DNA from: Candidatus Tectimicrobiota bacterium
Lineage (GTDB): Bacteria; Tectomicrobia; Entotheonellia; Entotheonellales; Entotheonellaceae
Reading direction: 5' to 3'
Assembly (NCBI GenBank): GCA_026005175.1
Contig: BPKO01000001.1
Coordinates: forward strand, 186,001-250,000
DNA length: 64,000 nucleotides
In this document: in pieces, positions 1-64,000 of the stretch
Position numbering within the stretch: the stretch's first letter is position 1
Layout of the letters: each line of letters opens with the position of its first letter
Made by a program: the position numbers and the translations under genes
The notes under the pieces: model-generated
Seen by the model: only the letters and a program-made list of their open reading frames with translations
The model's database searches: none
What the model was told of the DNA's origin: nothing

Positions 1-143
1 GGGGACTGCCCCACGTAGGCACAGAAGGCGGCCAGCAGGCGCAGGCGCTCCTCGCAGGCCTGCGGCGGCACGCCGGACTGCTGCTGCAGGCCCTGGAGCC
101 AGGTCTGCACGCTGCGGTAACAGAGCAGCTGTTCCGCGGTCAT
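1..143 (-). CDS. Partial CDS at left edge, N-terminus only (unidentified)
   Basis: An open frame starts with ATG at 143 and runs off the left edge after about 47 codons. It begins MTAEQLLCYRSVQTWLQGLQ. It starts 4 nt after the stop of the upstream nitroreductase gene (TGA, then GGCC, then ATG), so the two are probably translated as one operon. The visible helical segment, ending in FCAYVGQS, resembles the N-terminal SAM-like domain of tyrosine recombinases in pattern only. Too little is visible to name a function. Confidence 0.45.
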   Translation of the reverse strand, partial: MTAEQLLCYRSVQTWLQGLQQQSGVPPQACEERLRLLAAFCAYVGQS

Positions 144-147
144 GGCC

Positions 148-933
148 TCACTCCGGCAGGCCGAAGGCCCGCGCCAGCATTTTCACTTCCTCGCGGCGCC
201 AGGGCAGGGGAGCTGGGGCTTGCAGCATGCGGGCGGCTTTGAGCCGCTCCACCACTGCCGGGTCGCGGTGGAAGGGCTGGCCGTAGCGCCCCTCGAAGTA
301 AAGCTCGGCAAAAGGCGGCCGCGGCCGCTGGCCCCCAGCTTCCCACGACTCGGCCGGGTAGCCCACCAGCATGGCGTACAGGGGCATCCAGTGGTCAGGC
401 ACGCCAAAAGCCTCCTTGGCACGCCGGGGCTCAAAAGCGCTCAGGCACGCCCCTAGGCCTTCGTCAAAGGCAGTAAGCAGGGCCTGGCAAATGGCGATGC
501 CGCAGTCAACGGCCACCGCAGCCACCAGCCGCACCGGGTCGCGGGTGAGGGGCTCGAGGATCTGGGCCCACACCACCTCGTCGACGAACTTGTAGCTCCA
601 GCCGTGGGTGGCGTTGAGGGCACCGACGTCGATGAGCTCTTTGAGCGTCTGGCCGCGCGAGCGCTGCAAGGCGTGCAGGTCGCCGTAAAAGTAAATGTGC
701 ACCGGGGCCAGGTCAAGGGTCAGCGCCGAAACGGGCGTTTTGAGGGCTTCGAGCACTTCGGGGGCCAGCTCGTCGCGCTGCACGACGATGGCGCGCAAAA
801 ACGTGGCATTGACGGCGCACGAGGCGAGCCGTGCCGCCTCAAGGATGGCCTGGATCTTGTCGCGCTCCACGGGCCGGTAAGGCAAGAAATAGCGAATCGA
901 GCGGCGGCGTCCGATGACTTCTTTGAGCTCCAT
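148..933 (-). CDS. Nitroreductase family protein (FMN-dependent)
   Basis: A 261-aa protein with the nitroreductase fold signature. The N-terminus (VIGRRRSIRYF) is the conserved first helix with the FMN-binding Arg-Arg-Ser-Ile-Arg, followed by ILEAARLASCAVNA. A C-terminal LGACLSAFEP...VPDHWMPLYAMLVGYPAE segment matches the family's conserved region that contacts the flavin. Members are cytoplasmic flavoproteins that reduce nitro groups, quinones or enones with NAD(P)H; the substrate cannot be read from sequence. The C-terminal tail of about 50 residues is longer than in the minimal enzyme. It is divergent from the cupin gene and likely cotranscribed with the partial gene at the left edge. Confidence 0.85.
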   Translation of the reverse strand: MELKEVIGRRRSIRYFLPYRPVERDKIQAILEAARLASCAVNATFLRAIVVQRDELAPEVLEALKTPVSALTLDLAPVHIYFYGDLHALQRSRGQTLKELIDVGALNATHGWSYKFVDEVVWAQILEPLTRDPVRLVAAVAVDCGIAICQALLTAFDEGLGACLSAFEPRRAKEAFGVPDHWMPLYAMLVGYPAESWEAGGQRPRPPFAELYFEGRYGQPFHRDPAVVERLKAARMLQAPAPLPWRREEVKMLARAFGLPE

Positions 934-1094
934 GCGGTACCATCCTCCTGCAAGCCAACCTGCCCCGCGGCGACTGGGGACCGGGCTCTGGGCCGGCCGC
1001 GGTGCTTCCTAACAGGTTTGCCCGAAGCTGTCAAGGGCGGGCGTGAAGGGCAGCGGTTGCCCCCATCACGGCAATGCTTCAGAGGGAGGCGGTC

Positions 1095-1412
1095 ATGGAG
1101 AGCAAGTACGTGCCCGACTGCAAAGCCTTCGACGCGCAGAAGATGCGCAAAGTCAACCTGTTTGAGACCGAGCGGCTGTTTTGCGACCTCTACTGCTTTG
1201 AGCCCGGCCAGGAGCAAAAAGCGCACACCCATGGCGGTGCCGACAAGATCTACTACGTGCTCGAAGGCCGCGGCACGTTTCACATCGGCGGCGAGAGCCG
1301 GGAGCTGGGGCCCCAGAGCATCGTCATGGCACCGGCAGGGGTGGCGCACGGGGTGGTGAACCCGGGGCCCGAGCGGCTGGTGCTGCTTGTCTACATGGCG
1401 CCCAAACCCTAA
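1095..1412 (+). CDS. Small cupin-domain protein
   Basis: A 105-aa single-domain cupin. Cupin motif 1 is visible as KAHTHGGADKIYYVLEGRG (metal-ligand His-Thr-His and the later Glu), and motif 2 as MAPAGVAHGVVNPG with the last ligand His. The ATG at 1095 is chosen over an in-frame ATG at 1074 because AGAGGGAGG lies at good distance just before it. Such proteins bind a divalent metal and act as sugar-acid or aromatic dioxygenases, isomerases or sensors; no substrate is evident. It is followed after 14 nt by the M20 hydrolase gene, suggesting a two-gene operon. Confidence 0.8.
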   Translation: MESKYVPDCKAFDAQKMRKVNLFETERLFCDLYCFEPGQEQKAHTHGGADKIYYVLEGRGTFHIGGESRELGPQSIVMAPAGVAHGVVNPGPERLVLLVYMAPKP

Positions 1413-1426
1413 GCGGAGGGACAGCG

Positions 1427-2602
1427 ATGACGGTGGCAGAGCGGGCCCTGGCGGCCCTCGACGAGACCGCCTTGGTCACCCTTACCCAGGAGTTGGTGCG
1501 CCTGCGCAGCATCAACCCGCCGGGCGACGAGGCCGCGGTAGCGGCGTACATTGCCGAGCGCCTGCAACGCGCCGGCCTCTTTGCCGAGGTGGTGCCGCAC
1601 CCCGAAGCAGGGCGGGCCAGCGTGGTGGGCGGACTGCGCGGCCGGGGCAACCGCCCGGCCCTGCTGCTGAGCGGGCACCTCGACACGGTGCCGGCAGGAG
1701 AAAGCTGGCAGCGGCCGCCCCTGGCCGCCGAAGTCGACGACGGCAAGCTCTGGGGGCTAGGCAGCAGCGACATGAAGGCAGGGGTGGCGGCAATGCTCGT
1801 GGCGCTGGAGGCCATTCAGCGCAGCGGCGCCACCTTGCAAGGCGACTTGCTCTTTGCCGGCACCGCTGGCGAAGAAGTGGACTCGATGGGGGCCAAGCAG
1901 CTGGTGGCGCAGCAAAAGCTGGGGCGGGTCGGCTTTGTCATCATTGGCGAGCCCACCGCCAACCAGGTCTACACTGCGGAAAAAGGCGTGCTCTGGCTGG
2001 AGCTGCGCACCCACGGGCGCACCGCCCACGGCTCCATGCCACACCTGGGAGTCAACGCCATCCTGCACATGCTCACGCTGCTACAGGCGCTGCGCGCGCT
2101 GGAGGTCCCGTACCAGCGGCATCCGCTGCTTGGGGATTTCACCCTCAACGTAGCCACCATCCACGGCGGCGTAAAGACCAACGTGGTGCCCGACGCCTGC
2201 GCGGCCACCGTCGACTTGCGTACCGTCATCGGCCAGGATCACCAGCAGATCCTCGACCAGGTGCGGCAGCTCATTGACCGCCTGTGCGCCGAAGATGCCA
2301 CCTTCCAGGCCGAAGTGCGGGTGCTTACCGAGCGCGTGCCGCTCGACATTCCGGTCGACGATCCGCACGTGCAGGCCTTTATCCGCGTCCGCGACGCGGT
2401 CACCGGCCAGCCGACCGTTCCCCGTGCGGCCACGTACGCCACCGACGGCTCGGTGTACGTGCCGGCCTACCGCATCCCGATGGTCATTTGCGGTCCGGGA
2501 TTGCCCGAAAAAGCGCACCAGCCCGACGAGTACGTGGAAATCGCCAAGATCGTCGAGGCGGCGCGCATTTACACCCTGGCGGCGCTGGAGCTGCTGGCCT
2601 GA
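1427..2602 (+). CDS. M20 family metallo-amidohydrolase (ArgE/DapE type)
   Basis: A 391-aa dinuclear zinc hydrolase. The metal site is complete: SGHLDTVPAG (His84, Asp86), GLGSSDMKAG (Asp115), the general-base pair GTAGEEVDS (Glu149, Glu150), GEPT (Glu175), and a C-terminal His in KAHQPDEYVEI. The insert of about 110 residues between GEPT and the C-terminal zinc His is the usual lid/dimerisation domain. The family includes acetylornithine deacetylase, succinyl-diaminopimelate desuccinylase and broad N-acyl amino acid hydrolases, and the exact substrate is not decided. It starts with ATG after AGCGGAGGGACAGCG. It is convergent with the cyclase gene, which ends 15 nt away. Confidence 0.88.
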   Translation: MTVAERALAALDETALVTLTQELVRLRSINPPGDEAAVAAYIAERLQRAGLFAEVVPHPEAGRASVVGGLRGRGNRPALLLSGHLDTVPAGESWQRPPLAAEVDDGKLWGLGSSDMKAGVAAMLVALEAIQRSGATLQGDLLFAGTAGEEVDSMGAKQLVAQQKLGRVGFVIIGEPTANQVYTAEKGVLWLELRTHGRTAHGSMPHLGVNAILHMLTLLQALRALEVPYQRHPLLGDFTLNVATIHGGVKTNVVPDACAATVDLRTVIGQDHQQILDQVRQLIDRLCAEDATFQAEVRVLTERVPLDIPVDDPHVQAFIRVRDAVTGQPTVPRAATYATDGSVYVPAYRIPMVICGPGLPEKAHQPDEYVEIAKIVEAARIYTLAALELLA

Positions 2603-2616
2603 GGGGTGCCACTGCC

Positions 2617-3477
2617 TCAGCCGTAGAGGAACTCCGGGGTGACCGTTTCGATGAGGTGCCGCAGGCGCTGGGCGCTGTCGGGGCCGCGGTAGAAGCTCAG
2701 AAACACGCGGGCATGGGCGGCATCGGCACCGCGGGCGTTGGTGCGGCGCGGAATCACCTCCAGCATGCCCTCGTGGGGCACAAAGCCGGCCTGGGCGGCG
2801 AGGCGGTCGCCGGCCACCCCTTCCAGAATGAAAACCGGCGGCTGGCGGCCCAGCAAAATGGGGTGAATGTCGCTGGTCATGCGCAGCGGGTGGCCCTGCG
2901 TCTGCCGCTCCACCGTGGTGCAGTCGATGGCCAGCAGGGAAAGGCCGGCCTCGGCGACCCGCTGCGCCACCTCGACGCTCACGTGAGGTAAGTGGTAGAA
3001 CCCGGCGGCGTCGGGGTGGAAGGCCTCCGCGCCGCGGCGCATGACGGCGCCAAAGCCGGTGAGCAAGACGAGGGCATCGTACTGGCGCAGCTCTTCCAGG
3101 GGGGGCAGCATATCGGCGGTGACAGTTTCGCAGTAGCGCACGCCGTCGCGCTCGTAAAACACCCCGGGATCGGGCCACGCCGACAAGTCGAGCACCCGCG
3201 CCAGCATGGGCAGGTTGATGCGGTAAGCCGGGTTGTTGAGCACCGCGTGCAGGTCGAGGGCGCCGTCAAAGAAGTGCAGGGGCATGTCGATATGGGTGGT
3301 GTTGTGCGCCACGATGGGGCGCAGCTGCCCGTCGTCGCGGATGCCCACCTCGCCGCGCATGTACACGGGTTGCCCTTCGCGCCGGGGCAGCACGGGTCTG
3401 GTAATAATCCTGGCCGCCGTTCCGTACGTAAAATAGCAGTCCAGCGTTAAGTCACACTTGATCAGGCCGTTGCCCAT
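2617..3477 (-). CDS. Cyclase family protein (kynurenine-formamidase-like metal hydrolase)
   Basis: A 286-aa protein with the cyclase-family metal motif HNTTHIDMPLHFF, which corresponds to the family H-x-G-T-H-x-D-x-P-x-H with an Asn-Thr change at the G-T position. A further metal ligand region lies near AIDCTTVERQ...HPLRMTSDIHPILLG. Family members hydrolyse N-formyl or other amide and ester bonds using two metal ions; the substrate is unknown here. The start ATG at 3477 is preceded by GGCAGGAGACCGCC, and the open frame upstream of it does not look like protein. It is divergent from the liv operon. Confidence 0.82.
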   Translation of the reverse strand: MGNGLIKCDLTLDCYFTYGTAARIITRPVLPRREGQPVYMRGEVGIRDDGQLRPIVAHNTTHIDMPLHFFDGALDLHAVLNNPAYRINLPMLARVLDLSAWPDPGVFYERDGVRYCETVTADMLPPLEELRQYDALVLLTGFGAVMRRGAEAFHPDAAGFYHLPHVSVEVAQRVAEAGLSLLAIDCTTVERQTQGHPLRMTSDIHPILLGRQPPVFILEGVAGDRLAAQAGFVPHEGMLEVIPRRTNARGADAAHARVFLSFYRGPDSAQRLRHLIETVTPEFLYG

Positions 3478-3612
3478 GGCGGTCTCCTGCCTCGTCGCAA
3501 CGTGCTGCAGTGCCACTACTATACCACAACCGCCAGGCCCTCGCAGGATGCACCCCGCGCCGGGATGAGGTAAAATCCGGACTTCGTGATACCAGCGGCC
3601 CAAGGAGAGGCG

Positions 3613-4323
3613 ATGGCCCTGCTGACGCTGCGAAACGTGAGCAAGCGCTTTGGCGGCCTGGTGGCCGTCGACGCCGTGAGCCTGGAGGTGCACGCGGGCG
3701 ACGTGCTGGGCATCATCGGCCCCAACGGCTCTGGGAAGACGACGCTGATGAACTGCATCAGCGGCATTTACCGGCCCGAGGCGGGGGAAATCGTCTTCTG
3801 CGGCCGCCGCCTCAACGGCTTGCGGCCGCACCAGATCGCTCGCTTGGGCATGGCCCGCACGTTCCAGGTCACCCGCATCTTCCGCCAGCTTACCGTGCTG
3901 CAAAACATGCTGGCGCCGGTGCTGCACCTTGCGCAGCCCGACGCCCTCCTGCAAGAGCGGGCACGGCACTGGCTGGCGTTTGTCGACTTGCTGGAGATGC
4001 AGGACAGCCTGGGCATGGAGCTCTCCGGGGGACAGCAGAAGCTGCTCGAGTTTGCCCGTGCCCTGATGGGCGAGCCGCAGCTCGTGCTCATGGACGAGCC
4101 CTTTGCCGGTGTCCATCCTGTGCTCAAGGAGAAGCTTATCGGCTGTATTTTAGAGCTTCACCGGCAGGGCAAGACCTTTGTGGTCATCAGCCACGACATG
4201 GCCTCGACGTTTCGCCTGTGCAACCGCATCGTGGTGCTCAGCAGCGGCGCCAAGCTGGCCGAGGGACCGCCGCAGGCGATCCAGCACGACCGGCAAGTCA
4301 TCGACCTTTACTTGGGCGTGTGA
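3613..4323 (+). CDS. livG: Branched-chain-type ABC importer, ATPase subunit LivG
   Basis: A 236-aa ABC ATPase. Walker A is GPNGSGKTT (about residue 36-44), the signature LSGGQQKLLEFARALM, Walker B LVLMDEPFAG, and the H-loop VVISHDM. The motif GMARTFQ in the Q-loop area is typical of LivG, as is the length. The ATG at 3613 is chosen over a GTG at 3586 because AAGGAGAG sits 5 nt upstream of it. It is the first gene of livG-livF-livH-livM; livF starts 2 nt after its stop. The complex imports branched-chain amino acids or, in related systems, amides, urea or aromatic acids. Confidence 0.92.
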   Translation: MALLTLRNVSKRFGGLVAVDAVSLEVHAGDVLGIIGPNGSGKTTLMNCISGIYRPEAGEIVFCGRRLNGLRPHQIARLGMARTFQVTRIFRQLTVLQNMLAPVLHLAQPDALLQERARHWLAFVDLLEMQDSLGMELSGGQQKLLEFARALMGEPQLVLMDEPFAGVHPVLKEKLIGCILELHRQGKTFVVISHDMASTFRLCNRIVVLSSGAKLAEGPPQAIQHDRQVIDLYLGV

Positions 4324-4325
4324 GC

Positions 4326-5042
4326 ATGGTGCTGGTGGTTGACAACCTGGTGGTGGGCTACTGGCGTGACATCGATGTGCTGCAGGGCGTCTCCTTGCAG
4401 GCGGCGGCCGCGCAGCTGGTGAGCGTCATTGGTCCCAACGGGGCCGGCAAGTCGACGCTGCTCAAAGCCATCGTCGGCCTGGTGCCGCCGCGGCGTGGCC
4501 GCGTACTCTTCAACGGGCAAGACATCACCGGCGCCAAGCCCTACACCCTGCCGCCGCTGGGCGTGGGGTACGTGCCGCAGGACAGCGGGGTCTTTGCCAG
4601 CTTGAGCGTGCAGGAGAACCTGGAGCTGGGCACGTGGCTCTTCCGGCACGACCGGGCGCGGGTGCAGCAGGCTCTTGACGCTGTCTATACCCGCTTTCCC
4701 TTTTTGTGGGAAAAGCGGCGGGCCAAGGCCAGGACCCTCAGCGGCGGCCAGCGCAAGATGCTGGAAATCGGACGGGCCTTGATGACCGAGCCGCGGCTGC
4801 TCCTGCTCGACGAGCCCACGGTGGGGCTGTCGCCGGTGATGGCCAAGGAGATCTACCGCGTCATTGCCGACTTGCGGCAGCGGCACCTGACCATCGTGCT
4901 GGTGGACCAAAACGTGCGGCAGGCCCTCGAGGTGGCCGATTACGCCTACGTGCTCGAGCTGGGGCGCACCCGCGACGAGGGGCCGGCGGCCAAGTTTCTC
5001 AGCGACCTAGAGTCGGTGGTGCGCGGCTGGCTGACGCAGTGA
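4326..5042 (+). CDS. livF: Branched-chain-type ABC importer, ATPase subunit LivF
   Basis: A 238-aa ABC ATPase, the second nucleotide-binding subunit of the importer. Walker A is GPNGAGKSTLLKA, the signature LSGGQRKMLEIGRALM, Walker B LLLLDEPTVGLSP, and the family-specific end of Walker B leads to LVDQNV instead of the usual His-loop, which is characteristic of LivF. It starts at the ATG at 4326, 2 nt after livG stops, so translation is coupled. LivF and LivG form the heterodimeric motor below the LivH-LivM permease. Confidence 0.92.
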   Translation: MVLVVDNLVVGYWRDIDVLQGVSLQAAAAQLVSVIGPNGAGKSTLLKAIVGLVPPRRGRVLFNGQDITGAKPYTLPPLGVGYVPQDSGVFASLSVQENLELGTWLFRHDRARVQQALDAVYTRFPFLWEKRRAKARTLSGGQRKMLEIGRALMTEPRLLLLDEPTVGLSPVMAKEIYRVIADLRQRHLTIVLVDQNVRQALEVADYAYVLELGRTRDEGPAAKFLSDLESVVRGWLTQ

Positions 5043-5054
5043 CGGAGGGTGCGG

Positions 5055-5930
5055 ATGCTCACGGCGTACATGCTTGGCCAGGCGCTGCTTTCCGGACTCC
5101 TCATGGGCATTGCTTATGGGCTCATGGGTGCCGGCTTTAACCTCATCTACGGCGTCCTGCGCCTTGTCAACCTGGCGCACGGCGAGTTTCTCATGCTGGC
5201 CGCGTTTGCCACGTACTGGCTGCACGTGCTCCTGGGCCTTGACCCGCTGTCGGCGCTGCCGATCACCGTGCCGCTGTTTTTTCTCCTGGGACTGGGGCTT
5301 TACCGCCTCCTCATTCCCCCGCTGCAGCGCGCCGCTGATCCGGAAACCACCTCTTTTCTCGCCTTTTTTGGCCTTTCCCTGGCCCTGGCCACGGGGGCGT
5401 TCCTGGCCTGGGGGGCCACGCCGCGGGGCATCCCTAACCCTTATCCGCTGACTGCGCTGTCTCTGGGGGGCTTCTTTTTCCCTTTTGGCCGGCTGCTCAG
5501 CGCCGCTGTGTCCCTGGTGGTGGCGCTGCTGTTCCTGTATCTGCTCTACTACACCTATGCCGGCAAGGCGCTGCGGGCCCTCATCGACAACAACCAGGCG
5601 GCCCAGCTGCTGGGCATTCACGTGCAGCGCCTCTCGGCTTATGCTTTTGCCTTGGGCCTTGGCCTCATCGCCGTGGTCGGCACCCTCACCCCGCTGATGT
5701 TCCCCAGCATCGTCCCCAGTATGGGGTTCCCCTTTACCATCGTCTCCGTGGTGGTGGTGGTGCTGGGGGGGCTGGGCAACCCGCTGGGGGCCCTGCTCGG
5801 CGGCATCGTCTTTGGGGTGGTGCTCAACCTGGCGGGGCTGGTGCTGTCGATGTCGCTGGCCCCGGCCATTTCCTTTGCCGTGCTCATCCTCATGATCATG
5901 TGGCGGCCCGAAGGGCTGCTGCCAAGGTAG
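5055..5930 (+). CDS. livH: Branched-chain-type ABC importer, permease LivH
   Basis: A 291-aa integral membrane protein with about eight hydrophobic segments. The conserved GAGFNLIYGVLRLVNLAHGEF near the N-terminus and the late VVVVLGGLGNPLGALLGG loop, which contacts the ATPase, are hallmarks of LivH. The ATG at 5055 is preferred to a GTG at 5049 because the GACGGAGG ribosome site ends 6 nt before it. It follows livF by 12 nt and precedes livM by 10 nt. Confidence 0.9.
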   Translation: MLTAYMLGQALLSGLLMGIAYGLMGAGFNLIYGVLRLVNLAHGEFLMLAAFATYWLHVLLGLDPLSALPITVPLFFLLGLGLYRLLIPPLQRAADPETTSFLAFFGLSLALATGAFLAWGATPRGIPNPYPLTALSLGGFFFPFGRLLSAAVSLVVALLFLYLLYYTYAGKALRALIDNNQAAQLLGIHVQRLSAYAFALGLGLIAVVGTLTPLMFPSIVPSMGFPFTIVSVVVVVLGGLGNPLGALLGGIVFGVVLNLAGLVLSMSLAPAISFAVLILMIMWRPEGLLPR

Positions 5931-5940
5931 GCAAGGAGCG

Positions 5941-6870
5941 ATGCGACGGATCACTGCGATCTATCTGGGCCTGATGCTGCTGGGCGGGGGATTTTTCCTG
6001 CTGGCGCCGCTGCTTTACCGCAGCCTCTCCCTCTTCGTGTTTTTCCTCATGTACCTGGCGCTGACCCAGTCTTTTAACCTCATTTACGGCTACACGGGGT
6101 ACGTGCCTTTTGGCCATGTGGCCTTTTTTGGCGTTGGGGCCTACACCACGGCCATCTTGCGCGCCAACTACGGCGTGCCCATGCTGCCGGCCATTCTGGG
6201 CGGCGCGGTGGTGGCCCAGCTGCTGGCCTTGCTGGTGATGCCCACTTTGCGGCTGCGCGGCGTTTACTTTGCCATCGTCAACTTTTCCATCAGCGAAGCC
6301 ATGCGCGTTATTTGTGCTAATTTGCCCACCGACTTCAGCGGCGGCAGCTTTGGCATTTCCCTGTCGCGCTACTACAACCCGGTGGCCAGTTACTATGCCA
6401 TGCTGGCGGTGGCTGCCCTGGCGCTGCTGACGGTATGGTGGGTGACGCGGGCGCGGCTGCACATCCGCCTCAAGGCCATTAAAGAGGACGATCTGGCCGC
6501 CGAAGTCCTCGGCATCGACACCACGCGCGCCAAGGCCCTGGCCTGGCAGCTAACGGCGCTCTTTCCGGGACTGGCCGGCGGCGTCAACGCCTGGTTCACC
6601 GCCGTGGTGGACCCCAGTACCGCTTTTAACAGCGTCATCACCGTGACGACGATCACCTACACGGTCTTTGGCGGCGCCGGCACCCTCATCGGGCCGGTGC
6701 TTGGCACCCTCGTCCTCTATGCCCTGAACGACTTCGTCTGGAGCCTCTTTCCTTTTGCCAACCTGCTGGTATTTGGCCTCGTGCTCACCGGCGTGGTGCT
6801 GCTCATGCCCCAGGGCGTCGTGGGCTTGCTGGTGAGTCGCTTTCCGCGGCTGCGCAGCGCCGCCCTTTAG
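5941..6870 (+). CDS. livM: Branched-chain-type ABC importer, permease LivM
   Basis: A 309-aa membrane protein with the LivM pattern: LALTQSFNLIYGYTGYVPFGHVAFFGVGAY near the N-terminus and the cytoplasmic ATPase-coupling segment AIKEDDLAAEVLGIDTTRAKALAW. It starts at ATG 5941 after AAGGAG. It is the last gene of the operon and ends directly at a perfect 26-bp palindrome shared with the convergent binding-protein gene. It pairs with LivH to form the channel. Confidence 0.9.
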   Translation: MRRITAIYLGLMLLGGGFFLLAPLLYRSLSLFVFFLMYLALTQSFNLIYGYTGYVPFGHVAFFGVGAYTTAILRANYGVPMLPAILGGAVVAQLLALLVMPTLRLRGVYFAIVNFSISEAMRVICANLPTDFSGGSFGISLSRYYNPVASYYAMLAVAALALLTVWWVTRARLHIRLKAIKEDDLAAEVLGIDTTRAKALAWQLTALFPGLAGGVNAWFTAVVDPSTAFNSVITVTTITYTVFGGAGTLIGPVLGTLVLYALNDFVWSLFPFANLLVFGLVLTGVVLLMPQGVVGLLVSRFPRLRSAAL

Positions 6871-6896
6871 GGGCGCAGCCGCCGGCGGCTGCGCCC
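6871..6896. terminator. Perfect 26-bp palindrome between convergent livM and binding-protein gene
   Basis: The 13-base arms 6871-6883 and 6884-6896 are fully complementary, and the palindrome starts on the base after the livM stop. The convergent gene ends only 10 nt further on. It is probably a bidirectional terminator or mRNA 3' end stabiliser. There is no long U tract, so rho-independent action is not certain. Confidence 0.6.
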
Positions 6897-6905
6897 CGCG
6901 CCCGA

Positions 6906-8153
6906 CTAGCGCTCGCGCCAGGCCGGCATGGGCACGATGGGCTCACGCGTGGCCACCTCCTTGGGCCACACGATTTCTTTGGTAAGGGCTTTGGTCTGGG
7001 GATCTTCTTGCACTTGCGTCACCACCCAGGGCGCCCCGAGCTGGCGTCCCTGCTCATCGACGCGGTAGGGGCCGGTGACGGTGACCAGTTTCCCCGACAG
7101 GCGCAGCGCCGCCTGCTTCAGGCTGTCGGCGTCAAGGGCCCCGGCTTCAAGAATGATCTGCTCTAAGACGACCCCCAAGCCGTAGGCCAGAGCCGACTCG
7201 AAGTCCGGCTCGGCATCGGGAAACTTGGCCTTAAAGCGCTCAATGAACGTCGGGTTGTCGAGGCCGTGGGTAACCGGCCAGTTGATGCGCGCGTCCCATA
7301 CCGTAAGGCCAAAGACGTAGAGGCCGTCGCGGCCCAGCATCTCGATCCACTGTGGCAAGGCCGCATAGACCATGTGCACCTGCGGCACGTTGACGTCGAG
7401 CTCCTTCATCTGTCGCAGCATGTTGGCCTGGGCGTCGATGTAGGCAACATCAATGAAAGCGTCGGGACGCAAGCCGCGCAGCTTTTGCAAAATGGGGGTG
7501 TAGTCCATGGTGCCCGAGGGAAACTTCTCGAACATCACCAGCTGCAGACCCTTGTCCTGGAACCAGCGCCGGTAGGCTTCGGCTTGCGAGGCCGGGAAGG
7601 GCTCGTCGAGGTAGGCGAGGGCCACGCGCTTGACGCCGGTGTGCTGCAGCATCTCCACCACCGCCGAAGGGATGAGCGCCGTGGGCTGCTGCGTGGCCGA
7701 CAGGATGTAGCGGTGTCCCTCGGCGTAGAGGCGGTCAGACGCCGCCGCCCAGATGACGTGAAAGACTTTGTGCTTTTCGGTAATCACCGCCGCAGCGGTG
7801 GTCAGGGTGGAGCTAAACGGCGCCACGGCGATGTCGATGTGGTCTTCGGTGATGAGTTTTTCGTAGAGGCGCACGGTGGTTTCTTTGTTGCTGCGGTCGT
7901 CGTAAGTCTTTAGCTCTACGGGTAGCTTCTTGCCGTAGGCTTTGACGAAGATCCCGCCGCGCTGGTTGACGTCGTCAAGCCACACCTGCAGGCCCTTGTA
8001 GCCCTGCAGCGAGGCAAAGCTGTAGGTGCCTGTCGAGGCGATGGTCATGCCGAGGAGAATGCGGTCCTTGGCCGGCGCGGCGGTGGCCAGGAAGAGCAAG
8101 GCCAGCAGGCTGAGGATCCAGAGGCCGTTGGTGCGAAGATGACGCAAGCGCAT
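6906..8153 (-). CDS. Branched-chain-type ABC importer, periplasmic binding protein
   Basis: A 415-aa type I periplasmic binding protein. The N-terminus has a Sec signal: basic MRLRHLRTNG, a hydrophobic core LWILSLLALLFLATA and an Ala-x-Ala-like site before KDRILLG. The mature part begins with LGMTIASTGTYSFASLQGYKGLQ, as in LivJ/LivK-family receptors, which contain a Leu/Ile/Val-binding Peripla_BP_6 domain. The start ATG at 8153 is preceded by GGAGAGGACG; longer upstream reading is not protein-like. It sits convergent to livGFHM, so it is likely the receptor of that importer, although transcribed separately. Confidence 0.88.
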   Translation of the reverse strand: MRLRHLRTNGLWILSLLALLFLATAAPAKDRILLGMTIASTGTYSFASLQGYKGLQVWLDDVNQRGGIFVKAYGKKLPVELKTYDDRSNKETTVRLYEKLITEDHIDIAVAPFSSTLTTAAAVITEKHKVFHVIWAAASDRLYAEGHRYILSATQQPTALIPSAVVEMLQHTGVKRVALAYLDEPFPASQAEAYRRWFQDKGLQLVMFEKFPSGTMDYTPILQKLRGLRPDAFIDVAYIDAQANMLRQMKELDVNVPQVHMVYAALPQWIEMLGRDGLYVFGLTVWDARINWPVTHGLDNPTFIERFKAKFPDAEPDFESALAYGLGVVLEQIILEAGALDADSLKQAALRLSGKLVTVTGPYRVDEQGRQLGAPWVVTQVQEDPQTKALTKEIVWPKEVATREPIVPMPAWRER

Positions 8154-8263
8154 CGTCCTCTCCTTCTCACGCGGGTATTCCGTGGTGACCAGCGGTGTCA
8201 CTATAGCGCCGGCCCGTCGGGGACTCAACCAAAAACGCTGGCGGTGCCGCGTTGGGGAAGCAA

Positions 8264-8293
8264 TTGACAAGCGCCGGGCGGGTGTGGTACCTA
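8264..8293 (+). promoter_or_regulatory. Sigma70-like promoter for cofG-cofH-dapA
   Basis: TTGACA at 8264-8269 and TACCTA at 8288-8293 are separated by 18 bp. It lies about 70 nt upstream of the cofG start in the only stretch of the divergent gap with a good -35 box. The -10 is a weaker match. Confidence 0.5.
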
Positions 8294-8364
8294 TCAGCCA
8301 CTGGCGCCTGACGACACCCCGGCGGGGAAGGCGAAGCAATGGCTCCTCTTGAGACGTCCCGGCC

Positions 8365-9573
8365 ATGGTAGCGCTGCTGACCGCGTGTCGGCCCGAAGTG
8401 GCCGAGGTGCTCGAGCGCGCCCGTGCCGAGGAGCGGCTTTCGGCGGCCGATGCCCTGGTGTTTGCCCGCCTCTCGAGCAGCGAGCTGCTGGCCCTGCTCC
8501 AGGTGGCCGACGAGCTGCGGGCCCGCCACCACGGCGACGTGGTGACTTATTCCCCCAAAGTGTTTCTTCCCCTGACCAACCTCTGCCGGGACTACTGCCG
8601 CTACTGCACCTTTCGCAAGGACCCCGGCGAGCCTGGCGCCAAGACCATGTCGCCCGAAGAGGTGCTGGCCACGGCCAGCGCCGGTGCCCGGCTGGGCTGC
8701 AAGGAAGCGCTCTTCAGCCTGGGCGACAAGCCCGAGGCGCAGTTTCCCGAGATGCGCCAGACGCTGCAGCGCTACGGCTATCGCCGCACCTTGGACTACC
8801 TTGAGGCCATGTGCCGGCTCGTCCTCGAGCACACGCCGCTGCTGCCGCACGCCAACCCGGGGGTGATGGGGCCGCGGGACCTGGCGCGGCTGCGTGAAGT
8901 CAACGCCAGCCTGGGGCTCATGCTGGAGACCACCAGCCGGCGGCTGCTGGCCCCCGGCATGGCGCACGACCGCGCGCCAGACAAGGACCCGGCGGTGCGC
9001 CTCAAGACCATCGAAAACGCCGGCAAGCTGCGTATCCCCTTTACCACCGGCATCCTCATCGGCATCGGCGAGACCTTTGCCGAGCGCGTCGAGGCCCTCT
9101 GTGCCATCCGGGACCTGCACGAGCGCTACGGCCACATCCAGGAAGTAATCATCCAGAACTTCCGCGCCAAGCCAGACATCCCTATGCGCCACCACCCCGA
9201 GCCCACCCTGCTCGACTTTCTGCGCACCCTGGCAGTGGCCCGGCTTCTTCTGGGCGGGGCGATGAACATCCAGGCCCCGCCGAACCTGACCCCGGAGCAG
9301 TACCAGCTGCTGCTCACCGCCGGCATCAACGACTGGGGAGGCATTTCTCCCCTGACCATCGACTTTATCAACCCGGAGGCCCCCTGGCCGCAGCTGCGTA
9401 CCCTGGAGCGGGTCACGGCCGAGCTCGGCCTCCGCTTGCGGCAGCGGCTGCCCATCTACCCCGAATACGTGGTGCGCAAGCCCGGCTTTATCGCTACCTC
9501 GCTGGCTCCCCGCATTCGGGCCCTGGTGGACGCCGATGGCTATCCTCTTGACCAAGGCATAAGGAGCGGCTAA
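8365..9573 (+). CDS. cofG: FO synthase subunit 1, CofG (radical SAM)
   Basis: A 402-aa radical SAM enzyme. The cluster motif C-x3-C-x2-C is CRDYCRYC (Cys74, Cys78, Cys81), preceded by TYSPKVFLPLTNL, and the SPLTIDFINPEAPWP segment near the C-terminus is typical of CofG. With CofH it makes 7,8-didemethyl-8-hydroxy-5-deazariboflavin (FO), the chromophore of coenzyme F420, from tyrosine and the flavin precursor. In many Actinobacteria the two are fused as FbiC; here they are separate. The stop overlaps the cofH ATG by 1 nt (TAATG), so the pair is translationally coupled. Later F420 genes (cofC, cofD, cofE) are not in this window. Confidence 0.92.
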   Translation: MVALLTACRPEVAEVLERARAEERLSAADALVFARLSSSELLALLQVADELRARHHGDVVTYSPKVFLPLTNLCRDYCRYCTFRKDPGEPGAKTMSPEEVLATASAGARLGCKEALFSLGDKPEAQFPEMRQTLQRYGYRRTLDYLEAMCRLVLEHTPLLPHANPGVMGPRDLARLREVNASLGLMLETTSRRLLAPGMAHDRAPDKDPAVRLKTIENAGKLRIPFTTGILIGIGETFAERVEALCAIRDLHERYGHIQEVIIQNFRAKPDIPMRHHPEPTLLDFLRTLAVARLLLGGAMNIQAPPNLTPEQYQLLLTAGINDWGGISPLTIDFINPEAPWPQLRTLERVTAELGLRLRQRLPIYPEYVVRKPGFIATSLAPRIRALVDADGYPLDQGIRSG

Positions 9574-10757
9574 TGGAAACGGTGGCAACGCTTCAGGCCT
9601 CGCAGGCGCGCGTGGAACGCCTCCTGCGCCACACCACCCCGGCGGTGGCGCGGGTCCTCGAGCGGGCCATGGCCGGCGCCGAGCTCTCGCGCGAGGAGGG
9701 ACTCACCTTGGCCACCTGTCCCAGCAGCGACCTCGACGCGCTGGCCGCGGTGGCCGACCACGTGCGGCGCGAGGTCAAAGGCGACATCGTCACGTATGTC
9801 GTCAACCGCAACATCAACTTCACCAACGTCTGCTTTGTGGGCTGTGCCTTCTGCTCCTTCAGCACTTCGGCGCGCTCGGCCAACGCCTACGCCCTCTCCT
9901 TTGAGGAGATTGCCCGGCGGGTGGTCGAGGCTTGGGAAATGGGGGCCACCGAAGTCTGCGTTCAGGGGGGCCTGCCGCGCGACATGGATCCCTTTTACTA
10001 CCGCGACATCCTGCGCACGATTAAAAGCGCCGTGCCGCAAATTCACGCCCACGCCTTTTCGCCCATGGAGATTTCTTACGGCACCGAGCTGACCGGCATG
10101 ACGGTGCGCGACTACCTGCAGATGCTCAAGGACAACGGGCTTGACACCCTGCCGGGGACGGCCGCCGAGATCCTCGACGACGACGTGCGCCACCTGCTGT
10201 CGCGCAAGAAGCTCACCGTGCGGCAGTGGGTCACGGTGGTGACCACGGCGCACCGCCTGGGCATTCCCACCACCTCGACGATGATGTACGGCCACGTGGA
10301 GACGCCCGAGCACTGGGTCAATCAGCTCCTCTTGCTGCGCGACATCCAGAAAGAGACGGGAGGCTTTACGGAGTTTGTGCCCCTGGGCTTTGTGCACTAC
10401 AATACAACCCTCTTCCAGGCCGGCCTGGCGCGGCCGGGACCGACGGAAGAGGAGTCGCTCAGAGTCCACGCCCTGGCGCGTCTGATGCTGCGTGGCTGGA
10501 TCGACAACGTGCAGGTCTCCTGGGTCAAGCTGGGGCGGCAGCTTTCTCAGCGCATGCTGCAGGCCGGGGCCAACGACTACGGCGGCACGCTGATCGACGA
10601 GAACATCTCGCGCCTGGCTGGGGCCACGGCCGGCCAGTACATGCCGCCAGAGGAGTTCCGGCGGCTGATTCGGGAAATCGGGCGCATTCCCGCCGAGCGC
10701 ACCACCACGTACGAGATCCGGCAGGTCTTCGACGCCGTGGAAGAGGCGCCGGTGTAA
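9573..10757 (+). CDS. cofH: FO synthase subunit 2, CofH (radical SAM)
   Basis: A 394-aa radical SAM protein with C-x3-C-x2-C as CFVGCAFC (Cys87, Cys91, Cys94), preceded by VVNRNINFTNVC. AGANDYGGTLIDENISRLAG near the C-terminus is a CofH/MqnC-family hallmark. It couples tyrosine-derived p-hydroxybenzyl chemistry to the flavin precursor in FO synthesis. MqnC and MqnE of the futalosine pathway are the nearest alternatives, but the immediate CofG neighbour argues for CofH. It starts in the 1-nt overlap with cofG. Confidence 0.92.
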   Translation: METVATLQASQARVERLLRHTTPAVARVLERAMAGAELSREEGLTLATCPSSDLDALAAVADHVRREVKGDIVTYVVNRNINFTNVCFVGCAFCSFSTSARSANAYALSFEEIARRVVEAWEMGATEVCVQGGLPRDMDPFYYRDILRTIKSAVPQIHAHAFSPMEISYGTELTGMTVRDYLQMLKDNGLDTLPGTAAEILDDDVRHLLSRKKLTVRQWVTVVTTAHRLGIPTTSTMMYGHVETPEHWVNQLLLLRDIQKETGGFTEFVPLGFVHYNTTLFQAGLARPGPTEEESLRVHALARLMLRGWIDNVQVSWVKLGRQLSQRMLQAGANDYGGTLIDENISRLAGATAGQYMPPEEFRRLIREIGRIPAERTTTYEIRQVFDAVEEAPV

Positions 10758-10770
10758 AAGGAGAACGGCC

Positions 10771-11670
10771 ATGACGCAGCGAGACTGGTCGGGCATTCAC
10801 ATCCCCATCATTACGCCCTTTAAAGACGATGGCCGCATCGACGAGGACGGCTTGCGCCGCCTGGTCGACTATCTCATCGAAGAGCAAAAAGCCGACAGCC
10901 TGGTGCCGTGCGGCACCACCGGGGAGTCGCCAACGCTGTCGCACGAAGAGCACAACCGCGTCATCGAGCTGGTGGTCAAGGCGGCGGCCGGCCGCGTGCC
11001 GGTGATCGCCGGCACGGGATCCAACTGCACCCGTGAAGCCATCGAGATGACCAAGCACGCCGAAGCGGTGGGGGCCGACGCCTCGCTGCAGGTGTGCCCT
11101 TACTACAACAAGCCAGAGCAGCACGGGCTGCTGGCCCACTTCGAGGCCGTGGCCAAAAGCACCTCGCTGCCCATCATCCTTTACAACATTCCCGGCCGCA
11201 CCGGGCGGCTCATCGAAGTGCCCACGCTGCTCAAGCTGGCGCAGATCGACAACATCATCGGCGTCAAAGACGCCGCCGCCAACATCAACCAGACCATGGC
11301 GCTGCTGGCGGCCACGCGCAAGATGAGCAAGAAGTTTTACGTCCTCTGCGGCGAGGACGCCCTCACCTTTTCCTCGCTGTGCCTGGGCGGCGACGGCGCC
11401 ATTGCTGCCGTGGGCCACGTGATTGGCAAAGAGCTGCACGAGATGATGCAGGCCTTTGCCCGCGGCGACTACAAGGCGGCGCAGGAGATCCACTTCCGCA
11501 CCCTCGACGTGGTGAACGCCCTGTTCATCGAAACCAACCCGGTGCCGGTGAAGGAAGCCCTGGAAATGATGGGGCTGCCGGCCGGCAAGCCGCGCCTGCC
11601 GCTGGTGCCCATGCGGCCGGAAAACCGGGAAGTGCTGCGCCGCGCGCTGCAGGCGCTGGGCAAAATCTAA
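10771..11670 (+). CDS. dapA: 4-hydroxy-tetrahydrodipicolinate synthase (DapA)
   Basis: A 299-aa class I aldolase-like TIM barrel. The family active-site parts are all visible: CGTTGESPTL (Thr-Thr-Gly-Glu near residue 49-52), YYNKP, the catalytic Tyr in ILYNIPGR (Tyr138) and the Schiff-base lysine in IGVKDAA (Lys166). It condenses pyruvate with aspartate semialdehyde in lysine and diaminopimelate synthesis. Related N-acetylneuraminate-lyase-family enzymes cannot be fully excluded from an isolated copy, and no other dap gene is near. It starts at ATG after AAGGAGAACGGCC, 14 nt behind cofH, so it belongs to the cof transcript; a hairpin terminator follows. Confidence 0.85.
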   Translation: MTQRDWSGIHIPIITPFKDDGRIDEDGLRRLVDYLIEEQKADSLVPCGTTGESPTLSHEEHNRVIELVVKAAAGRVPVIAGTGSNCTREAIEMTKHAEAVGADASLQVCPYYNKPEQHGLLAHFEAVAKSTSLPIILYNIPGRTGRLIEVPTLLKLAQIDNIIGVKDAAANINQTMALLAATRKMSKKFYVLCGEDALTFSSLCLGGDGAIAAVGHVIGKELHEMMQAFARGDYKAAQEIHFRTLDVVNALFIETNPVPVKEALEMMGLPAGKPRLPLVPMRPENREVLRRALQALGKI

Positions 11671-11679
11671 GCGGCACTT

Positions 11680-11703
11680 GGGGGCCGGCAAGCGCCGGCC
11701 CCC
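11680..11703 (+). terminator. Hairpin terminator after dapA
   Basis: A perfect 10-bp stem (11680-11689 with 11694-11703) and an AAGC loop lie 10 nt after the dapA stop, followed by GCTGTTT. It likely ends the cofG-cofH-dapA transcript. Confidence 0.65.
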
Positions 11704-11724
11704 GCTGTTTGCCAGGAGCCAGGC

Positions 11725-13482
11725 GTGCCTTCCCCAGCAAGTGACCAGCGTTTGCTGCCTGAAACACGCGGCCTGAATTTCTACGCGCTTGACCCCTCGC
11801 TGCCGCAGCTGCTGGCCCTCTACTTGCCGGCAGACCTCTACGCCCACCTGCAGCCCCACCTGCACCGCCTGGGCGCGCTGGCCAGCACGCGACTCGACGA
11901 ACTCGCCCACACCGCCGACCGCCATCCGCCGCAGCTCCACCCCCGCGACCGCCACGGCCGCGAGGTGCCGCGGATCGAAAAGCACCCGGCTTACCTCGAG
12001 CTGGAGCGCTACGCCTTTGCCGAGTTCGGCCTGGCGGCCATGTCGCACCGCGGCGGCGTGCTGGGCTGGCCGCAGCCGCTGCCCCACGTGGCCAAGTACG
12101 CTTTCTTTTACCTTTTTGCGCAGGCAGAGTTTGGCCTTTGCTGCCCGGTGAGCATGACCGACACCCTGTTTCGCACCCTGCGCAAGTACGGCTCGGCCGA
12201 GCAGGTGGCGCGCTACCTGCCGGGGCTGCTGGCCACCGACCTCGATGCCCTCGTCCAGGGGGCAATGTTCATGACCGAGCAGGCAGGAGGCTCGGACGTG
12301 GGGGCGCTGGAGACGGTGGCCCGTCAGGAAGGCGGCCAGTGGCGCCTGTACGGCGAGAAGTGGTTTTGCTCCAATGCCGATGCCGGCTTGGCCCTGGTGC
12401 TGGCGCGTCCCGAGGGTGCGCCGCCGGGGCTCAAGGGCCTGGCGCTGTTCCTGCTGCCACGCCTTTTGCCCGACGGCCGCCCCAACGCTTACCGCATCGT
12501 GCGCCTCAAGGACAAGCTGGGCAGCCGCTCCATGGCCACCGGCGAGATTCGGCTCGAAGGCGCCCTGGCCTACCCGGTGGGCGACCTGCAGCGGGGGTTT
12601 GTCCAGATTGCCGAGATGATGAACATGTCGCGGCTGTCCAACGCCGTGCGGGCGGCCGGCCTCATGCGCCGGGCGCTGCACGAGGCCCTGTGCGTGGCGC
12701 GCCACCGCGTGGCCTTTGGCCGCCCGCTGCTGCAACTGCCGCTCATGCAGCGCCAGCTCCTCAAGCTCATGGTGCCCATGGAGCAGGCGCTGTCGCTGGT
12801 CACGTTTACCGCCGCGATGCTGGAGGCCATGGACGGCGGGGACGAGCAGGCGCGGCGCGTGGTGCGCCTGCTCACCCCCCTGCTCAAGTTTCGCGCTTGC
12901 CGCGACGCCCGCAAGGTAACCGGCGACGCCATGGAAGTGCGCGGTGGCTGCGGCTATATCGAAGAATGGGTGGAGGCGCGGCTGGTGCGCGACGCCCACC
13001 TGGGCTCGATCTGGGAAGGTACCAGCAACATTGTGGCCCTCGACGTCAGACGCGCGGTGCGCAAGGAGGGCGGCCACGAGGCGCTGGCCGCGGTGCTGCA
13101 AGAGCGCTTGGCTGCTGCCGAGTCGGCCCCTGCCTGGCTGCGCCAGGAAGTCTCGGCGATGCTCCACCGCGCCGTGGCGGCGGTGCAGGAGACGGCGTAC
13201 GACCCCCAGGCCGAACGGCGGGTGCGGCAGGTGGCCTCCGCCCTCTACCACGCTGCCAGTGCTGCCTTGCTGCTGTGGGAAGGGGCGGCCGCAGCGGCGC
13301 GCTGGGGCGATGCCCGCCGCTGGCTCCTGGCCTGGTTGGTGCTTGCCCACCGGCTGCGGCCGCGCGATCCGCTGGCTGCCGCGGAGCCGGTCGACGAGGC
13401 GGCCCTGGCGCCGCTGCTGCTGGCCGAGCAGCCGGTGCCGGTTGAGACCGCCGCCGCGTTGCTGGCCGTCCCTGCCACCTGA
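11725..13482 (+). CDS. AidB-like acyl-CoA dehydrogenase family protein
   Basis: A 585-aa flavoprotein. The acyl-CoA dehydrogenase middle domain is seen as FMTEQAGGSDVGALET (FAD/substrate binding), followed by LKDKLGSRSMATGEI and the C-terminal helical domain with VRGGCGYIEEW and SIWEGTSNIVALDVRR. An N-terminal arm of about 150 residues and the last 130 residues are longer than in ordinary enzymes of about 380 aa and match the AidB/long-chain subgroup. Members oxidise acyl-CoAs or act in alkylation response; which applies cannot be told. It starts at GTG 11725 after CAGGAG. It lies alone between the cof operon terminator and the defence-like island. Confidence 0.85.
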   Translation: MPSPASDQRLLPETRGLNFYALDPSLPQLLALYLPADLYAHLQPHLHRLGALASTRLDELAHTADRHPPQLHPRDRHGREVPRIEKHPAYLELERYAFAEFGLAAMSHRGGVLGWPQPLPHVAKYAFFYLFAQAEFGLCCPVSMTDTLFRTLRKYGSAEQVARYLPGLLATDLDALVQGAMFMTEQAGGSDVGALETVARQEGGQWRLYGEKWFCSNADAGLALVLARPEGAPPGLKGLALFLLPRLLPDGRPNAYRIVRLKDKLGSRSMATGEIRLEGALAYPVGDLQRGFVQIAEMMNMSRLSNAVRAAGLMRRALHEALCVARHRVAFGRPLLQLPLMQRQLLKLMVPMEQALSLVTFTAAMLEAMDGGDEQARRVVRLLTPLLKFRACRDARKVTGDAMEVRGGCGYIEEWVEARLVRDAHLGSIWEGTSNIVALDVRRAVRKEGGHEALAAVLQERLAAAESAPAWLRQEVSAMLHRAVAAVQETAYDPQAERRVRQVASALYHAASAALLLWEGAAAAARWGDARRWLLAWLVLAHRLRPRDPLAAAEPVDEAALAPLLLAEQPVPVETAAALLAVPAT

Positions 13483-13535
13483 GCCCTGGCAAGGGAATCG
13501 CACCAGCAGCTTATATCCAGCGAGAGCCCTTGCCC

Positions 13536-15098
13536 TCAGTCTGACCTCAAGTGCGGCGGCAGGTAGGAGGCAAAGGCCCCCTGCGGGCGATCGGTGCGAA
13601 AGGCAGGCGGCAGCGCGTCTCCTGTAACCTGGCGCACCATGATGGTATTGGCCCGCACCGCCACCACCTGCCAGGCCCGCCCTGCCAAAGCGAACGTCGT
13701 AGCGACAGGCTCGTGTATCTCGCCGATCAGGCGCCGAGACTGCACATCGATGACCTTGCGAGCCGTACGCTCCGGCACGTTGGAGTGAATACGGCCGCGT
13801 TCGCCCAGGTCCATGACACGCGACGAGGCACCGTAGCGCCCCTGCCGGTATACGAGCAGACCACGGTCCACCAGATGGCCCAGGATGGTGTGCACCTCCT
13901 CTGGTGGGCACAACACCGCGCACACGGATAGCAGCTCCGGCTCTGCCAAGCCCCGCGGGTGGGCAAACAGCAGGGAAAAGAGCTGCTGCACCACCACAGA
14001 GCGGTCGGGCTGGTAGGGGCATGCGTCGAGTTCGCCGCGCTGCGCCGCCCACAACATGGCTTCCACCACGGCTCTTTCGGCCTGTGAGGTGCAGACGGCC
14101 AGGGCACAGGTATGCTGGCGACGCCGATTGCCCCTTCCCACCCGTTGCAGCAAGGCAACCACGCTAGGAGGTGGCTCGGCCAACACCACGGCATCGATGT
14201 TGCCGATATCGATGCCGATCTCAAGGGTCATCGTGGCCACACACACCGCCGCAGGCGCAGTGCGCAGGAAGGCTTCGACCTCTTCTCGCTCACGTCGAGC
14301 CAGGCTACCGTGATGGACGACCACGAGTCGGGCGGGGACGTGAGCACGGGCCTCGATGGCCAGCGCCTCGACACGACGGCGGGAGTTGGCAAAAACAAGG
14401 AGCTTGTGCAGCCGGCGGGTGCGAGCGACCTTGAGGGCTTCGGCGAAGGAGGCAACCAGCATGTACGTCAGTTCGCGCTGCCCTTCTATGATCACCGGAG
14501 TAGGATCGGGGACGTACCGGGCGGCCATAGCCACCGGATCGGCTAGAGTGGCCGATAAGGCGTGCACGCGCAGCTGGGGACCTGTCAGCAGGCGGAGGCG
14601 CTGCAACAAGAGGCGCAGCTGATCGCCGCGGTATGTGCCGTCAATGAGATGGAGCTCGTCGACCACCACTGCCCGCAGCGTCCGGAACACGGCTGGATGG
14701 CGGCAAAGCAGCGCGTCCAGAGCTTCCGGGGTGGTCAGCAAGAAGTCTGTCGCACGGCGGGGCTGGAACTGCGGGCGGTCGCCGGTCCGCACGGCCACCG
14801 AAAGGCCCAGCTCGACCAGGGGCTCCTTAATCCGCACCTCAAGGTCGTTGACCAAGGCCCGCGTTGGCGAAACGTAGAGCACGCCCAGTCCATCTTGTGG
14901 CGCTGCCAGCAGCATCTCGGCGAGCGGTGCCACCACGGCTTCGGTTTTGCCGCTGGCCGTAGGCGACGCCACCACCAGGTTGTCTCCAGCGAGTACCCGC
15001 GGGATGGCGGCGCGCTGGACGGGCAGGAGGCGGCCAAAGCGGGAGAAAAAAGGTCCCCACGTGCGCCGTAGGAGGCGCTTTAGCGCTTCTTGGGTCAC
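13536..15098 (-). CDS. Lhr-like superfamily 2 helicase (BrxHI-like)
   Basis: A 520-aa DExH helicase. The Q-like motif is LLPVQRAA, Walker A ASPTASGKTEA (about 44-54), motif II DELH (147-150), motif III LSATL, and motif VI QRVGRGNRRR. After the two RecA domains (to about residue 350) comes a winged-helix-like stretch (SLLFAHPRGLAEPELL...ILGHLVDRGLLVYRQG), then a C-terminal region of about 110 residues. Overall this is like the front half of Lhr and like BREX BrxHI helicases, which are much longer. It is the last gene of the five-gene operon, 21 nt behind the BrxD-type ATPase gene. It probably translocates on nucleic acid as the effector or sensor motor of the system. Confidence 0.85.
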   Translation of the reverse strand: MTQEALKRLLRRTWGPFFSRFGRLLPVQRAAIPRVLAGDNLVVASPTASGKTEAVVAPLAEMLLAAPQDGLGVLYVSPTRALVNDLEVRIKEPLVELGLSVAVRTGDRPQFQPRRATDFLLTTPEALDALLCRHPAVFRTLRAVVVDELHLIDGTYRGDQLRLLLQRLRLLTGPQLRVHALSATLADPVAMAARYVPDPTPVIIEGQRELTYMLVASFAEALKVARTRRLHKLLVFANSRRRVEALAIEARAHVPARLVVVHHGSLARREREEVEAFLRTAPAAVCVATMTLEIGIDIGNIDAVVLAEPPPSVVALLQRVGRGNRRRQHTCALAVCTSQAERAVVEAMLWAAQRGELDACPYQPDRSVVVQQLFSLLFAHPRGLAEPELLSVCAVLCPPEEVHTILGHLVDRGLLVYRQGRYGASSRVMDLGERGRIHSNVPERTARKVIDVQSRRLIGEIHEPVATTFALAGRAWQVVAVRANTIMVRQVTGDALPPAFRTDRPQGAFASYLPPHLRSD

Positions 15099-15119
15099 GG
15101 CCCGCCCTCTGCAATGCCC

Positions 15120-16469
15120 TCAGGCCCGTGGAAGCGAAGCAGATCCAGGGCTTCCACCGCGGCCTTGACAAAGGCTCTGGTGTGTCCCTGGCAAACTGTG
15201 CCGCAGGCGTGCCATCACTCTTGCCTGTAAGGCTGAAGGCAGGGCAAACCCATAGGCCGCCCGATACAGGTCCACCACTTGCTCGAAGAGGGACTGCCAA
15301 ACTGCGGCCGGCAGCGGTTCGAGGTGCATGCGTGGGAGCGCTTTGAGATAAGGAACTTCCAGCGCTGGGGTGGGCGTAAACGCCAGGATGGCTTTGGTGT
15401 ACGAGGGGCTCCGATACAAAAAACGCACGCGCGCATGGCCGTGGTAGCGAAGCCTTGTCTGCGGCCCGTCCAGGTTCCCTTCTTCTTGCAGCAGCTCAGG
15501 TCGGGACTGGCACGCCCACACCAGCCCTTTGACGAAGTTCTCGCCTCGCGCGAGCTGGTCCCGCGTCACCAGCATGTTGACCACTTCGGCCTCGTCAAAG
15601 AGCAGCAGCAGCCCTTTCCCGCCAAGGCGCCTTGCCACCGCCCATCCCAGGGCCGTGAGAAGGTGGCAGTAGAGGTTTGCGGCCGTGGAGTGGTCATACA
15701 GAATGGGCTTGCACCGGCTCTCACACCCCTCGATCCACGCCCAGCGTTCGGGATCCTCGTCCCCGCGTCGCAGCATCTCCAGCACCGGGCCCAAGTACGG
15801 ATGTGTGAGAAGGTCATGGCTCTGGCGGCTTATGGCACGCAGGAGCTCACGAAAGTCCTGGCATGTGCCGTCTGGAGCACCCCAGCCGAAACTCGCCACG
15901 AGCTTCTGATAAACGCGCTTGGGGCGGTACAGGGGAGCCTCGTTGGCATCAAGCGCTGCTAAGGCAACCGCAAAGCCTTCGTGTAGAGCCAGCATGCGCG
16001 TGTATTCTAGTAAGTGCGTCTTTCCTGCACCGTATTCACCAACCAGCAAAAAGGCACCATCCGGTCCATCGTGCAGCCAGCTCTTGATTTGCGCCACCTC
16101 GGACTCGCGCCCAACGGTGAACTGCGCGACGTGGCTGTGGGGAACAATTCCGAGGCGTAGCGCCTCAATCAGGGTCCGTGCTGCAGAAGGGGCAGAAGAG
16201 AGCGAGGGGGCAGGGGCTGGCGGGGCGGGAGAGGCCTCTTCCTCGAGAGAACAGACGTCTTCGTATCGCACCCACTGCTCTGGCCCGCGCTCGAAGGCCA
16301 CCCGCAGCTCTAGGCCGTGATGCCGCGTCTCCAGGACGGTGCCACGGCCATAAAGGCGGTGCTTGACGAATTTAAGGGCTCGCATGACCCATTGCGGTAG
16401 CCAGTGCATTTTCACAAGACCCCGAAAGCCTTGGGGCAAGAAAGGCTCTGCGTGCCCAAACGCTTTCAC
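15120..16469 (-). CDS. BrxD/DUF2791-type P-loop ATPase with Tudor-like N-terminal domain
   Basis: A 449-aa protein. Residues about 33-72 (FVKHRLYGRGTVLETR, later WVRYEDV) look like the SH3/Tudor-type fold found at the C-terminus of UvrD helicases and in RapA. A Pro-rich linker (80-95) follows. The ATPase has Walker A GEYGAGKTH (144-152) and Walker B LLLLFDEAE (287-295), the sequence style of BREX BrxC/BrxD proteins. It starts at GTG 16469, overlapping the stop of the upstream ATPase gene (GTGA). A later start is possible, but would remove the Tudor-like part. It is next to the Lhr-like helicase, as BrxD is next to BrxHI in BREX types 2 and 6. Confidence 0.75.
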   Translation of the reverse strand: MKAFGHAEPFLPQGFRGLVKMHWLPQWVMRALKFVKHRLYGRGTVLETRHHGLELRVAFERGPEQWVRYEDVCSLEEEASPAPPAPAPSLSSAPSAARTLIEALRLGIVPHSHVAQFTVGRESEVAQIKSWLHDGPDGAFLLVGEYGAGKTHLLEYTRMLALHEGFAVALAALDANEAPLYRPKRVYQKLVASFGWGAPDGTCQDFRELLRAISRQSHDLLTHPYLGPVLEMLRRGDEDPERWAWIEGCESRCKPILYDHSTAANLYCHLLTALGWAVARRLGGKGLLLLFDEAEVVNMLVTRDQLARGENFVKGLVWACQSRPELLQEEGNLDGPQTRLRYHGHARVRFLYRSPSYTKAILAFTPTPALEVPYLKALPRMHLEPLPAAVWQSLFEQVVDLYRAAYGFALPSALQARVMARLRHSLPGTHQSLCQGRGGSPGSASLPRA

Positions 16470-18082
16470 GTGCTTTCGAGGCCCACATCCCGGGCACTGA
16501 CAGGTCCTCCGCGGATACGCAACAGGTGCAGCGCCTGGACCAGGCGCTGCACAAAGAGGCGCTTGTAGCCGGCCTCCCCATAGCGATGCTCGTAGGCAGC
16601 TTGAGCGATCTCGCTAGTTGTTGCGGAAAGATGTGCGCTGTCCAGGGAAGTATCATAGGCTACGGCATAAATCGCTGCGAGCTTGTGCCCGATGGCTTCC
16701 AAGGTAGCGACCGCGTCACTGCCGGCTTTCTCCAGGTCAATCTTCACCCCGGTAGGGTTGATGACGTCGAAGGTGGTGGCCAGGCGCTGCCGCAGCGCTT
16801 CGTAGATCTGCGCTCGGCCCTCCAGGAAGGTTTCGTCTGGCACGGCGTAGAGGCAGAGCGTATGCTTGAAGTGCACCTGCGCACAGGCATCGATGAGCTC
16901 GCGCAGGTTGTGCAGCAGCAACTCACGTTGTCGCGAGCTCAAACTTGGTACCCGTTCGGCTTCGTCCATCAAAATCACCAGCCCGGCATAGCCAAGAAAG
17001 CGCACCCACTGGAGAAGCGACCGCAGCATAGAGAAAGCCGTACTGCGGTCAATACGCTGGAGGATGCCGAGCTTCCCGTGGAGAGAGCGTACATAGCCCT
17101 CGCCTTTGAGCCACTGCATGAGGGTGTCAAAGTCTTCGTCGCGCCGCTCGAGCAAGGCAAGGAAAGCCCCCTGCATGGCCCGCGCAAAGCTGACGCTCTC
17201 AAAGCCACGGATCGTCGCCGCATAGCTGCGGAGCGCTTCCGCAAGCTCGTCTCCCGAGAACCCGGCATGTTCGAGTTCCGCACGCTTTTGGGCGTACCAG
17301 CTCTGCACCAGGCTTTCGATTCCTTGCTCGTAGCCCGATTGGAGTTCGGCTGCTGTCAACGGGCGGGTCAGGTTAAGGGCAACGGCGCGGTAGACCAGTT
17401 CGAGCTTGTGCAAGGGCGTCTGTTCCGGGCTGAGGGTGACATAGCTAACGACAAAACGGTGCCGCCAGGCCCGTTCCCGTACACAGTAGAGAAAGTGGGT
17501 TTTGCCACCGCCGTAAATCCCCACCACCAGCTTGAAGCACGAGCCGCCCTGCTGAATGTAGTCGGCAAGGTATTCCCCTTCGAGTACTTGCAAGTAGTCG
17601 TCAAGGCCAACCGTGAAGTACTGGAAGCCATATTCGGGTGGCGTGCCACTCCCGCCTACGGTGTCGATAATCCGGCGCGCCACCTCGCGCGGCAGCTCTC
17701 CACGGGCCATCTCACCCCTCTCCTGGGAGATACGACTGGGTCGCGGGTTACGCTGGACCATGGCAGGAGACCCTTGGGAACGCTCAAGAGATTGGGAAAG
17801 GAGCTCGTTCTTCACCTCGGGATGCGGGGCTTCCTGGGCTTTTTGCTCCGAGGGGCAAGGGTCGGCGTCTGGGGCACCGGACGTTAGAGAGTCGAAGCGT
17901 GCTCCCATTAGCGTCTTTATAGACTCTTCGGCAATGTAGTAATGACCCGATGTTTTGTCTTGAAGGACCTCTTGAAATCGCCCGCTTACTGTCCAGCGAT
18001 ACACCGTCATCCGCGACACGCCGAGTGTCTTGGCCGCTTCAGGTACGGAGTAGTAAGTCTTACCGGCTATCTCTTTCGGCAT
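16466..18082 (-). CDS. HTH-fused BrxC/BrxD-type P-loop ATPase
   Basis: A 538-aa protein. Residues 9-60 form a MerR/excisionase-type helix-turn-helix (YYSVPEAAKTLGVSRMTVYR, then a wing-like GHYYIAEESIKTL). A low-complexity linker runs to about 125. The ATPase part has Walker A GIYGGGKTH (188-196) and Walker B LVILMDEAE (368-376), with a long helical insert between them, as in the DUF2791 (BrxC/BrxD) family. It starts at ATG 18082. The fusion suggests ATPase activity tied to a DNA site, either as a self-regulator of the operon or as target recognition. It overlaps the next gene by 4 nt. Confidence 0.75.
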   Translation of the reverse strand: MPKEIAGKTYYSVPEAAKTLGVSRMTVYRWTVSGRFQEVLQDKTSGHYYIAEESIKTLMGARFDSLTSGAPDADPCPSEQKAQEAPHPEVKNELLSQSLERSQGSPAMVQRNPRPSRISQERGEMARGELPREVARRIIDTVGGSGTPPEYGFQYFTVGLDDYLQVLEGEYLADYIQQGGSCFKLVVGIYGGGKTHFLYCVRERAWRHRFVVSYVTLSPEQTPLHKLELVYRAVALNLTRPLTAAELQSGYEQGIESLVQSWYAQKRAELEHAGFSGDELAEALRSYAATIRGFESVSFARAMQGAFLALLERRDEDFDTLMQWLKGEGYVRSLHGKLGILQRIDRSTAFSMLRSLLQWVRFLGYAGLVILMDEAERVPSLSSRQRELLLHNLRELIDACAQVHFKHTLCLYAVPDETFLEGRAQIYEALRQRLATTFDVINPTGVKIDLEKAGSDAVATLEAIGHKLAAIYAVAYDTSLDSAHLSATTSEIAQAAYEHRYGEAGYKRLFVQRLVQALHLLRIRGGPVSARDVGLEST

Positions 18083-18154
18083 AAACGCCGTCCCTGGCTG
18101 TGCACCCTTCCTGCTTCTTTGTATTATCCACTGGAGGCTTCTTCCCCTCAGGGG

Positions 18155-19030
18155 TCATTTGGGGATCTCCCGAAAGACCACGTGTGAATACACGGTTCCC
18201 TCCCCGCGTTCGTTACTGGGCACCCAGAGAAAGTCCTGGCGTTTGGTTGTATAGGCACGCGTGGCAGTCACCAGCGCGAACTCGTGGGTGGGCAAACGAC
18301 GCTGCCGCAAGCGGTAGAGATCGTAGCTGAATTGGACCCGCCCGTAGCTGCGGAAGTGTTCCCGCCGGGGATCGGTGTAAAATCGGCGGTCCTGGAGGAG
18401 GAGGGCGAGCTCGACCAGCACGGCGAGAATTCGGGCCGGCTCTCCAGGGGCTTTGCCCTCCCGCTGCACCGCATGCCGGTAGGCGTCGAATAGTCTGGCC
18501 AGAAACGCCTCAGAATCAAAAGGAGCCGAAAGGGCTTGGCGCAGCCGTTGCATTTGGTGAAACACCGCCTGGGGCGTCAGCGGCGCTGTGCCCATCCGCT
18601 CTTGTTTGGGGCCGTACCAGATAATGACGCGTCCGGAGACGGCGTTGACCTCAAGGGTAAACAGACCGGCTCTCAGTTCCGGTAGTTGTCCTCGCAGTTC
18701 CAGGTCCTCAGCGCGCAGCAAGCGCTCGAGCTCGGTGGCAAATCGTTGCTGTATCCCCCGGTGGATATGCTCCAGCTCGTGCTGGTAGACTGTCAGCCAC
18801 TGCCGCACGTCCTGAAGGGCCTGTGGAGATAGCGTTTCGGCTTCCAGGAGGCGTCGGATCTTGTGGGCCTGTTGCTGAAGCTTTTGCAGATTGGTCGCAC
18901 GGTCCTTGTCGAGACGCTCTGTCCGGGCGAGCATGGTGCACAATGTCCGCAGGGTTTTTGCATACGCGCGCACCCGCTGGAGCAGCTGAGAGACAGGAAG
19001 AGTCATCGCGGTCTCCAGGTGACGCTTCAA
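18155..19030 (-). CDS. Unknown 291-aa protein with N-terminal coiled coil
   Basis: No family is recognised. The first 130 residues are strongly helical and coiled-coil-like (repeated Leu/Arg/Gln heptad character). From about 130 there is a beta-rich stretch (AGLFTLEVNAVSGRVIIWYG), then more helices and a C-terminal segment ending SHVVFREIPK. There is no signal peptide or membrane segment. It starts at ATG 19030; an in-frame ATG eight codons later is possible. It lies 102 nt behind the giant ATPase gene and 72 nt ahead of the HTH-ATPase gene in the same direction, so it is probably a subunit or adaptor of the same system. Confidence 0.65.
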   Translation of the reverse strand: MKRHLETAMTLPVSQLLQRVRAYAKTLRTLCTMLARTERLDKDRATNLQKLQQQAHKIRRLLEAETLSPQALQDVRQWLTVYQHELEHIHRGIQQRFATELERLLRAEDLELRGQLPELRAGLFTLEVNAVSGRVIIWYGPKQERMGTAPLTPQAVFHQMQRLRQALSAPFDSEAFLARLFDAYRHAVQREGKAPGEPARILAVLVELALLLQDRRFYTDPRREHFRSYGRVQFSYDLYRLRQRRLPTHEFALVTATRAYTTKRQDFLWVPSNERGEGTVYSHVVFREIPK

Positions 19031-19132
19031 GGTTCAGCGTGGGAGCGTCAGGTGTGGGACTTATCATACCCGTCGCAGGCGAATCAGACAAGACATGCAG
19101 GCGTGCTAGTCCCCACACCTCGGCAGCCCACC

Positions 19133-22100
19133 TCAGGGACGCCGCGCCTTGGTAACCCTGCGGTGGAGGAGGGCCGGAACGTAAACTTTTGTCTCTTCTG
19201 CGAGTTCGACCAGCGCCCCCCGGTAGAGCAGCCGCCAGAGGCGCTGCTGCGCCACCTCGAATGAGAGGTGCAACTCTGTGGCGAGGAGCTCGACCGTGGT
19301 GGCCAGGTCTTCTGGCTGCTCCGGCTCCAGCCATTCTGACAGGCATGCCAAGGCGTCCATGAGGTCCCGCTGTCCTTCGAGCCCCAGTTCCGTCAAGAGG
19401 TTCCGAGCAGTCCTGGCGGCGTGGGCCTGGCGGCTGCCGTGTCGCAAGGCCTGCAGCCACTCGTCGACCAGGAAGTGGTACCCTGCGGTTTCGGCATACA
19501 GGGCTTCCACGTCATGCCCGGTGACCTCCAGTTCCTCTAGGGCCCGGCGCAGGGCTGCCTTGGACCACGGTTCAAGACGCAGTGCCCCTATCGCGTCTTC
19601 GATGCCCTTTGCCTTCTCGCGGTCCTGGGCCAGCCAGTGGTCCACTCCCGCCGGGTCGATAAGGCATACGACTCTGCCAGAGCGCGCTTTGGCAAGCTGG
19701 GCAGCCACTGCTTCCAGCACTGCGGGCACCAGCTCCGCCGCTTCTGGCCAGCACAGCACCATCACTGGCCGCGCCGCAGACGAGCCTGCGGACTGCAAGG
19801 CAGCTCGCAGGCCACGTAGCGGCCCGGTGAGCTGCCACGGCCCCCCTGCCGCGCCCAACTCTCCGAGCACCTCGAGGACTGCCTGTACCTTTTCCAAGCC
19901 CACGGCGGGGCTGCCAAACAGCAAAGTCAAGCCAGGGGCATACGCCCCGAGTCGGCGCAGCTGGCCCTGCGTCAGAGGGCTCCAGACTTCCCGGCCGCGG
20001 AGGACGAGCCGTGGGTGAAGACGGTCCATTTGCTCCCATGGCTCTTCTTGGAGCTGCCCGAGAGCCTCAAGCAGCTCGTCCTCCACGCGCTCGCGAGAGC
20101 CCAGCAGGCGGACCAAATTGGGACTCCGCAAGCGGAAGCCTTCCCCTTGCTGGACCAGCACGCCCATGGCTTCGAGTTCCTCGGTATACTCCCGGACTTG
20201 CTCCGGCCGGAGGCCACGGAATCCTTCTGGCCACCATGCTGCGCCCAGCTCCCCGAGCTCCCCAGCTGTGTAGGCTCGGGAAAAGCCGTTAGCGGCTTCC
20301 ATCTGATCCAGGATCATCGCCCGCACCATGACCTGATAGTGCGGATCCAAAGCCAGCGTCCAGATAAAGCGGTCACGCACCACTTGCTGGAGTTGCGGGT
20401 CGGCAAAGAGGGCCTCCAGATCGGCAAGAGTCACGCGGTCAGGGGGAAGGCGGCCGCTCCCTCTAAGTTCTCTGACGAGCCGCTCGCAGAAAGTCTGAAG
20501 CAAGCCTGGATGGTAGTTGGTGATGCCCAGAAGACCCAGCAATGCCTGATCTTCCACTTCGTAGCCCAGCAAGCGCATGGGCTCCAGTACCAGCGCCCGT
20601 GCCGCCCGGGGCTCCAGCGGCCCAATCCGTTCCTCGCTGCCGCCCAGAGGTTGGTTGGGCAGGTGCCGGAAGCGCCGCACGCTCTTGAGGCCGGCAAACA
20701 CCAGGCGCAGACGCCCGCCTGTGGTTGTTTGCAAGGTGTTGAGGCGTCCGACGTTGTCAAAACCCTTGGCAGCGTCGGCTTGTAGGAACTGATCGGCTTC
20801 GTCCAAAAGAAGCAGGACTCTCAAGCGTGGCTTGCTCTGGAAGAGGGCTTGCAGCCGCTCGACGACTTTCGGAGGGTCGTGGAGGGGGCGCAACGCCGCA
20901 TCGATGTGGGAGAAGGCCTCCGTGATCAAACGTCGCCACACCTGACGGGGGTCTGCTTCTACCCCGCCTGGCAGGCCTAGGTTTTTGATATCTAGGACAA
21001 AGGCGTAGCGGTCCTCCTGCGGATGGTGGAATTCCCGCTCCACGGCCCGCAGCAGAGCCGATTTACCAAGCTGGCGGCCGCCGTAGACGTAAACCGTCGA
21101 AGTGGCTGCCAGAATCCTAGCCACGATTTCTCGGCGCCCGAAGAACATCTCTGGGGGAAGATCCAACCCGCGGACAGAGGCACGGTAGGGGTTGATCGCT
21201 GACCAGGGAAGGGCACAGGCAGCAAACGTGTTGAAGCGAAGTTCATACTCTCGTGCCAGGAAAGAAAGGAGCACCTCGTCCAGGACAAGGCCACGGAATC
21301 CCTGCTGAAAGGCCCAGCGTGCCAGGTCCTGGCGCTGCCGCCAGAGCAGTCGGCCCAGGTAAACCACGATCAGCGGTTCCGTGGGCAATACGCCACTGCC
21401 AGAGAGGATGGCCTCCAGTTGCGTCACCCCCGGGCGCTCCCAGACTACGAGAACCCGCACCTCGCCGCGTGCTTCCGAACCAAACTCCGGCACCGGCGCA
21501 CCCACCTGCGCCCGGACACGCAGCAGCACCCAGTCGCGCCCCTCTTGGCGTTGCAAAACGGCCTCCTGGACGTAGGGCACCTCATATCCCAAGTACCGCA
21601 GCAGCAGCACAGCCTGCCGGTCCAAGGTCTGCGGCGCTTCTCGCCGTTTCATCCCTGTCCATATCCGGAAGGCCTCAACCACCTGCTGGGAGCGGTCCCG
21701 CGGAAGGCGGGGGATTCCCAACTTTGGATACGGCTCCCCTGGAGTCAAGCGCCCAGCAATCTGCTGTAGATCGGTTCTTTCTAGCGTCTCGCGGAGCTGC
21801 TCGAAGGCTCTCAAAAATCCAGGCAAGTCGGCTCTTGCCTGGAGCTTGGCTTTCTCTATGAGGTGTTGGAGGCCCTGGGACTGCCCCGCCACGGCCGCTT
21901 GCTCGGCGTAGACGAGCAGCTCATCGGCGGCATACAGGTTTCCTTGGTCTAACGCTTCTTGCACTTGGCGCTCGAGCTCACGGTAGCGGTCAGCGGGAAG
22001 GAGGTCACACATCCGCTTGGCAAGCTGCTCCCACTTCTGCCGGCGCGCGTCGACGGCCTGCTGGCGGCGTTCTGCTAGCTGGCGGCTGAGCACCACCAAG

Positions 22101-24550
22101 CGCTCGCGCACCTCTGCCCCTGGCACCCGCCGCTCGGCGAGATCGACTTGGAGTTGCTCTAGCTGGGTCAAGAGATTCGTGCGCTCGTCGAGGGGAATGC
22201 TGCCCTCCACAACGCGCTGTTCCACTTCGCATGCTAGCTGCTCTGCCTGCTGCCGCAGCTCTGTCAGTCGGTCTTCGATGCGCTGCAGCTCTTCTTGCAA
22301 AACCCTGCGCTCGTTCCCTTCCGGAATTTGCGCGATGAGCTCCTCTATCCACCGCAGATCCTCCTGCACCAGCCACTCGCGCACCAGCGCCGGCAGGCGC
22401 GCCGGATCAGGCCCCGGCATTCGCTCTAGCGCTTCTTGGAGGGCTTCCCAGGCTTCGGGTCTCACTTCAGGAAGCCCAAGTGGCGAGAGGGTGAGCGGCA
22501 CCTGCGGGCACCAGAGGAGCCGTCGGGCCAGGGTAACTTGCAAGCTCTGCAGCGCTTTCTCCCCTGCCTGCTGAGGTTCTTGGTGAAGAACCGCCTCAAG
22601 CTGGCGTCCAAGCGCGAGGAATACCCTGGCCAACGCCGGGGTTTGGCCGTCTCCGTGGCTGGCCACCTCTTCCAGCACGGCCAGCGCCCTTTGTAGCCCC
22701 GGGCGCGTCGCTGCAAGGAGCTGCCTGACGGGCTCTTGACGCCAGGAGTGCACTTGCCCACCCGCAAGCAAGTCGAGTCCCCGAATCCACCGGCGGGCGA
22801 TGCCTACTGCCCGATTGACCTCCTCGAGCAGGCGCAGCCGCCGGTTTCCTTCGAGGTGCTGGGGGCTATGTCCTGTATCGATGAGGACATGCCGGTGCAG
22901 CCGTTGGAGGCGCTGCTCCAGCCGGGCGCTGTCTTCGAGTTCCTCGATGTGCTCTCTTACCGCAGGGGCTTCAGCTCGCGCGTCCTGTGCGACCGGCGCC
23001 AGGAGCCGGTACAGGAGATTGTCGTTGCCTTCGCTGTGGGTCAGGGCGCGGAAAACCAGGTTGCCAGGCAAGTAGTTGCCACAGGGGTTGCGGTGGCCAG
23101 CACGGTCCAAGTACGCCCGCGCTTCACGAGACGCCGCTTCTACCTGAGCGCGGAGCGCCGCCGTGTTCTGGGCCTCTGCGAGGTCTTCGGGCTGCAGTCC
23201 CCCGCCCGTACGGGCCACGAAGTCGCGCACGGCCGCAAGCACGGGGTTGAGCACGTCCAGCGGTGGTCGCAGCTCCTCTAGCCAGGCGTAGGTCGTCGCT
23301 TCGGGCCCCAAGAGGCTGAGGGGGAGAGCCGCCGCGGCTCTGAGTCCTGGGGGGCCCCCGGTCTGCATGGCCTGGGCTATGGCCTCGCGTATCTCTGCCA
23401 GCAGCGGCTGCACCTCTGGCCAGGCCTGGGCGACTGCTCGCGCCCCCAGCAGCGCGTTGAGGAGGGCGCTGGGGGCCGGCGGCACCTCTCCCGTGGCTTC
23501 GACGGCCCGGGCCCACCAGTAGGCTCCCTCCCAGTCTCCACGGGCCAGAAACGTCCACAGGGTCTGAACCGCAGGAAGAGGCGCCTCCTCGCCTGTGACC
23601 TCAGGAATTGGACCTTCTGGTGCCGGCCCGGGAGGTGGGGGTGCTGGCGCCACAGGGACACTCGGTTCGGGTTCTGTGCCCGGTCTTTCGAGACTTCCTT
23701 CTTCGCTACCTTCCTGCCGTTGCAACATGGCCGTGAGGTCTTGCTCGAGGCGTCGGGCCGTTTCCTGGAGCTGCCCGAACCGCTGCTGCTCTGCGTGGCC
23801 AACAGCAAATGGCTGCCGGGCAAACATCTCTCCCAGGGTCTTGAGCTCCTGGAGGCAGCAAGCAAGCTGGTCAAGCTGCTCTGTCGCCTCGTCTAGCTGC
23901 TCTACCGGGCAAGCCTCGGCCGACCACGCTGTGACCCCCCTAAGGTTGAGGTCGGCTGCCAGAGCCCGAACCGCTTCCAGCGCACTGGCCACCCTGCGCC
24001 TGGCATCGCGCACGGCCCGCTTTTCGGCCCCCAAGGCGAGGAGCCGCTCCCGCACCGCCTCTACGTGGTCCCATTCGGGGGCCTCCGCAGGGAGGGCGGC
24101 GAGCTCCGCAAGAAAGCGAGAGAAGCGCTCCGGGAGGTCAGCCGGGGACTTGTCTGCTTGCATGATGTCGGTTCCTTCCTGGGGCCAAGCTCGCAAGCGA
24201 GCCACTGCTTGGGCCAGCGCCCACGCCTCTGGTGCTATCTCCGGAGGCCCTTCGCCCGGGCTGCCATGAGGCTCTGCGCGCAGGGCAGCCCGGGCCTGCG
24301 TCACCAGCTCTTCGTGCTGCTCACCCCAGCAGCAGGCGAGCTCGCAAGCCAGGGAGGGAAGCCATTCCAGAGTGGCCTCCAGGGCCTGCTGGACACGCGG
24401 CGCAGGGGCTGCCAGGGGCGTTCGGAAGCCGGGAATGCGGCCCCGCAGAGCTTCGACGAGCACCTGCCGCAACCGCGGAAGCCCCTTCTGCGCCGCCGCC
24501 CATCGGGCCAGGTACGAACGGACCTCAGGAGCGAGGAAAACGTCCATCAT
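19133..24550 (-). CDS. Giant 1805-aa coiled-coil/AAA (ORC/STAND-like) protein
   Basis: Residues 1 to about 960 are almost wholly alpha-helical with long coiled-coil stretches and a Pro-rich break near 290-330. About 970-1090 is a mixed alpha/beta segment (LLLRYLGYEV...VRVLVVWERPG) of unknown fold. An NPYRAS...FFGRREI lead-in introduces an ORC/Cdc6-like or STAND-like NTPase with Walker A GGRQLGKSALL (about 1157) and Walker B RVLLLLDEADQF (about 1242). A winged-helix-like region (MGVLVQQGEGFRLRSPNLV) lies near 1450-1490. A second NTPase-like domain from about 1540 has a degenerate P-loop (FGSPAVGLEK). The start at 24550 is chosen over GTG 24595 because GGAGAG stands 7 nt before it and a promoter lies just upstream. 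First gene of the operon. Confidence 0.8.
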   Translation of the reverse strand: MMDVFLAPEVRSYLARWAAAQKGLPRLRQVLVEALRGRIPGFRTPLAAPAPRVQQALEATLEWLPSLACELACCWGEQHEELVTQARAALRAEPHGSPGEGPPEIAPEAWALAQAVARLRAWPQEGTDIMQADKSPADLPERFSRFLAELAALPAEAPEWDHVEAVRERLLALGAEKRAVRDARRRVASALEAVRALAADLNLRGVTAWSAEACPVEQLDEATEQLDQLACCLQELKTLGEMFARQPFAVGHAEQQRFGQLQETARRLEQDLTAMLQRQEGSEEGSLERPGTEPEPSVPVAPAPPPPGPAPEGPIPEVTGEEAPLPAVQTLWTFLARGDWEGAYWWARAVEATGEVPPAPSALLNALLGARAVAQAWPEVQPLLAEIREAIAQAMQTGGPPGLRAAAALPLSLLGPEATTYAWLEELRPPLDVLNPVLAAVRDFVARTGGGLQPEDLAEAQNTAALRAQVEAASREARAYLDRAGHRNPCGNYLPGNLVFRALTHSEGNDNLLYRLLAPVAQDARAEAPAVREHIEELEDSARLEQRLQRLHRHVLIDTGHSPQHLEGNRRLRLLEEVNRAVGIARRWIRGLDLLAGGQVHSWRQEPVRQLLAATRPGLQRALAVLEEVASHGDGQTPALARVFLALGRQLEAVLHQEPQQAGEKALQSLQVTLARRLLWCPQVPLTLSPLGLPEVRPEAWEALQEALERMPGPDPARLPALVREWLVQEDLRWIEELIAQIPEGNERRVLQEELQRIEDRLTELRQQAEQLACEVEQRVVEGSIPLDERTNLLTQLEQLQVDLAERRVPGAEVRERLVVLSRQLAERRQQAVDARRQKWEQLAKRMCDLLPADRYRELERQVQEALDQGNLYAADELLVYAEQAAVAGQSQGLQHLIEKAKLQARADLPGFLRAFEQLRETLERTDLQQIAGRLTPGEPYPKLGIPRLPRDRSQQVVEAFRIWTGMKRREAPQTLDRQAVLLLRYLGYEVPYVQEAVLQRQEGRDWVLLRVRAQVGAPVPEFGSEARGEVRVLVVWERPGVTQLEAILSGSGVLPTEPLIVVYLGRLLWRQRQDLARWAFQQGFRGLVLDEVLLSFLAREYELRFNTFAACALPWSAINPYRASVRGLDLPPEMFFGRREIVARILAATSTVYVYGGRQLGKSALLRAVEREFHHPQEDRYAFVLDIKNLGLPGGVEADPRQVWRRLITEAFSHIDAALRPLHDPPKVVERLQALFQSKPRLRVLLLLDEADQFLQADAAKGFDNVGRLNTLQTTTGGRLRLVFAGLKSVRRFRHLPNQPLGGSEERIGPLEPRAARALVLEPMRLLGYEVEDQALLGLLGITNYHPGLLQTFCERLVRELRGSGRLPPDRVTLADLEALFADPQLQQVVRDRFIWTLALDPHYQVMVRAMILDQMEAANGFSRAYTAGELGELGAAWWPEGFRGLRPEQVREYTEELEAMGVLVQQGEGFRLRSPNLVRLLGSRERVEDELLEALGQLQEEPWEQMDRLHPRLVLRGREVWSPLTQGQLRRLGAYAPGLTLLFGSPAVGLEKVQAVLEVLGELGAAGGPWQLTGPLRGLRAALQSAGSSAARPVMVLCWPEAAELVPAVLEAVAAQLAKARSGRVVCLIDPAGVDHWLAQDREKAKGIEDAIGALRLEPWSKAALRRALEELEVTGHDVEALYAETAGYHFLVDEWLQALRHGSRQAHAARTARNLLTELGLEGQRDLMDALACLSEWLEPEQPEDLATTVELLATELHLSFEVAQQRLWRLLYRGALVELAEETKVYVPALLHRRVTKARRP

Positions 24551-24615
24551 GGCGGTACTCTCCATGCACTTGCCAGCCACGGTGAGCCGTGCCACCTGCT
24601 ACCGGCTTGGGTCGC

Positions 24616-24644
24616 ATGCTACATCGGTGTACACTATGAAGCAA
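24616..24644 (-). promoter_or_regulatory. Sigma70-like promoter of the five-gene island operon
   Basis: On the minus strand, TTGCTT (24644-24639) and TAGCAT (24621-24616) are separated by exactly 17 bp. The predicted transcript start, about 24608, gives a 5' leader near 58 nt to the ATG at 24550, which supports that start over the GTG at 24595. Confidence 0.5.
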
Positions 24645-24806
24645 GTGCGCTGAAGGTTCGAGGCACGGGTACGCCAGCGCCGCACGTTTTTGTTTGGCAT
24701 GCGCGGCTTGCCTCTTCTGCATCATCATGACGGGTACCGTTCTGGACGAAGGAATTGCCAAACGGCAAAGGCAAATCCCGAGATATTAAGAACATAGGGG
24801 CACGTC

Positions 24807-26096
24807 ATGATTCGACGGGTTCGGGTGGCAGGATACAAGTCCCTGCGGGATGTGCGTCTGGACCTGCGCCGTCTAACGATCGTCATAGGTCCCAATGCTT
24901 CGGGAAAAAGCAATCTCTTCGATGCCCTCAAACTCCTGAGCCGGATTTTAACCAGCCGCTCTCTCATCGAGGCTTTCGGAGACCATCGAGGAGACCCGTT
25001 AGAGGCTTTTGATTTCGGTGAGAGCGGCATCTCAGGTCTCCTGAGAAAGCCAGAAGTCCAATTCACGATTGAAGTAGACGTCGAGCTCGAGGATGACGCC
25101 ATCCGGCGAGCTGAGCAACAAATTCAGCAATATCGCTCTTCCGAACAGAAGAATAGCGATAAGGGAAAGCCCCGGCGAATCATTGAGCGCCTGCTTCGTT
25201 ATCGGATTGCTGTCGCTATGACCCCAGAGACCGGGGTATTGCGTGTCATCGATGAGTACTTAGCGGCGTTGCAAGAAAGTAGCAAGGGCGGTGAAGTGGA
25301 CGTAAAAGTGAACCGCCTTCCTTTTCTGGAGAAGACGAAAAACCGATTGCGGCTGCGTATGGAAGGACAGGCACGGCCCACAGAGTATGAAGTCGGGCTC
25401 AACTATGCCATTGCTTCCCAACCCGTCTATCCTCCCCATTACCCCCATCTGGTTGCTTTTCGCGAAGAAGTATCGAGCTGGCAGTTTTACTACTTCGAGC
25501 CCCGGCTTATGCGCGAGGAAAATCCGGTTAAGGAGGCTTGCAGCCTAACTCCATACGGAGGCGATCTGGCAGCGTTTTATTACACGCTCAAACTTAAGAG
25601 GCCAGAGCAGTTCTATAACCTTCAAAAATCTCTCCGCATGATTGTGCCGACTATAGAATCGATTGATGTGGAATTGACGGAAGAAGGCAGGCTCCGACTG
25701 CTCGTTCGCGAGCACGGGGTGAATTTTTCCGCCAAAGTCATCTCCGAGGGAACCCTGCGGCTACTGGGACTGCTCGCCATTTTGAGCCCAACAAATCCTG
25801 CGGCCGTGGTGGGCTTTGAGGAACCCGAAAACGGCGTGCACCCGCGTCGGTTGAAACTTATTGCGGACCTGCTCAAAAACGCCTCCCGGAAAAAGCAAAT
25901 TGTCGTAAACTCCCACTCCCCTTTGCTGCCTGACTACTTGGCCGACGACTATCTGGTAGAGTGTAAGAAGTCTGACGGATACAGTGTGTTCAGACCGCTC
26001 GCAGCCGTTGGCCTCTTTCGCAGACCCGCTGTGGAAGAAGCACTCGAAGAGGTGACCCCGGTATCCCACAGGATCCTGCGCGGAGACTGGGAATGA
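24807..26096 (+). CDS. OLD-type AAA ATPase (AAA15/AAA21 family)
   Basis: A 429-aa SMC/RecF-like ATPase. It opens with the typical IRRVRVAGYKSLRDV strand, then Walker A GPNASGKSN (28-36). The C-terminal half has the signature-like ISEGTLRLLGLLAIL, Walker B GFEEPENGVHP and the H-loop VVNSHSPLLPDYL. Unlike GajA or OLD nucleases, no TOPRIM domain follows in the same chain; that role seems to be in the next gene, whose ATG overlaps the stop (ATGA). Base composition is visibly more AT-rich than the flanks, a sign of transfer. ATPase plus separate TOPRIM-like partner recalls PARIS and AbiL defence pairs, but identity is not shown. Confidence 0.82.
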   Translation: MIRRVRVAGYKSLRDVRLDLRRLTIVIGPNASGKSNLFDALKLLSRILTSRSLIEAFGDHRGDPLEAFDFGESGISGLLRKPEVQFTIEVDVELEDDAIRRAEQQIQQYRSSEQKNSDKGKPRRIIERLLRYRIAVAMTPETGVLRVIDEYLAALQESSKGGEVDVKVNRLPFLEKTKNRLRLRMEGQARPTEYEVGLNYAIASQPVYPPHYPHLVAFREEVSSWQFYYFEPRLMREENPVKEACSLTPYGGDLAAFYYTLKLKRPEQFYNLQKSLRMIVPTIESIDVELTEEGRLRLLVREHGVNFSAKVISEGTLRLLGLLAILSPTNPAAVVGFEEPENGVHPRRLKLIADLLKNASRKKQIVVNSHSPLLPDYLADDYLVECKKSDGYSVFRPLAAVGLFRRPAVEEALEEVTPVSHRILRGDWE

Positions 26097-26704
26097 GCAG
26101 GCCGGCCGTCGTGGTCTGCTTCTTTGAGGATATAGCACAGGAAAAATTTATCACGACTTTGGTTCAGCGTGCTGCCCAGCAGGTGCGAATTTCTATCCGC
26201 ATCGAAGTGCGCAATGCAATCCGCGGCAGTCACGTGTGGAATGAATTGCAGGATTACCTCAGAGACTTGCGGAGCAGGGTAGAACCCTTGCCTGACGTCC
26301 TTGTGGTTGTGATCGATGGAAATTGCAAAAAGGCATCTCAAGTGCGAAGAGAAATTCAAAGCAGGGTTCGACAATTAGTGCTTCCATTGCCTCAGGAATG
26401 TGTCGTCTGTGCCATTCCCGATCCCCATATCGAGCGGTGGTATCTAGAAGATCAACAAGCGTTCTCTCAAGCAATACCCAATGCTCAGGCTCGGAAACTC
26501 CGATACAAATGTGAGCGTGATCGCTATAAGATGGCCCTTTACGAAGCGATTCTGGCATCTGGTGTGGAACCACTGCTGGGAGGTGCAGAATACGGGAATG
26601 ATATCGCCTCTAGACTTGACCCCCAACGCCTTGACCGCTCCTTTCAAAAGTTCTGGGGGGAGCTGGTTAGAGCTTTTCGAGCTTTAAATGTCAGCGGGGA
26701 GTGA
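26093..26704 (+). CDS. TOPRIM/DUF4276-like putative effector of the ATPase pair
   Basis: A 203-aa protein. Features matching TOPRIM-type folds are an early acidic FFEDIAQEKFI (Glu12), a central VVVIDGN (Asp75) and the IPDPHIERWYLED box (Glu114, Asp120), which recalls the DUF4276 and DUF4435 families linked to OLD-type ATPases. The C-terminal DIASRLDPQRLDRSFQKF also fits DUF4276. It starts within the stop codon of the ATPase gene, so the two products are made together. It is likely the nuclease or toxin half of a defence pair; the catalytic residues are assigned by pattern only. Confidence 0.65.
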   Translation: MSRPAVVVCFFEDIAQEKFITTLVQRAAQQVRISIRIEVRNAIRGSHVWNELQDYLRDLRSRVEPLPDVLVVVIDGNCKKASQVRREIQSRVRQLVLPLPQECVVCAIPDPHIERWYLEDQQAFSQAIPNAQARKLRYKCERDRYKMALYEAILASGVEPLLGGAEYGNDIASRLDPQRLDRSFQKFWGELVRAFRALNVSGE

Positions 26705-26853
26705 AGGAGAGCCTTGGGCGTGGTGAGCGGCCAGGCTGTCGGGTGCCTGGGGTCGGCTTGCCAGACGCTTTTTTGCGACCAAGTCGCCCAGGGCCTGGCT
26801 AACACGCCACCGTCTATCATGGGCAAGGGCGGGTTTCGCACCAACTGCCACAA

Positions 26854-29166
26854 TTAGATAACCCCCTGGGCGCGGAGGGTGGCCAGCTCGCTGGCGCTCA
26901 GGCCTAGCAGCTGGCCAAAGACTTCCGCGTTGTGGGCGCCCAGGGCAGGGGCCAGCTGCCAGGCGGCCAGCGGCGTGCGTGACAGATGCAGCGGCGCCCC
27001 GAGCAGCCGGTGGCCCTCGTGCGTGATGATGACCTGCCGCGCCGCTGCCCGCGGGTCTTCTACGGCGTCCCCCACTTCCCGCACCCGTGCCGCAGGAATG
27101 CCCGCTTCTTGACAGCGCTGCAGCGCCTCGGCGCTGGGCAGGGAGGCCAACCAGGCCTGCACCAGGCGGTCGAGCGCTTCGGCCGCCTCTACCCGCCCGG
27201 CAGCGGTGGCCAGGGACGCTGCTTGCCCGAGGTCTTCACGGCCGATGAGGCGCAGCAGCGCCTGCCACTGGGCGTCGTCTTCCACAGCCAGCACCACTTC
27301 GCCGTCCTGCGTGCGGTAGAGGTTGTGGGGCGCCGCAAACCAGTGGCGGTTGCCGCAGCGCGACACCGGCTTGCCGGTCAGGGCGAGCGGCCAGACCTCG
27401 CTGGTGAGCCAGGCCGCCACGTCGCCCAGGGCCACGTCCACGCACTGCCCCTGGCCGCTGCGCCACAGGTGGTGCAGCGCCACCAGGATACCGGCGGTGG
27501 CAAAAAGCGCGCCAAAAAGGTCGATGAGGGAAATGCCCACCTTCACCGGGGGCCGCTGCGGCAGGCCGGTGAGGTCCATGATGCCGCCAAAGGCCTGCAA
27601 GATGGTGTCAAAGGCGCGGCGCTGCCGCCAGGTGCTGTGCTGGCCAAAGCCGCTCACGGCGCAGTAAACGAGGCGAGGATACGCGGCGTGTAGCGTGGCG
27701 TAGTCCAGCCCCACCGCCTCGATGTAGGACTGGGCCAGGTTGTGCACGAAGACGTGCGCCTTGGCCAGCAGCGCCAGAAGCAGCGCCTTACCCTGCGGGT
27801 GTTGCACGTCTAGGGTGACGCTCTTTTTCCCGGTGTTGTACAGGTGAAAGGCGTAGGAGTCGCGGTGCGTGCCGTCAAGCGGAATGGCCAGGTGGCGCAG
27901 CGGCTCGCCCTTGCGCGGCTCGACTTTGATCACTTCGGCCCCCAGCAAGGCCAGCAGGCGCGTGCCGTACGGCACTGCCGTGTAGGTTCCCATCTCCACC
28001 ACGCGCACCCCGGCAAGGGGCATGGCACCGGCGATGTTGGCCAGCGGTGCCGGAGGGAGGTGTGGGGCAGTGCGCCCGTTTTGCCCCAGGGCAGGGGCGC
28101 CGCGGTCGACGACCCCCGGGGTGGCGCTTAGCTTAAAGAGTGGCCCCAGGGTGGCGATGCGGTTCCCGCATGCGGTGGGCACCTGCACCAGCAGCCGGCG
28201 CTCCTGGCAGTAAGGGTGTTGCAGAAACTGGGGCACCGACACGATGGGGCCCGCGGCAATGCCGGCGGCGTTGAGCCGCTTTACCGCTTCGGCCACCGTG
28301 TGCTGCTGGCTCCAGGCGGCAATCAGGGCGTCGACTTCCTCGGCGTGGGCAAAGCGCTGCTCGGCGGTGGCAAAGCGCGCTTCGGCCTTCAGGTCTTCGC
28401 GTCCCAGCACCTCCAGCAGCCGCTGCCAGGCGCTGTCCCCCATGGAGCAGAGCACCAGCCAGCCGTCGCGCGCCGGGTAGGTGTTCCAGGGCACCGCCAG
28501 GGGATGCCGGTTGCCCATGCGCCGCGGCGAGGTGTGGTGGCGAAAGTAGTGCGGCAGGAAGGTGCCCAGAAAGGACAGCGCCACGTCGAAGCCGGCCAAG
28601 TCGATCACCTGCCCGCGCCCGGAGTGGCGCCGCTCGGCCAGCGCCGCCAGCACCGCAATGAGGGCAAACAGCGCCGCGCCGTGCGTCACCACCGGCACGC
28701 CGGCCCGCTGCGGCGGGTCCTCAGGATAGCCGGTGGTGGCCATGAGGCCCGAGGTGGCCTGCAGCACCAGCTCGCTCCAGGCCGCATGGCGCGGCAGCTC
28801 TTCCCAGCCATAGGGCGACACCAGGCAGGCAACGAGCCGCGGGTAGCGCTGGGCAAGGACGTCCGGCGCCGGCCCCGCCAGCTGCTGCCAGAGGGCGGCT
28901 TCGGCCAGCAACACGTCGCAGGAAGCCAGCAGCTCCGGCAAGGCCGCAGGGGGTGCCACCACGCTGCGGGTGCCGGCAGCCACCAGGGTAAAGGCATAGC
29001 TTTCGCCCTCGGCGGTCAGGGGCGGACGCCGGCGCAGGGCGTCGCCGCCAGGAGGTTCCCACTTGCACACGTCGGCGCCAAGTTCGGCCAGCAGGCGGCC
29101 GCTCAGCGCCGATGCCGTCCAGCCATTGCTGAGCACCAACACGCGCACGTCGTCAAGGGCAGGCAT
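26854..29166 (-). CDS. Tandem-fused CaiB/BaiF family III CoA-transferase
   Basis: A 770-aa protein made of two CoA-transferase III domains in one chain. The first (about 1-370) begins LDDVRVLVLSNG...LLAELGADVCKWEPPGG, and the second (from about 380) begins LAGVRVVEMGTYTAVPYGTRLLALLGAEVIKVEP. Each has an Asp at the active-site position (GFDVALSF and LGDVAAWL). Ordinary members are about 400 aa and interlock as dimers, so the fusion could form an intramolecular dimer. The enzyme moves CoA between carboxylic acids; substrates are unknown. It starts at ATG 29166 and is divergent from the lyase-like gene. Confidence 0.85.
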   Translation of the reverse strand: MPALDDVRVLVLSNGWTASALSGRLLAELGADVCKWEPPGGDALRRRPPLTAEGESYAFTLVAAGTRSVVAPPAALPELLASCDVLLAEAALWQQLAGPAPDVLAQRYPRLVACLVSPYGWEELPRHAAWSELVLQATSGLMATTGYPEDPPQRAGVPVVTHGAALFALIAVLAALAERRHSGRGQVIDLAGFDVALSFLGTFLPHYFRHHTSPRRMGNRHPLAVPWNTYPARDGWLVLCSMGDSAWQRLLEVLGREDLKAEARFATAEQRFAHAEEVDALIAAWSQQHTVAEAVKRLNAAGIAAGPIVSVPQFLQHPYCQERRLLVQVPTACGNRIATLGPLFKLSATPGVVDRGAPALGQNGRTAPHLPPAPLANIAGAMPLAGVRVVEMGTYTAVPYGTRLLALLGAEVIKVEPRKGEPLRHLAIPLDGTHRDSYAFHLYNTGKKSVTLDVQHPQGKALLLALLAKAHVFVHNLAQSYIEAVGLDYATLHAAYPRLVYCAVSGFGQHSTWRQRRAFDTILQAFGGIMDLTGLPQRPPVKVGISLIDLFGALFATAGILVALHHLWRSGQGQCVDVALGDVAAWLTSEVWPLALTGKPVSRCGNRHWFAAPHNLYRTQDGEVVLAVEDDAQWQALLRLIGREDLGQAASLATAAGRVEAAEALDRLVQAWLASLPSAEALQRCQEAGIPAARVREVGDAVEDPRAAARQVIITHEGHRLLGAPLHLSRTPLAAWQLAPALGAHNAEVFGQLLGLSASELATLRAQGVI

Positions 29167-29288
29167 CGGCTCGCTCGCTCCTCACCTCACCGGGTTGCCG
29201 TTTCCGGGCATGGTACGCCCGCCCCGGCAAGCGGTCAAGGGTGGACAGCGCCAGGATTTTGCGGCAGTATACGTGCAAGGAGAAAGCG

Positions 29289-31031
29289 ATGGCCTCCCCA
29301 AGCGAGCCCGTTCTGTCCCGCTGCCGCCTCTGTGGTGAGCCCCAGCCTGCCCGGGGCTGGCGCCCGGACACCCCGGCCGACTCGCTGCTGCAAGCCTGGG
29401 AAAGGGCGGCCCCGCTGCAGCGCTACTGCGGCCTGTGCCTGGCGCCGGCATGCGACGACGACACCCTCGACCGCTTGCAGGGCGAAGCCGAACCCTCGGC
29501 CAGCGGGCGCCTCTACGGCAGCGGCTTGGTGAGTCCTACGCCGGAAGTGGTCGCCTTCATGGCCGGGTGGGACGTGGCGGAGCGCGAGGCCGCCGACGAG
29601 GCCCTGATTCCCTTTGACCTGTGGGTCAATCGGGCCCACGCGCGCATGCTGGTGGCGCAGGGCCTGCTCAGCGCAGCGCAGGGAGAAGCCATCCTGGCCG
29701 GGCTGCGGGAAATCGAGCGCCGCTACCGCTGCGGCCAGTTCCGCCTGCTGCCGGCCCGCGAGGACGTGCATACCAACATCGAGACCTTTCTCACCGCCGA
29801 GCTGGGCATTTCCGCGGCGCTGGCCCTGCACACGGCGCGCAGCCGCAACGACCAAGTGCTCACCGACATGCGCCTGTGGATGCGCGCCCGCGTGCTCAAC
29901 CTGGCTCGCCTCTGCCTCGACTTCCTGCGCAGCTGCCTGGCCGTGGCCCGCCAGCACTGCGACAGCGCCATGGCCGGCTACACCCACCACCAGCACGCCA
30001 CCGTTTCCACCTTCGGGCACCTCCTGGCGGCGTATGCCGAGGCGGTGCGCCGCGTGGTGCAGCGCCTGCACGGCTGGTACGAGACGTTTAACTACAGCCC
30101 CCTGGGCTGCGTTACCGGCTTTGGCACCACCCTGCCCATCGATCGCCACCTCACTGCCGAGCTCCTGGGCTTTGCCGGCCCCGAGCCCAACACCCTCGAC
30201 CCCGTCACCAGCCGCTGGGAGCCCGAGGCCGAGCTGGCCCACATCCTGGCCGTGCTGCTTACCCACCTTTCGGGCCTGGCGCAGACGCTGATGCTCTTTA
30301 GTACCCAGGAATTTGGCGTGCTCAAGCTGCACCCGCGCTTTTGCTCCGGCAGCAGCATTATGCCGCACAAGGTCAATCCCGATACCCTGGAGGTGGTAAA
30401 GGCGAGGGCCAGCGAGGTCACCGGCCGCCTCGGCACCCTGCTGTCCCTGGGGCGGGCCAGCCTGGCAGGCTACAACCGCGACCAGCAGTGGAGCAAGTAC
30501 GCCATCATGGAGGCCTGCCGCGAAGGCCTGCCGGCCGTGTCGATCATGTCTCGCCTCGTGGCCCACGCCTGCCGGCCCCTGGCCGTCAATCCCTGGCTGG
30601 GGCGGCCGGTGGGGATCGACACGGCGCGCTTGCAAGCCATGGCGGCCAGCGGCTTTACCGGCGTCACCGAGCTCATGGAGCAGCTGGTGGTGCGCACTGG
30701 CATTCCCTTGCGGCGCCTGAAGCCGGTGATGGAGCGCGCGGTGGCCCTGTCGCTGCAGCAGGGAGAAGAGCACCGCGTTACCCCTGCCGCCCTGCACCAG
30801 GCCTGCCAGGAAGCGGGGCTCGAGATGACGGTGGCGCCCGAGACGGTGTGGCACTTGCAGGAGCCCGCCACCCTGCTTGCCGCCAAGCAAGTCTACGGTG
30901 GCCCCGGACGCCAGGCCCTGGAGGCTGAACTCGCCGCCCTTGACGCCTTCGTGGCGGCGCAGCAGCGGCTGTGGCAGGAGCGCGACGCGGCGCTGCAGGC
31001 CAAAGAGGCGGCGTGCCGGCAGCTGGCCTGA
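29289..31031 (+). CDS. Argininosuccinate-lyase-like protein with N-terminal Cys cluster
   Basis: A 580-aa fumarase/aspartase superfamily protein. Superfamily regions are visible: HTARSRNDQVLTDMRLWM (C1), GYTHHQHATVSTFGHL (C2) and GSSIMPHKVNPD (C3, with the catalytic Ser loop). The C1 and C2 wording is argininosuccinate-lyase-like, but C3 has H-K-V-N instead of the usual Q-K-K-N. The first 55 residues carry CRLC and YCGLC plus another Cys, like a zinc ribbon, which is not part of standard ArgH. The length also exceeds the usual 460. ATG 29289 follows AAGGAGAAAGCG. It is probably a lyase with a substrate other than argininosuccinate. It precedes the aroQ-like gene by 78 nt. Confidence 0.75.
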   Translation: MASPSEPVLSRCRLCGEPQPARGWRPDTPADSLLQAWERAAPLQRYCGLCLAPACDDDTLDRLQGEAEPSASGRLYGSGLVSPTPEVVAFMAGWDVAEREAADEALIPFDLWVNRAHARMLVAQGLLSAAQGEAILAGLREIERRYRCGQFRLLPAREDVHTNIETFLTAELGISAALALHTARSRNDQVLTDMRLWMRARVLNLARLCLDFLRSCLAVARQHCDSAMAGYTHHQHATVSTFGHLLAAYAEAVRRVVQRLHGWYETFNYSPLGCVTGFGTTLPIDRHLTAELLGFAGPEPNTLDPVTSRWEPEAELAHILAVLLTHLSGLAQTLMLFSTQEFGVLKLHPRFCSGSSIMPHKVNPDTLEVVKARASEVTGRLGTLLSLGRASLAGYNRDQQWSKYAIMEACREGLPAVSIMSRLVAHACRPLAVNPWLGRPVGIDTARLQAMAASGFTGVTELMEQLVVRTGIPLRRLKPVMERAVALSLQQGEEHRVTPAALHQACQEAGLEMTVAPETVWHLQEPATLLAAKQVYGGPGRQALEAELAALDAFVAAQQRLWQERDAALQAKEAACRQLA

Positions 31032-31109
31032 ACCGGCTCTGGCGCAGCAGCAGCGCCTGTGCCAAACTTGTATCCCTGGCAGGGGATCACGGCCGGGAGG
31101 AAGGCAGGC

Positions 31110-31547
31110 ATGTACCGCATTTTGCTGGTGCAGGGTGCCAACTTAAACTATCTTGGCAAGCGGGAGCCGGAGATTTACGGCACCACCACCCCGCAAGAGC
31201 TCGACGCCATGCTGCAGGCGCACGCGCATGCCAAGGGCTATGCGCTTGACATTTTCTATACCAACATCGAGGGCGAAGCCATCAACCGCATTTACGCGGC
31301 GGCCGACAGCGGCGTGGACGGGCTGGTGATGAATCCCGCCGGCTTTACCTATGCCGGCTACGCCTTGCGGGACTGTATCAAAGGGACCCGCCTGCCCTAC
31401 GTCGAGGTGCACATCAGCAACCTGGCCCGGAGAAACATCCACAGCGTGCTGGCCGAGGTGGCCGACGGCGTGATCACCGGCTTTGGGCTGTACAGCTACA
31501 TCCTCGGGCTCGAAGCCATGCTGCACCTTTTGGCTCACAAGACGTGA
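31110..31547 (+). CDS. aroQ: Type II 3-dehydroquinate dehydratase-like protein
   Basis: A 145-aa protein of the small dodecameric dehydroquinase family. Visible active-site residues are Arg18 and Tyr23 in GKREPEIYG, Asn75 in MNPAGFT, His101 in EVHISN, and Arg107/108. The highly conserved N-terminal G-P-N-L-N is changed to QGANLN, so substrate preference may differ from 3-dehydroquinate. ATG 31110 is chosen because GGGAGG lies upstream and the longer frame adds a non-conserved tail. It follows the lyase-like gene in the same direction; no other shikimate-pathway gene is nearby. Confidence 0.78.
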   Translation: MYRILLVQGANLNYLGKREPEIYGTTTPQELDAMLQAHAHAKGYALDIFYTNIEGEAINRIYAAADSGVDGLVMNPAGFTYAGYALRDCIKGTRLPYVEVHISNLARRNIHSVLAEVADGVITGFGLYSYILGLEAMLHLLAHKT

Positions 31548-31572
31548 GCGGCGCAGCGGGTGGGACTGTCAT

Positions 31573-32094
31573 CTACTGCGGTGCGGGCGATGCCGCGGTG
31601 CGCCGCCAGCGCCACCCCCGCAGGCCCCTCCCGCACATCGGCAGGCCGCCTACCACAAAGAGTCCCAGAAACAGGACGGGCAGCCGGAGGGCAAGGTCCG
31701 GAGGCGTGTGGTCGATAACGGCTTCCTCCGGCCTTTGCGGGTTGTCGTACACGGTGAGGTGACGGCCGGGTGCGAAAAGGGTTTCCACTTTTCGCTTGAC
31801 CACCAGGTAGTCCTCAGAGCCAGTCTTGTAGTAGGAATAAGTGCGGCCGGTGTACGTCACGCCCTCCACTGTATAGGCATAGGTGACCTCGGGCCGGTAA
31901 GTCTGCGGCCCTGAATCGGTGGAATAGGAAAGCACCCGGCTGGAGAGCACCGTTGCGCGCACGGGGTTCCAGTGCGCCGCAACGGCTCGCTGCTTGAGAT
32001 AACTCGAGGAAAGCAGGCCGATCATCAAGGCGGCGCCGATTACCCAGAACAGCCCTACGGCGATCCAGGCAGGTCTGGTCTTCCCCTTCTGCAT
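31573..32094 (-). CDS. DUF3592 membrane protein
   Basis: A 173-aa protein with a transmembrane segment at each end (about 8-30, WIAVGLFWVIGAALMIGLL; about 140-158, LPVLFLGLFVVGGLPMC). The middle extracytoplasmic region, VRATVLSSRVLSYSTDS...PEVTYAYTVEGVTYTGR and FAPGRHLTVYDNPQRPEEAV, is the recognisable DUF3592 pattern. Its function is not known. The ATG at 32094 is preferred to a TTG at 32115 because AAGGG stands 7 nt before it. It is convergent with the aroQ-like gene. Confidence 0.75.
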   Translation of the reverse strand: MQKGKTRPAWIAVGLFWVIGAALMIGLLSSSYLKQRAVAAHWNPVRATVLSSRVLSYSTDSGPQTYRPEVTYAYTVEGVTYTGRTYSYYKTGSEDYLVVKRKVETLFAPGRHLTVYDNPQRPEEAVIDHTPPDLALRLPVLFLGLFVVGGLPMCGRGLRGWRWRRTAASPAPQ

Positions 32095-32496
32095 GCCACA
32101 TCCCTTTGCTGCCAAGAGCCTTTTTGTTTGATTTTACCACCCAGGCGGCGCCCTGGGCGATGCACAGAACGGCGCCTTAGCAGGGGTTCAGTCGTCGCTG
32201 TGTGCTTTGACTCAATGGCCATTTCCAGGTACAAGCACGGCGCTTCTCGCGCCTCCGCACAGCAAAGTCCTGGGCACCGCATCAGGGATCTAGTTGCACC
32301 CGTTGCAGCCGCTAGCTACGATCTGGACGTGGCCTATGGGATACCTTCTCCTGGAGACACTCCTCCGCTACAAGGGACAAGGGGAAATCGAGGAGAAGCC
32401 GAACCCGCGACAGGGTAAGGTGGCCTGGCAGCACACCTGACCGATGGCCTCGGGACAGGCCATCTGGGCGATGAGGCGTCACAAGAGGAAAAGGCT
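32095..32496. other. 402-bp intergenic region
   Basis: No convincing gene is seen. The only open frame with any promise is a 34-codon ATG frame at 32336-32440 without a ribosome site. No strong hairpin or tRNA is seen. AGAGGAAAAGGCT at the right end is the ribosome site of the DUF433 gene. Confidence 0.4.
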
Positions 32497-32829
32497 ATGG
32501 CCATTGTCATCCAACCCGAAGCTCCTCCACTGCGGCAGGATGCGTTTGGCGCGCTTCGGGTCGGCTCCTCCCGTGTGCTCGTGGAGCTGGTCATCCGGGC
32601 CTTCCAAGATGGGGCGACCCCAGAAGCTATTGTACAGCGCTACCCCACTACGACCTTGGCGGATATCTATGCGGTTATTGCCTATTACCTGCGTCACCCA
32701 CAGGAACTTGAAGCCTATCTTGCAGAACGCGCGCAACGGGCACAGGAAGTGCGTCAACGCCTTGAACGTCACCAGGGAGACCTGGCCGACCTCCGCCGTC
32801 GTATCCTGGCACGCCGACGGCAGAACTGA
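32497..32829 (+). CDS. DUF433 family antitoxin
   Basis: A 110-aa protein with the DUF433 core: a strand with LRVGSSRVLVELVIRAFQDG, then TPEAIVQRYPTTTLADIYAVIAYYLRHP, the DNA-binding winged-helix-like fold of VapB-type antitoxins. The C-terminal 35 residues are charged and helical and would wrap the toxin. The partner gene (DUF5615, PIN-like) is expected immediately after it, and only a truncated remnant is found there, overlapping the stop. It is therefore an orphan antitoxin or remnant. It starts with ATG after AGAGGAAAAGGCT. Confidence 0.8.
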   Translation: MAIVIQPEAPPLRQDAFGALRVGSSRVLVELVIRAFQDGATPEAIVQRYPTTTLADIYAVIAYYLRHPQELEAYLAERAQRAQEVRQRLERHQGDLADLRRRILARRRQN

Positions 32830-32960
32830 GGCGGCTGTATGTCCTCTTGAGCGACGAGAATTTTAATGGGGATATTGTCCGTGGGCTGTTGCTTCGTCGT
32901 CCAACGTTGGATCTGTGTCAGCCGTCGTTTCCTTTGGGTCCTTTTAGTCTGCCTGTCTAG
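32826..32960 (+). pseudogene. Truncated DUF5615 (PIN-like) toxin remnant
   Basis: In the frame shifted by one from the antitoxin, the DNA reads RRLYVLLSDENFNGDIVRGLLLRRPTLDL. The parts DENFNGDIVRGL and RRPTLDL match the beginning of DUF5615 Mut7-C/PIN-like toxins, which normally continue for about 110 residues. After this point similarity stops and a TAG follows at 32958. There is no ATG at the expected place (CTG at 32826). The acidic Asp-Glu-Asn-Phe site is present but the rest of the active site is lost, so it should be inactive. Confidence 0.6.
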
Positions 32961-33150
32961 AGCGCATAAGGCTGCATCGCGTCTTGCTGCGTGCCGCTTC
33001 CGCAGCCCCGCGCTGGACAGTGGCCGCGGGCAGGAGAAAGCGGCGAGATACCCCAGCGCTGCCAGCCCCAGGCATTGACACGCCCTGCCCTCCTCTGCCA
33101 CAATAGGCCCCCGCAGGGAAAGAGGCCGATTCTCCACAGCGGAAAGTGCC

Positions 33151-34368
33151 ATGGCAGCAGGGCCCCTGGCGGACGTTACGGTCCTCGACCTGACCCATTA
33201 CATTGCCGGGCCGTACTGCACCAAGCTGCTGGCCCTTTACGGCGCCGAGGTGATCAAAATCGAGCGCCCGGGCCGTGGCGATCCGGCGCGCCACCTGGGG
33301 CCGTTTCCCGGCGGCGTGCCGCATCCGGAAAAGAGCGGGCTGTTTTTGCACCTCAACACCAACAAGCAAAGCGTTACGGTGAACCTCAAGCACCCGCGCG
33401 GCCAGGAGCTCATCCGCGCCCTCGTTCCCCACGTCGACGTGGTGGTCGAAAACTTCAGCCCGCGGGTGCTGCCGTCGCTGGGGTTGAGCTACCCGGAGCT
33501 CGAACCCCTCAACCCCCGCCTGGTGATGACCTCGATTTCCAACTTTGGCCAGAGCGGCCCTTACCGCGACTGGAAAGCGCAGGACATTGTCATTTATGCC
33601 ATGGGCGGGGCGATGAACCTCACCGGGCTGCCCGAGCGCGAACCGCTGCGCCTGGCGCTCAACCTGATGGCCTACCAGGGGGGCAACGTGGCGGCCGCCG
33701 CCACCATGACCGGCGTCCTGGGCGCCCGCCGCCTGGGGGTGGGCCAGCACATCGATGTCGCCCTCATGGAAGTCCACGCCGGCAGCATCGACCGGCGCAC
33801 CACGGCGCTGCTGGGCTACCAGTATACCGGGGAGCCGGGCTACCGCGAAGAGCCCACCGGCATCGGCATTTACCCCAGCGGCGTCTATCCCTGCAAGGAC
33901 GGCTACGTGCAGGTGCTGGTCTTTCCGCAGGCCTGGGAGCGGCTGCTGGCGGCGATGGAGATGCCCGAGCTCGCCAGCGATCCGCGCTTTGCCGACCCCC
34001 TGGCGCGCATGCAGCCGGAAAACCGCCCCGCCTTCCTGGCCCTGTTTCTTGACTGGCTGCGGCGCCACACGCGCTACGAGGCGATGTACAAAGCGCAGGC
34101 GCAGGGGGTGCCAATGACCGCCGTCAACCCGCCTTCGGCGGTGCTCGAGGACCCGCACTTCCAGGCGCGGGGCACCTTCGTGCGCCTGGCGCACCCCGCG
34201 GCCGGCACCCTGCCCTACCTGCGCGAGCCCTTCCGCATGACGGCTTCGCCCGCCGTGCCGCTGCAGCGGGCGCCGCTGCTGGGTGAGCACACCGAGGCGG
34301 TGCTGCAGCGCTACCTGGGGCTAAGCGCCAAGGAGGTGGCCCAGCTGCGCCGCGAAGGGGTGGTGTGA
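33151..34368 (+). CDS. CaiB/BaiF family III CoA-transferase
   Basis: A 405-aa enzyme with the N-terminal family motif LADVTVLDLTHYIAGPYCTKLLALYGAEVIKIERPGRGDPAR and the later GVGQHIDVALMEVHAG. At the position of the catalytic Asp of formyl-CoA transferase the residue appears to be Glu (ALMEV), as in some family subgroups. It transfers CoA between acids, or racemises or activates an acyl-CoA; the substrate is not predictable. It starts at ATG 33151. The next CoA-transferase gene follows after 17 nt, and the two may act as one heteromeric enzyme. Confidence 0.85.
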   Translation: MAAGPLADVTVLDLTHYIAGPYCTKLLALYGAEVIKIERPGRGDPARHLGPFPGGVPHPEKSGLFLHLNTNKQSVTVNLKHPRGQELIRALVPHVDVVVENFSPRVLPSLGLSYPELEPLNPRLVMTSISNFGQSGPYRDWKAQDIVIYAMGGAMNLTGLPEREPLRLALNLMAYQGGNVAAAATMTGVLGARRLGVGQHIDVALMEVHAGSIDRRTTALLGYQYTGEPGYREEPTGIGIYPSGVYPCKDGYVQVLVFPQAWERLLAAMEMPELASDPRFADPLARMQPENRPAFLALFLDWLRRHTRYEAMYKAQAQGVPMTAVNPPSAVLEDPHFQARGTFVRLAHPAAGTLPYLREPFRMTASPAVPLQRAPLLGEHTEAVLQRYLGLSAKEVAQLRREGVV

Positions 34369-34385
34369 GGTAGGAGGAAGAGGCG

Positions 34386-35681
34386 ATGACCACCTTGCCG
34401 CTCAGTGGCATTCGCGTGCTGGACTTTACTGTGGTTTGGGCTGGTCCCTACGCGACCATGATGCTGGCCGACTTTGGCGCCGAGGTGATTCGTGTTGAGT
34501 CGCTGCAACACTTTCCCAGCACCACCCGCGGCCTCATGCCCCGCCCGCCGGCCGCCCTGCTGGCCAGCGCCACCCACCTGCTGGCCGGCTATCCCAACTG
34601 GGAGCCCGGGGCGCGGCCCTGGGACCGCCATCCCATGTTCAACTGCCACGCCCGCAACAAGCTGAGCATGACCGTCGACTTGACCCGCCCCGAGGGCAAG
34701 GAGATCGTGCGCCGCCTGGTGCAGTGCAGCGACGTGCTCATCGAAAACAACGCCGTCGACGTCATGCCCAAGCTGGGACTCGACTACGAGACGGTCCGCC
34801 GCTGGAAAGAAGACATTATTTACGTCTCAATGCCCGGCTTTGGCCACAGCGGCCCCTATCGCACGTTTCAGGGCTACGGCAGCAACGTCGAAGCGCTGTG
34901 CGGCTTTACCGCCGTGCGCGGCTACGCCGACCTCGACCTTACCAGCACCACCGCCGTTTACTACATGGATGCCGCCAGCGGGGCCGGGGCCGCCTTTGCC
35001 GTGCTGTGCGCCTTGCACTACCGCCAGCGCACCGGCCAGGGGCAGTTCATCGACTTTGCCCAGGCCGAAAACATGCTGCCACACCTGGGCGAGTACTTCA
35101 TGGAGGCAGCGATGAACGGCCGCGACTTGCCGCGCCTGGGCAACCGCCACCCGGCCATGGCGCCGCACAACTGCTACCCCTGCCAGGGAGAAGACCGCTG
35201 GCTGGTCATCGCCGTGGCCAGCGATGCCGAGTGGCAGCGGCTGTGCCAGGCCCTGGGCTCGCCGCCGTGGGCCAGGCAGGAGAAGTTTGCCACGTTGGCC
35301 GGCCGCCTCAAGCACCAGGACGAGCTCGACCAGCACCTGGCCGCCTGGACGTCAACCCAAGAGGCACGGGCGGCCATGGCGCACCTGCAAGCGCACGGGG
35401 TGGCCGCCGGTATGGTCTTTCGCGAACCCGACGCCTACGCCGATCCCCACCTCAACGCCCGCGGCTTCTTCGAAACCATCACCCACCGCGAGTGCGGCAC
35501 CCACCGCTACCCTGGCATGCTGTGGAAGATGTCCAAAACCCCCGGCCACATCCGCCAGCCGCCGTGCTGCCTCGGCGAACACAACGACTACGTCTACCGC
35601 GAGCTGCTGGGCATGAGCGACGAAGAAATCGCCCGCCTGCGCCGCGAAGGCCACATCGGCGATACCTACCTCGGGGTCTGA
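34386..35681 (+). CDS. CaiB/BaiF family III CoA-transferase
   Basis: A 431-aa protein: LSGIRVLDFTVVWAGPYATMMLADFGAEVIRVE at the N-terminus, GQGQFIDFAQAENMLPHLGEYF at the active-site helix (Glu, not Asp, at the expected position), and PGFGHSGPYRTFQGYGSNVEA, which is typical of the succinyl-CoA-type subgroup. It starts at ATG 34386 after TAGGAGGAAGAGG, directly behind the first CoA-transferase. Paired CaiB genes often encode the two chains of one CoA-transferase, as in succinyl-CoA:benzylsuccinate and related enzymes. The suf promoter begins right after its stop. Confidence 0.84.
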   Translation: MTTLPLSGIRVLDFTVVWAGPYATMMLADFGAEVIRVESLQHFPSTTRGLMPRPPAALLASATHLLAGYPNWEPGARPWDRHPMFNCHARNKLSMTVDLTRPEGKEIVRRLVQCSDVLIENNAVDVMPKLGLDYETVRRWKEDIIYVSMPGFGHSGPYRTFQGYGSNVEALCGFTAVRGYADLDLTSTTAVYYMDAASGAGAAFAVLCALHYRQRTGQGQFIDFAQAENMLPHLGEYFMEAAMNGRDLPRLGNRHPAMAPHNCYPCQGEDRWLVIAVASDAEWQRLCQALGSPPWARQEKFATLAGRLKHQDELDQHLAAWTSTQEARAAMAHLQAHGVAAGMVFREPDAYADPHLNARGFFETITHRECGTHRYPGMLWKMSKTPGHIRQPPCCLGEHNDYVYRELLGMSDEEIARLRREGHIGDTYLGV

Positions 35682-35687
35682 ATTTTG

Positions 35688-35735
35688 CAATTTTTGGCAG
35701 TAAAAATTGACAAAAGCCGGAGACGCCGCTATATT
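35688..35735 (+). promoter_or_regulatory. suf promoter with overlapping inverted repeat (probable SufR operator)
   Basis: TTGACA at 35707-35712 and TATATT at 35730-35735 are separated by 17 bp, the best sigma70 match in the window. An inverted repeat with 8-base arms, CAATTTTT (35688-35695) and AAAAATTG (35702-35709), overlaps the -35 box; an outer TTTTG/CAAAA pair (35683-35687 and 35711-35715) extends it. A repressor bound there would block the polymerase. SufR, encoded by the first gene, is the natural candidate. Confidence 0.75.
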
Positions 35736-35764
35736 CTGGGTAGCATTCCCGGAGGAGCGGGATC

Positions 35765-36400
35765 ATGGGAACCGATTTTGCCAAGCCGGCTGGACAGATC
35801 CTCAGGCTGTTACAAGAGCGCGGGCCGCTGAGCGTGAAAGAGCTTGAGACGGCGCTAGGGGTGACGGGAACCGCGGTGCGGCAGCAGCTGGCCCCGCTTC
35901 TTGCCGAGGGGGTGGTGGCTGCCACCGTGGTGCGCGAGCGCCGCGGGCGGCCGCACGCCGTGTACCGGCTCACGGAAAAAGGGCAGGCGCTGTTTGCCCG
36001 CGGCTGCGAGGATCTGGCGCTGGCCTTGCTCGAAGAAGTCCTGGCGCTGGCCGAGCCGCAGACCTTGCAACAGCTCCTGCACCGAGTGAGTACGCGGCTG
36101 GGGCAGCAGTTTGCGGCGCAGATGGGCGGCGCCGAGCTGGCCGAGCGGCTGCGGCGGCTCCTGGCCTGGCTTGAGGCGCACGGCATTGCCGGCAAGGTAG
36201 ACGAAGAAGGCGATACCTTCGTCCTTACCGCCTACGGCTGCCCGTACTACGGGCTGGCGCGTGGCCACCGCGAGGTGTGCGAAATGGAAACCGAAGCCAT
36301 CCAGCTGGCCCTGGGCTCGGCGGTGACGCTGTCGCGCTCGCAGTTCGACGGGCATCACGGCTGCCAGTTTCGTGTCAGCAAAGTGTCTCCTGAAGCTTGA
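35765..36400 (+). CDS. sufR: Iron-sulfur-sensing repressor SufR
   Basis: A 211-aa regulator. The N-terminal winged helix (QILRLLQERGPLSVKELETALGVTGTAVRQQLAPL) is followed by a wing with RRGRPHAVYRLT, and a C-terminal sensing domain with Cys159, Cys172 and Cys200 (AYGCPYY, EVCEM, HHGCQF), which would hold the Fe-S cluster. Known SufR proteins repress suf operons when loaded with a cluster. It starts at ATG 35765 after CGGAGGAGCGG. It leads the suf operon behind a promoter with an inverted repeat, giving a simple autoregulatory loop. Confidence 0.88.
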   Translation: MGTDFAKPAGQILRLLQERGPLSVKELETALGVTGTAVRQQLAPLLAEGVVAATVVRERRGRPHAVYRLTEKGQALFARGCEDLALALLEEVLALAEPQTLQQLLHRVSTRLGQQFAAQMGGAELAERLRRLLAWLEAHGIAGKVDEEGDTFVLTAYGCPYYGLARGHREVCEMETEAIQLALGSAVTLSRSQFDGHHGCQFRVSKVSPEA

Positions 36401-36414
36401 GAACCGAGGGGAAA

Positions 36415-37224
36415 ATGGGTACTGATCTGGTGATTCGCGATTTGCACGTGAGCGTGGAAGGCAAGCCGATTCTGCGCGGCCTCAACCTGGAGGTCAAGCA
36501 GGGCGAGATCCACGCCCTCATGGGGCCCAACGGCTCGGGGAAGAGCACCCTGGCGTATACCCTTATGGGCCATCCCAAGTACCACGTCGACCGCGGCGAG
36601 GTGCTGCTGGGCGGCGAGAACCTGCTGGCCATGGACGCCAGCGCGCGGGCGCAGAAGGGACTGTTTCTGGCCTTTCAGTACCCGGTGACCGTCCCCGGGG
36701 TGACGCTGGCCAACTTCTTGCGCAGCGCCGTGAGCGCGGTGCGGCGGGCCCGCGGGCAGCTGGCGGTGGAAGCAGCCGGCGACGGCGCAAGCCCTCAGGA
36801 AGTGCTGATTCCCATGCGCCAGTTTCGCCGCGAGCTGCTCGAGCGCATGCGGGCTCTGGGCATCGAAGAGGAATTCGCCCGGCGCTACCTCAACGAGGGC
36901 TTCTCGGGCGGGGAGAAGAAGCGAATCGAGATCTTGCAGCTGGCCATGCTCGAGCCCAAAATCGCCATTCTCGACGAAACCGACTCCGGCCTTGACATCG
37001 ACGCCCTGCGCACCGTGGCCGAGGGCATCAAGCGACTGGCCGGTCCCGAGCTTGGCGTGCTGCTCATTACCCATTACCAGCGCATTCTCAATTACATCAC
37101 GCCGCACTACGTGCACGTGCTGCTCGACGGCCAAATCGTCGAGTCGGGCGGCCCGGAGCTGGCCACCACGCTTGAAGCCAAAGGCTACGACTGGGTGCGG
37201 GAAAAGCACGCCTCAGTGGCCTAA
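36415..37224 (+). CDS. sufC: Fe-S assembly ATPase SufC
   Basis: A 269-aa ABC-type ATPase, slightly longer than the usual 250. Walker A is [18 protein letters not shown] with the SufC-typical Ala-Tyr-x-Leu-Met-Gly-x-Pro, the signature [13 protein letters not shown], and Walker [17 protein letters not shown]. It drives conformational change of the SufBC2D scaffold in the cytoplasm. The ATG at 36415 follows GAGGGGAAA, 14 nt after the sufR stop; an upstream in-frame start would overlap sufR and lacks a site. sufB begins 16 nt downstream. Confidence 0.93.
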
Positions 37225-37240
37225 AGGAGGGAGACCTGCC

Positions 37241-38659
37241 ATGCCCAAAGTTTTGGAAGAACGCTACGAAGTCGCGGCCCTCAAGGACGAGTACAAGTTC
37301 GGCTTTCGCGACCCCGAGCAGGTGGTTTACAAGGCGCGCAAGGGCCTGTCGCGCGAGGTGGTAGAAGAAATCTCGGCCATCAAGGGCGAGCCGCAGTGGA
37401 TGCGTGACTTTCGCCTGCGCGCCCTGGAGATCTTCTTCCAGAAGCCGCTGCCGCGCTGGGGCGCGCGCCTTGACGAGCTTAACTTCGACGACATTTACTA
37501 CTACGTCAAGCCGGCAGAGCGCGAAGGGCGCACCTGGGACGAGGTGCCGGAGACCATCAAGCGCACCTTCGATCGCCTGGGCATTCCCGAAGCCGAGCGC
37601 AAGTTCCTCGCCGGCGTGGGGGCCCAGTACGACTCTGAGGTCGTGTACCACAATATCCGTGCCGACTTGGAAAAGCAGGGCGTGATTTTCATGTCGCCAG
37701 ACCAGGCGCTCAAAGAGCACCCCGACCTCATGCGCGAGTACTTCGGCACCGTGATCCCGCCGGAGGACAACAAGTTTGCTGCCCTCAACTCGGCGGTGTG
37801 GAGCGGCGGCAGCTTCATTTACGTGCCGCCCGGGGTGAAGGTGGAGGTGCCGCTGCAGGCCTACTTCCGCATCAACAGCGAGAGCATGGGGCAGTTCGAG
37901 CGCACCCTGATCATCGTCGACGAGGGGGCCCAGGTGCATTACGTGGAGGGATGCACGGCGCCGATTTACACCACCGAGTCGCTGCACAGCGCGGTGGTGG
38001 AGATCATCTGCAAGCGTGGTTCGCGCGTGCGCTACACCACCATCCAGAACTGGGCGGATAACGTCTATAACCTGGTCACCAAGCGCGCCGTGGCTTACGG
38101 CGAAGCGACCATGGAGTGGGTGGACTGTAACCTGGGCAGCAAAGTGACCATGAAGTACCCGGCTGTCTACATGCTGGAGCCCGGGGCCCACGGCGAGATC
38201 CTGTCGGTGGCCTTTGCCAGCCGCGGCCAGCACCAGGATGCCGGCGGCAAGGTGGTGCACGCAGCGCCGTACACCACGTCGATCATCACTTCCAAGTCGA
38301 TCAGCAAGGATGGCGGCCGCAGCTCTTACCGCGGGCTGGTAAAGGTGACGCGCGGCGCCCGCCAGGCGCGCTCGAAGGTGGTGTGCGACGCCCTTATCCT
38401 CGACGAGAAGTCGCGCTCGGACACCTACCCGGTGATGGAAATCGACGAGGCCGAGGTCAGCATTGCCCACGAAGCCTCGGTGAGCCGCATCCAGGAAGAG
38501 CAGCTCTTTTACCTCATGAGCCGTGGCCTCTCGGAGACCGAAGCGTCGACGATGATCGTCAACGGCTTTATCGAACCGCTGGTGAAAGAGCTGCCCATGG
38601 AGTACGCGGTGGAGATGAACCGCCTCATCGCCCTGCAAATGGAAGGGGCCGTGGGTTAA
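37241..38659 (+). CDS. sufB: Fe-S assembly scaffold SufB
   Basis: A 472-aa protein of the SufB/SufD beta-helix family. Landmarks are [20 protein letters not shown] at the N-terminus, [47 protein letters not shown] (with the conserved Cys), and the terminal helical part [19 protein letters not shown]. It is the scaffold on which the cluster is built. ATG 37241 follows AAAGGAGGGAGACC. A strong hairpin lies between it and sufD. Confidence 0.94.
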
Positions 38660-38681
38660 GCCGGGCTTTGGAGCCCCTTGC

Positions 38682-38708
38682 CCCCGCTTCCCAGCGCGGG
38701 AAGCGGGG
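38682..38708 (+). terminator. Strong hairpin inside the suf operon, between sufB and sufD
   Basis: A perfect 11-bp GC-rich stem (38682-38692 with 38698-38708) with an AGCGC loop, followed by CTTGTTCTG. It lies in the only long gap of the operon. It may act as a partial terminator or 3' end stabiliser that makes more SufC and SufB than SufD and the downstream genes. Confidence 0.55.
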
Positions 38709-38729
38709 CTTGTTCTGTGAGGAGACGCG

Positions 38730-40049
38730 GTGACTGTTGAAACCTTACAACAGTGGAGTGCTGAGGCCGTCGAAGCCCTGAGCGCGGCCAAAGCCGAGCC
38801 GTCGTGGATGCGCGAGCGGCGGCTGGCTGCCTGGCGGTGCTTTGAGGAGCTGGCCTGGCCGAGCGGCACCGAAGAGGAATGGCGGCGCACCGACTTGCGC
38901 GGGCTGCACCTGGAGGCTTATGCCCCGTTGCCGCCTGTGCCGCCGGCGCGCCAGGAGGAAGTGCCGGCAGTGCTGCAGCCGCACCTGGCGCTGCCGGAGA
39001 CGGCGCTGGGCGGGCTGCTGCTGCAGCAAGACGGCGTCCCGCTCCGCTGCGAGCTGGAACCCGAACTGCGGCGCCAGGGGGTGGTGTTTTGCCCCCTGGA
39101 AGCGGCGGTGCAAGAATATCCCGAGCTGGTCGCGCCCTACTTCATGACCCAGGCGGTACCGGCGGCGATGAGCAAGTTCACCGCCCTGCACGGGGCACTG
39201 TGGCAAGGTGGGGTTTTCCTCTACGTGCCCCGTGGCGTGCAGGTGGCCCTGCCCTTGCGCGCCCTCACCGTGCACGGCAGGGCTGCCAGCTTGCAGCAGG
39301 CGCACGTGCTGCTTGTCGCTGACGAACAGGCACAGGTGACGTTCATCGAGGAGCAGCTCTCGTGCGCCGAGGACTTGCCCGGCCTCTACAACGGGGTGGT
39401 CGAGATCTTTACCCAGCGGGGGGCGCAGGTGACGGTGCTGCAGATTCAGAACTGGAGCCGGCGCCTGTGGGGCTTTGCCTACCAGCGGGCGCTGCTGGCC
39501 GAGGACAGCCACCTGCGCTGGGCGGTGGCCGGCCTGGGCAGCCGCCTGCACTGGACGTCGCTGGGGGTGGTGCTGCGCGGGCGTGGCAGTAGCTCGCGCC
39601 TTTTCGGGCTGACCCTCACCGACGGGCGGCAGCACCTCGACTACCAGACGCTGCAAGACCACCAGGCGCCGCATACCGAGAGTGACTTGCTCTTTAAGAG
39701 CGCCTTGCTGGGGCGCTCGCGCACCGTCTTTCGCGGCGTGATCTGGCTGCGGCCGCAAGCCCAGCACACCAACGCCTATCAGGCCGATCACAGCCTGCTG
39801 CTCAGCCCGCACGCGCGGGCCGACTCGCTGCCCATCTTGGAAATCGAGGCCGACGACGTGCGCTGCAAGCACGGCTCGACCACCGGTCGCATCGACGACG
39901 AGCAGCTTTTTTACCTGATGAGCCGCGGGCTGTCGGCCCAGGAAGCCCAGCGCATGATCGTGGAGGGCTTTTTGGAAACCGTCATTGCCGAGTTCCCGGT
40001 CGCCGGCTGCCAGGAGCGGCTGCGGCAGCTGGTGGCGGCGCGTATCTGA
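38730..40049 (+). CDS. sufD: Fe-S assembly protein SufD
   Basis: A 439-aa SufD. The N-terminus has the PSWMRERRLAAWRCFEELAWP helix, the core the beta-helix with WQGGVFLYVPRGVQVALPLRAL and DHQAPHTESDLLFKSALLGRSRTVF, and the end [32 protein letters not shown], as expected for the SufBC2D partner. It starts at GTG 38730 after GTGAGGAGACGCG. It forms the complex with SufB and SufC; its conserved His (in QHTNAYQADH) is visible. Confidence 0.92.
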   Translation: MTVETLQQWSAEAVEALSAAKAEPSWMRERRLAAWRCFEELAWPSGTEEEWRRTDLRGLHLEAYAPLPPVPPARQEEVPAVLQPHLALPETALGGLLLQQDGVPLRCELEPELRRQGVVFCPLEAAVQEYPELVAPYFMTQAVPAAMSKFTALHGALWQGGVFLYVPRGVQVALPLRALTVHGRAASLQQAHVLLVADEQAQVTFIEEQLSCAEDLPGLYNGVVEIFTQRGAQVTVLQIQNWSRRLWGFAYQRALLAEDSHLRWAVAGLGSRLHWTSLGVVLRGRGSSSRLFGLTLTDGRQHLDYQTLQDHQAPHTESDLLFKSALLGRSRTVFRGVIWLRPQAQHTNAYQADHSLLLSPHARADSLPILEIEADDVRCKHGSTTGRIDDEQLFYLMSRGLSAQEAQRMIVEGFLETVIAEFPVAGCQERLRQLVAARI

Positions 40050-40074
40050 GAGGGAGGCGAGGAGGAGAGGCGTC

Positions 40075-40389
40075 ATGCGCCAGTGGGTGAAAGTCGCCGA
40101 AGTCGGCGAACTGGCCCCGGGGGAAAAGAAGCAGCTCGACATCGAAGGGGTGGCCATTGCGCTGTTTAACGTCGGCGGGCAGTACTACGCCATCGAAGAC
40201 GTCTGCACCCATGACGGGGCGCCGCTGGCCCACGGCAAGTTCGTGGGCGAAGAGATCATCTGCCCGCGGCACGGGGCACGCTTCAACGTGCGCACCGGCG
40301 AGGCCCTGTGCCTGCCGGCGGTGGAGCCGGTAGAGACGTATCCGGTGAAAGTCGAGGGAAAAGACATTCTCGTCGAACTCGACCTCTGA
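40075..40389 (+). CDS. Rieske [2Fe-2S] ferredoxin-like protein of the suf operon
   Basis: A 104-aa soluble Rieske protein. The cluster motif is C-x-H with CTHDGAPL and C-x2-H with CPRHGARF, 16-17 residues apart. It resembles the small bacterial ferredoxin (NirD/biphenyl dioxygenase type) often encoded in suf operons, where it may supply electrons or accept a newly made cluster. ATG 40075 follows GGAGGAGAGGCGTC, and 40389 ends 16 nt before sufT. Confidence 0.88.
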   Translation: MRQWVKVAEVGELAPGEKKQLDIEGVAIALFNVGGQYYAIEDVCTHDGAPLAHGKFVGEEIICPRHGARFNVRTGEALCLPAVEPVETYPVKVEGKDILVELDL

Positions 40390-40405
40390 GAAGGACCGGG
40401 GAGCC

Positions 40406-40705
40406 ATGCCCGAGAAAGAAGCCGTGTACCAAGCCCTAAAGCAGATCTACGACCCCGAAGTGGGGATCAACATCGTCGACATGGGGCTCATTTACGACCT
40501 GGCGCTCGAGGGCAACAAGGTGGTGGTGACCATGACCCTCACCAGCCCCGGGTGCCCGGCCGGCCCGCTGATCCTCACCCAGGTGGAGCAGAAGCTCAAA
40601 GCGCTCGAAGGGGTGGAAGACGTCGACATTAACGTCGTCTGGTCTCCCCCCTGGTCGCCCGACCTCCTCTCCGAAGACGCCAAAGACCAGCTCGGCATTT
40701 TCTGA
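40406..40705 (+). CDS. sufT: SufT, MIP18/DUF59 Fe-S maturation factor
   Basis: A 99-aa DUF59 protein: QIYDPEVGINIVDMGLIYDL at the N-terminus, TLTSPGCPAGPLI with the conserved Cys in the middle, and DVDINVVWSPPWSPDLLSEDAK at the end. DUF59 proteins in suf operons help load clusters on to targets. It starts 16 nt behind the Rieske gene and is the last suf gene. No sufS or sufU/sufE is found in this window, so the cysteine desulfurase must be elsewhere. Confidence 0.88.
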   Translation: MPEKEAVYQALKQIYDPEVGINIVDMGLIYDLALEGNKVVVTMTLTSPGCPAGPLILTQVEQKLKALEGVEDVDINVVWSPPWSPDLLSEDAKDQLGIF

Positions 40706-40826
40706 CCTGCCCGCCGTGCATTTCAGGCGCCGCCCGCTTCCGGGTCTGCTCGGGGTGGTAGGGAGGCGGCGGCACGTGGCATACTGAAAAGAGAGACCCC
40801 TGGCAAGACCCGGAGGAGAGGAAGGC

Positions 40827-41544
40827 ATGGCCATGGCGGACCAGATGGCGGTGGCTCTGGATCTTGACACGGTCAAGGACTACATCGAAGAGGCGCTCAC
40901 CGATCAGACGCTTTCGGATGCCGAGCGCGAGGTCGTCCTGCGCCTGCGCCAGGTGCCCGAGCGCGTGCGGTCGTTTGCCGACTTCGATGCCGACGTGCTG
41001 CGCTTTGATCCTGCCCTCCTGGCCGAAATCGAGCAGACCGAGCGCCATCTTTACGTGCGTGAGGACGACCTGCACGTGGCGGCCAGCAAGCTGCGTGCCA
41101 TGGCCAGCGAGCTGCACGCCCTGGCCGAGGTGCTCCCCCGCGAGCGCGACGAACTCGATACCACGGCGCGGCGCCTCCACGCCATGGCCGACCGCACTCA
41201 GGAAGAGTGGGAGGTGCTGCATACGGAGTGGTGTGCCCTGCGGGCGCAGGAAGCCGAGCTACACCCCAAGGCCTTACTCTATCACGTCTTTCGTGAGCTG
41301 TACGGGGCCCTCTGCCGGCACGAGGCGCGCTACGCCCCCGAAGTGGCGGCGCTTGCCCACCAATGCGCGGCGGCTGGTGGAGGCGGTGAGCCGCTACGTG
41401 GCACACCGCGGCTTTGCCCCGGCAGCGGTGACCGCGGTGGCGGCCACCGTGCTGTGGCTGATCGACAAAATCGGCCAGGAGGCCTTTTGCCGCTTTTACA
41501 CCCCCCTCTTTGCGGCAGCCGGCCGCGACGGCGCCGGTACTTAG
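40827..41544 (+). CDS. Hypothetical helical protein, frameshifted
   Basis: Two overlapping frames make up one protein of about 238 aa. Frame one runs from ATG 40827 (after GGAGGAGAGGAAGGC) through HEARYAPEVAALA; frame two continues ATNARRLVEAVSRYVA to TAG 41542-41544. Dropping one C of the run at 41356-41358 joins them. The N-terminal part is coiled-coil-like with many Leu/Arg/Glu (YIEEALTDQTLSDAEREVVL), and a hydrophobic AAVTAVAATVLWLI segment near the C-terminus may be membrane-associated. No family is recognised. Its stop overlaps the convergent aminotransferase stop. Confidence 0.5.
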
Positions 41545-42470
41545 CCCTTCTCCTGCTCCAGCGCGGCCCGTTCCGCGGGCGGCAAGTGGCTGAGCGCCTG
41601 CGCCACGATGTCCACTTCCACGCGGGCACTCCAGGTCTCCAGCAGGCGGCGGGTGAGCGGCCCGGGGATGCGGGTGCCAATGCGCACGCCGTTGAGCCGG
41701 GCCACGGGAAGAATGCACTTGCTGGTGCTGGTGAGGAAGGCTTCGTCGGCGTTGTACACGTCGTAAGGCGTAAGATCCGCCTCGTGCGCCGCGATGCCCA
41801 GCTCCTCGGCCAGCTCTAGCACCGTCGCCCGCGCTATGCCCGCCAGGCCGCTGCGCACCACCGGGGTCACCAGCTCACCGTCGCGGACGATAAACAGGTT
41901 GCCCGAAGTGTACTCTGTCACGCGCCCTTCCAGGTCGAGCAGCAAGGCATAGGCATCGGGGTCGTGCTGCTGCACTTCCAGCTCGGCCAGCACCAGGTGC
42001 AGGCGGCTTACGGTTTTGGCGCGTGGCTCCACCGTCTGCGGTGGCACGTGGCGCACGCTGGGGGTGATGAGAGACACGCCCTGCTTGTAATAGCGGGCAA
42101 AGCTGGCAAACGGCAGGGGTTCGGTGAGGATCACCACCGTGGGCGGCCCGCCGCGGCGCAGCGGCCCCCGCGAGACGATCTGGTGGATCCAGACGTCGTC
42201 GTGGGCTTGCAGCCGCGGCACGTTGCGCCGCACCACCTCAAGAGTAATGGCCTCCATCTCCTCCAGGGTCAATCCGGGATCTAGGCGCACGTAGCGCAAG
42301 GAGCGGTAGAGCCGCTCGAGGTGTTCGCGGAGCTTGTAGGGACGGTGGCGAAACGTGCGTGCCGTATCGAAGACCGCGTCGCCGAGGCGAAAGCCGCGGT
42401 CGAAGACCGAAATCGTTGCCTGGCTCTCCGGAACAAACGCGCCGTTGAGGTAAACTACCGGTTCGTCCAT
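41541..42470 (-). CDS. Class IV PLP aminotransferase (BCAT/D-amino acid transaminase/ADC-lyase family)
   Basis: A 309-aa protein. The N-terminal MDEPVVYLNGAFVPESQATISVFDRGFRLGDAVFDT is the fold's start. The PLP lysine is Lys152 in AKTVSRLHLVL, and the phosphate-binding part is VTEYTSGNLFIV. Members are branched-chain or D-amino-acid transaminases and aminodeoxychorismate lyases; the Ser-Arg-Leu-His after the lysine is less typical of IlvE, so substrate is open. It starts at ATG 42470. It is convergent with the previous gene and divergent from the SDR gene. Confidence 0.84.
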   Translation of the reverse strand: MDEPVVYLNGAFVPESQATISVFDRGFRLGDAVFDTARTFRHRPYKLREHLERLYRSLRYVRLDPGLTLEEMEAITLEVVRRNVPRLQAHDDVWIHQIVSRGPLRRGGPPTVVILTEPLPFASFARYYKQGVSLITPSVRHVPPQTVEPRAKTVSRLHLVLAELEVQQHDPDAYALLLDLEGRVTEYTSGNLFIVRDGELVTPVVRSGLAGIARATVLELAEELGIAAHEADLTPYDVYNADEAFLTSTSKCILPVARLNGVRIGTRIPGPLTRRLLETWSARVEVDIVAQALSHLPPAERAALEQEKG

Positions 42471-42616
42471 GCCGTGTCTCCCCGCTGCAGGCCTGAGGTG
42501 GCCTGTAGCATACGGCAAGGCGCCGCGCACAGCAAGAGCGGTGCGTTGCAGCGCTTCGGGGTTTCTGCTATGGTCGGGGGCGTCGTTGGGCGCTTGGCAC
42601 GGGTGAGGAGACCGGT

Positions 42617-43403
42617 ATGGCGCGCTTGCAAGGGAAAGTGGCCTTGGTGACAGGGGCAGGCCGTGGCATCGGGCGGGCCATGGCCCTGCGGCTGGCGCAG
42701 GAAGGCGCGGCGGTGGTGGCGGCCGATATCCAGAAGGCGCTGGCCGAAGAGACGGCCGCGCAGGTGGCGGCCCTGGGGTGCCCGGCCCCTGGCGCTGGCA
42801 GTGGACGTGACCCGGCATGAGGACATCGCCCGCATGGTGCGCGACAGCGTGGCGCAGCTTGGGCGCATCGACATTCTCATGAACAACGCCGGGGTGCTGC
42901 GCTTTCAGGAGCTGTTCGACATTCGCGAGGAAGACTGGGACTTCGTGTGCAACGTCAACCTCAAAGGCGCTTTTTTCGTCCTGCAGACGGTGGCGCGGCA
43001 CATGGTGGCGCGCGGCGGCGGGGGCAAAATCGTCAACACGGCGTCGATTTCCGGCAAGCAGCCCGAGCCGTTCTTCCTGCACTATGGCGTGAGCAAGGCC
43101 GGCGTCATCTCCATGACCAAAAGCGCTGCCGTGGCCCTGGGGCCTTACGGCATTACGGTGAATGCGGTGTGTCCGGGCCCAACGATTACTGACATGCACC
43201 TCACCGTCACCCATGCCCTGGCCGAGCGCCAGGGCATCCGTGTCGAGGAGATGATTAAACGCCGCGAGGCCATGCTGGCCACCGGCCGGCGCAACCGGCC
43301 CGAGGATGTGGCGGCCCTGGCGGTGTTTCTGGCTTCGCCGGAAGCGGACAACATTACCGGCCAGGCCATCAACATCGACGGCGGCCTGGTCATGGTGGCG
43401 TAG
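42617..43403 (+). CDS. Short-chain dehydrogenase/reductase, frameshifted
   Basis: A classical SDR of about 261 aa split into two frames. The first part has [21 protein letters not shown] (TGxxxGxG cofactor loop); the second has the NNAG motif, a Ser in TASISG and the catalytic YGVSK, ending [18 protein letters not shown]. Reading one C less in the run at 42781-42783 gives a single frame ([19 protein letters not shown]). Such enzymes oxidise or reduce alcohols and ketones with NAD(P). It starts at ATG 42617 and is followed after 14 nt by the enolase-superfamily gene. Confidence 0.72.
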
Positions 43404-43417
43404 AAGGGAGATCCGGC

Positions 43418-44518
43418 GTGCGCATTACCGATGTGCGAGTGACTCTGGTTCACTGGAACAGCCCGCCCTGGCGTACCGGGGGGGCAACGTTTGGCGGTCA
43501 CAAGCTGCTCGGCGTGGTCACCATCGGCACCGATGCCGGTCTTGAAGGCCACGCCTTTTTGGGTTCCTCGCGTCAGGGCGCCGAGGCCCACGTGGGACCC
43601 CTCATGGAGTGGATCAAACCCCTCCTCTTGGGCGCCAACCCGCTCGATATCGGGGCCATTTGGCAGCGGCTGTGGAAGCTCAACCGCGTGGTGTCGACGT
43701 ACGCCATCGGGGCTGTGGATGTGGCCCTGTGGGACATTGCCGGCAAGGCGGCCGGCCTGCCCATCCACCGCCTGCTGGGGACTTGCCGCGACCGCGTGCC
43801 GGCCTATGCCAGCTCGGCGTGGCTGCCGTCTCCTGAGGCTTACGCCGAAGAGGCCCAGCACTTCCGGTCCCTGGGCTGGACCGCCTACAAGATCCACCCG
43901 CACGGAACCCCCCAGGACGACGTGCGCATTTGCCAGGCAGTGCGCCGTGCCGTTGGCGACGACATGGTGCTCATGCTTGATTCGATGTGGGCATACGGCT
44001 ATGCCGATGCGGTGCGGGTGGGGCGGGCCATCGAGGCGCTTAACTTCTTCTGGTACGAGGATCCGCTGGCCGAAGAGGACATCTACAACTACGTCAAGCT
44101 GCGGCAGAAACTGGACATCCCCATCATGGCCACCGAGTATGCCCCGGGGCGGCTCTACGGCATGGCGCAGTGGATCCAGCAGATGGCCACCGACATTCTG
44201 CGCGGCGACGTGGCGGTTTCGGGAGGCATCACCCCCCTGGTGAAAATCGCCCACCTTGCCGAGGCCTTTGGCCTGAAGTGCGAAATCCACCACGGTGGCA
44301 ACTCGCTCAACAACGTGGCCAACTTGCACGTCACCATGGCCATTCCCAACTGCGACTACTACGAGGTCTTCCCGGCGCACGGGGCCAACAAGTTCGGCCT
44401 CGTTGAGGACATCGAAGTCGACGCCCAGGGCCTGGTTTACGCCCCGCAAAAGCCAGGCCTGGGCTACGAAATCGACTGGGAGCTGGTCAAGCGCGAAACG
44501 GCGCAAGTGGTGACTTGA
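43418..44518 (+). CDS. Enolase superfamily (mandelate racemase/muconate lactonizing type) protein
   Basis: A 366-aa protein with all superfamily residues in place: Lys158-x-His160 (AYKIHPH), metal ligands Asp188 (LMLDS), Glu214 (WYEDPL) and Glu240 (MATE), Asp264, and His291 in IHHGG. The Lys/His arrangement and YEDPL fit the mandelate racemase subgroup that dehydrates sugar acids or racemises acids. It starts at GTG 43418 after AAGGGAGATCC, 14 nt behind the SDR gene, so the two may handle the same catabolic substrate. It is convergent with the hydratase. Confidence 0.86.
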   Translation: MRITDVRVTLVHWNSPPWRTGGATFGGHKLLGVVTIGTDAGLEGHAFLGSSRQGAEAHVGPLMEWIKPLLLGANPLDIGAIWQRLWKLNRVVSTYAIGAVDVALWDIAGKAAGLPIHRLLGTCRDRVPAYASSAWLPSPEAYAEEAQHFRSLGWTAYKIHPHGTPQDDVRICQAVRRAVGDDMVLMLDSMWAYGYADAVRVGRAIEALNFFWYEDPLAEEDIYNYVKLRQKLDIPIMATEYAPGRLYGMAQWIQQMATDILRGDVAVSGGITPLVKIAHLAEAFGLKCEIHHGGNSLNNVANLHVTMAIPNCDYYEVFPAHGANKFGLVEDIEVDAQGLVYAPQKPGLGYEIDWELVKRETAQVVT

Positions 44519-44526
44519 GTCGCGGC

Positions 44527-45306
44527 CTAGGATGGCGTGGCGGTAAACGTCGCTGCCACACTGCCCAGGGGAGTAAAGTGCGCTTCCCAGTGCTCGCCCG
44601 GCGCCACCGGCTGGGGTTTGATGAAGGAACCGGTCAAGACGCACTGCCCGGCTTCGAGGGCACGGCCGTAGGCGGCCAGCCGGTTGGCCAGCCAGGCGAG
44701 CGCATGCAGCGGGTTGTCGAGAGCCTCGGCGCCGCGGGCGCGCAGCACCGTTTTGCCGTTGCGGCGGACCTCGACGGCCACCGCGTCCAGGTCGAGGTCG
44801 CGCGGGTATGGCGCCTGGGCGGGAGCGACGACGTACGCCCACTGGCTGACGTTTTCTGCTACCCCCAGCGGCAAGTCGGCTGCCAGGCTGCCTCGCAGCG
44901 ACACGATCTCCAGCGCCGGTGCCACCGAAGCCACGGCATCGAGCACTTGCGCCGGGGTGACGCCAGGGCCGCGCAGCGACCGTCCCAGGGTGAAGCAGAG
45001 CTCGGCTTCGAGCGCGGGGTGGGGAATGGCGGCGTGGGCAAAGGCGTGGCCGCTACGAAAGCACCGGCTCTGGAGCAGGTAGCCAAACACCGGCTCGCTC
45101 GACCCGTAGAGGCGGCGCACGGCCTCGGCGGTGAGGCCGATCTTCCAGCCGGCCTGCTGCTCCCCGGCTGCCAAGTGGCGTGCCAGGAGCCCGAGCTGGA
45201 CGCGGTATGCCGTGTCGAGCGTCAGCTGGCCGCGTAATTCCTCGGGTGCCGGGCGCTGCTGCTGCCACGCTTCCCACAGGAGGCGTACGGCTTCATCAAC
45301 GGTCAT
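44527..45306 (-). CDS. 2-keto-4-pentenoate hydratase/fumarylacetoacetase-fold protein
   Basis: A 259-aa protein of the MhpD/DmpE/DmpH family: AGWKIGLTAEAVRRLYG, then FGYLLQSRCF, HPALEAELCF with metal ligands Glu-x-Glu, and GSFIKPQPVAPG near the C-terminus. Family members hydrate vinyl-keto acids from meta-cleavage of aromatics or decarboxylate oxalocrotonate. The ATG at 45306 begins the conserved MTVDEAVRLLWEAW; more upstream sequence is not protein-like. It lies in the catabolic cluster with the enolase-superfamily and D-2-hydroxyacid dehydrogenase genes. Confidence 0.82.
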   Translation of the reverse strand: MTVDEAVRLLWEAWQQQRPAPEELRGQLTLDTAYRVQLGLLARHLAAGEQQAGWKIGLTAEAVRRLYGSSEPVFGYLLQSRCFRSGHAFAHAAIPHPALEAELCFTLGRSLRGPGVTPAQVLDAVASVAPALEIVSLRGSLAADLPLGVAENVSQWAYVVAPAQAPYPRDLDLDAVAVEVRRNGKTVLRARGAEALDNPLHALAWLANRLAAYGRALEAGQCVLTGSFIKPQPVAPGEHWEAHFTPLGSVAATFTATPS

Positions 45307-45453
45307 CGGCGCTTCCTTCTCCAGAAAGGGGAATCGGGTGCTGCCGCTAGCATACGCCTTCTGGCAGGGCGGTGCAAACCGCCCACCCCCCGCCTTTGAG
45401 GTAAAATTCCCAGACCATGTGGCGTGGCTGCCTGCAGAGGAGGACGAGACACC

Positions 45454-46405
45454 GTGACGCGGATTGCCGTTCTTGACGACTACCAGGGCGTGGCGCTGCA
45501 GATGGCCGACTGGCGCCGCTTGCCTGCCGATGCCCAGGTGCAGGTCTTTCAGGACCACCTGCGCGACGAAGACGCGGTGGCGGCCCGGCTGCAGCCCTTT
45601 GACATCGTGGTGGCCATGCGCGAGCGCACTCCTTTTCCGGGGCGCCTCCTGGCGCGGCTGCCCAACCTGCGCTTGCTGGTCACCACCGGCATGCGCAACG
45701 CCGCCATCGACCTTGAAGCAGCCCGGCAGCGGGGGCATCGTGGTGTGCGGCACCGAAGGACTCCCCTACCCTACCGCGGAGCTCACCTGGGGCCTCATCC
45801 TGGCCCTGGTGCGGCGCATTCCCCAGGAAGACCGCGCCGTGCGAGCCGGCCGCTGGCAGACCAGCCTCGGCGTGGGCTTGCACGGCAAAGTGCTGGGCGT
45901 CATCGGCCTGGGCCGCCTGGGCTCGCAGGTGGCCGCCATCGGCCGTGCCTTCCAGATGCAGGTGCTGGCCTGGAGCCAGAACCTCACCGCCGAGCGCGCG
46001 GCGGCTTGCGGCGCCACCCTGGTGGGCAAAGACGAGCTGCTGTCCCGCGCCGACGTGGTGACCCTTCACCTGGTGTTGAGCGAGCGCACCCGCGGCCTCA
46101 TCGGCGCCCGCGAGCTGAGCCTGATGAAGCCCACCGCCTACCTCATCAACACCTCGCGCGGCCCGATCGTCGACGAAGCGGCGCTGCTGGCAGCCCTGCA
46201 GCGGCGTGCCATTGCCGGCGCTGGCCTCGACGTCTTCGACGAAGAACCCCTACCCCCAGACCACCCGCTGCTGCAGCTCGACAATACCGTGCTTACCCCG
46301 CACCTGGGCTATGTCACCGAAGAGACGTACCGGGTGTTCTACGGGCAGGCGGTGGAAGACATCGAGGCGTTCTTGCGCGGCCAGCCCGTGCGGGTGCTCA
46401 CCTGA
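45454..46405 (+). CDS. D-2-hydroxyacid dehydrogenase, frameshifted
   Basis: An NAD-dependent D-2-hydroxyacid dehydrogenase of about 316 aa in two frames. The first frame gives the N-terminal catalytic part up to AAIDLEAARQRG; the second has GLPYPTAELTWGLILALVR, the NAD loop VIGLGRLGS, the catalytic Arg in LIN-TSRGP, the DVFDEEPLP Glu and the His in TPHLGYVTEE. One G less in the run of five at 45731-45735 restores a single frame. It starts at GTG 45454 after AGGAGG. The TSRGPIVDE motif fits a phosphoglycerate-dehydrogenase-like reductase of 2-keto acids. Confidence 0.78.
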
Positions 46406-46419
46406 GCCAGGCGCGCGTC

Positions 46420-47103
46420 ATGAAACCGGTGGCGGTGGCGGTGATGGCCAAAGCGCCCCAGCCGGGCGCCGTCAAAACCCGCCTCTGCCCGCCGCTCACC
46501 CCGGCGCAGGCGGCGGCCCCCTCTACCGCGGCTTTCTGCTCGATACCCTGGCCAAAGTGCGCGCCCTGAGGACGGTGCGCCCGGCCTCTGGCCTACACCC
46601 CGCCGCCGCGCCGGGCGCTGTTTGCGCGCCTGGCGCCCGACTTTGTCTTGCTGCCCCAGCGCGGCGCCGACCTCGGCCAGCGCATGGCCCACTGCCTTGC
46701 CACGCTGCTGTCGCGGGGCTTTGCCGGCGCCGTCCTCATCGGCAGCGATCTTCCCACCCTGCCCGTGGCCTACCTGCAGCACGCCGTCAGCCTGGTAGCC
46801 ATGCCACACGTCGATGTGGTGCTGGGGCCCAGCACAGACGGCGGCTACTACCTCGTCGGCATGCGCCAGCTGCACGCCGGGCTGTTTGCCGGCGTGCCGT
46901 GGAGCACGGCGGCGGTGTGGCGCGAGACGCAGCGGCGGGCCACTGCCTTGGGGCTGCGCGTGGCCACCCTGCCGGCTTGGTACGACGTCGACCGTGCCGC
47001 CGACCTCCCGCGCCTGCGCCACGACCTGCAGCGCACCGCCGACCCCACGGCAGCGCATACCCGCCGCCTGCTGCTGGCGGTAGGCCAGGCGGCTGGCCGG
47101 TAG
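46420..47103 (+). CDS. DUF2064 (rSAM/selenodomain-associated transferase 1-like) protein, frameshifted twice
   Basis: A nucleotide-diphospho-sugar-transferase-fold protein of about 227 aa. It begins MKPVAVAVMAKAPQPGAVKTRL (the family AKxPxxGxxKTRL loop), and ends with FAGAVLIGSDLPTLP, VLGPSTDGGYYLVG and WSTAAVW. Two indels are needed: at the C run 46517-46521 (one C missing or two extra) and near T 46587 (one extra base). They cancel, so the last part is back in the first frame. Its function in the cell is unknown. It starts at ATG 46420, 14 nt behind the dehydrogenase. Confidence 0.7.
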
Positions 47104-47117
47104 AAGCGTGCGGCGCC

Positions 47118-47553
47118 TCAGGGCCGCCTGGGCAGTGCGGCGCGCATCGAGCCCTCTACGGTGCGGATGCCGTACTGGTTTTCGGCGTAGAGGTCGGCGA
47201 CGATAATGGACTCCCCGTTCTCTTCCCGCTTGTCCGTCACCACCGCCCGGTACGTCACGGTATCCAGGGGCCAGACGCGGTTGACAAAGCGCAAGCGGAA
47301 GTAGCGCAGGTTGCCGTCGCCCACCCAGTCGGTGAGCATTTTCCCCATCAGCCCCATGCTGAGCATGCCGTGGGCAAAGACGGTTTCGTTGCCGGCGCGA
47401 ATGGCGAACTTCTCGTCGTGGTGAATGGGGTTGAAGTCGCCCGAGGCCCCGGCGTAGCGCACGATCTGCGTGCGGCTAAGACGCGGCACGGTAAACGGCG
47501 GCGCCTCATCGCCAATCTTGACGTCGTCGTAGTAAAGGGGGGGTCTTCTGCAT
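47118..47553 (-). CDS. MaoC/HadB-type hotdog dehydratase, frameshifted
   Basis: A protein of about 144 aa of the MaoC-like hotdog family. The R-hydratase motif ASGDFNPIHHDEKFA holds the catalytic Asp and His. The visible frame starts within the gene; restoring one base in the seven-G run at 47537-47543 (plus-strand) adds the expected N-terminus MQKTPLYYDDVKIGDEAPPF and an ATG at 47553. It dehydrates 3-hydroxyacyl thioesters. It lies 11 nt behind the HadA-like gene and would pair with it as a heterodimer. Confidence 0.75.
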
Positions 47554-47564
47554 GGGAGGTCTCC

Positions 47565-48002
47565 TCAGTCTTGCACTTCCTGGCCGGTCTCGATGGTGGT
47601 GGAGCGGGCGATGACGCACACCTGCCCGTCCTGGTTGGTGTAGGTGGTTTCATAGACGGTGAATTTCATGGTGCCGCCGCGGCGGCCGGTCTTTTCGAAC
47701 TGCTTGGCCAGGCGCGTGGTCACCGTGAGCACGTCGCCCACGTAGATGGGGTGCCGGTACTCGAACTCCTGCTCGCCGTGCAGCACGCGCCGCAAGTCGC
47801 GCTGGGCGGCGCCGGGCAGCGGCGGCCGCCAGAACGCCGAGGCCTGCACGAAGGTGGGCGGCACGATGGGCGCCTTGAACCCCTTGGCGCGGGCGTACTC
47901 GGCGTCCCAGTAAACGGGGTTGTCGTCGTCCATGACGGCTTTGGCAAACTCGCGCACTTTGCCTGCTTCGACGGGAAAGGTAAAGCTCACCACTTCGCTC
48001 AT
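47565..48002 (-). CDS. FAS1-like/HadA-type hotdog dehydratase subunit
   Basis: A 145-aa hotdog protein with an N-terminal dehydratase pattern (VREFAKAVMDDDNPVYWDAEYARAKGFKAPIVPPTF) as in HadA/HadC and the MaoC N-terminal domain; it lacks the catalytic Asp/His that the partner has. The core HGEQEFEYRHPIYVGDVLTVTTRL is the second hotdog strand set. Together with the downstream MaoC-like gene it should form a 3-hydroxyacyl-thioester dehydratase. It starts at ATG 48002 after CAGGAGGGACCCT. It is divergent from the enoyl-CoA hydratase gene. Confidence 0.8.
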   Translation of the reverse strand: MSEVVSFTFPVEAGKVREFAKAVMDDDNPVYWDAEYARAKGFKAPIVPPTFVQASAFWRPPLPGAAQRDLRRVLHGEQEFEYRHPIYVGDVLTVTTRLAKQFEKTGRRGGTMKFTVYETTYTNQDGQVCVIARSTTIETGQEVQD

Positions 48003-48100
48003 AGGGTCCCTCCTGAGCATGCCACCGTTGCGCGTCCGTGCTATACTGCGCTTTGCATAGCACAGAACGACCGCCGAGAAAAGCCTCCGTGGGAGGGCGT

Positions 48101-48889
48101 ATGCCAGAGCCGATTCTGCTCGAGACAGCCGGGGCCATCGCCACCGTCACCTTCAACCGTCCGGAGCGGCGCAACGCCATCACGTACGAGATGTGGAACC
48201 AGCTCCAGCGCCTCCTCGTCGATCTCAAAGCCGACCCGGCCATCCGGGTGATCGTCTTTCGCGGCGCCGGCGAGGAGGCTTTTTCGGCGGGGGCCGACAT
48301 CACAGAGTTTGCCACCCACCGCAACAATGCCGCCAAGGCCACGCTGTACAACGCCGCGTTTGATGCCGCCATGGACATGGCCGAGACGGTGGGTAAACCC
48401 ACCCTTTGCCTCATCAAAGGGGTCTGTGTGGGCGGGGGGTGCGAGTTTACCACCGCCTGCGACGTGCGCATTGCCGCCGACAACGCCCGCTTTGGCGTGC
48501 CCATTGCCCGCCTGGGGCTGCCGGTGGGATTTCGCGAGATGCGCCGCCTGGTGCGCCTTATCGGCCCGGCCAAGACGATGGAGCTGCTGCTTACCGCCGA
48601 GCTCATCCCGGCAGCCGAAGCGCACCGCATCGGCCTGGTGAACCACGTGGTGCCGCTGGCCGAAGTCGACGCCTTCACGTACGCCCTGGCGGAAAAAATC
48701 GCCGCCCTGGCGCCGGTGGTGCACCGCGTGCACAAGGAGATCCTGCAGATCGTCCTCGACAACCCGGCGCTGCGCGACCTCACCCCCGAGCAGCGGGCTC
48801 TGGCGGTGCTGCCCTTTGACACCGAGGACTTTCAGGAGGGCTGGCGGGCGTTTTTGGAAAAGCGCCCGCCGCGCTTCCAGGGCCGCTGA
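48101..48889 (+). CDS. Enoyl-CoA hydratase/isomerase (crotonase) family protein
   Basis: A 262-aa crotonase-fold protein. Oxyanion-hole parts are FSAGADITEF and KGVCVGGGCEF; the position of the first catalytic Glu appears as TTACDVRIA and the next as RLGLPVGFREMRRL, without the classic Glu pair of true hydratases, so isomerase or hydrolase activity is possible. It starts at ATG 48101 after GGGAGGGCGT. It is convergent with a small gene and divergent from the dehydratase pair, in a fatty- or acyl-CoA context. Confidence 0.85.
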   Translation: MPEPILLETAGAIATVTFNRPERRNAITYEMWNQLQRLLVDLKADPAIRVIVFRGAGEEAFSAGADITEFATHRNNAAKATLYNAAFDAAMDMAETVGKPTLCLIKGVCVGGGCEFTTACDVRIAADNARFGVPIARLGLPVGFREMRRLVRLIGPAKTMELLLTAELIPAAEAHRIGLVNHVVPLAEVDAFTYALAEKIAALAPVVHRVHKEILQIVLDNPALRDLTPEQRALAVLPFDTEDFQEGWRAFLEKRPPRFQGR

Positions 48890-48894
48890 GCGCC

Positions 48895-49116
48895 TCAGCC
48901 CGGCGGCGCTTCGCTTTCTTGCACCACGTAGCCGAGGCGGCGCAGGTGGGCTACCACCTGGCGCAGCCGCTGCGGGTCGCCAATGACCACGGTGGCCGTC
49001 GGCGGCGCCGTCCAGCTTTTGAGCTTGGGGTTGGCAAAAAGGCGGCCGATGAGGGCCGAGGGCCCTTGCAGGGTGCCACGCCGGAAGTCGGCGTAGAACG
49101 TCGCCTTGGCGCGCAT
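48895..49116 (-). CDS. Small hypothetical protein (73 aa)
   Basis: It begins MRAKATFYADFRRGTLQGPS and ends in a basic, compact VAHLRRLGYVVQESE, with no recognised family. ATG 49116 has AAAGGAACCCGCG upstream. Codon usage and lack of competing overlap suggest a real gene. It is convergent with the crotonase gene and divergent from the ketosynthase. Confidence 0.5.
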   Translation of the reverse strand: MRAKATFYADFRRGTLQGPSALIGRLFANPKLKSWTAPPTATVVIGDPQRLRQVVAHLRRLGYVVQESEAPPG

Positions 49117-49250
49117 CGCGGGTTCCTTTAGAGGAAAGAAGGCTGGCGTCTCCAGGCAGCCGTGTTATACTCTGTGGCCAACGGGCACGCGGCAGGTGCC
49201 CCAAGGGGCACCGCCGGCCTATTCGTGGCCCAGCAGGGGAGAGAGGGAAG

Positions 49251-50494
49251 ATGGACAGACGCGTCGTGGTCACGGGGTTGGGGGCGGTAACCCCTCTGGG
49301 CACCTGCGTGGCGACCACCTGGCAGCGGCTGTGCCGCGGGGAGTCGGGCATCGACTTTATCTCCCGCTTTGATGCCTCGGATTTTCCGGCCAAAATCGCT
49401 GGCGAGGTGCGGGAGTTCGCCCCCGAGCAGTACCTTGACAAGCGCGAGCTGCGGCGCATGGACCGCTTCGTGCAGTTTGCCCTGGTGGCCAGCCAGGAAG
49501 CGGTAGCCGATGCCGGCCTCACCATTACCAAGGCCAACGCCGAGCGCGTGGGCGTCTACATCGGCAGCGCCTTTGGCGGGCTTGAATCCCTGGAAGCGGT
49601 GCACGTGACGCTGCTCGAAAAAGGCCCCCACCGCGTCTCGCCGCTTTTCCCCGCCATTGTGCTGAGCAACCTCGCTGCCGGGCAGGTGTCCATCCGCTTT
49701 GGCGCCGCTGGCCCCAACAACAGCAGCGCCACTGCCTGCGCGGCCGGCGCCCACTCGATTGGCGAGGCGTACCACCTCATCCGCCGCGGCGCCGCCGACG
49801 TGATGATCGCCGGCGGCACGGAGGCAGTGATCACGCCGCTGGCGGTCAGCGCCTTTGGCAACATGCGGGCCCTGTCGCCGGAAAGCCAGGAGCCGGCCCC
49901 CGCGCCAGCCGCCCTTTTGACGCCAAGCGCAACGGCTTTGTCATGGCGGAAGGGGCGGGGGTGCTCATCCTCGAAGAGCTGCACCATGCCCGCCGGCGCG
50001 GCGCCCGCATTTATGCCGAGCTCATCGGCTACGGCAGCGCCAGCGATGCCTATCACTTGACGGCCCCCTGCCCCGACGGCGCCGGCGCGGCACGCTGCAT
50101 GCGCCACGCCTTGCAGGATGCCGGCCTTTCTCCCGACAGCATCGACCACATCAACGCCCACGCCACCTCCACCCCCGCTGGCGACGTGGCCGAAACGCTG
50201 GCCATCAAGAGCGTCTTCAAGGCGCGCGCCCACGCCATTCCCATCAGCGCCACCAAGTCGATGACCGGCCACCTTTTGGGGGCCGCCGGGGCGGTAGAGG
50301 CCATTTTTACCGTCCTCGCCCTCTACCACGGCCTCGTGCCGCCCACCATCAACTACGAGCACCCCGATCCCCAGTGCGACCTCGACTACGTGCCCAACGA
50401 GGCGAGAGCGCTGCGCATTCGCACCGCCATGAGCAACGCCTTTGGCTTTGGCGGCACCAACGCCTCCCTGGTGTTTCGCGTCTTTGAAGGCTAA
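49251..50494 (+). CDS. Beta-ketoacyl-ACP synthase (FabF type), frameshifted
   Basis: A KAS II-like enzyme of about 414 aa split in two frames. The front half has [13 protein letters not shown], the active-site Cys in [16 protein letters not shown], and [17 protein letters not shown]. The second half has [15 protein letters not shown], the first His in [11 protein letters not shown], the second in [15 protein letters not shown], and [14 protein letters not shown]. The break is in the C run 49897-49901 (one C missing or two extra). It condenses malonyl-ACP with acyl-ACP. It starts at ATG 49251 after GGGAGAGAGGGAAG. Confidence 0.78.
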
Positions 50495-50499
50495 GGGCG

Positions 50500-51213
50500 T
50501 TAGAGAAACTTGCGGCCCGCCAGCGGATCGGGGACTTCCAGGCCGAGGCTGCGGATGACCGCGTCCACGGTTTCCTGGTAGGCGCGGCGGCTTTCGGCGT
50601 TGGTGCGGGACTTGATGCCCCACTTGCAGAAGAGCTCGCTGCGCTGGGAATCCGAGCGGCCGAACATGTCGAGGCCGCGCGGGTAGAGCTTGTTGATCGC
50701 CGCTTGCGCCTGCGCCTTGCCCTCGGGGGTCTGGCAGAGGTCGCGCAGGATACGCTCGCCGTGGGCAATGTGCATTTTCTCTTCCTGCAGGATGCGCGGA
50801 ATGATGCGCGCCACCGGCAAGTAGCTGCAGTCGCGAAAGTCCTCTAAGTGAAACTGCCCCACGCGGTCGATAAGGCAGCCAAAGGCGCCCATTTCGGCCC
50901 AAGTCTCCAGCGGGTAGCGAAACGCTTCCAGGACGCGCTCGGCCCGCCGACGGCGCAAAATGGGGCGGGTATCCACGCCCAGCTCTTCCAGGATCTTGGC
51001 AAAGCGGCGGTGGTGGTCGATTTCTTCGTAAGCCGTTTTGGCCAGCAGCACTTGGTCTTCCACCGTTGGCGCCTGGCGCAGCCAGCTGTCGAGGTAGAGG
51101 TCGGGTCCCCCGAGCTCGCTGTCGGTCTGGATGATGAGCACCCGGATGAGCAGCTCCTGGTACTCCTTGGGCATTTTGTCGAAGTCTTTGCGCTCGATCT
51201 TGTCGGTGAACAT
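50500..51213 (-). CDS. PaaA/PaaC-like ferritin-fold (phenylacetyl-CoA oxygenase family) protein
   Basis: A 237-aa alpha-helical protein of the phenylacetic acid catabolic (PaaA_PaaC) family. Putative di-iron ligands are in AKTAYEEIDHHRRF and RILQEEKMHIAHGERIL. Only one subunit is present; the reductase and other Paa parts are missing here, so it may be a stand-alone di-iron protein. It starts at ATG 51213 after GAGGAGG and is convergent with the ketosynthase gene. Confidence 0.75.
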   Translation of the reverse strand: MFTDKIERKDFDKMPKEYQELLIRVLIIQTDSELGGPDLYLDSWLRQAPTVEDQVLLAKTAYEEIDHHRRFAKILEELGVDTRPILRRRRAERVLEAFRYPLETWAEMGAFGCLIDRVGQFHLEDFRDCSYLPVARIIPRILQEEKMHIAHGERILRDLCQTPEGKAQAQAAINKLYPRGLDMFGRSDSQRSELFCKWGIKSRTNAESRRAYQETVDAVIRSLGLEVPDPLAGRKFL

Positions 51214-51402
51214 CCCTGCCTCCTCGCTGACGCGGTAGCCGCCCTGCGACCCGTAGGGTATTCAACGCATGGCACGCCTGTCAAGGGGTGCCCTTTGCCC
51301 AGCGGCCTTGCGGGCGTGGCTGGTTTTGCTTTTGCGCGCTGCGACGTCCTGCTCCTAACAGAACGTCAGGGGCAGGGTGAGCCCCTGGCCGCTATTTTTT
51401 GC

Positions 51403-51430
51403 TTGCACTCGGCTTGGGGTTCGGTAAAAT
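51403..51430 (+). promoter_or_regulatory. Sigma70-like promoter of the peptide-type importer operon
   Basis: TTGCAC at 51403-51408 and TAAAAT at 51425-51430 with 16 bp between. An AT-rich stretch (CTATTTTTT at 51392-51400) just upstream could serve as an UP element. A hairpin before it (51367-51373 with 51381-51387) is followed by that T tract and may instead end an upstream transcript. Confidence 0.5.
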
Positions 51431-51436
51431 AGCAGC

Positions 51437-51679
51437 CCACATTCCGGAGTGAGGTGGCAAACAAGGTTGCAAGGGAGGAAAGCAACGGCGTCGCTCTCTT
51501 GAGTTGAGTGGACGGCAACGTCTTGGGGACAACAAGACTTCCAGCGCCTGGCTCGCCTGCCTGGTGACACGACGGTACGTGCCTTTCTCATTCTAGCAGA
51601 TTCGTCATCGCCCTTACCGCACCAGTTCCCCTTCCCAGCTCGCCGCACGTCCCCAAAAAACCCAGTGGGAGGAGTGCCT
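51437..51679 (+). ncRNA. Structured 5' leader of the importer operon (candidate RNA element)
   Basis: About 240 nt without a gene lie between the promoter and the binding-protein ATG. It can form several short hairpins: GTTGC/GCAAC around a purine loop AAGGGAGGAAA (51466-51486), GTTG/CAAC (51503-51519), GTCTTG/CAAGAC with a 7-nt loop (51520-51538), and CCAG/CTGG (51541-51551). No known riboswitch class is recognised. Confidence 0.35.
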
Positions 51680-53272
51680 ATGCGTCGGACGCTTTTCGGC
51701 ATGGGGATTGTCCTGGTGGTGTGCCTGGTCGGGCTGGCCCTGGCCGCCGAGCCGAAGCGGGGCGGAACGCTGCGCGTGGCCTACGGCAACAAGATCTCGC
51801 ACCTCGACTTCCACACCGCGCCGGGCTACGAGATGATGTGGGTGGCGATGAACATCGGCTGCGGGCTGGTCAACATCACCCCAGACGGCCAGTTCGTGGG
51901 CGATGCTGCCGAGTCGTGGGAGGTGTCGGCCGACGGCCTCACTTACACGTTCCGCCTGCGCGACGGCGTGCTCTTTCATGACGGCTCCAAAGTGGACGCC
52001 GCGGCGGTGAAGTTCAGCATCGACCGCCTCATGGATCCGGCCACCAAGTCGGGCATGCGGCGCTTTTATGCCTCGGTGGACCACGTGGAAGTGGCCGACC
52101 CGCTGACGGTCAAGGTGCACATGAAAGAGCCCTACGCCTTTTTCCTGCACATGCTGGCCGGCTATCGCACCGGCCTGGTCCTCTACTCGCCGGAGGCCAC
52201 CCGCAAGTATAGCCTCGATGACCGCAAGCGCGGGCGGCCGGAGGCCGTGGTGGGCTGTGGTCCTTTCAAGCTGGTGGAATGGGTTCCTGGTGACCACCTG
52301 CTCATGGAGCGGTGGGAGAAGTACTTCCGCCCCGGCTTGCCTTACGTCGACCGCGTGCTCATCCGCGTCATCAAAGACCCCATTGCCCAAATTGCCGCTT
52401 TCAAGGCCGGTGAAATCGACATGATCCTGTCGTTCAGCCCCGAGCACGTCGAAACCCTGCAGGCGCAGGTGCCCGACGCGCAGATCATGACGGGGAAAGA
52501 GACCACCCCCATGATTGCCATGATGAAAGTCACCGTGCCTTGCGACGGCAAGCCAATGTCCAAGGACCGCTGCCCGCACCCCATTTTTGGCGACATCCGG
52601 GTGCGCAAGGCGGTGGGCTGCTATGGCCTTGACCGCGAGGAGATCGTCAAGATCGCCTTCAAAGGCAAAGCCACGCCCTGGGTGGGCATGAATCCCCCAG
52701 GCACCCTCGATACGGTCAACGTCAACCACATGTGCCCCTATGACCCGGAAAAGGCCAAGGCCCTGTTGGCCGAAGCCGGCTATGGGCCTAGCAACCCCCT
52801 GACTTTCGAGCTCATCACCGACACGGAAAAGGCGGTCTTCAACGTCATCGCCACGGTGATCAAGGAGCAGATGGCCCGCCTGGGGGTGACGGTGAACATC
52901 AAGCTGGTGGACAAGGTGACCTGGATGAACACCGTGCTGCGCGACGGCCCCTGGGACATGGAAGTGGAAGACCTGCTGTCCTTGCTGACTTTGGACAGCA
53001 ACGCCTACCTCTCGGTGACCACCTCGGCGTGGAACCAGTCGCGGCACACCGACACCAAGATCGATGAGTACTACGCCCGCTACGCCCGCGAGATGGATCC
53101 GGTGAGGCGCCGCGCCATTGCCAAGGAGCTACAGGAGTACATGGCCGACAAGCTCTACTGGAATGCCGTGTCAGGCTCGCCGTTTTACATTGTGGCCCAG
53201 CCCTGGGTGAAGGGCTATGTGTTCAACGCCGAGTTCGAGGTCCACTACGAGACGGTATGGCTTGACAAGTAA
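51680..53272 (+). CDS. Peptide/nickel-type ABC importer, periplasmic binding protein (SBP family 5)
   Basis: A 530-aa SBP_bac_5 protein. A Sec signal is visible (MRRTLFGMGIVLVVCLVGLALAA), then EPKRGGTLRVAYGNKISHLD, and the family signature WEVSADGLTYTFRLRDGVLFHDGSKVDAAAVKF. It binds peptides, opines or other small ligands in the periplasm for the two permeases downstream. ATG 51680 follows GGGAGGAGTGCC. A 10-bp hairpin lies just after its stop. Confidence 0.9.
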   Translation: MRRTLFGMGIVLVVCLVGLALAAEPKRGGTLRVAYGNKISHLDFHTAPGYEMMWVAMNIGCGLVNITPDGQFVGDAAESWEVSADGLTYTFRLRDGVLFHDGSKVDAAAVKFSIDRLMDPATKSGMRRFYASVDHVEVADPLTVKVHMKEPYAFFLHMLAGYRTGLVLYSPEATRKYSLDDRKRGRPEAVVGCGPFKLVEWVPGDHLLMERWEKYFRPGLPYVDRVLIRVIKDPIAQIAAFKAGEIDMILSFSPEHVETLQAQVPDAQIMTGKETTPMIAMMKVTVPCDGKPMSKDRCPHPIFGDIRVRKAVGCYGLDREEIVKIAFKGKATPWVGMNPPGTLDTVNVNHMCPYDPEKAKALLAEAGYGPSNPLTFELITDTEKAVFNVIATVIKEQMARLGVTVNIKLVDKVTWMNTVLRDGPWDMEVEDLLSLLTLDSNAYLSVTTSAWNQSRHTDTKIDEYYARYAREMDPVRRRAIAKELQEYMADKLYWNAVSGSPFYIVAQPWVKGYVFNAEFEVHYETVWLDK

Positions 53273-53281
53273 GGCAAGGGC

Positions 53282-53305
53282 GGGCCGCGACGCCCGTCGC
53301 GGCCC
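53282..53305 (+). terminator. Perfect hairpin between binding-protein and permease genes
   Basis: A 10-bp stem (53282-53291 with 53296-53305) and GCCC loop lie 9 nt after the binding-protein stop and 21 nt before the permease ATG. No T tract follows. It probably protects the 3' end of the binding-protein message. Confidence 0.55.
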
Positions 53306-53325
53306 ACCACGGAGGGAGAGCCGGC

Positions 53326-54303
53326 ATGCGGGAGTACATCCTCAGGCGCATCGCGCAGATGGTGCCCACGGTGCTGATGATCACCCTGGTGGTGTTTGCC
53401 ATGATGCAGGCCATTCCCGGGGACCCCATCATCACCTTGCTCGGCGATGCCTACGACGAAGACGACGCGGCGCGTTTCCGCCAGCAGTATGGCCTTGACA
53501 AGCCGATTTACATCCAGTACGCCATTTGGCTGGGCAAGCTGGTGCGCGGCGATTGGGGGGTGTCGATTCTGACGGGACGGCCGGTGCTGGAAGACGTGCT
53601 CATTCGCCTGCCGGTGACCCTGGAGCTGATCGTCCTGGCCATGGGCATCGCGCTGCTCATCGCCATTCCGGCAGGGATCATCGCCGCCGTGCGGCAAAAC
53701 ACCTGGGCAGATTACACCGCCATGTCCTCGGCCCTGGTGGGCATTTCTATTCCCGACTTCTTCCTGGGTATTCTTTTGCTCCTGCTCTTCTCCATCGGCC
53801 TCAAAGGCTTCTTGCCCAGCTCGGGCTGGGTCTATTTGCCAGGGACTTGCCCCACGGTGGCTTGTGAGCCGAGCCTGTGGGGCAACCTCAAGCACGCCCT
53901 CATGCCGGCCATCGCCCTGGGGGTGGGGCGGGCGGCCATTTTGACGCGGCTGCTGCGCGCCAGCTTGCTGGAAATCATCCGCATGGAGTACGTCACTACC
54001 GCGCGTGCCAAAGGCCTGGCAGAGAAAGTGGTGATTTTGAAGCACGCCCTGAAAAATGCCCTCATCCCTACGGTCACCATCATGGGGCTGCAAGTGGGCT
54101 TTCTCATCGGCGGCGCCATCGTGGTCGAAACGGTGTTTGCCGTTCCCGGCCTGGGCACCTACGGCATCAACGCCATCATCGCCCGCGATTACCAGCAAGT
54201 GCAGGGGTTTATCTTGCTGGTGGCGATTTGCTTTGTGGTCATCAACTTCCTGGTCGATCTCACTTACTCGTTCCTCGACCCGCGGATTCGCTACGGCTCG
54301 TAG
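53326..54303 (+). CDS. Peptide-type ABC importer permease (DppB-like)
   Basis: A 325-aa membrane protein. It begins MREYILRRIAQMVPTVLMITLVVF (first TM helix), and has the DppB loop PGDPI and the ATPase-coupling EAA segment AKGLAEKVVILKHALKNALIP. About six TM helices are visible. It starts at ATG 53326 after GGAGGGAGAGCC. It is the first permease of the operon, whose ATPase genes are missing here. Confidence 0.9.
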   Translation: MREYILRRIAQMVPTVLMITLVVFAMMQAIPGDPIITLLGDAYDEDDAARFRQQYGLDKPIYIQYAIWLGKLVRGDWGVSILTGRPVLEDVLIRLPVTLELIVLAMGIALLIAIPAGIIAAVRQNTWADYTAMSSALVGISIPDFFLGILLLLLFSIGLKGFLPSSGWVYLPGTCPTVACEPSLWGNLKHALMPAIALGVGRAAILTRLLRASLLEIIRMEYVTTARAKGLAEKVVILKHALKNALIPTVTIMGLQVGFLIGGAIVVETVFAVPGLGTYGINAIIARDYQQVQGFILLVAICFVVINFLVDLTYSFLDPRIRYGS

Positions 54304-54334
54304 CCGCCTTGGCTTGGAAGGGGGAGCGCCGTCC

Positions 54335-55279
54335 ATGAGGCACAACGCACTGAGAGGCAACACCGGGGTGGTGGGTGCGCCGGCGCTGGGCGACGTGGTG
54401 CCGGCTGTGGCGTCGCGGCCACGGGCAGAGTCGCAGCTGGCGCAGACGGCACGCCGTCTCAAGCGCAGCAAGACGGCCCTGGTGGGACTGGGAATCGTGA
54501 CGACTCTGGTGCTGGTGGCCATTTTTGCCGATGTGCTGGCGCCCTATAGCCCCATTCTCAACTCCCCTACCGAGACTTTCCAGTCGCCCAACGCCAAGCA
54601 CCTCCTGGGCACCGACCAGTTTGGCCGCGACATGCTCAGCCGCATCATTTACGGCAGCCGCATTTCGCTGGCGGTGGGCCTCTCCTCGGTGCTGCTGGCG
54701 ATTTTCGTGGGCGTTCCCCTGGGGGTGATTGCCGGCTTTTACGGCGGCAAGCTCGACACGGTGATCATGCGCGCCATGGACCTCATCCTGGCGTTTCCCG
54801 TCTTTTTGCTGGCCATCGTCATCATGATCATGTTCACGCCTACCGCCGGCATCGTGGGCGCCATGAAGGTGATCATGGCCATTGGCATCGTGCGCATTCC
54901 CATCTATGCCCGCCTGGTGCGCGGCAGCGTGCTGTCGATCAAGGAAAAGGAGTATATCGAGGCCTGCCGTGCCCTGGGGCAGCGCGACCCCAAGATCCTC
55001 TGGCGCCACGTCTTGCCCAACTGCATGGCGCCCATTATCGTGACCGGCACCCTGAGCATCGCCACCGCCATCATCGTCGAGGCCTCCCTCAGCTTCCTCG
55101 GCCTGGGGACGCAGCCGCCGACGCCTAGCTGGGGCTGGGACCTGAAGGCCAACGTGGCCTGGATCCAGCTCAACCCCTGGCTGGCGCTGTGCCCGGGCTT
55201 GGCGATTTTCATCACCGTCCTGGGCTTTAATCTCTTTGGCGACGGCCTGCGTGATGCCCTGGACCCGCGCCTGAAGTAG
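54335..55279 (+). CDS. Peptide-type ABC importer permease (DppC-like)
   Basis: A 314-aa membrane protein. The N-terminal OppC-type TM domain (ALVGLGIVTTLVLVAIFADVLAPYSP) is followed by HLLGTDQFGRDMLSRIIYG, typical of DppC/OppC, and the EAA segment ACRALGQRDPKILWRHVLPN. It starts at ATG 54335 after AAGGGGGAGCGCC. No DppD/DppF ATPase gene follows; the next gene is a ketopantoate reductase. Confidence 0.9.
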   Translation: MRHNALRGNTGVVGAPALGDVVPAVASRPRAESQLAQTARRLKRSKTALVGLGIVTTLVLVAIFADVLAPYSPILNSPTETFQSPNAKHLLGTDQFGRDMLSRIIYGSRISLAVGLSSVLLAIFVGVPLGVIAGFYGGKLDTVIMRAMDLILAFPVFLLAIVIMIMFTPTAGIVGAMKVIMAIGIVRIPIYARLVRGSVLSIKEKEYIEACRALGQRDPKILWRHVLPNCMAPIIVTGTLSIATAIIVEASLSFLGLGTQPPTPSWGWDLKANVAWIQLNPWLALCPGLAIFITVLGFNLFGDGLRDALDPRLK

Positions 55280-55301
55280 CCGCGCCGCAGGAGGCAAAGC
55301 G

Positions 55302-56231
55302 ATGCACGTCGTGGTCGTAGGCGCCGGCGGCCTGGGGGGGTACTTCGGCGGCCTGCTGGCGCGCCGCGGGGCCAACGTCACCTTTATTGCCCGCGGGGCC
55401 AACCTTGCGGCGCTGCAAACGCGCGGCCTTACTGTGCGCAGCGTGCACGGCGACTTCTCCTTGCCGGTGCGCGCCCGCGCCGAGGTGGCCGGGCTGCCCC
55501 CAGCAGACGTGATGCTGTTTTGCGTCAAGACCTACGACGTGGCGCAGGCGGCGGCGCTGGTGCAGCCCCTGGTGACAGACGACACCGCGGTCCTGACGTT
55601 GCAAAACGGCGTGGATACCCCCTCCACGCTGCAAGCGTTCTTTGGCCGGGGCACGGTGCTGGCCGGGGTGACGCGCATTGGCTCCACCCTGGTGGCCCCG
55701 GGGGTGGTAGAGCAGCAGACCGAAGACCGGCTCATCGAGCTGGGCAGCCTCGAGGCGGGGGGCGAGCCGCAGGTAGAGAAAGTGTGCCGGCTCCTGACGC
55801 AAGCCGGCATTCCCGTGCAGGTCCGTGCGGACATCCGCAAGAGCCTGTGGGAAAAGCTGGTCTTCATTTCCCCCTTTAGCGGCCTCTCGACGCTGACGCG
55901 GCTGACGGTGGCGCAGCTGCTGGCACACGAGCCCACCCGCGCGCTGTACCGCACCCTGCTCGAAGAGGCGGTGGCCGTGGCGCAGGCGGCGGGGATCGCC
56001 GTGGCCCCCGACCTCGCCTCGCAGATCATGCAGTACCTCGAGGCGGCGGCCGATCCGGGGGCCTCTTCGATGGCGGTTGACTTCGCGCAGCGGCGGCCGC
56101 TCGAAGTGGAGGCCATCCACGGAGCCCTCGTGCGCCACGGCCAGCGCCTGGGGGTGGCGACGCCGGTGACCGCAGCGGTCTACCGGGCCCTGGTGGTGAT
56201 GGACCACTACAACCGGCAGCCAAAGCCCTGA
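55302..56231 (+). CDS. panE: Ketopantoate reductase family protein (ApbA/PanE)
   Basis: A 309-aa NADPH enzyme. The nucleotide loop VVVGAGGLGGYFGGLLARRG starts the Rossmann domain, followed by VMLFCVKTYDV and VLTLQNGVDTPSTL, and the catalytic Lys region KSLWEKLVFISPFSG in the C-terminal domain. Reduces ketopantoate to pantoate in pantothenate synthesis, or another 2-oxo acid. ATG 55302 follows CAGGAGGCAAAGC, 22 nt behind the importer permease, so it may be cotranscribed. It is convergent with phoU. Confidence 0.85.
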   Translation: MHVVVVGAGGLGGYFGGLLARRGANVTFIARGANLAALQTRGLTVRSVHGDFSLPVRARAEVAGLPPADVMLFCVKTYDVAQAAALVQPLVTDDTAVLTLQNGVDTPSTLQAFFGRGTVLAGVTRIGSTLVAPGVVEQQTEDRLIELGSLEAGGEPQVEKVCRLLTQAGIPVQVRADIRKSLWEKLVFISPFSGLSTLTRLTVAQLLAHEPTRALYRTLLEEAVAVAQAAGIAVAPDLASQIMQYLEAAADPGASSMAVDFAQRRPLEVEAIHGALVRHGQRLGVATPVTAAVYRALVVMDHYNRQPKP

Positions 56232-56240
56232 AGCACCGGG

Positions 56241-56906
56241 TTAGCTGTAAGCGGCGGTGCGGTGGCGCACGATTTCCCCGGTCACCGTGTAGATCACGTC
56301 TTCGGCCACGTTGGTGGCCAAATCGGCAATGCGCTCGAGGTGGCGAGAGACGGAGAGCATGTGGATGAGCTGCTCCACGCGCTCGGGGGTGGCGCGGATC
56401 TGCGCCTGGATGAGCACGTGCATCTGGCGGTTGAGCTGGTCCACCTCGTAGTCGGCGGCGCACACCCGCCGCGCCAGCTCGGGATCCTGGCGCACCAGGG
56501 CATCGAGGCTCTGCTTCACCATGGCCTGCGTCTTCTGGGCCATGGCCGCCAGGTGCGGCGGCACCTCCAGGTTGGGGTAGCGGGCCAGGTAGGAGGCGCG
56601 CCGGGCGATGTTCACCGCCAGGTCGGCCATGCGCTCTAAGTCGTTGTTGATTTTGAGTACGGCCACCACAAAGCGCAAGTCGATGGCCACCGGCTGGTAG
56701 AGGGCGAGGATCTTCAGGCACTCCTCCTCGACTTCCACTTCCATCATGTCGATTTCTTCGTCGCCTTCGGCCACCTGCTCGGCCAGCTTGGCGTCGTGCT
56801 GGATCACCGCGGCGATGGCCTGGGCGATACGCTCTTCGACGGTGGCGCCAACGGTGAGGATCTTCTTCTTCAGGTTGTCGATTTCGCGCTGAAAGTGCTT
56901 GCTCAT
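56241..56906 (-). CDS. phoU: Phosphate-signalling protein PhoU
   Basis: A 221-aa all-helical protein with two PhoU repeats, each with the metal-binding E-x3-D-x3-R type helix (ADLAVNIARRASYLARY and RIADLATNVAEDVIY). It acts between the PstB ATPase and the PhoR/PhoB system as a negative regulator of phosphate uptake. It starts at ATG 56906, 14 nt behind pstB, and is the last gene of the pst operon. Confidence 0.92.
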   Translation of the reverse strand: MSKHFQREIDNLKKKILTVGATVEERIAQAIAAVIQHDAKLAEQVAEGDEEIDMMEVEVEEECLKILALYQPVAIDLRFVVAVLKINNDLERMADLAVNIARRASYLARYPNLEVPPHLAAMAQKTQAMVKQSLDALVRQDPELARRVCAADYEVDQLNRQMHVLIQAQIRATPERVEQLIHMLSVSRHLERIADLATNVAEDVIYTVTGEIVRHRTAAYS

Positions 56907-56920
56907 CTGGGCTTCCTTGT

Positions 56921-57691
56921 CTAGCCAAAGCGGCCGGTGATGTAGTCCTGGGTGCGCTTTTGCGCCGGGGCGGTAAAGATTTTGTCGGTTTCATCGTACT
57001 CGACGAGCTCGCCAAGGTAAAGAAAGGCGGTGTAGTCGGAAACGCGGGCGGCCTGCTGCATGTTGTGGGTCACGATGATCACCGTGTAGTCCTGCTTGAG
57101 CTCGTCGATGAGGTCTTCGATGCGGCTGGTGGCAATGGGATCGAGGGCGGAGCAGGGTTCGTCCATGAGAATGATTTCGGGGTTCACGGCAATGGCGCGG
57201 GCGATGCACAGCCGCTGCATCTGGCCGCCCGAAAGGCGCAGCGCCGACTCGTGCAGGCGGTCTTTTACTTCGTCCCACAGCGCCGCGGCGCGCAGGCTGC
57301 GCTCGACGACTTCGTCGAGCACGGCGCGGTTGCGCACCCCGGCGATGCGCAGGCCGTAGACGACGTTTTCGTAAATCGACTTGGGGAAGGGGTTGGACTT
57401 CTGGAAGACCATGCCCACGCGGCGCCGCAGGCGGATGACGTCGAGGTTGGGGTCGTTGATCTCTTCGCCGTCGAGCTTGATGCTGCCCTCGATGCGCACG
57501 TGCTCGATGAGGTCGTTCATGCGGTTAAAGCAGCGCAGCAGCGTGGACTTGCCGCAGCCCGAAGGGCCGATGAACGCCGTCACCCGCTTGCGCGGGATAG
57601 CCAGCGAGATGTGGCGCAGCGCTGGCGTCTCGCCGTAGTAGAGCGACAGGTCCTGGATGTCGAGGATCGGGTCGGGAATTTTCACCGCCAT
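56921..57691 (-). CDS. pstB: Phosphate ABC importer ATPase PstB
   Basis: A 256-aa ABC ATPase. Walker A is [19 protein letters not shown], the signature [14 protein letters not shown], Walker [13 protein letters not shown], the H-loop IVTHNM; NRMND and [14 protein letters not shown] are diagnostic of PstB. It starts at ATG 57691, 18 nt behind pstA. It powers high-affinity phosphate uptake. Confidence 0.94.
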
Positions 57692-57709
57692 ACGCCTGCC
57701 CCCCTGCCG

Positions 57710-59398
57710 CTAGAAGGCTGCGGTAGCGTACTTGCGACGCAGCTTCTCGCGGATGTAAAGGGCACCCAGGTTCAGCACCACCACCAGGGTGATGAGCAGC
57801 AAGGTGGTGGCAAAGACCATCGGCTTGGCCGCCTCGGCGTCGGGCGACTGGAAGCCGAGGTCGTAAATGTGAAACCCCAGGTGCATGAACTTGCGCTCAA
57901 GGTGGATGAAAGGAAACACGGTGTCGATCGGTAAGCTCGGGGCCAGCTTCACCACCCCCACCAGCATCAGCGGCGCCACCTCGCCGGCGCCGCGGGCCAT
58001 GGCCAGAATGAGGCCGGTGAGGATGCCCGGCGCGGCTGCCGGCAGCACGATGCGCTGGATGGTCTGCCACTTCGACGCCCCCAGGGCCAGCGAGCCCTCG
58101 CGCATGCCCCGCGGCACGGCGGCCAGCGCCTCTTCGGTGGCCACAATGACCACCGGCACGGTCATCAGCGCCAAAGTGAGCGAGGCCCACAGGATGCCGC
58201 CGGTGCCAAAGGTGGGGGTGGGCAGGGCCTCGGCAAAGAAGAGGGCGTCGAGGCTTCCTCCGACTCCGTAGACGAAGAAGCCCAGGCCAAACACGCCAAA
58301 GACGATCGACGGCACGCCGGCCAGGTTGCTGACGGCAATGCGCACCAGGCGCACCAGCAGCCCCTGGCGGGCGTACTCGAGCAGGTAGAGGGCTGCCACG
58401 ACGCCAAAGGGCGTCACCGCCAGGCTCATCAGCACCGTCATCACAAAAGTGCCAAAAATCGCAGGAAAAACGCCGCCTTCGGTGTTGGCCTCGCGCGGCT
58501 CCTCGCTGAGGAACACCCAGACGTTGCGCGCCAGCAGGCCCAGGCGCTGCCAGACGCTGAGGCGGTTGGGGTAGTAGTAGTGGACGACTTGTCCCAGGGG
58601 CAAGCGCCGCTCTTCTCCCGTGGCCAGGCGGTAGACCAGAGCGTGTTCGTCTTGCTGCTGGCGCAAGTGGCGGGCCTGCTGCGCCAGGGCTTCGTAGCGC
58701 GCCTGCAGCGCCGCCATCTCCTCGGCCACCGCCTGCCAGGCCGCCGCGACGTCCCTCCCCGCCTGGCGGGCGCGCTCGAGGGCACGCTGGCGCAGGCGCA
58801 GCTTCTCCATGCGGGCGTTGAGGGCGCCGATGTCGCGCTTTTCCAGCTGGCGGATGCGGGCACGGCGGCGGTTGACCTCCTCGACCAGCTGCCGCAGGCG
58901 AGCAGCAAAGCGCGGCGCCTCGGCCGGGAGCACGCCTTCGCCCTTGATCTCCAGGGCCACCGGCACGCCAATGGCGTCGCCGTACTCGAGGCGCTCGATG
59001 ACCATGAGCGTGCGGGGATAGCTGCGCCGCACCACGTCTGCGGCGTCGACGTAGCGAAAGGCCTGGCCGTAGACGTCTTTGTTGCCCAGAAACAGCTGCC
59101 ACTCCTGCGGCGCCGGCCCGCTGCCGAGGTGGTCTCGCTTGGCCTGCTCTGCCACCACTTCCCCGGCCAGCACCGCCGCCTGCCCCAGGCGCGCCGCGCT
59201 GCCAGGGCGCAGCTCCAGCCAGGCCACGCGCCGGGGCCAGAACGCCGTCACCCCGTTGACCAAAATGAGGCCAAGCAAGTAAAGGATCATCGCCAGGCCT
59301 ACCGTCAGTCCCATCGCCGTGCCCCACACCAGGGGCTCGCCGGTGGTCAGGCGCGGCGGTCGCTCGCGTACGCGGGGAAGCGGTGGTGCGGATCTCAT
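57710..59398 (-). CDS. pstA: Phosphate ABC importer permease PstA, long form
   Basis: A 562-aa protein, about twice the E. coli length. After a first TM segment (GLAMILYLLGLILVNGVTAFW) comes an extra region of about 230 residues with a coiled-coil part (VEEVNRRRARIRQLEKRDIG), the DUF3333 extension. The C-terminal permease domain has the coupling loop LALGASKWQTIQRIVLPAA. It starts at ATG 59398, 4 nt behind pstC. Confidence 0.9.
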   Translation of the reverse strand: MRSAPPLPRVRERPPRLTTGEPLVWGTAMGLTVGLAMILYLLGLILVNGVTAFWPRRVAWLELRPGSAARLGQAAVLAGEVVAEQAKRDHLGSGPAPQEWQLFLGNKDVYGQAFRYVDAADVVRRSYPRTLMVIERLEYGDAIGVPVALEIKGEGVLPAEAPRFAARLRQLVEEVNRRRARIRQLEKRDIGALNARMEKLRLRQRALERARQAGRDVAAAWQAVAEEMAALQARYEALAQQARHLRQQQDEHALVYRLATGEERRLPLGQVVHYYYPNRLSVWQRLGLLARNVWVFLSEEPREANTEGGVFPAIFGTFVMTVLMSLAVTPFGVVAALYLLEYARQGLLVRLVRIAVSNLAGVPSIVFGVFGLGFFVYGVGGSLDALFFAEALPTPTFGTGGILWASLTLALMTVPVVIVATEEALAAVPRGMREGSLALGASKWQTIQRIVLPAAAPGILTGLILAMARGAGEVAPLMLVGVVKLAPSLPIDTVFPFIHLERKFMHLGFHIYDLGFQSPDAEAAKPMVFATTLLLITLVVVLNLGALYIREKLRRKYATAAF

Positions 59399-59402
59399 GC
59401 GG

Positions 59403-61694
59403 CTAAACCGTCTTGTAGCGCTCGCGCAGGTGCTGGCGCAGAATTTCTGCCACGGTGTTGACCAAAAAGGTCATGACAAAAAGCAGCAGGCCGCCCAAAA
59501 ACAGCGTGCGGTAGAGGGTGCCGTGGTGCGGCGCTTCTGGCAGCTCGACGGCGATGTTGGCCGACAGGGTGCGCATGCCGGTGAAAATGCTAAAGTCCAT
59601 GATCGGCGTGTTGCCGGTGGCCATAAGCACGATCATCGTTTCGCCCACCGCCCGCCCCAGCCCGATCATCAGCGCCGAGAAGATGCCTGCCGAGGCAGTA
59701 GGAATGACGACGCGCACCGCCGTTTGCCAGCGGCTGGCACCCAGGGCCAGGGAAGCGGATTTCAGGGCGGCCGGCACGCTCGAGAGCGCGTCTTCGGCAA
59801 TGGTAAAAATAATGGGAATCACGGCAAAGCCCATCATGAAGCCCACCACCAGGGCGTTGCGCTGCTCGAAGCGGGTGCCGGTGGCCTGCGGCCACCACAG
59901 GCGAAAGTCGGCAAGGCGCTGGCCGCTGTGGGGATCGGTGACCACGAAGAGCCAGCGCTCCAGCAGCGGCCCCAGCTGCCAGGCCGCGTAGACCACGGCC
60001 AGCAAGACCGGGGCAAACGCCAGAAACTCGTAGCCCGGTCTTACCAGGCGCCGGCAGCGCCGCGGCAGCCTATTCCACAGCCAGCCAAACACCACCGCCG
60101 CCCAGGGAATGCCAAGGAAAATCAGCAGGCACGAAGGAATGCGCCGCTCCAGCAGGGGCGCCAGCCACAGGGCAGCCAGAAAGCCCAGGATCACCGAGGG
60201 CAGCGAGGCCATGATTTCCATCGTGGGCTTGACCACCAGCCGCAGGTTGGGGTGCAAAAACTGCGAGGTATAAATGGCCGCCAGCAGCGCCACCGGCACG
60301 GCAAACAGCAGCGCGTAGAACGTGCCTTTGAGGGTCCCGATGATAAGGGGCACAAGCGACAGCTTGGGCTCAAAGGCATCCGAGCCGCCGGTAGACTGCC
60401 AGACATAGGCAGGCGCAGCGGCCCCTTCGTACCACAGCTTGCCGAAGAAGGCGCGCCAGCCGTCTTCTGGGTGCGGGTCGTCGAGGGCGTAGAGGTGCAG
60501 GGTGTGGTGGTCGTCAAGGAAGAGCAGGCGGTCGTACTTGCCGCCCAGGCGGGCCAGGGTCACCGTGAAAGGCAGCTGCTGCTGCCAGCGTACCGTGGCG
60601 GTGGTGGCGTAGTAGAGGCCGGCCCAGGCGCCGGCCCCGGTGAGAAAGGCCTTGTTGCGCAAGCTATGGGCAAAAAAGGAGGCGCCGGCCGGCAGCGGCG
60701 TCAGGGCCTTGGTCTGGCCAAAAAGGCGCACCGCGGCGCCGGCTGGCACGTAGAGGCTAAAGAGGCGGTGCGCGCCGCTGGGGCTGGAGAAGGCGAGCGA
60801 GACGCCGCCCAGCAAAAAGTGCATGGAAGCGATCTGCGGCGCCGCCAGGTCTTGAAAAGGGGCAAAGACCTGCCGCAGGGCCAGCGCCTCGCTCTGGCGG
60901 ACGAAGTAGTAGACGTCGCCTTCTTCGGTGGCCACCACGACGCCGTCGGCCTGGGCGGTGACGGCCACCGCCTGCGGCGTGCCGGCCAGCTGCGGCGTCA
61001 GGTCGTAGCGGTTCTTGACCTGCACTTTGCTGGCGCCCAGCAGGGTGCGCCGCTGCACCAGGTGCACGGCATGCACTTCCCGGCGGCCTGCGACGTCCTG
61101 AATGGCCACCGCCAGCTTGTCGCTGCCGCTGTCGCGATAGGCGATGTGGGTGATGGGGTAGCCCTGGCGGCCCAGCGCCAGCAAGGGGCCGGCCTGGGGG
61201 TGGGCCACCACGGTGCGCGCGCTGCCGGCAAACGTCGCTTGGTAGTTGAGGCGGACCACGGTGAACCTGCCGTCGCGGGTGGCCATGACCACTTCCTGCC
61301 GTCCCTGGTCATAGGCAAAAGCCGTAAAGGCGACGTCAGGCGGGTGCGCGGGGCTGACGCGCTGCACCGGCCGCTGGCCGCTGGGGTCAACGAACCACAG
61401 GGTGCCGTCGGCGCTCACCAGCACCGGCAGCGCTGTCCACTCGTCGGTGCCCAGCAGCACGTAGGGCTGAGGCGGCAGGGCGACTTGCTGCAGGGGCGCA
61501 ACGCGGGCGCCGCGGAACAGGGGCAGGACCTGCGAGAGGATAAAGACAAAAATGCCCAGCACGGCCACGATGATGGCAATGCCGCCAAAGGTGATGCCCA
61601 CCGCCATGAGGCGGTCCACCAGAAGGACAGACCTGGCCGGGGCGACGCGCGGCAGGGTGCGGGTTGCCGGGACTTCCGGCGTGGTACGGGCCAT
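59403..61694 (-). CDS. pstC: Phosphate ABC importer permease PstC, long form
   Basis: A 763-aa protein. A TM helix near 28-55 (VGITFGGIAIIVAVLGIFVFILS) is followed by a large extracytoplasmic part of about 390 residues with beta-propeller-like repeats (LWFVDPSG, FTVVRLNY, VVVATEEGDVYYFV). From about 455 the permease domain follows, with the coupling loop LALGASRWQTAVRVVIPTA. Long PstC proteins of this type are known in some proteobacteria. It starts at ATG 61694 and is separated from pstS by a strong hairpin. Confidence 0.88.
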   Translation of the reverse strand: MARTTPEVPATRTLPRVAPARSVLLVDRLMAVGITFGGIAIIVAVLGIFVFILSQVLPLFRGARVAPLQQVALPPQPYVLLGTDEWTALPVLVSADGTLWFVDPSGQRPVQRVSPAHPPDVAFTAFAYDQGRQEVVMATRDGRFTVVRLNYQATFAGSARTVVAHPQAGPLLALGRQGYPITHIAYRDSGSDKLAVAIQDVAGRREVHAVHLVQRRTLLGASKVQVKNRYDLTPQLAGTPQAVAVTAQADGVVVATEEGDVYYFVRQSEALALRQVFAPFQDLAAPQIASMHFLLGGVSLAFSSPSGAHRLFSLYVPAGAAVRLFGQTKALTPLPAGASFFAHSLRNKAFLTGAGAWAGLYYATTATVRWQQQLPFTVTLARLGGKYDRLLFLDDHHTLHLYALDDPHPEDGWRAFFGKLWYEGAAAPAYVWQSTGGSDAFEPKLSLVPLIIGTLKGTFYALLFAVPVALLAAIYTSQFLHPNLRLVVKPTMEIMASLPSVILGFLAALWLAPLLERRIPSCLLIFLGIPWAAVVFGWLWNRLPRRCRRLVRPGYEFLAFAPVLLAVVYAAWQLGPLLERWLFVVTDPHSGQRLADFRLWWPQATGTRFEQRNALVVGFMMGFAVIPIIFTIAEDALSSVPAALKSASLALGASRWQTAVRVVIPTASAGIFSALMIGLGRAVGETMIVLMATGNTPIMDFSIFTGMRTLSANIAVELPEAPHHGTLYRTLFLGGLLLFVMTFLVNTVAEILRQHLRERYKTV

Positions 61695-61708
61695 CCTTTT
61701 GCCTCCGG

Positions 61709-61743
61709 GCAGCGGGGCAGCCAGGCGCGGGCTGCCCCGCTGC
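61709..61743 (-). terminator. Perfect 14-bp hairpin between pstS and pstC
   Basis: The arms 61709-61722 and 61730-61743 are fully complementary over 14 bp, with a 7-nt loop. It lies 5 nt after the pstS stop and 14 nt before the pstC start, on the minus-strand transcript. Without a U tract it more likely stabilises the pstS message or partly terminates, so that PstS exceeds the permeases. Confidence 0.6.
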
Positions 61744-61748
61744 GGCCG

Positions 61749-62726
61749 CTACTCTTGCAGTTTGGCAAGCTCCTCTTCGGCCACCACCGCCGGGAAGGGG
61801 TAGTAGCCGTCCTTGACCACCACCTCCTGCCCCTGGCGGGAAAAGACAAAGCGGAGGAACTCGGCGGTGAGCCGGTCCAGGGGCTCGCCGGGCTTCTTGT
61901 TCACGTAGATGTAAAGGAAGCGGGCGAGGGGATAGTCGCCGCTCAGGGCGTTGTCGAGCGTCGGCGCGTAGCAGTCGCCGTCGCTGGCCAGGGCCACCGC
62001 TTTTACCCCCGACGTCTGGTAGCCGATGCCCGAGTAGCCGATACCGCCCAGGTCGCTGGCCACCCCCTGCACCACCGACGACGACCCGGGCTGCTCTTTC
62101 ACCGTGTCTTTGAAGTCACCGCCCAGCAGGGCGTGCTCTTTGAAAAAGCCGTACGTGCCCGAGGCGCTGTTGCGGCCGTAAAGCGACAGCGGCCGCGTCG
62201 CCCAGGCCCCCGTGAGGCCCAAGTCGCCCCAGGTGCGCACCGGCTTGCCGCCGCGCTTGTAAGTCTTGGAAAAGATGCTGTCCACCTGGGTGAGGGTAAG
62301 GCAAGTGAGGGGGTTGTCTTTGTGCACGAAGACCGCCAGGGCGTCGATGGCGGCGCGAAATGCCGTGGGCTTGTAGCCGAAGGCTTTCTCGAACTTGTCG
62401 ATTTCTGCCGCCTTCATCGGCCGGCTCATGGGGCCGAGCTGCGCGGTGCCCTCGATGAGCGCCGGCGGCGCCGTGGACGAGCCTTTGCCTTCGATCTGGA
62501 TGTGGACGTTGGGATAAAAGGCGCGAAACCCCTCGGCCCACAGGGTCATGAGGTTGTTCATGGTATCGGAGCCGATGCTGTTGAGGTTGCCGGCCACCCC
62601 GCCCACCGGCCGGTAGGAAGGCAGCTGCGGGTCGACGGGCACCTGCGCGGGGGCCCGCAGGGCCAAGAGCAAGACCCCGAAGCCAACAAGCGTCGCTATC
62701 AAGAACCCTGCTCTGAATCGTGGCAT
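61749..62726 (-). CDS. pstS: Phosphate-binding protein PstS
   Basis: A 325-aa periplasmic binding protein with a signal peptide ([25 protein letters not shown]). The mature part has [47 protein letters not shown], and [18 protein letters not shown], the phosphate-contact loops (Ser-Gly-Thr). It starts at ATG 62726 after AAGGAGAG. It is the first gene of pstSCAB-phoU, downstream of two Pho-box-like repeats. Confidence 0.92.
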
Positions 62727-62746
62727 GGCACTCTCCTTCTTCAGGC

Positions 62747-62779
62747 AGCCTATCGCGGTAGGGTTAAGGTTCGGTTAAG
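62747..62779 (-). promoter_or_regulatory. Proximal Pho-box-like promoter of pstS
   Basis: A second direct repeat, CTTAACC twice (62779-62773 and 62768-62762), also with 11-bp periodicity, stands 9 bp before TAGGCT (62752-62747), a weak -10 box. Its layout copies the distal element. A small hairpin (62805-62811 with 62818-62824) separates the two elements. Confidence 0.55.
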
Positions 62780-62826
62780 CTCGCGTGAGCTTTTGGTAAG
62801 GACCTTCCCAGTCCTTCCTGGGAAAG

Positions 62827-62859
62827 AGTATGCTCTAGCGGCGTTAGGATGCGGTTAGG
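62827..62859 (-). promoter_or_regulatory. Distal Pho-box promoter of pstS
   Basis: On the minus strand, CCTAACC (62859-62853) and CCTAACG (62848-62842) form a direct repeat with 11-bp periodicity, the layout of a PhoB box. The -10 box CATACT (62832-62827) lies 9 bp downstream, at the spacing used when PhoB replaces the -35 contact. Confidence 0.65.
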
Positions 62860-62955
62860 GCTCTGTCAAAAGGGCGTGAGGCTTCCCCGGGCCGCCCCGG
62901 CAGGGGGACTCCCGGAGCGGGAAGGGAGCGCGGTTGGCAAGAGGAGGGCGGGCAC

Positions 62956-63360
62956 ATGCAGCGCGTGTTGTTTGTGTGCGTAGAAAACGCCTGTCGCAGC
63001 CAGATGGCAGAGGGTTTTGCTCGCCACTATGGCGGCGGCCGCTGGCAGGTCTTCAGTGCCGGCTCCCGTCCGGCCGCCGCCGTCGATCCGCAGGCCATCG
63101 CCGTGATGCGCGAGCGCGGCATTGCACTGGGTACGCCGCGTCCCAAGGGGTTGGCCGAGCTTCCCGACGTCGAATACGACGTGGTGGTCACCATGGGCTG
63201 CGGCGAGGCCTGCCCGGCGGTGCGGGCCAAGCGCCACGAGGCCTGGACGATTCCAGACCCCAAAGGCATGCCGCTGGAAGGCTACCGGCAGGTACGCGAC
63301 ACGATTGAACGCCACGTGCGTGACTTGCTGGCGCGCGAGGCCCCCCGCCAGGAAAGGTGA
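62956..63360 (+). CDS. arsC: Arsenate reductase, thioredoxin-linked (ArsC/low-molecular-weight phosphatase family)
   Basis: A 134-aa protein. The P-loop C-x5-R is Cys8 to Arg14 in CVENACRS; Asp101 (TIPDPKG) is the general acid; Cys82 and Cys86 (MGCGEACP) would relay the disulfide, as in thioredoxin-dependent ArsC. It starts at ATG 62956 after AAGAGGAGGG. It is divergent from pstS and convergent with the phosphatase gene; arsenate enters through phosphate importers, so the location makes sense. Confidence 0.86.
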   Translation: MQRVLFVCVENACRSQMAEGFARHYGGGRWQVFSAGSRPAAAVDPQAIAVMRERGIALGTPRPKGLAELPDVEYDVVVTMGCGEACPAVRAKRHEAWTIPDPKGMPLEGYRQVRDTIERHVRDLLAREAPRQER

Positions 63361-63368
63361 CCGTTGCC

Positions 63369-64000
63369 CTAGCCACCCACCTTGCCGCCATCCTCGCGGG
63401 TGATGGCCACCACGCTGGGCCGCGGCGGCATGTCGTCGCGAAAGTCGGGCCAGCGGCTCAGCGGCGCGGCAAAGTGCGAGCCCTTGCCTTCCCCGGGGTG
63501 CTGGATGGCCACAAAGAACGTCGTGTTGTCGGGGGGTAAAGGCGGGGCCGCACACCTCGCACCCCCGGGGGCCGCTCAGGAACATGCGGCAGCGGCCGCG
63601 GTAGGGCCCTTCGGTGTCGATGACGTAAACGGCGTCGTTGGCGCCAATTGAGCGCGGCTGGCCGTCGGTGGCCACCCACAGGCGTCCGGCTTCGTCAAAG
63701 GCGAGGTTGTCGGGATTGGCCAGCCAGCTCACCGTGGGGTAGCCCTGGTAGGCGGCCTGGTGGGCCGGGGTGGCGGGATCGCCGCAGGCGATAAAGAGCG
63801 ACCAGTGAAAGCGCGTGGCGGTGGGGTCCTCGCCAGCCTCGGCAATTTCGAGGATGTGGCCGTAAGCGTTGGCCGGGCGCGGGTTGGCGGCGTCGACTTG
63901 CTGCGGCTGGCGCTTGGTGTTGTTGGTGAGCACGGCGTAGACCTTGCCGGTGACGGGGCTGGCCTCCACGTCCTCGGGGCGATCCATCTTGGTGGCCCCC
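63369..64000 (-). CDS. PhoX/DUF839-type phosphatase, C-terminal part, frameshifted, runs off the right edge
   Basis: The C-terminal part of a DUF839 (PhoX-like) protein. The reading includes MDRPEDVEASPVTGKVYAVLTNNTKR, WLANPDNLAFDEAGRLWVATDG and GCEVCGPAFTPDNTTFFVAIQHPGEG. Reading one base less in the six-G run at 63531-63536 (plus-strand) restores the frame and gives the usual end VVAITREDGGKVGG with a stop TAG at 63371-63369. PhoX phosphatases release phosphate from organic esters outside the cytoplasm. It is next to the pst and arsC genes, in a Pho-type setting. Confidence 0.78.

Follow-up and report, generated by a model that had tools for sequence, protein, structure and literature searches.

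A giant bacterial protein with one active-type and one inactive STAND-like domain belongs to a widespread, apparently unnamed ATPase family that is probably anti-viral

We define "the window" as the whole 64,000-nucleotide stretch of DNA that was analyzed (contig BPKO01000001.1 of assembly GCA_026005175.1, positions 186,001 to 250,000), which derives from a Candidatus Tectimicrobiota bacterium. An open reading frame on the minus strand of the window, at 19133-24595, encodes a "giant" protein of 1820 amino acids counted from a GTG codon; an inner ATG at residue 16 gives 1805 aa and matches the start at 24550 used in the initial annotation. The source genome (3.99 Mb, 77% complete) and G003, the record OY282375 from an uncultured Candidatus Entotheonella, are members of one family. 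The genes and features at the locus are as follows.

13536-15098, minus strand: short Ski2/Lhr-type DEAD/DEAH helicase, 520 aa (padloc BrxHI 1.8e-77, SngC 3.5e-71)
15120-16469, minus strand: second BrxD-like ATPase, 449 aa (PF10923, E 1.6e-19)
16466-18082, minus strand: HTH_17 plus BrxC/BrxD-type ATPase, 538 aa (PF10923, E 5.9e-52; padloc BrxD and SngB)
18155-19030, minus strand: p291, coiled-coil plus alpha/beta, first gene of a four-gene cassette (no significant profile matches)
19133-24595, minus strand: giant STAND/ORC-type ATPase, 1820 aa (1805 from the inner ATG; open reading frame, about 500 relatives, alignments A1, A2 and A4)
19136-19429, minus strand: C-terminal winged-helix-like part of the giant, residues about 1723-1820 (AF2 secondary structure; weak wHTH matches)
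19436-19990, minus strand: predicted second, inactive STAND-like domain, residues about 1536-1720 (AF2 topology, hhalign with domain 1, tandem-AAA Foldseek matches)
19889-19915, minus strand: degenerate P-loop GSPAVGLEK, residues 1561-1569 (GK[ST] in 0 of 57 homologs)
20060-20395, minus strand: helical or winged-helix-like part, residues about 1401-1512 (AF2 secondary structure)
20396-21172, minus strand: active-type STAND/ORC ATPase, residues about 1142-1400 (Pfam AAA_22, below cut-off here; Foldseek 2qen)
20792-20812, minus strand: Walker B LLLDEAD, residues 1262-1268 (D1265, E1266 and D1268 invariant)
21059-21082, minus strand: Walker A GGRQLGKS, residues 1172-1179 (canonical in 70 of 70 homologs)
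21203-21700, minus strand: mixed alpha/beta domain, residues about 966-1131 (AF2 model, conservation)
21824-24595, minus strand: N-terminal half, residues 1-924, mainly helical (composition only)
24807-26096, plus strand: AAA_21 ATPase, HEC-01A/MAD3-like, divergent neighbor of the giant and a separate module in the defense island (profile matches)
26093-26704, plus strand: DUF4276 protein, HEC-01B/MAD4-like, gene overlapping that of the AAA_21 ATPase (profile matches)

Homologs align with the giant over almost its entire length, indicating that the open reading frame is a true gene and did not arise by chance. With the help of a relative in G003 (1925 aa, 32% identity across the whole length), 84,980 species genomes were scanned under the guidance of a profile, and 497 stretches that encode relatives were recovered. 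The analysis was carried out on the best 80 of these 497, a choice biased toward the relatives closest to the two seed proteins, with genes at unannotated loci called by a simple codon-usage caller. The best 80 loci fall in the Chloroflexota, Cyanobacteria, Actinomycetota, Acidobacteriota, Myxococcota, Bacillota, Pseudomonadota and others. The distribution is very patchy, a clear giant (E < 1e-100) being present in 5 of 386 sampled genomes. Giants also occur on conjugative plasmids, and one more, with the HEPN-type partner described below, lies in a viral contig; none was found in phage records. The window giant has no significant match in PADLOC, NCBIfam or PDB sequence searches, and Pfam returns AAA_22 alone, at a sub-threshold score (residues 1168-1307, 23.0 bits against a cut-off of 27). 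The searches of Pfam, NCBIfam and PADLOC gave no name for the family, and neither did the literature searched; as that literature lay largely outside subscription papers, the lack of a published name is not proof. The giant belongs to a widespread and apparently unnamed family of bacterial ATPases, which are probably anti-virus alarm proteins.

The initial description of one part of the giant as an ORC/STAND-like ATPase with intact Walker A and B motifs is supported. Both motifs are essentially invariant among about 80 homologs, and the canonical Walker A signature (G-x4-GK[ST]) is present in all 70 homologs in which the first domain was scored. AAA_22 is matched at E ≤ 0.01 by 21 of 22 homologs, L018 alone being noted above the family cut-off. 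In the 80-row alignment the ATPase core is strongly conserved (YGGRQLGK, LLDEAD, FAGLHNVQR, TNYxPxLIQ). An AlphaFold2 model of residues 925-1820, built with 70 homologs, has a mean pLDDT of 88.5 and a pTM of 0.77, and its top Foldseek match in the PDB is 2qen, a Walker-type ATPase of P. abyssi (E 2.3e-8, TMt 0.70). Avs3, ORC/Cdc6 and tandem-AAA proteins rank next, all as whole-model matches with no per-domain coordinates. The tandem-AAA proteins p97, NSF and Rix7 align with the model across about 620-720 columns at low TM, presumably because the orientation of the domains differs. A viral fold library returned generic AAA matches and nothing more. The winged-helix or helical part that had been expected behind the ATPase is visible in the AF2 secondary structure, at residues about 1401-1512.

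The initial annotation had also placed a second NTPase-like domain with a damaged P-loop near the C-terminus, and modeling of the kind it called for, here with AF2 followed by Foldseek, supports an NTPase fold there. The order of elements in the model is b1, P-loop site, a1, then b3-a3-b4 and an alpha lid, with a TGGW-like motif. An hhalign comparison with domain 1 (P 1e-4, prob 57%) brings the two P-loop sites into register, and likewise TNYxP with TGGWP. The assignment to an NTPase fold is a good one, resting on predicted topology and a modest profile score. The P-loop is degenerate, as had been supposed, but the lesion is not special to this copy: GK[ST] is missing in all 57 homologs, and degeneracy of the second P-loop is therefore a trait of the family and not damage to the window copy. 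Domain 2 is predicted to be an inactive STAND-like domain shared by the whole family, of the same general kind as the iSTAND domains of BREX and of MoxR-vWA. Pfam iSTAND is not among the 25 families listed for the C-terminal region of the giant; one full-length homolog has a single iSTAND match, which is not localized to any domain.

The N-terminal half, which diverges among homologs in the 80-row alignment, unlike the ATPase core, carries a Pro-rich linker near residues 300-345; it had been called near-wholly helical, of which "mainly helical" stands, from composition alone. The mixed alpha/beta segment before the ATPase is a real and conserved domain, with secondary-structure order a-a-b-b-b-a-b-a-b-a in the AF2 model. 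G1003 and D1106 are invariant, FGS 1038-1040 is strongly kept and W979 is conserved. Its strand order could be compatible with a restriction-endonuclease-like fold. The further suggestion that it could be nuclease-like is not supported, for neither a PD-(D/E)XK motif (D plus (E/Q)xK) nor any other catalytic motif is recognizable in the alignment of residues 966-1131, and an active nuclease was rejected on that ground. A search of the PDB by sequence profile found no solved relative of this domain, and its matches to EF-hand proteins and ribosome recycling factor (E ≥ 0.011) were taken as chance.

In most of the relatives examined, the giant has a tightly coupled companion. A HEPN-type gene on the same strand adjoins it in 48 distinct loci, nearly always at position +1, and 41 of the 45 +1 partners counted either overlap the giant or are separated from it by 10 nt or less. 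The partner protein (220-480 aa) carries, toward its C-terminus, an R-x4-H motif (RNxLAH) in which R400 and H405 are invariant in 44 of 44 sequences, 41 of them fitting RNxx[AS]H. Pfam HEPN_Swt1 is matched by 13 of the 44 (best E 1.8e-5). The AF2 model of the partner (pLDDT 94) has an ORC/Cdc6-like NTPase fold without Walker A at the N-terminus, which is also the part ranked first by Foldseek, followed by long C-terminal helices of the kind a HEPN domain would have. Motif and model together point to a degenerate-NTPase plus HEPN (Rx4H) protein that is a predicted RNase. Other identities were set aside: PDC-M34B (a single match, E 3e-4, too isolated), pPIWI_RE_Y (a single match, E 0.004, too weak) and an apparent Walker A in the partner of locus L026, which lies off the P-loop site. 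Directly upstream of the Entotheonella giant-HEPN pair in L007 there is a 1267-aa SIR2_2 protein (L007:3241-7044) together with a Type ISP restriction enzyme.

The two genes travel together. Four of the five genomes with a clear giant have the partner adjacent, the fifth being the window's own, and no partner without a giant was found among the 386 sampled genomes, except for one doubtful match (E 9e-4). Tight overlap and co-occurrence are what a toxin-antitoxin-like pair would exhibit, in which the giant merely keeps the HEPN protein inactive. We consider that arrangement improbable, however, because the size and architecture of the giant are far beyond those of an antitoxin, and because giants persist with partners other than HEPN proteins and, in the window, alone.

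The partners of the giant are exchanged in several lineages. In Streptosporangiaceae and Frankia it is paired with a beta-CASP metallo-beta-lactamase nuclease, mostly with a 4-nt overlap, and cyanobacterial giants have a PLD-SNF2 helicase gene alongside. Two cyanobacterial giants that were tested (L057:5819-13189 and L041:6032-13222, about 2400 aa) have an entire sigma70 factor (regions 1.2, 2, 3 and 4) at the N-terminus, a fusion that is a possible link between infection sensing and transcription. Matches to MzaA in two homologs were discounted, as they cover the sigma70-bearing N-terminal extension only and not the ATPase. Three actinobacteria (L048, L058 and L064) have a conserved set upstream of the giant, composed of helicase proteins of 1623-1823 aa, which by sequence look DinG- and RecQ-like, and a protein of 735-784 aa, for which no Pfam match was found in L048. 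On plasmids of Bradyrhizobium (L113:137-9439) and Azospirillum (L114:254-10024), pPIWI-RE is fused to the N-terminus of the giant to make proteins of 3100-3256 aa (PF13032, E 4.7e-25 and 1.6e-32); these keep the HEPN partner, which then bears an extra C-terminal P-loop domain. The alternative partners nest within HEPN-partnered clades, with 13 changes on the tree versus 23.2 in shuffles, so that the HEPN partner looks ancestral, on a tree whose rooting was not inferred.

One generalization of this pattern, which we offer tentatively, is that the giant serves universally as a sensor-switch hub with exchangeable outputs: a HEPN RNase by default, beta-CASP, PLD-SNF2 plus sigma70, DinG/RecQ or pPIWI-RE elsewhere, and the p291-BrxD-BrxD-helicase genes in the window. 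The ORC/Cdc6-like fold, the winged helices and the cyanobacterial sigma70 fusion would also fit an ORC-like factor with a housekeeping role on DNA or in transcription, and no part in conflict. A gene of that kind would hardly be limited to 5 of 386 genomes, scattered over phyla, borne on plasmids and accompanied by nuclease partners that vary, and we regard this explanation as very improbable.

We infer instead, with confidence a little above even, that the giant is the sensor or switch subunit of a conflict system, probably anti-phage, with a HEPN RNase as its output, and that the window copy is orphaned or re-coupled. The link to conflict systems had been suggested at the outset, and it gains support from the BrxD-helicase and HEC-01/MAD3-4-like neighbors in the window and from the HEPN partner in relatives. 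The mechanism is read from those relatives, because the partner is absent from the window. The divergent N-terminal half would sense the invader or the state of the cell; the active ATPase would then exchange nucleotide and change the assembly. The inactive STAND domain of the giant may dock the partner, which itself has an inactive STAND-like part, and the HEPN RNase, once freed or dimerized, would cut RNA and halt growth or the phage. In the window's own genome, which has lost the HEPN gene, the giant would be an orphan or would have been re-coupled to the p291-BrxD-BrxD-helicase cassette. About 500 detectable relatives in many phyla have one live and one apparently dead STAND domain and are tied to a predicted RNase, yet they are nameless in the resources searched. 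Should the giant prove to be a sensor whose outputs can be exchanged, it would offer a tractable route to how a STAND switch addresses very different effectors, and a handle on the repeated appearance of inactive STAND domains in bacterial immune systems.

Comparison with known systems places the giant near several of them. STAND and ORC-Cdc6-type ATPases (AAA_22, ATPase_2, nSTAND1; 2qen) share its intact Walker A and B motifs, helical lid and winged-helix-like part, but the giant adds the inactive STAND-like domain, the alpha/beta domain and a roughly 920-aa N-terminal half, and it has no solved sequence relative. iSTAND components (BrxB/BrxF, the PglW C-terminus and the MoxR-vWA iSTAND) have a STAND fold without Walker A and are proposed to act as sensors or switches alongside an effector (PMC12839542, PMC7159879). 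The giant differs in holding an active and a predicted inactive STAND in one polypeptide, with a further inactive one in the HEPN partner; its neighbors showed neither MoxR nor vWA genes. In BR systems, HEPN_Swt1/Abi2-family RNases are fused to DUF499 AAA+ proteins (PMC3710099, PMC12839542). Both couple a Swt1-type HEPN, which in the giant pair is a predicted one, to an ORC-like AAA+ ATPase, whereas in the giant pair the HEPN is a separate gene, DUF499 is matched by neither protein, and the regular methylase-helicase set is missing. Avs proteins (8dgc, Avs3) are likewise giant STAND NTPases and were matched by Foldseek, but padloc Avs profiles do not match the giant, and its effector, in relatives, sits in a separate gene. 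The pPIWI-RE systems are connected through the RNaseH domain of pPIWI-RE fused to the giant in the Bradyrhizobium and Azospirillum plasmids. No PIWI of the pPIWI-RE family was found in the window's genome, and the available portion of the 2013 description of the three-gene pPIWI-RE island reports no such ATPase (PMC3702460). With its partner the giant would behave like a STAND sensor-effector pair, and the tests run did not place it in Avs, BREX or Shango.

The window copy departs from the family pattern. No HEPN partner was found in the source genome (77% complete; G003 as positive control); a search of the genome with Pfam HEPN_Swt1 gave no match in the positive controls either and so carries no weight. 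Given that this gene is missing, the giant there is either an orphan or re-coupled to the downstream cassette, whose first gene, p291, begins 102 bp past the giant's stop on the same strand. The possibility that p291 is a degenerate HEPN partner was dismissed, the two being unrelated by hhalign (prob 0.3). In the tree the window giant falls inside a clade of HEPN-partnered giants, with L011 as its sister (100% SH-aLRT). Its end branch is long (1.1 vs a median of 0.62), and of the 70 most conserved columns it differs at 6, a number that ties for the largest among the giants, with the ATP site intact. The conserved ATP site suggests that function has been retained, while the long branch and the departures would also fit relaxed constraint. 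In L011 the HEPN partner is in two pieces (14617-15852; 159 and 235 aa), through a frameshift or an assembly error, and a relative's copy in G001 contains stops; together these make loss of the giant system in this group plausible.

The cassette (window 13536-19030) recurs in about 10-11 other genomes (L102-L112), mostly standalone and with varied upstream genes, and no fifth gene shared upstream of p291 was found across cassettes. Neither p291 nor a BrxD gene was found in the called flanks of other giant loci, and p291 was not found on plasmids; the linkage of giant and cassette is seen in the window genome only. These distributions, the loss of the HEPN partner, the broken genes in L011 and G001 and the long end branch are consistent with the giant and the cassette being independent modules side by side in a defense island, the giant an orphan heading for loss. 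Against this stand the intact 1820-codon frame with every ATPase motif retained and the cassette lying on the same strand just 102 bp away, and we hold the reading to be quite plausible, if short of probable. For the window copy we place it ahead of re-partnering, in which the giant would drive the BrxD-loaded helicase of the cassette in place of the HEPN RNase. Precedents for a swap exist in the beta-CASP, PLD-helicase and DinG/RecQ partners, with overlapping genes and nested in HEPN clades, and the window giant itself lies within such a clade, its neighbor cassette co-directional. It is a single instance, however, the 102-bp gap exceeds the usual overlap and the cassette is self-sufficient elsewhere, so that we think re-partnering rather unlikely. 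Both possibilities concern the window copy only, and both are compatible with the explanation of the family as the sensor or switch of a conflict system.

In composition the cassette resembles the type-2 BREX BrxD-BrxHI dyad and Shango SngB-SngC, with a BrxHI/SngC-like helicase downstream of a BrxD-type ATPase, but differs from both in having two BrxD-like ATPases and p291 as its first gene. The BrxD equivalog score in the cassette, 150 bits, is below the cut-off of 350. PglZ was not found in the genome bin (77% complete), and with p291 giving no padloc match to SngA, only SngB/SngC-like genes are present at the locus. On the other side of the giant, and divergent from it, the AAA_21 and DUF4276 pair at 24807-26704 forms an additional defense module.
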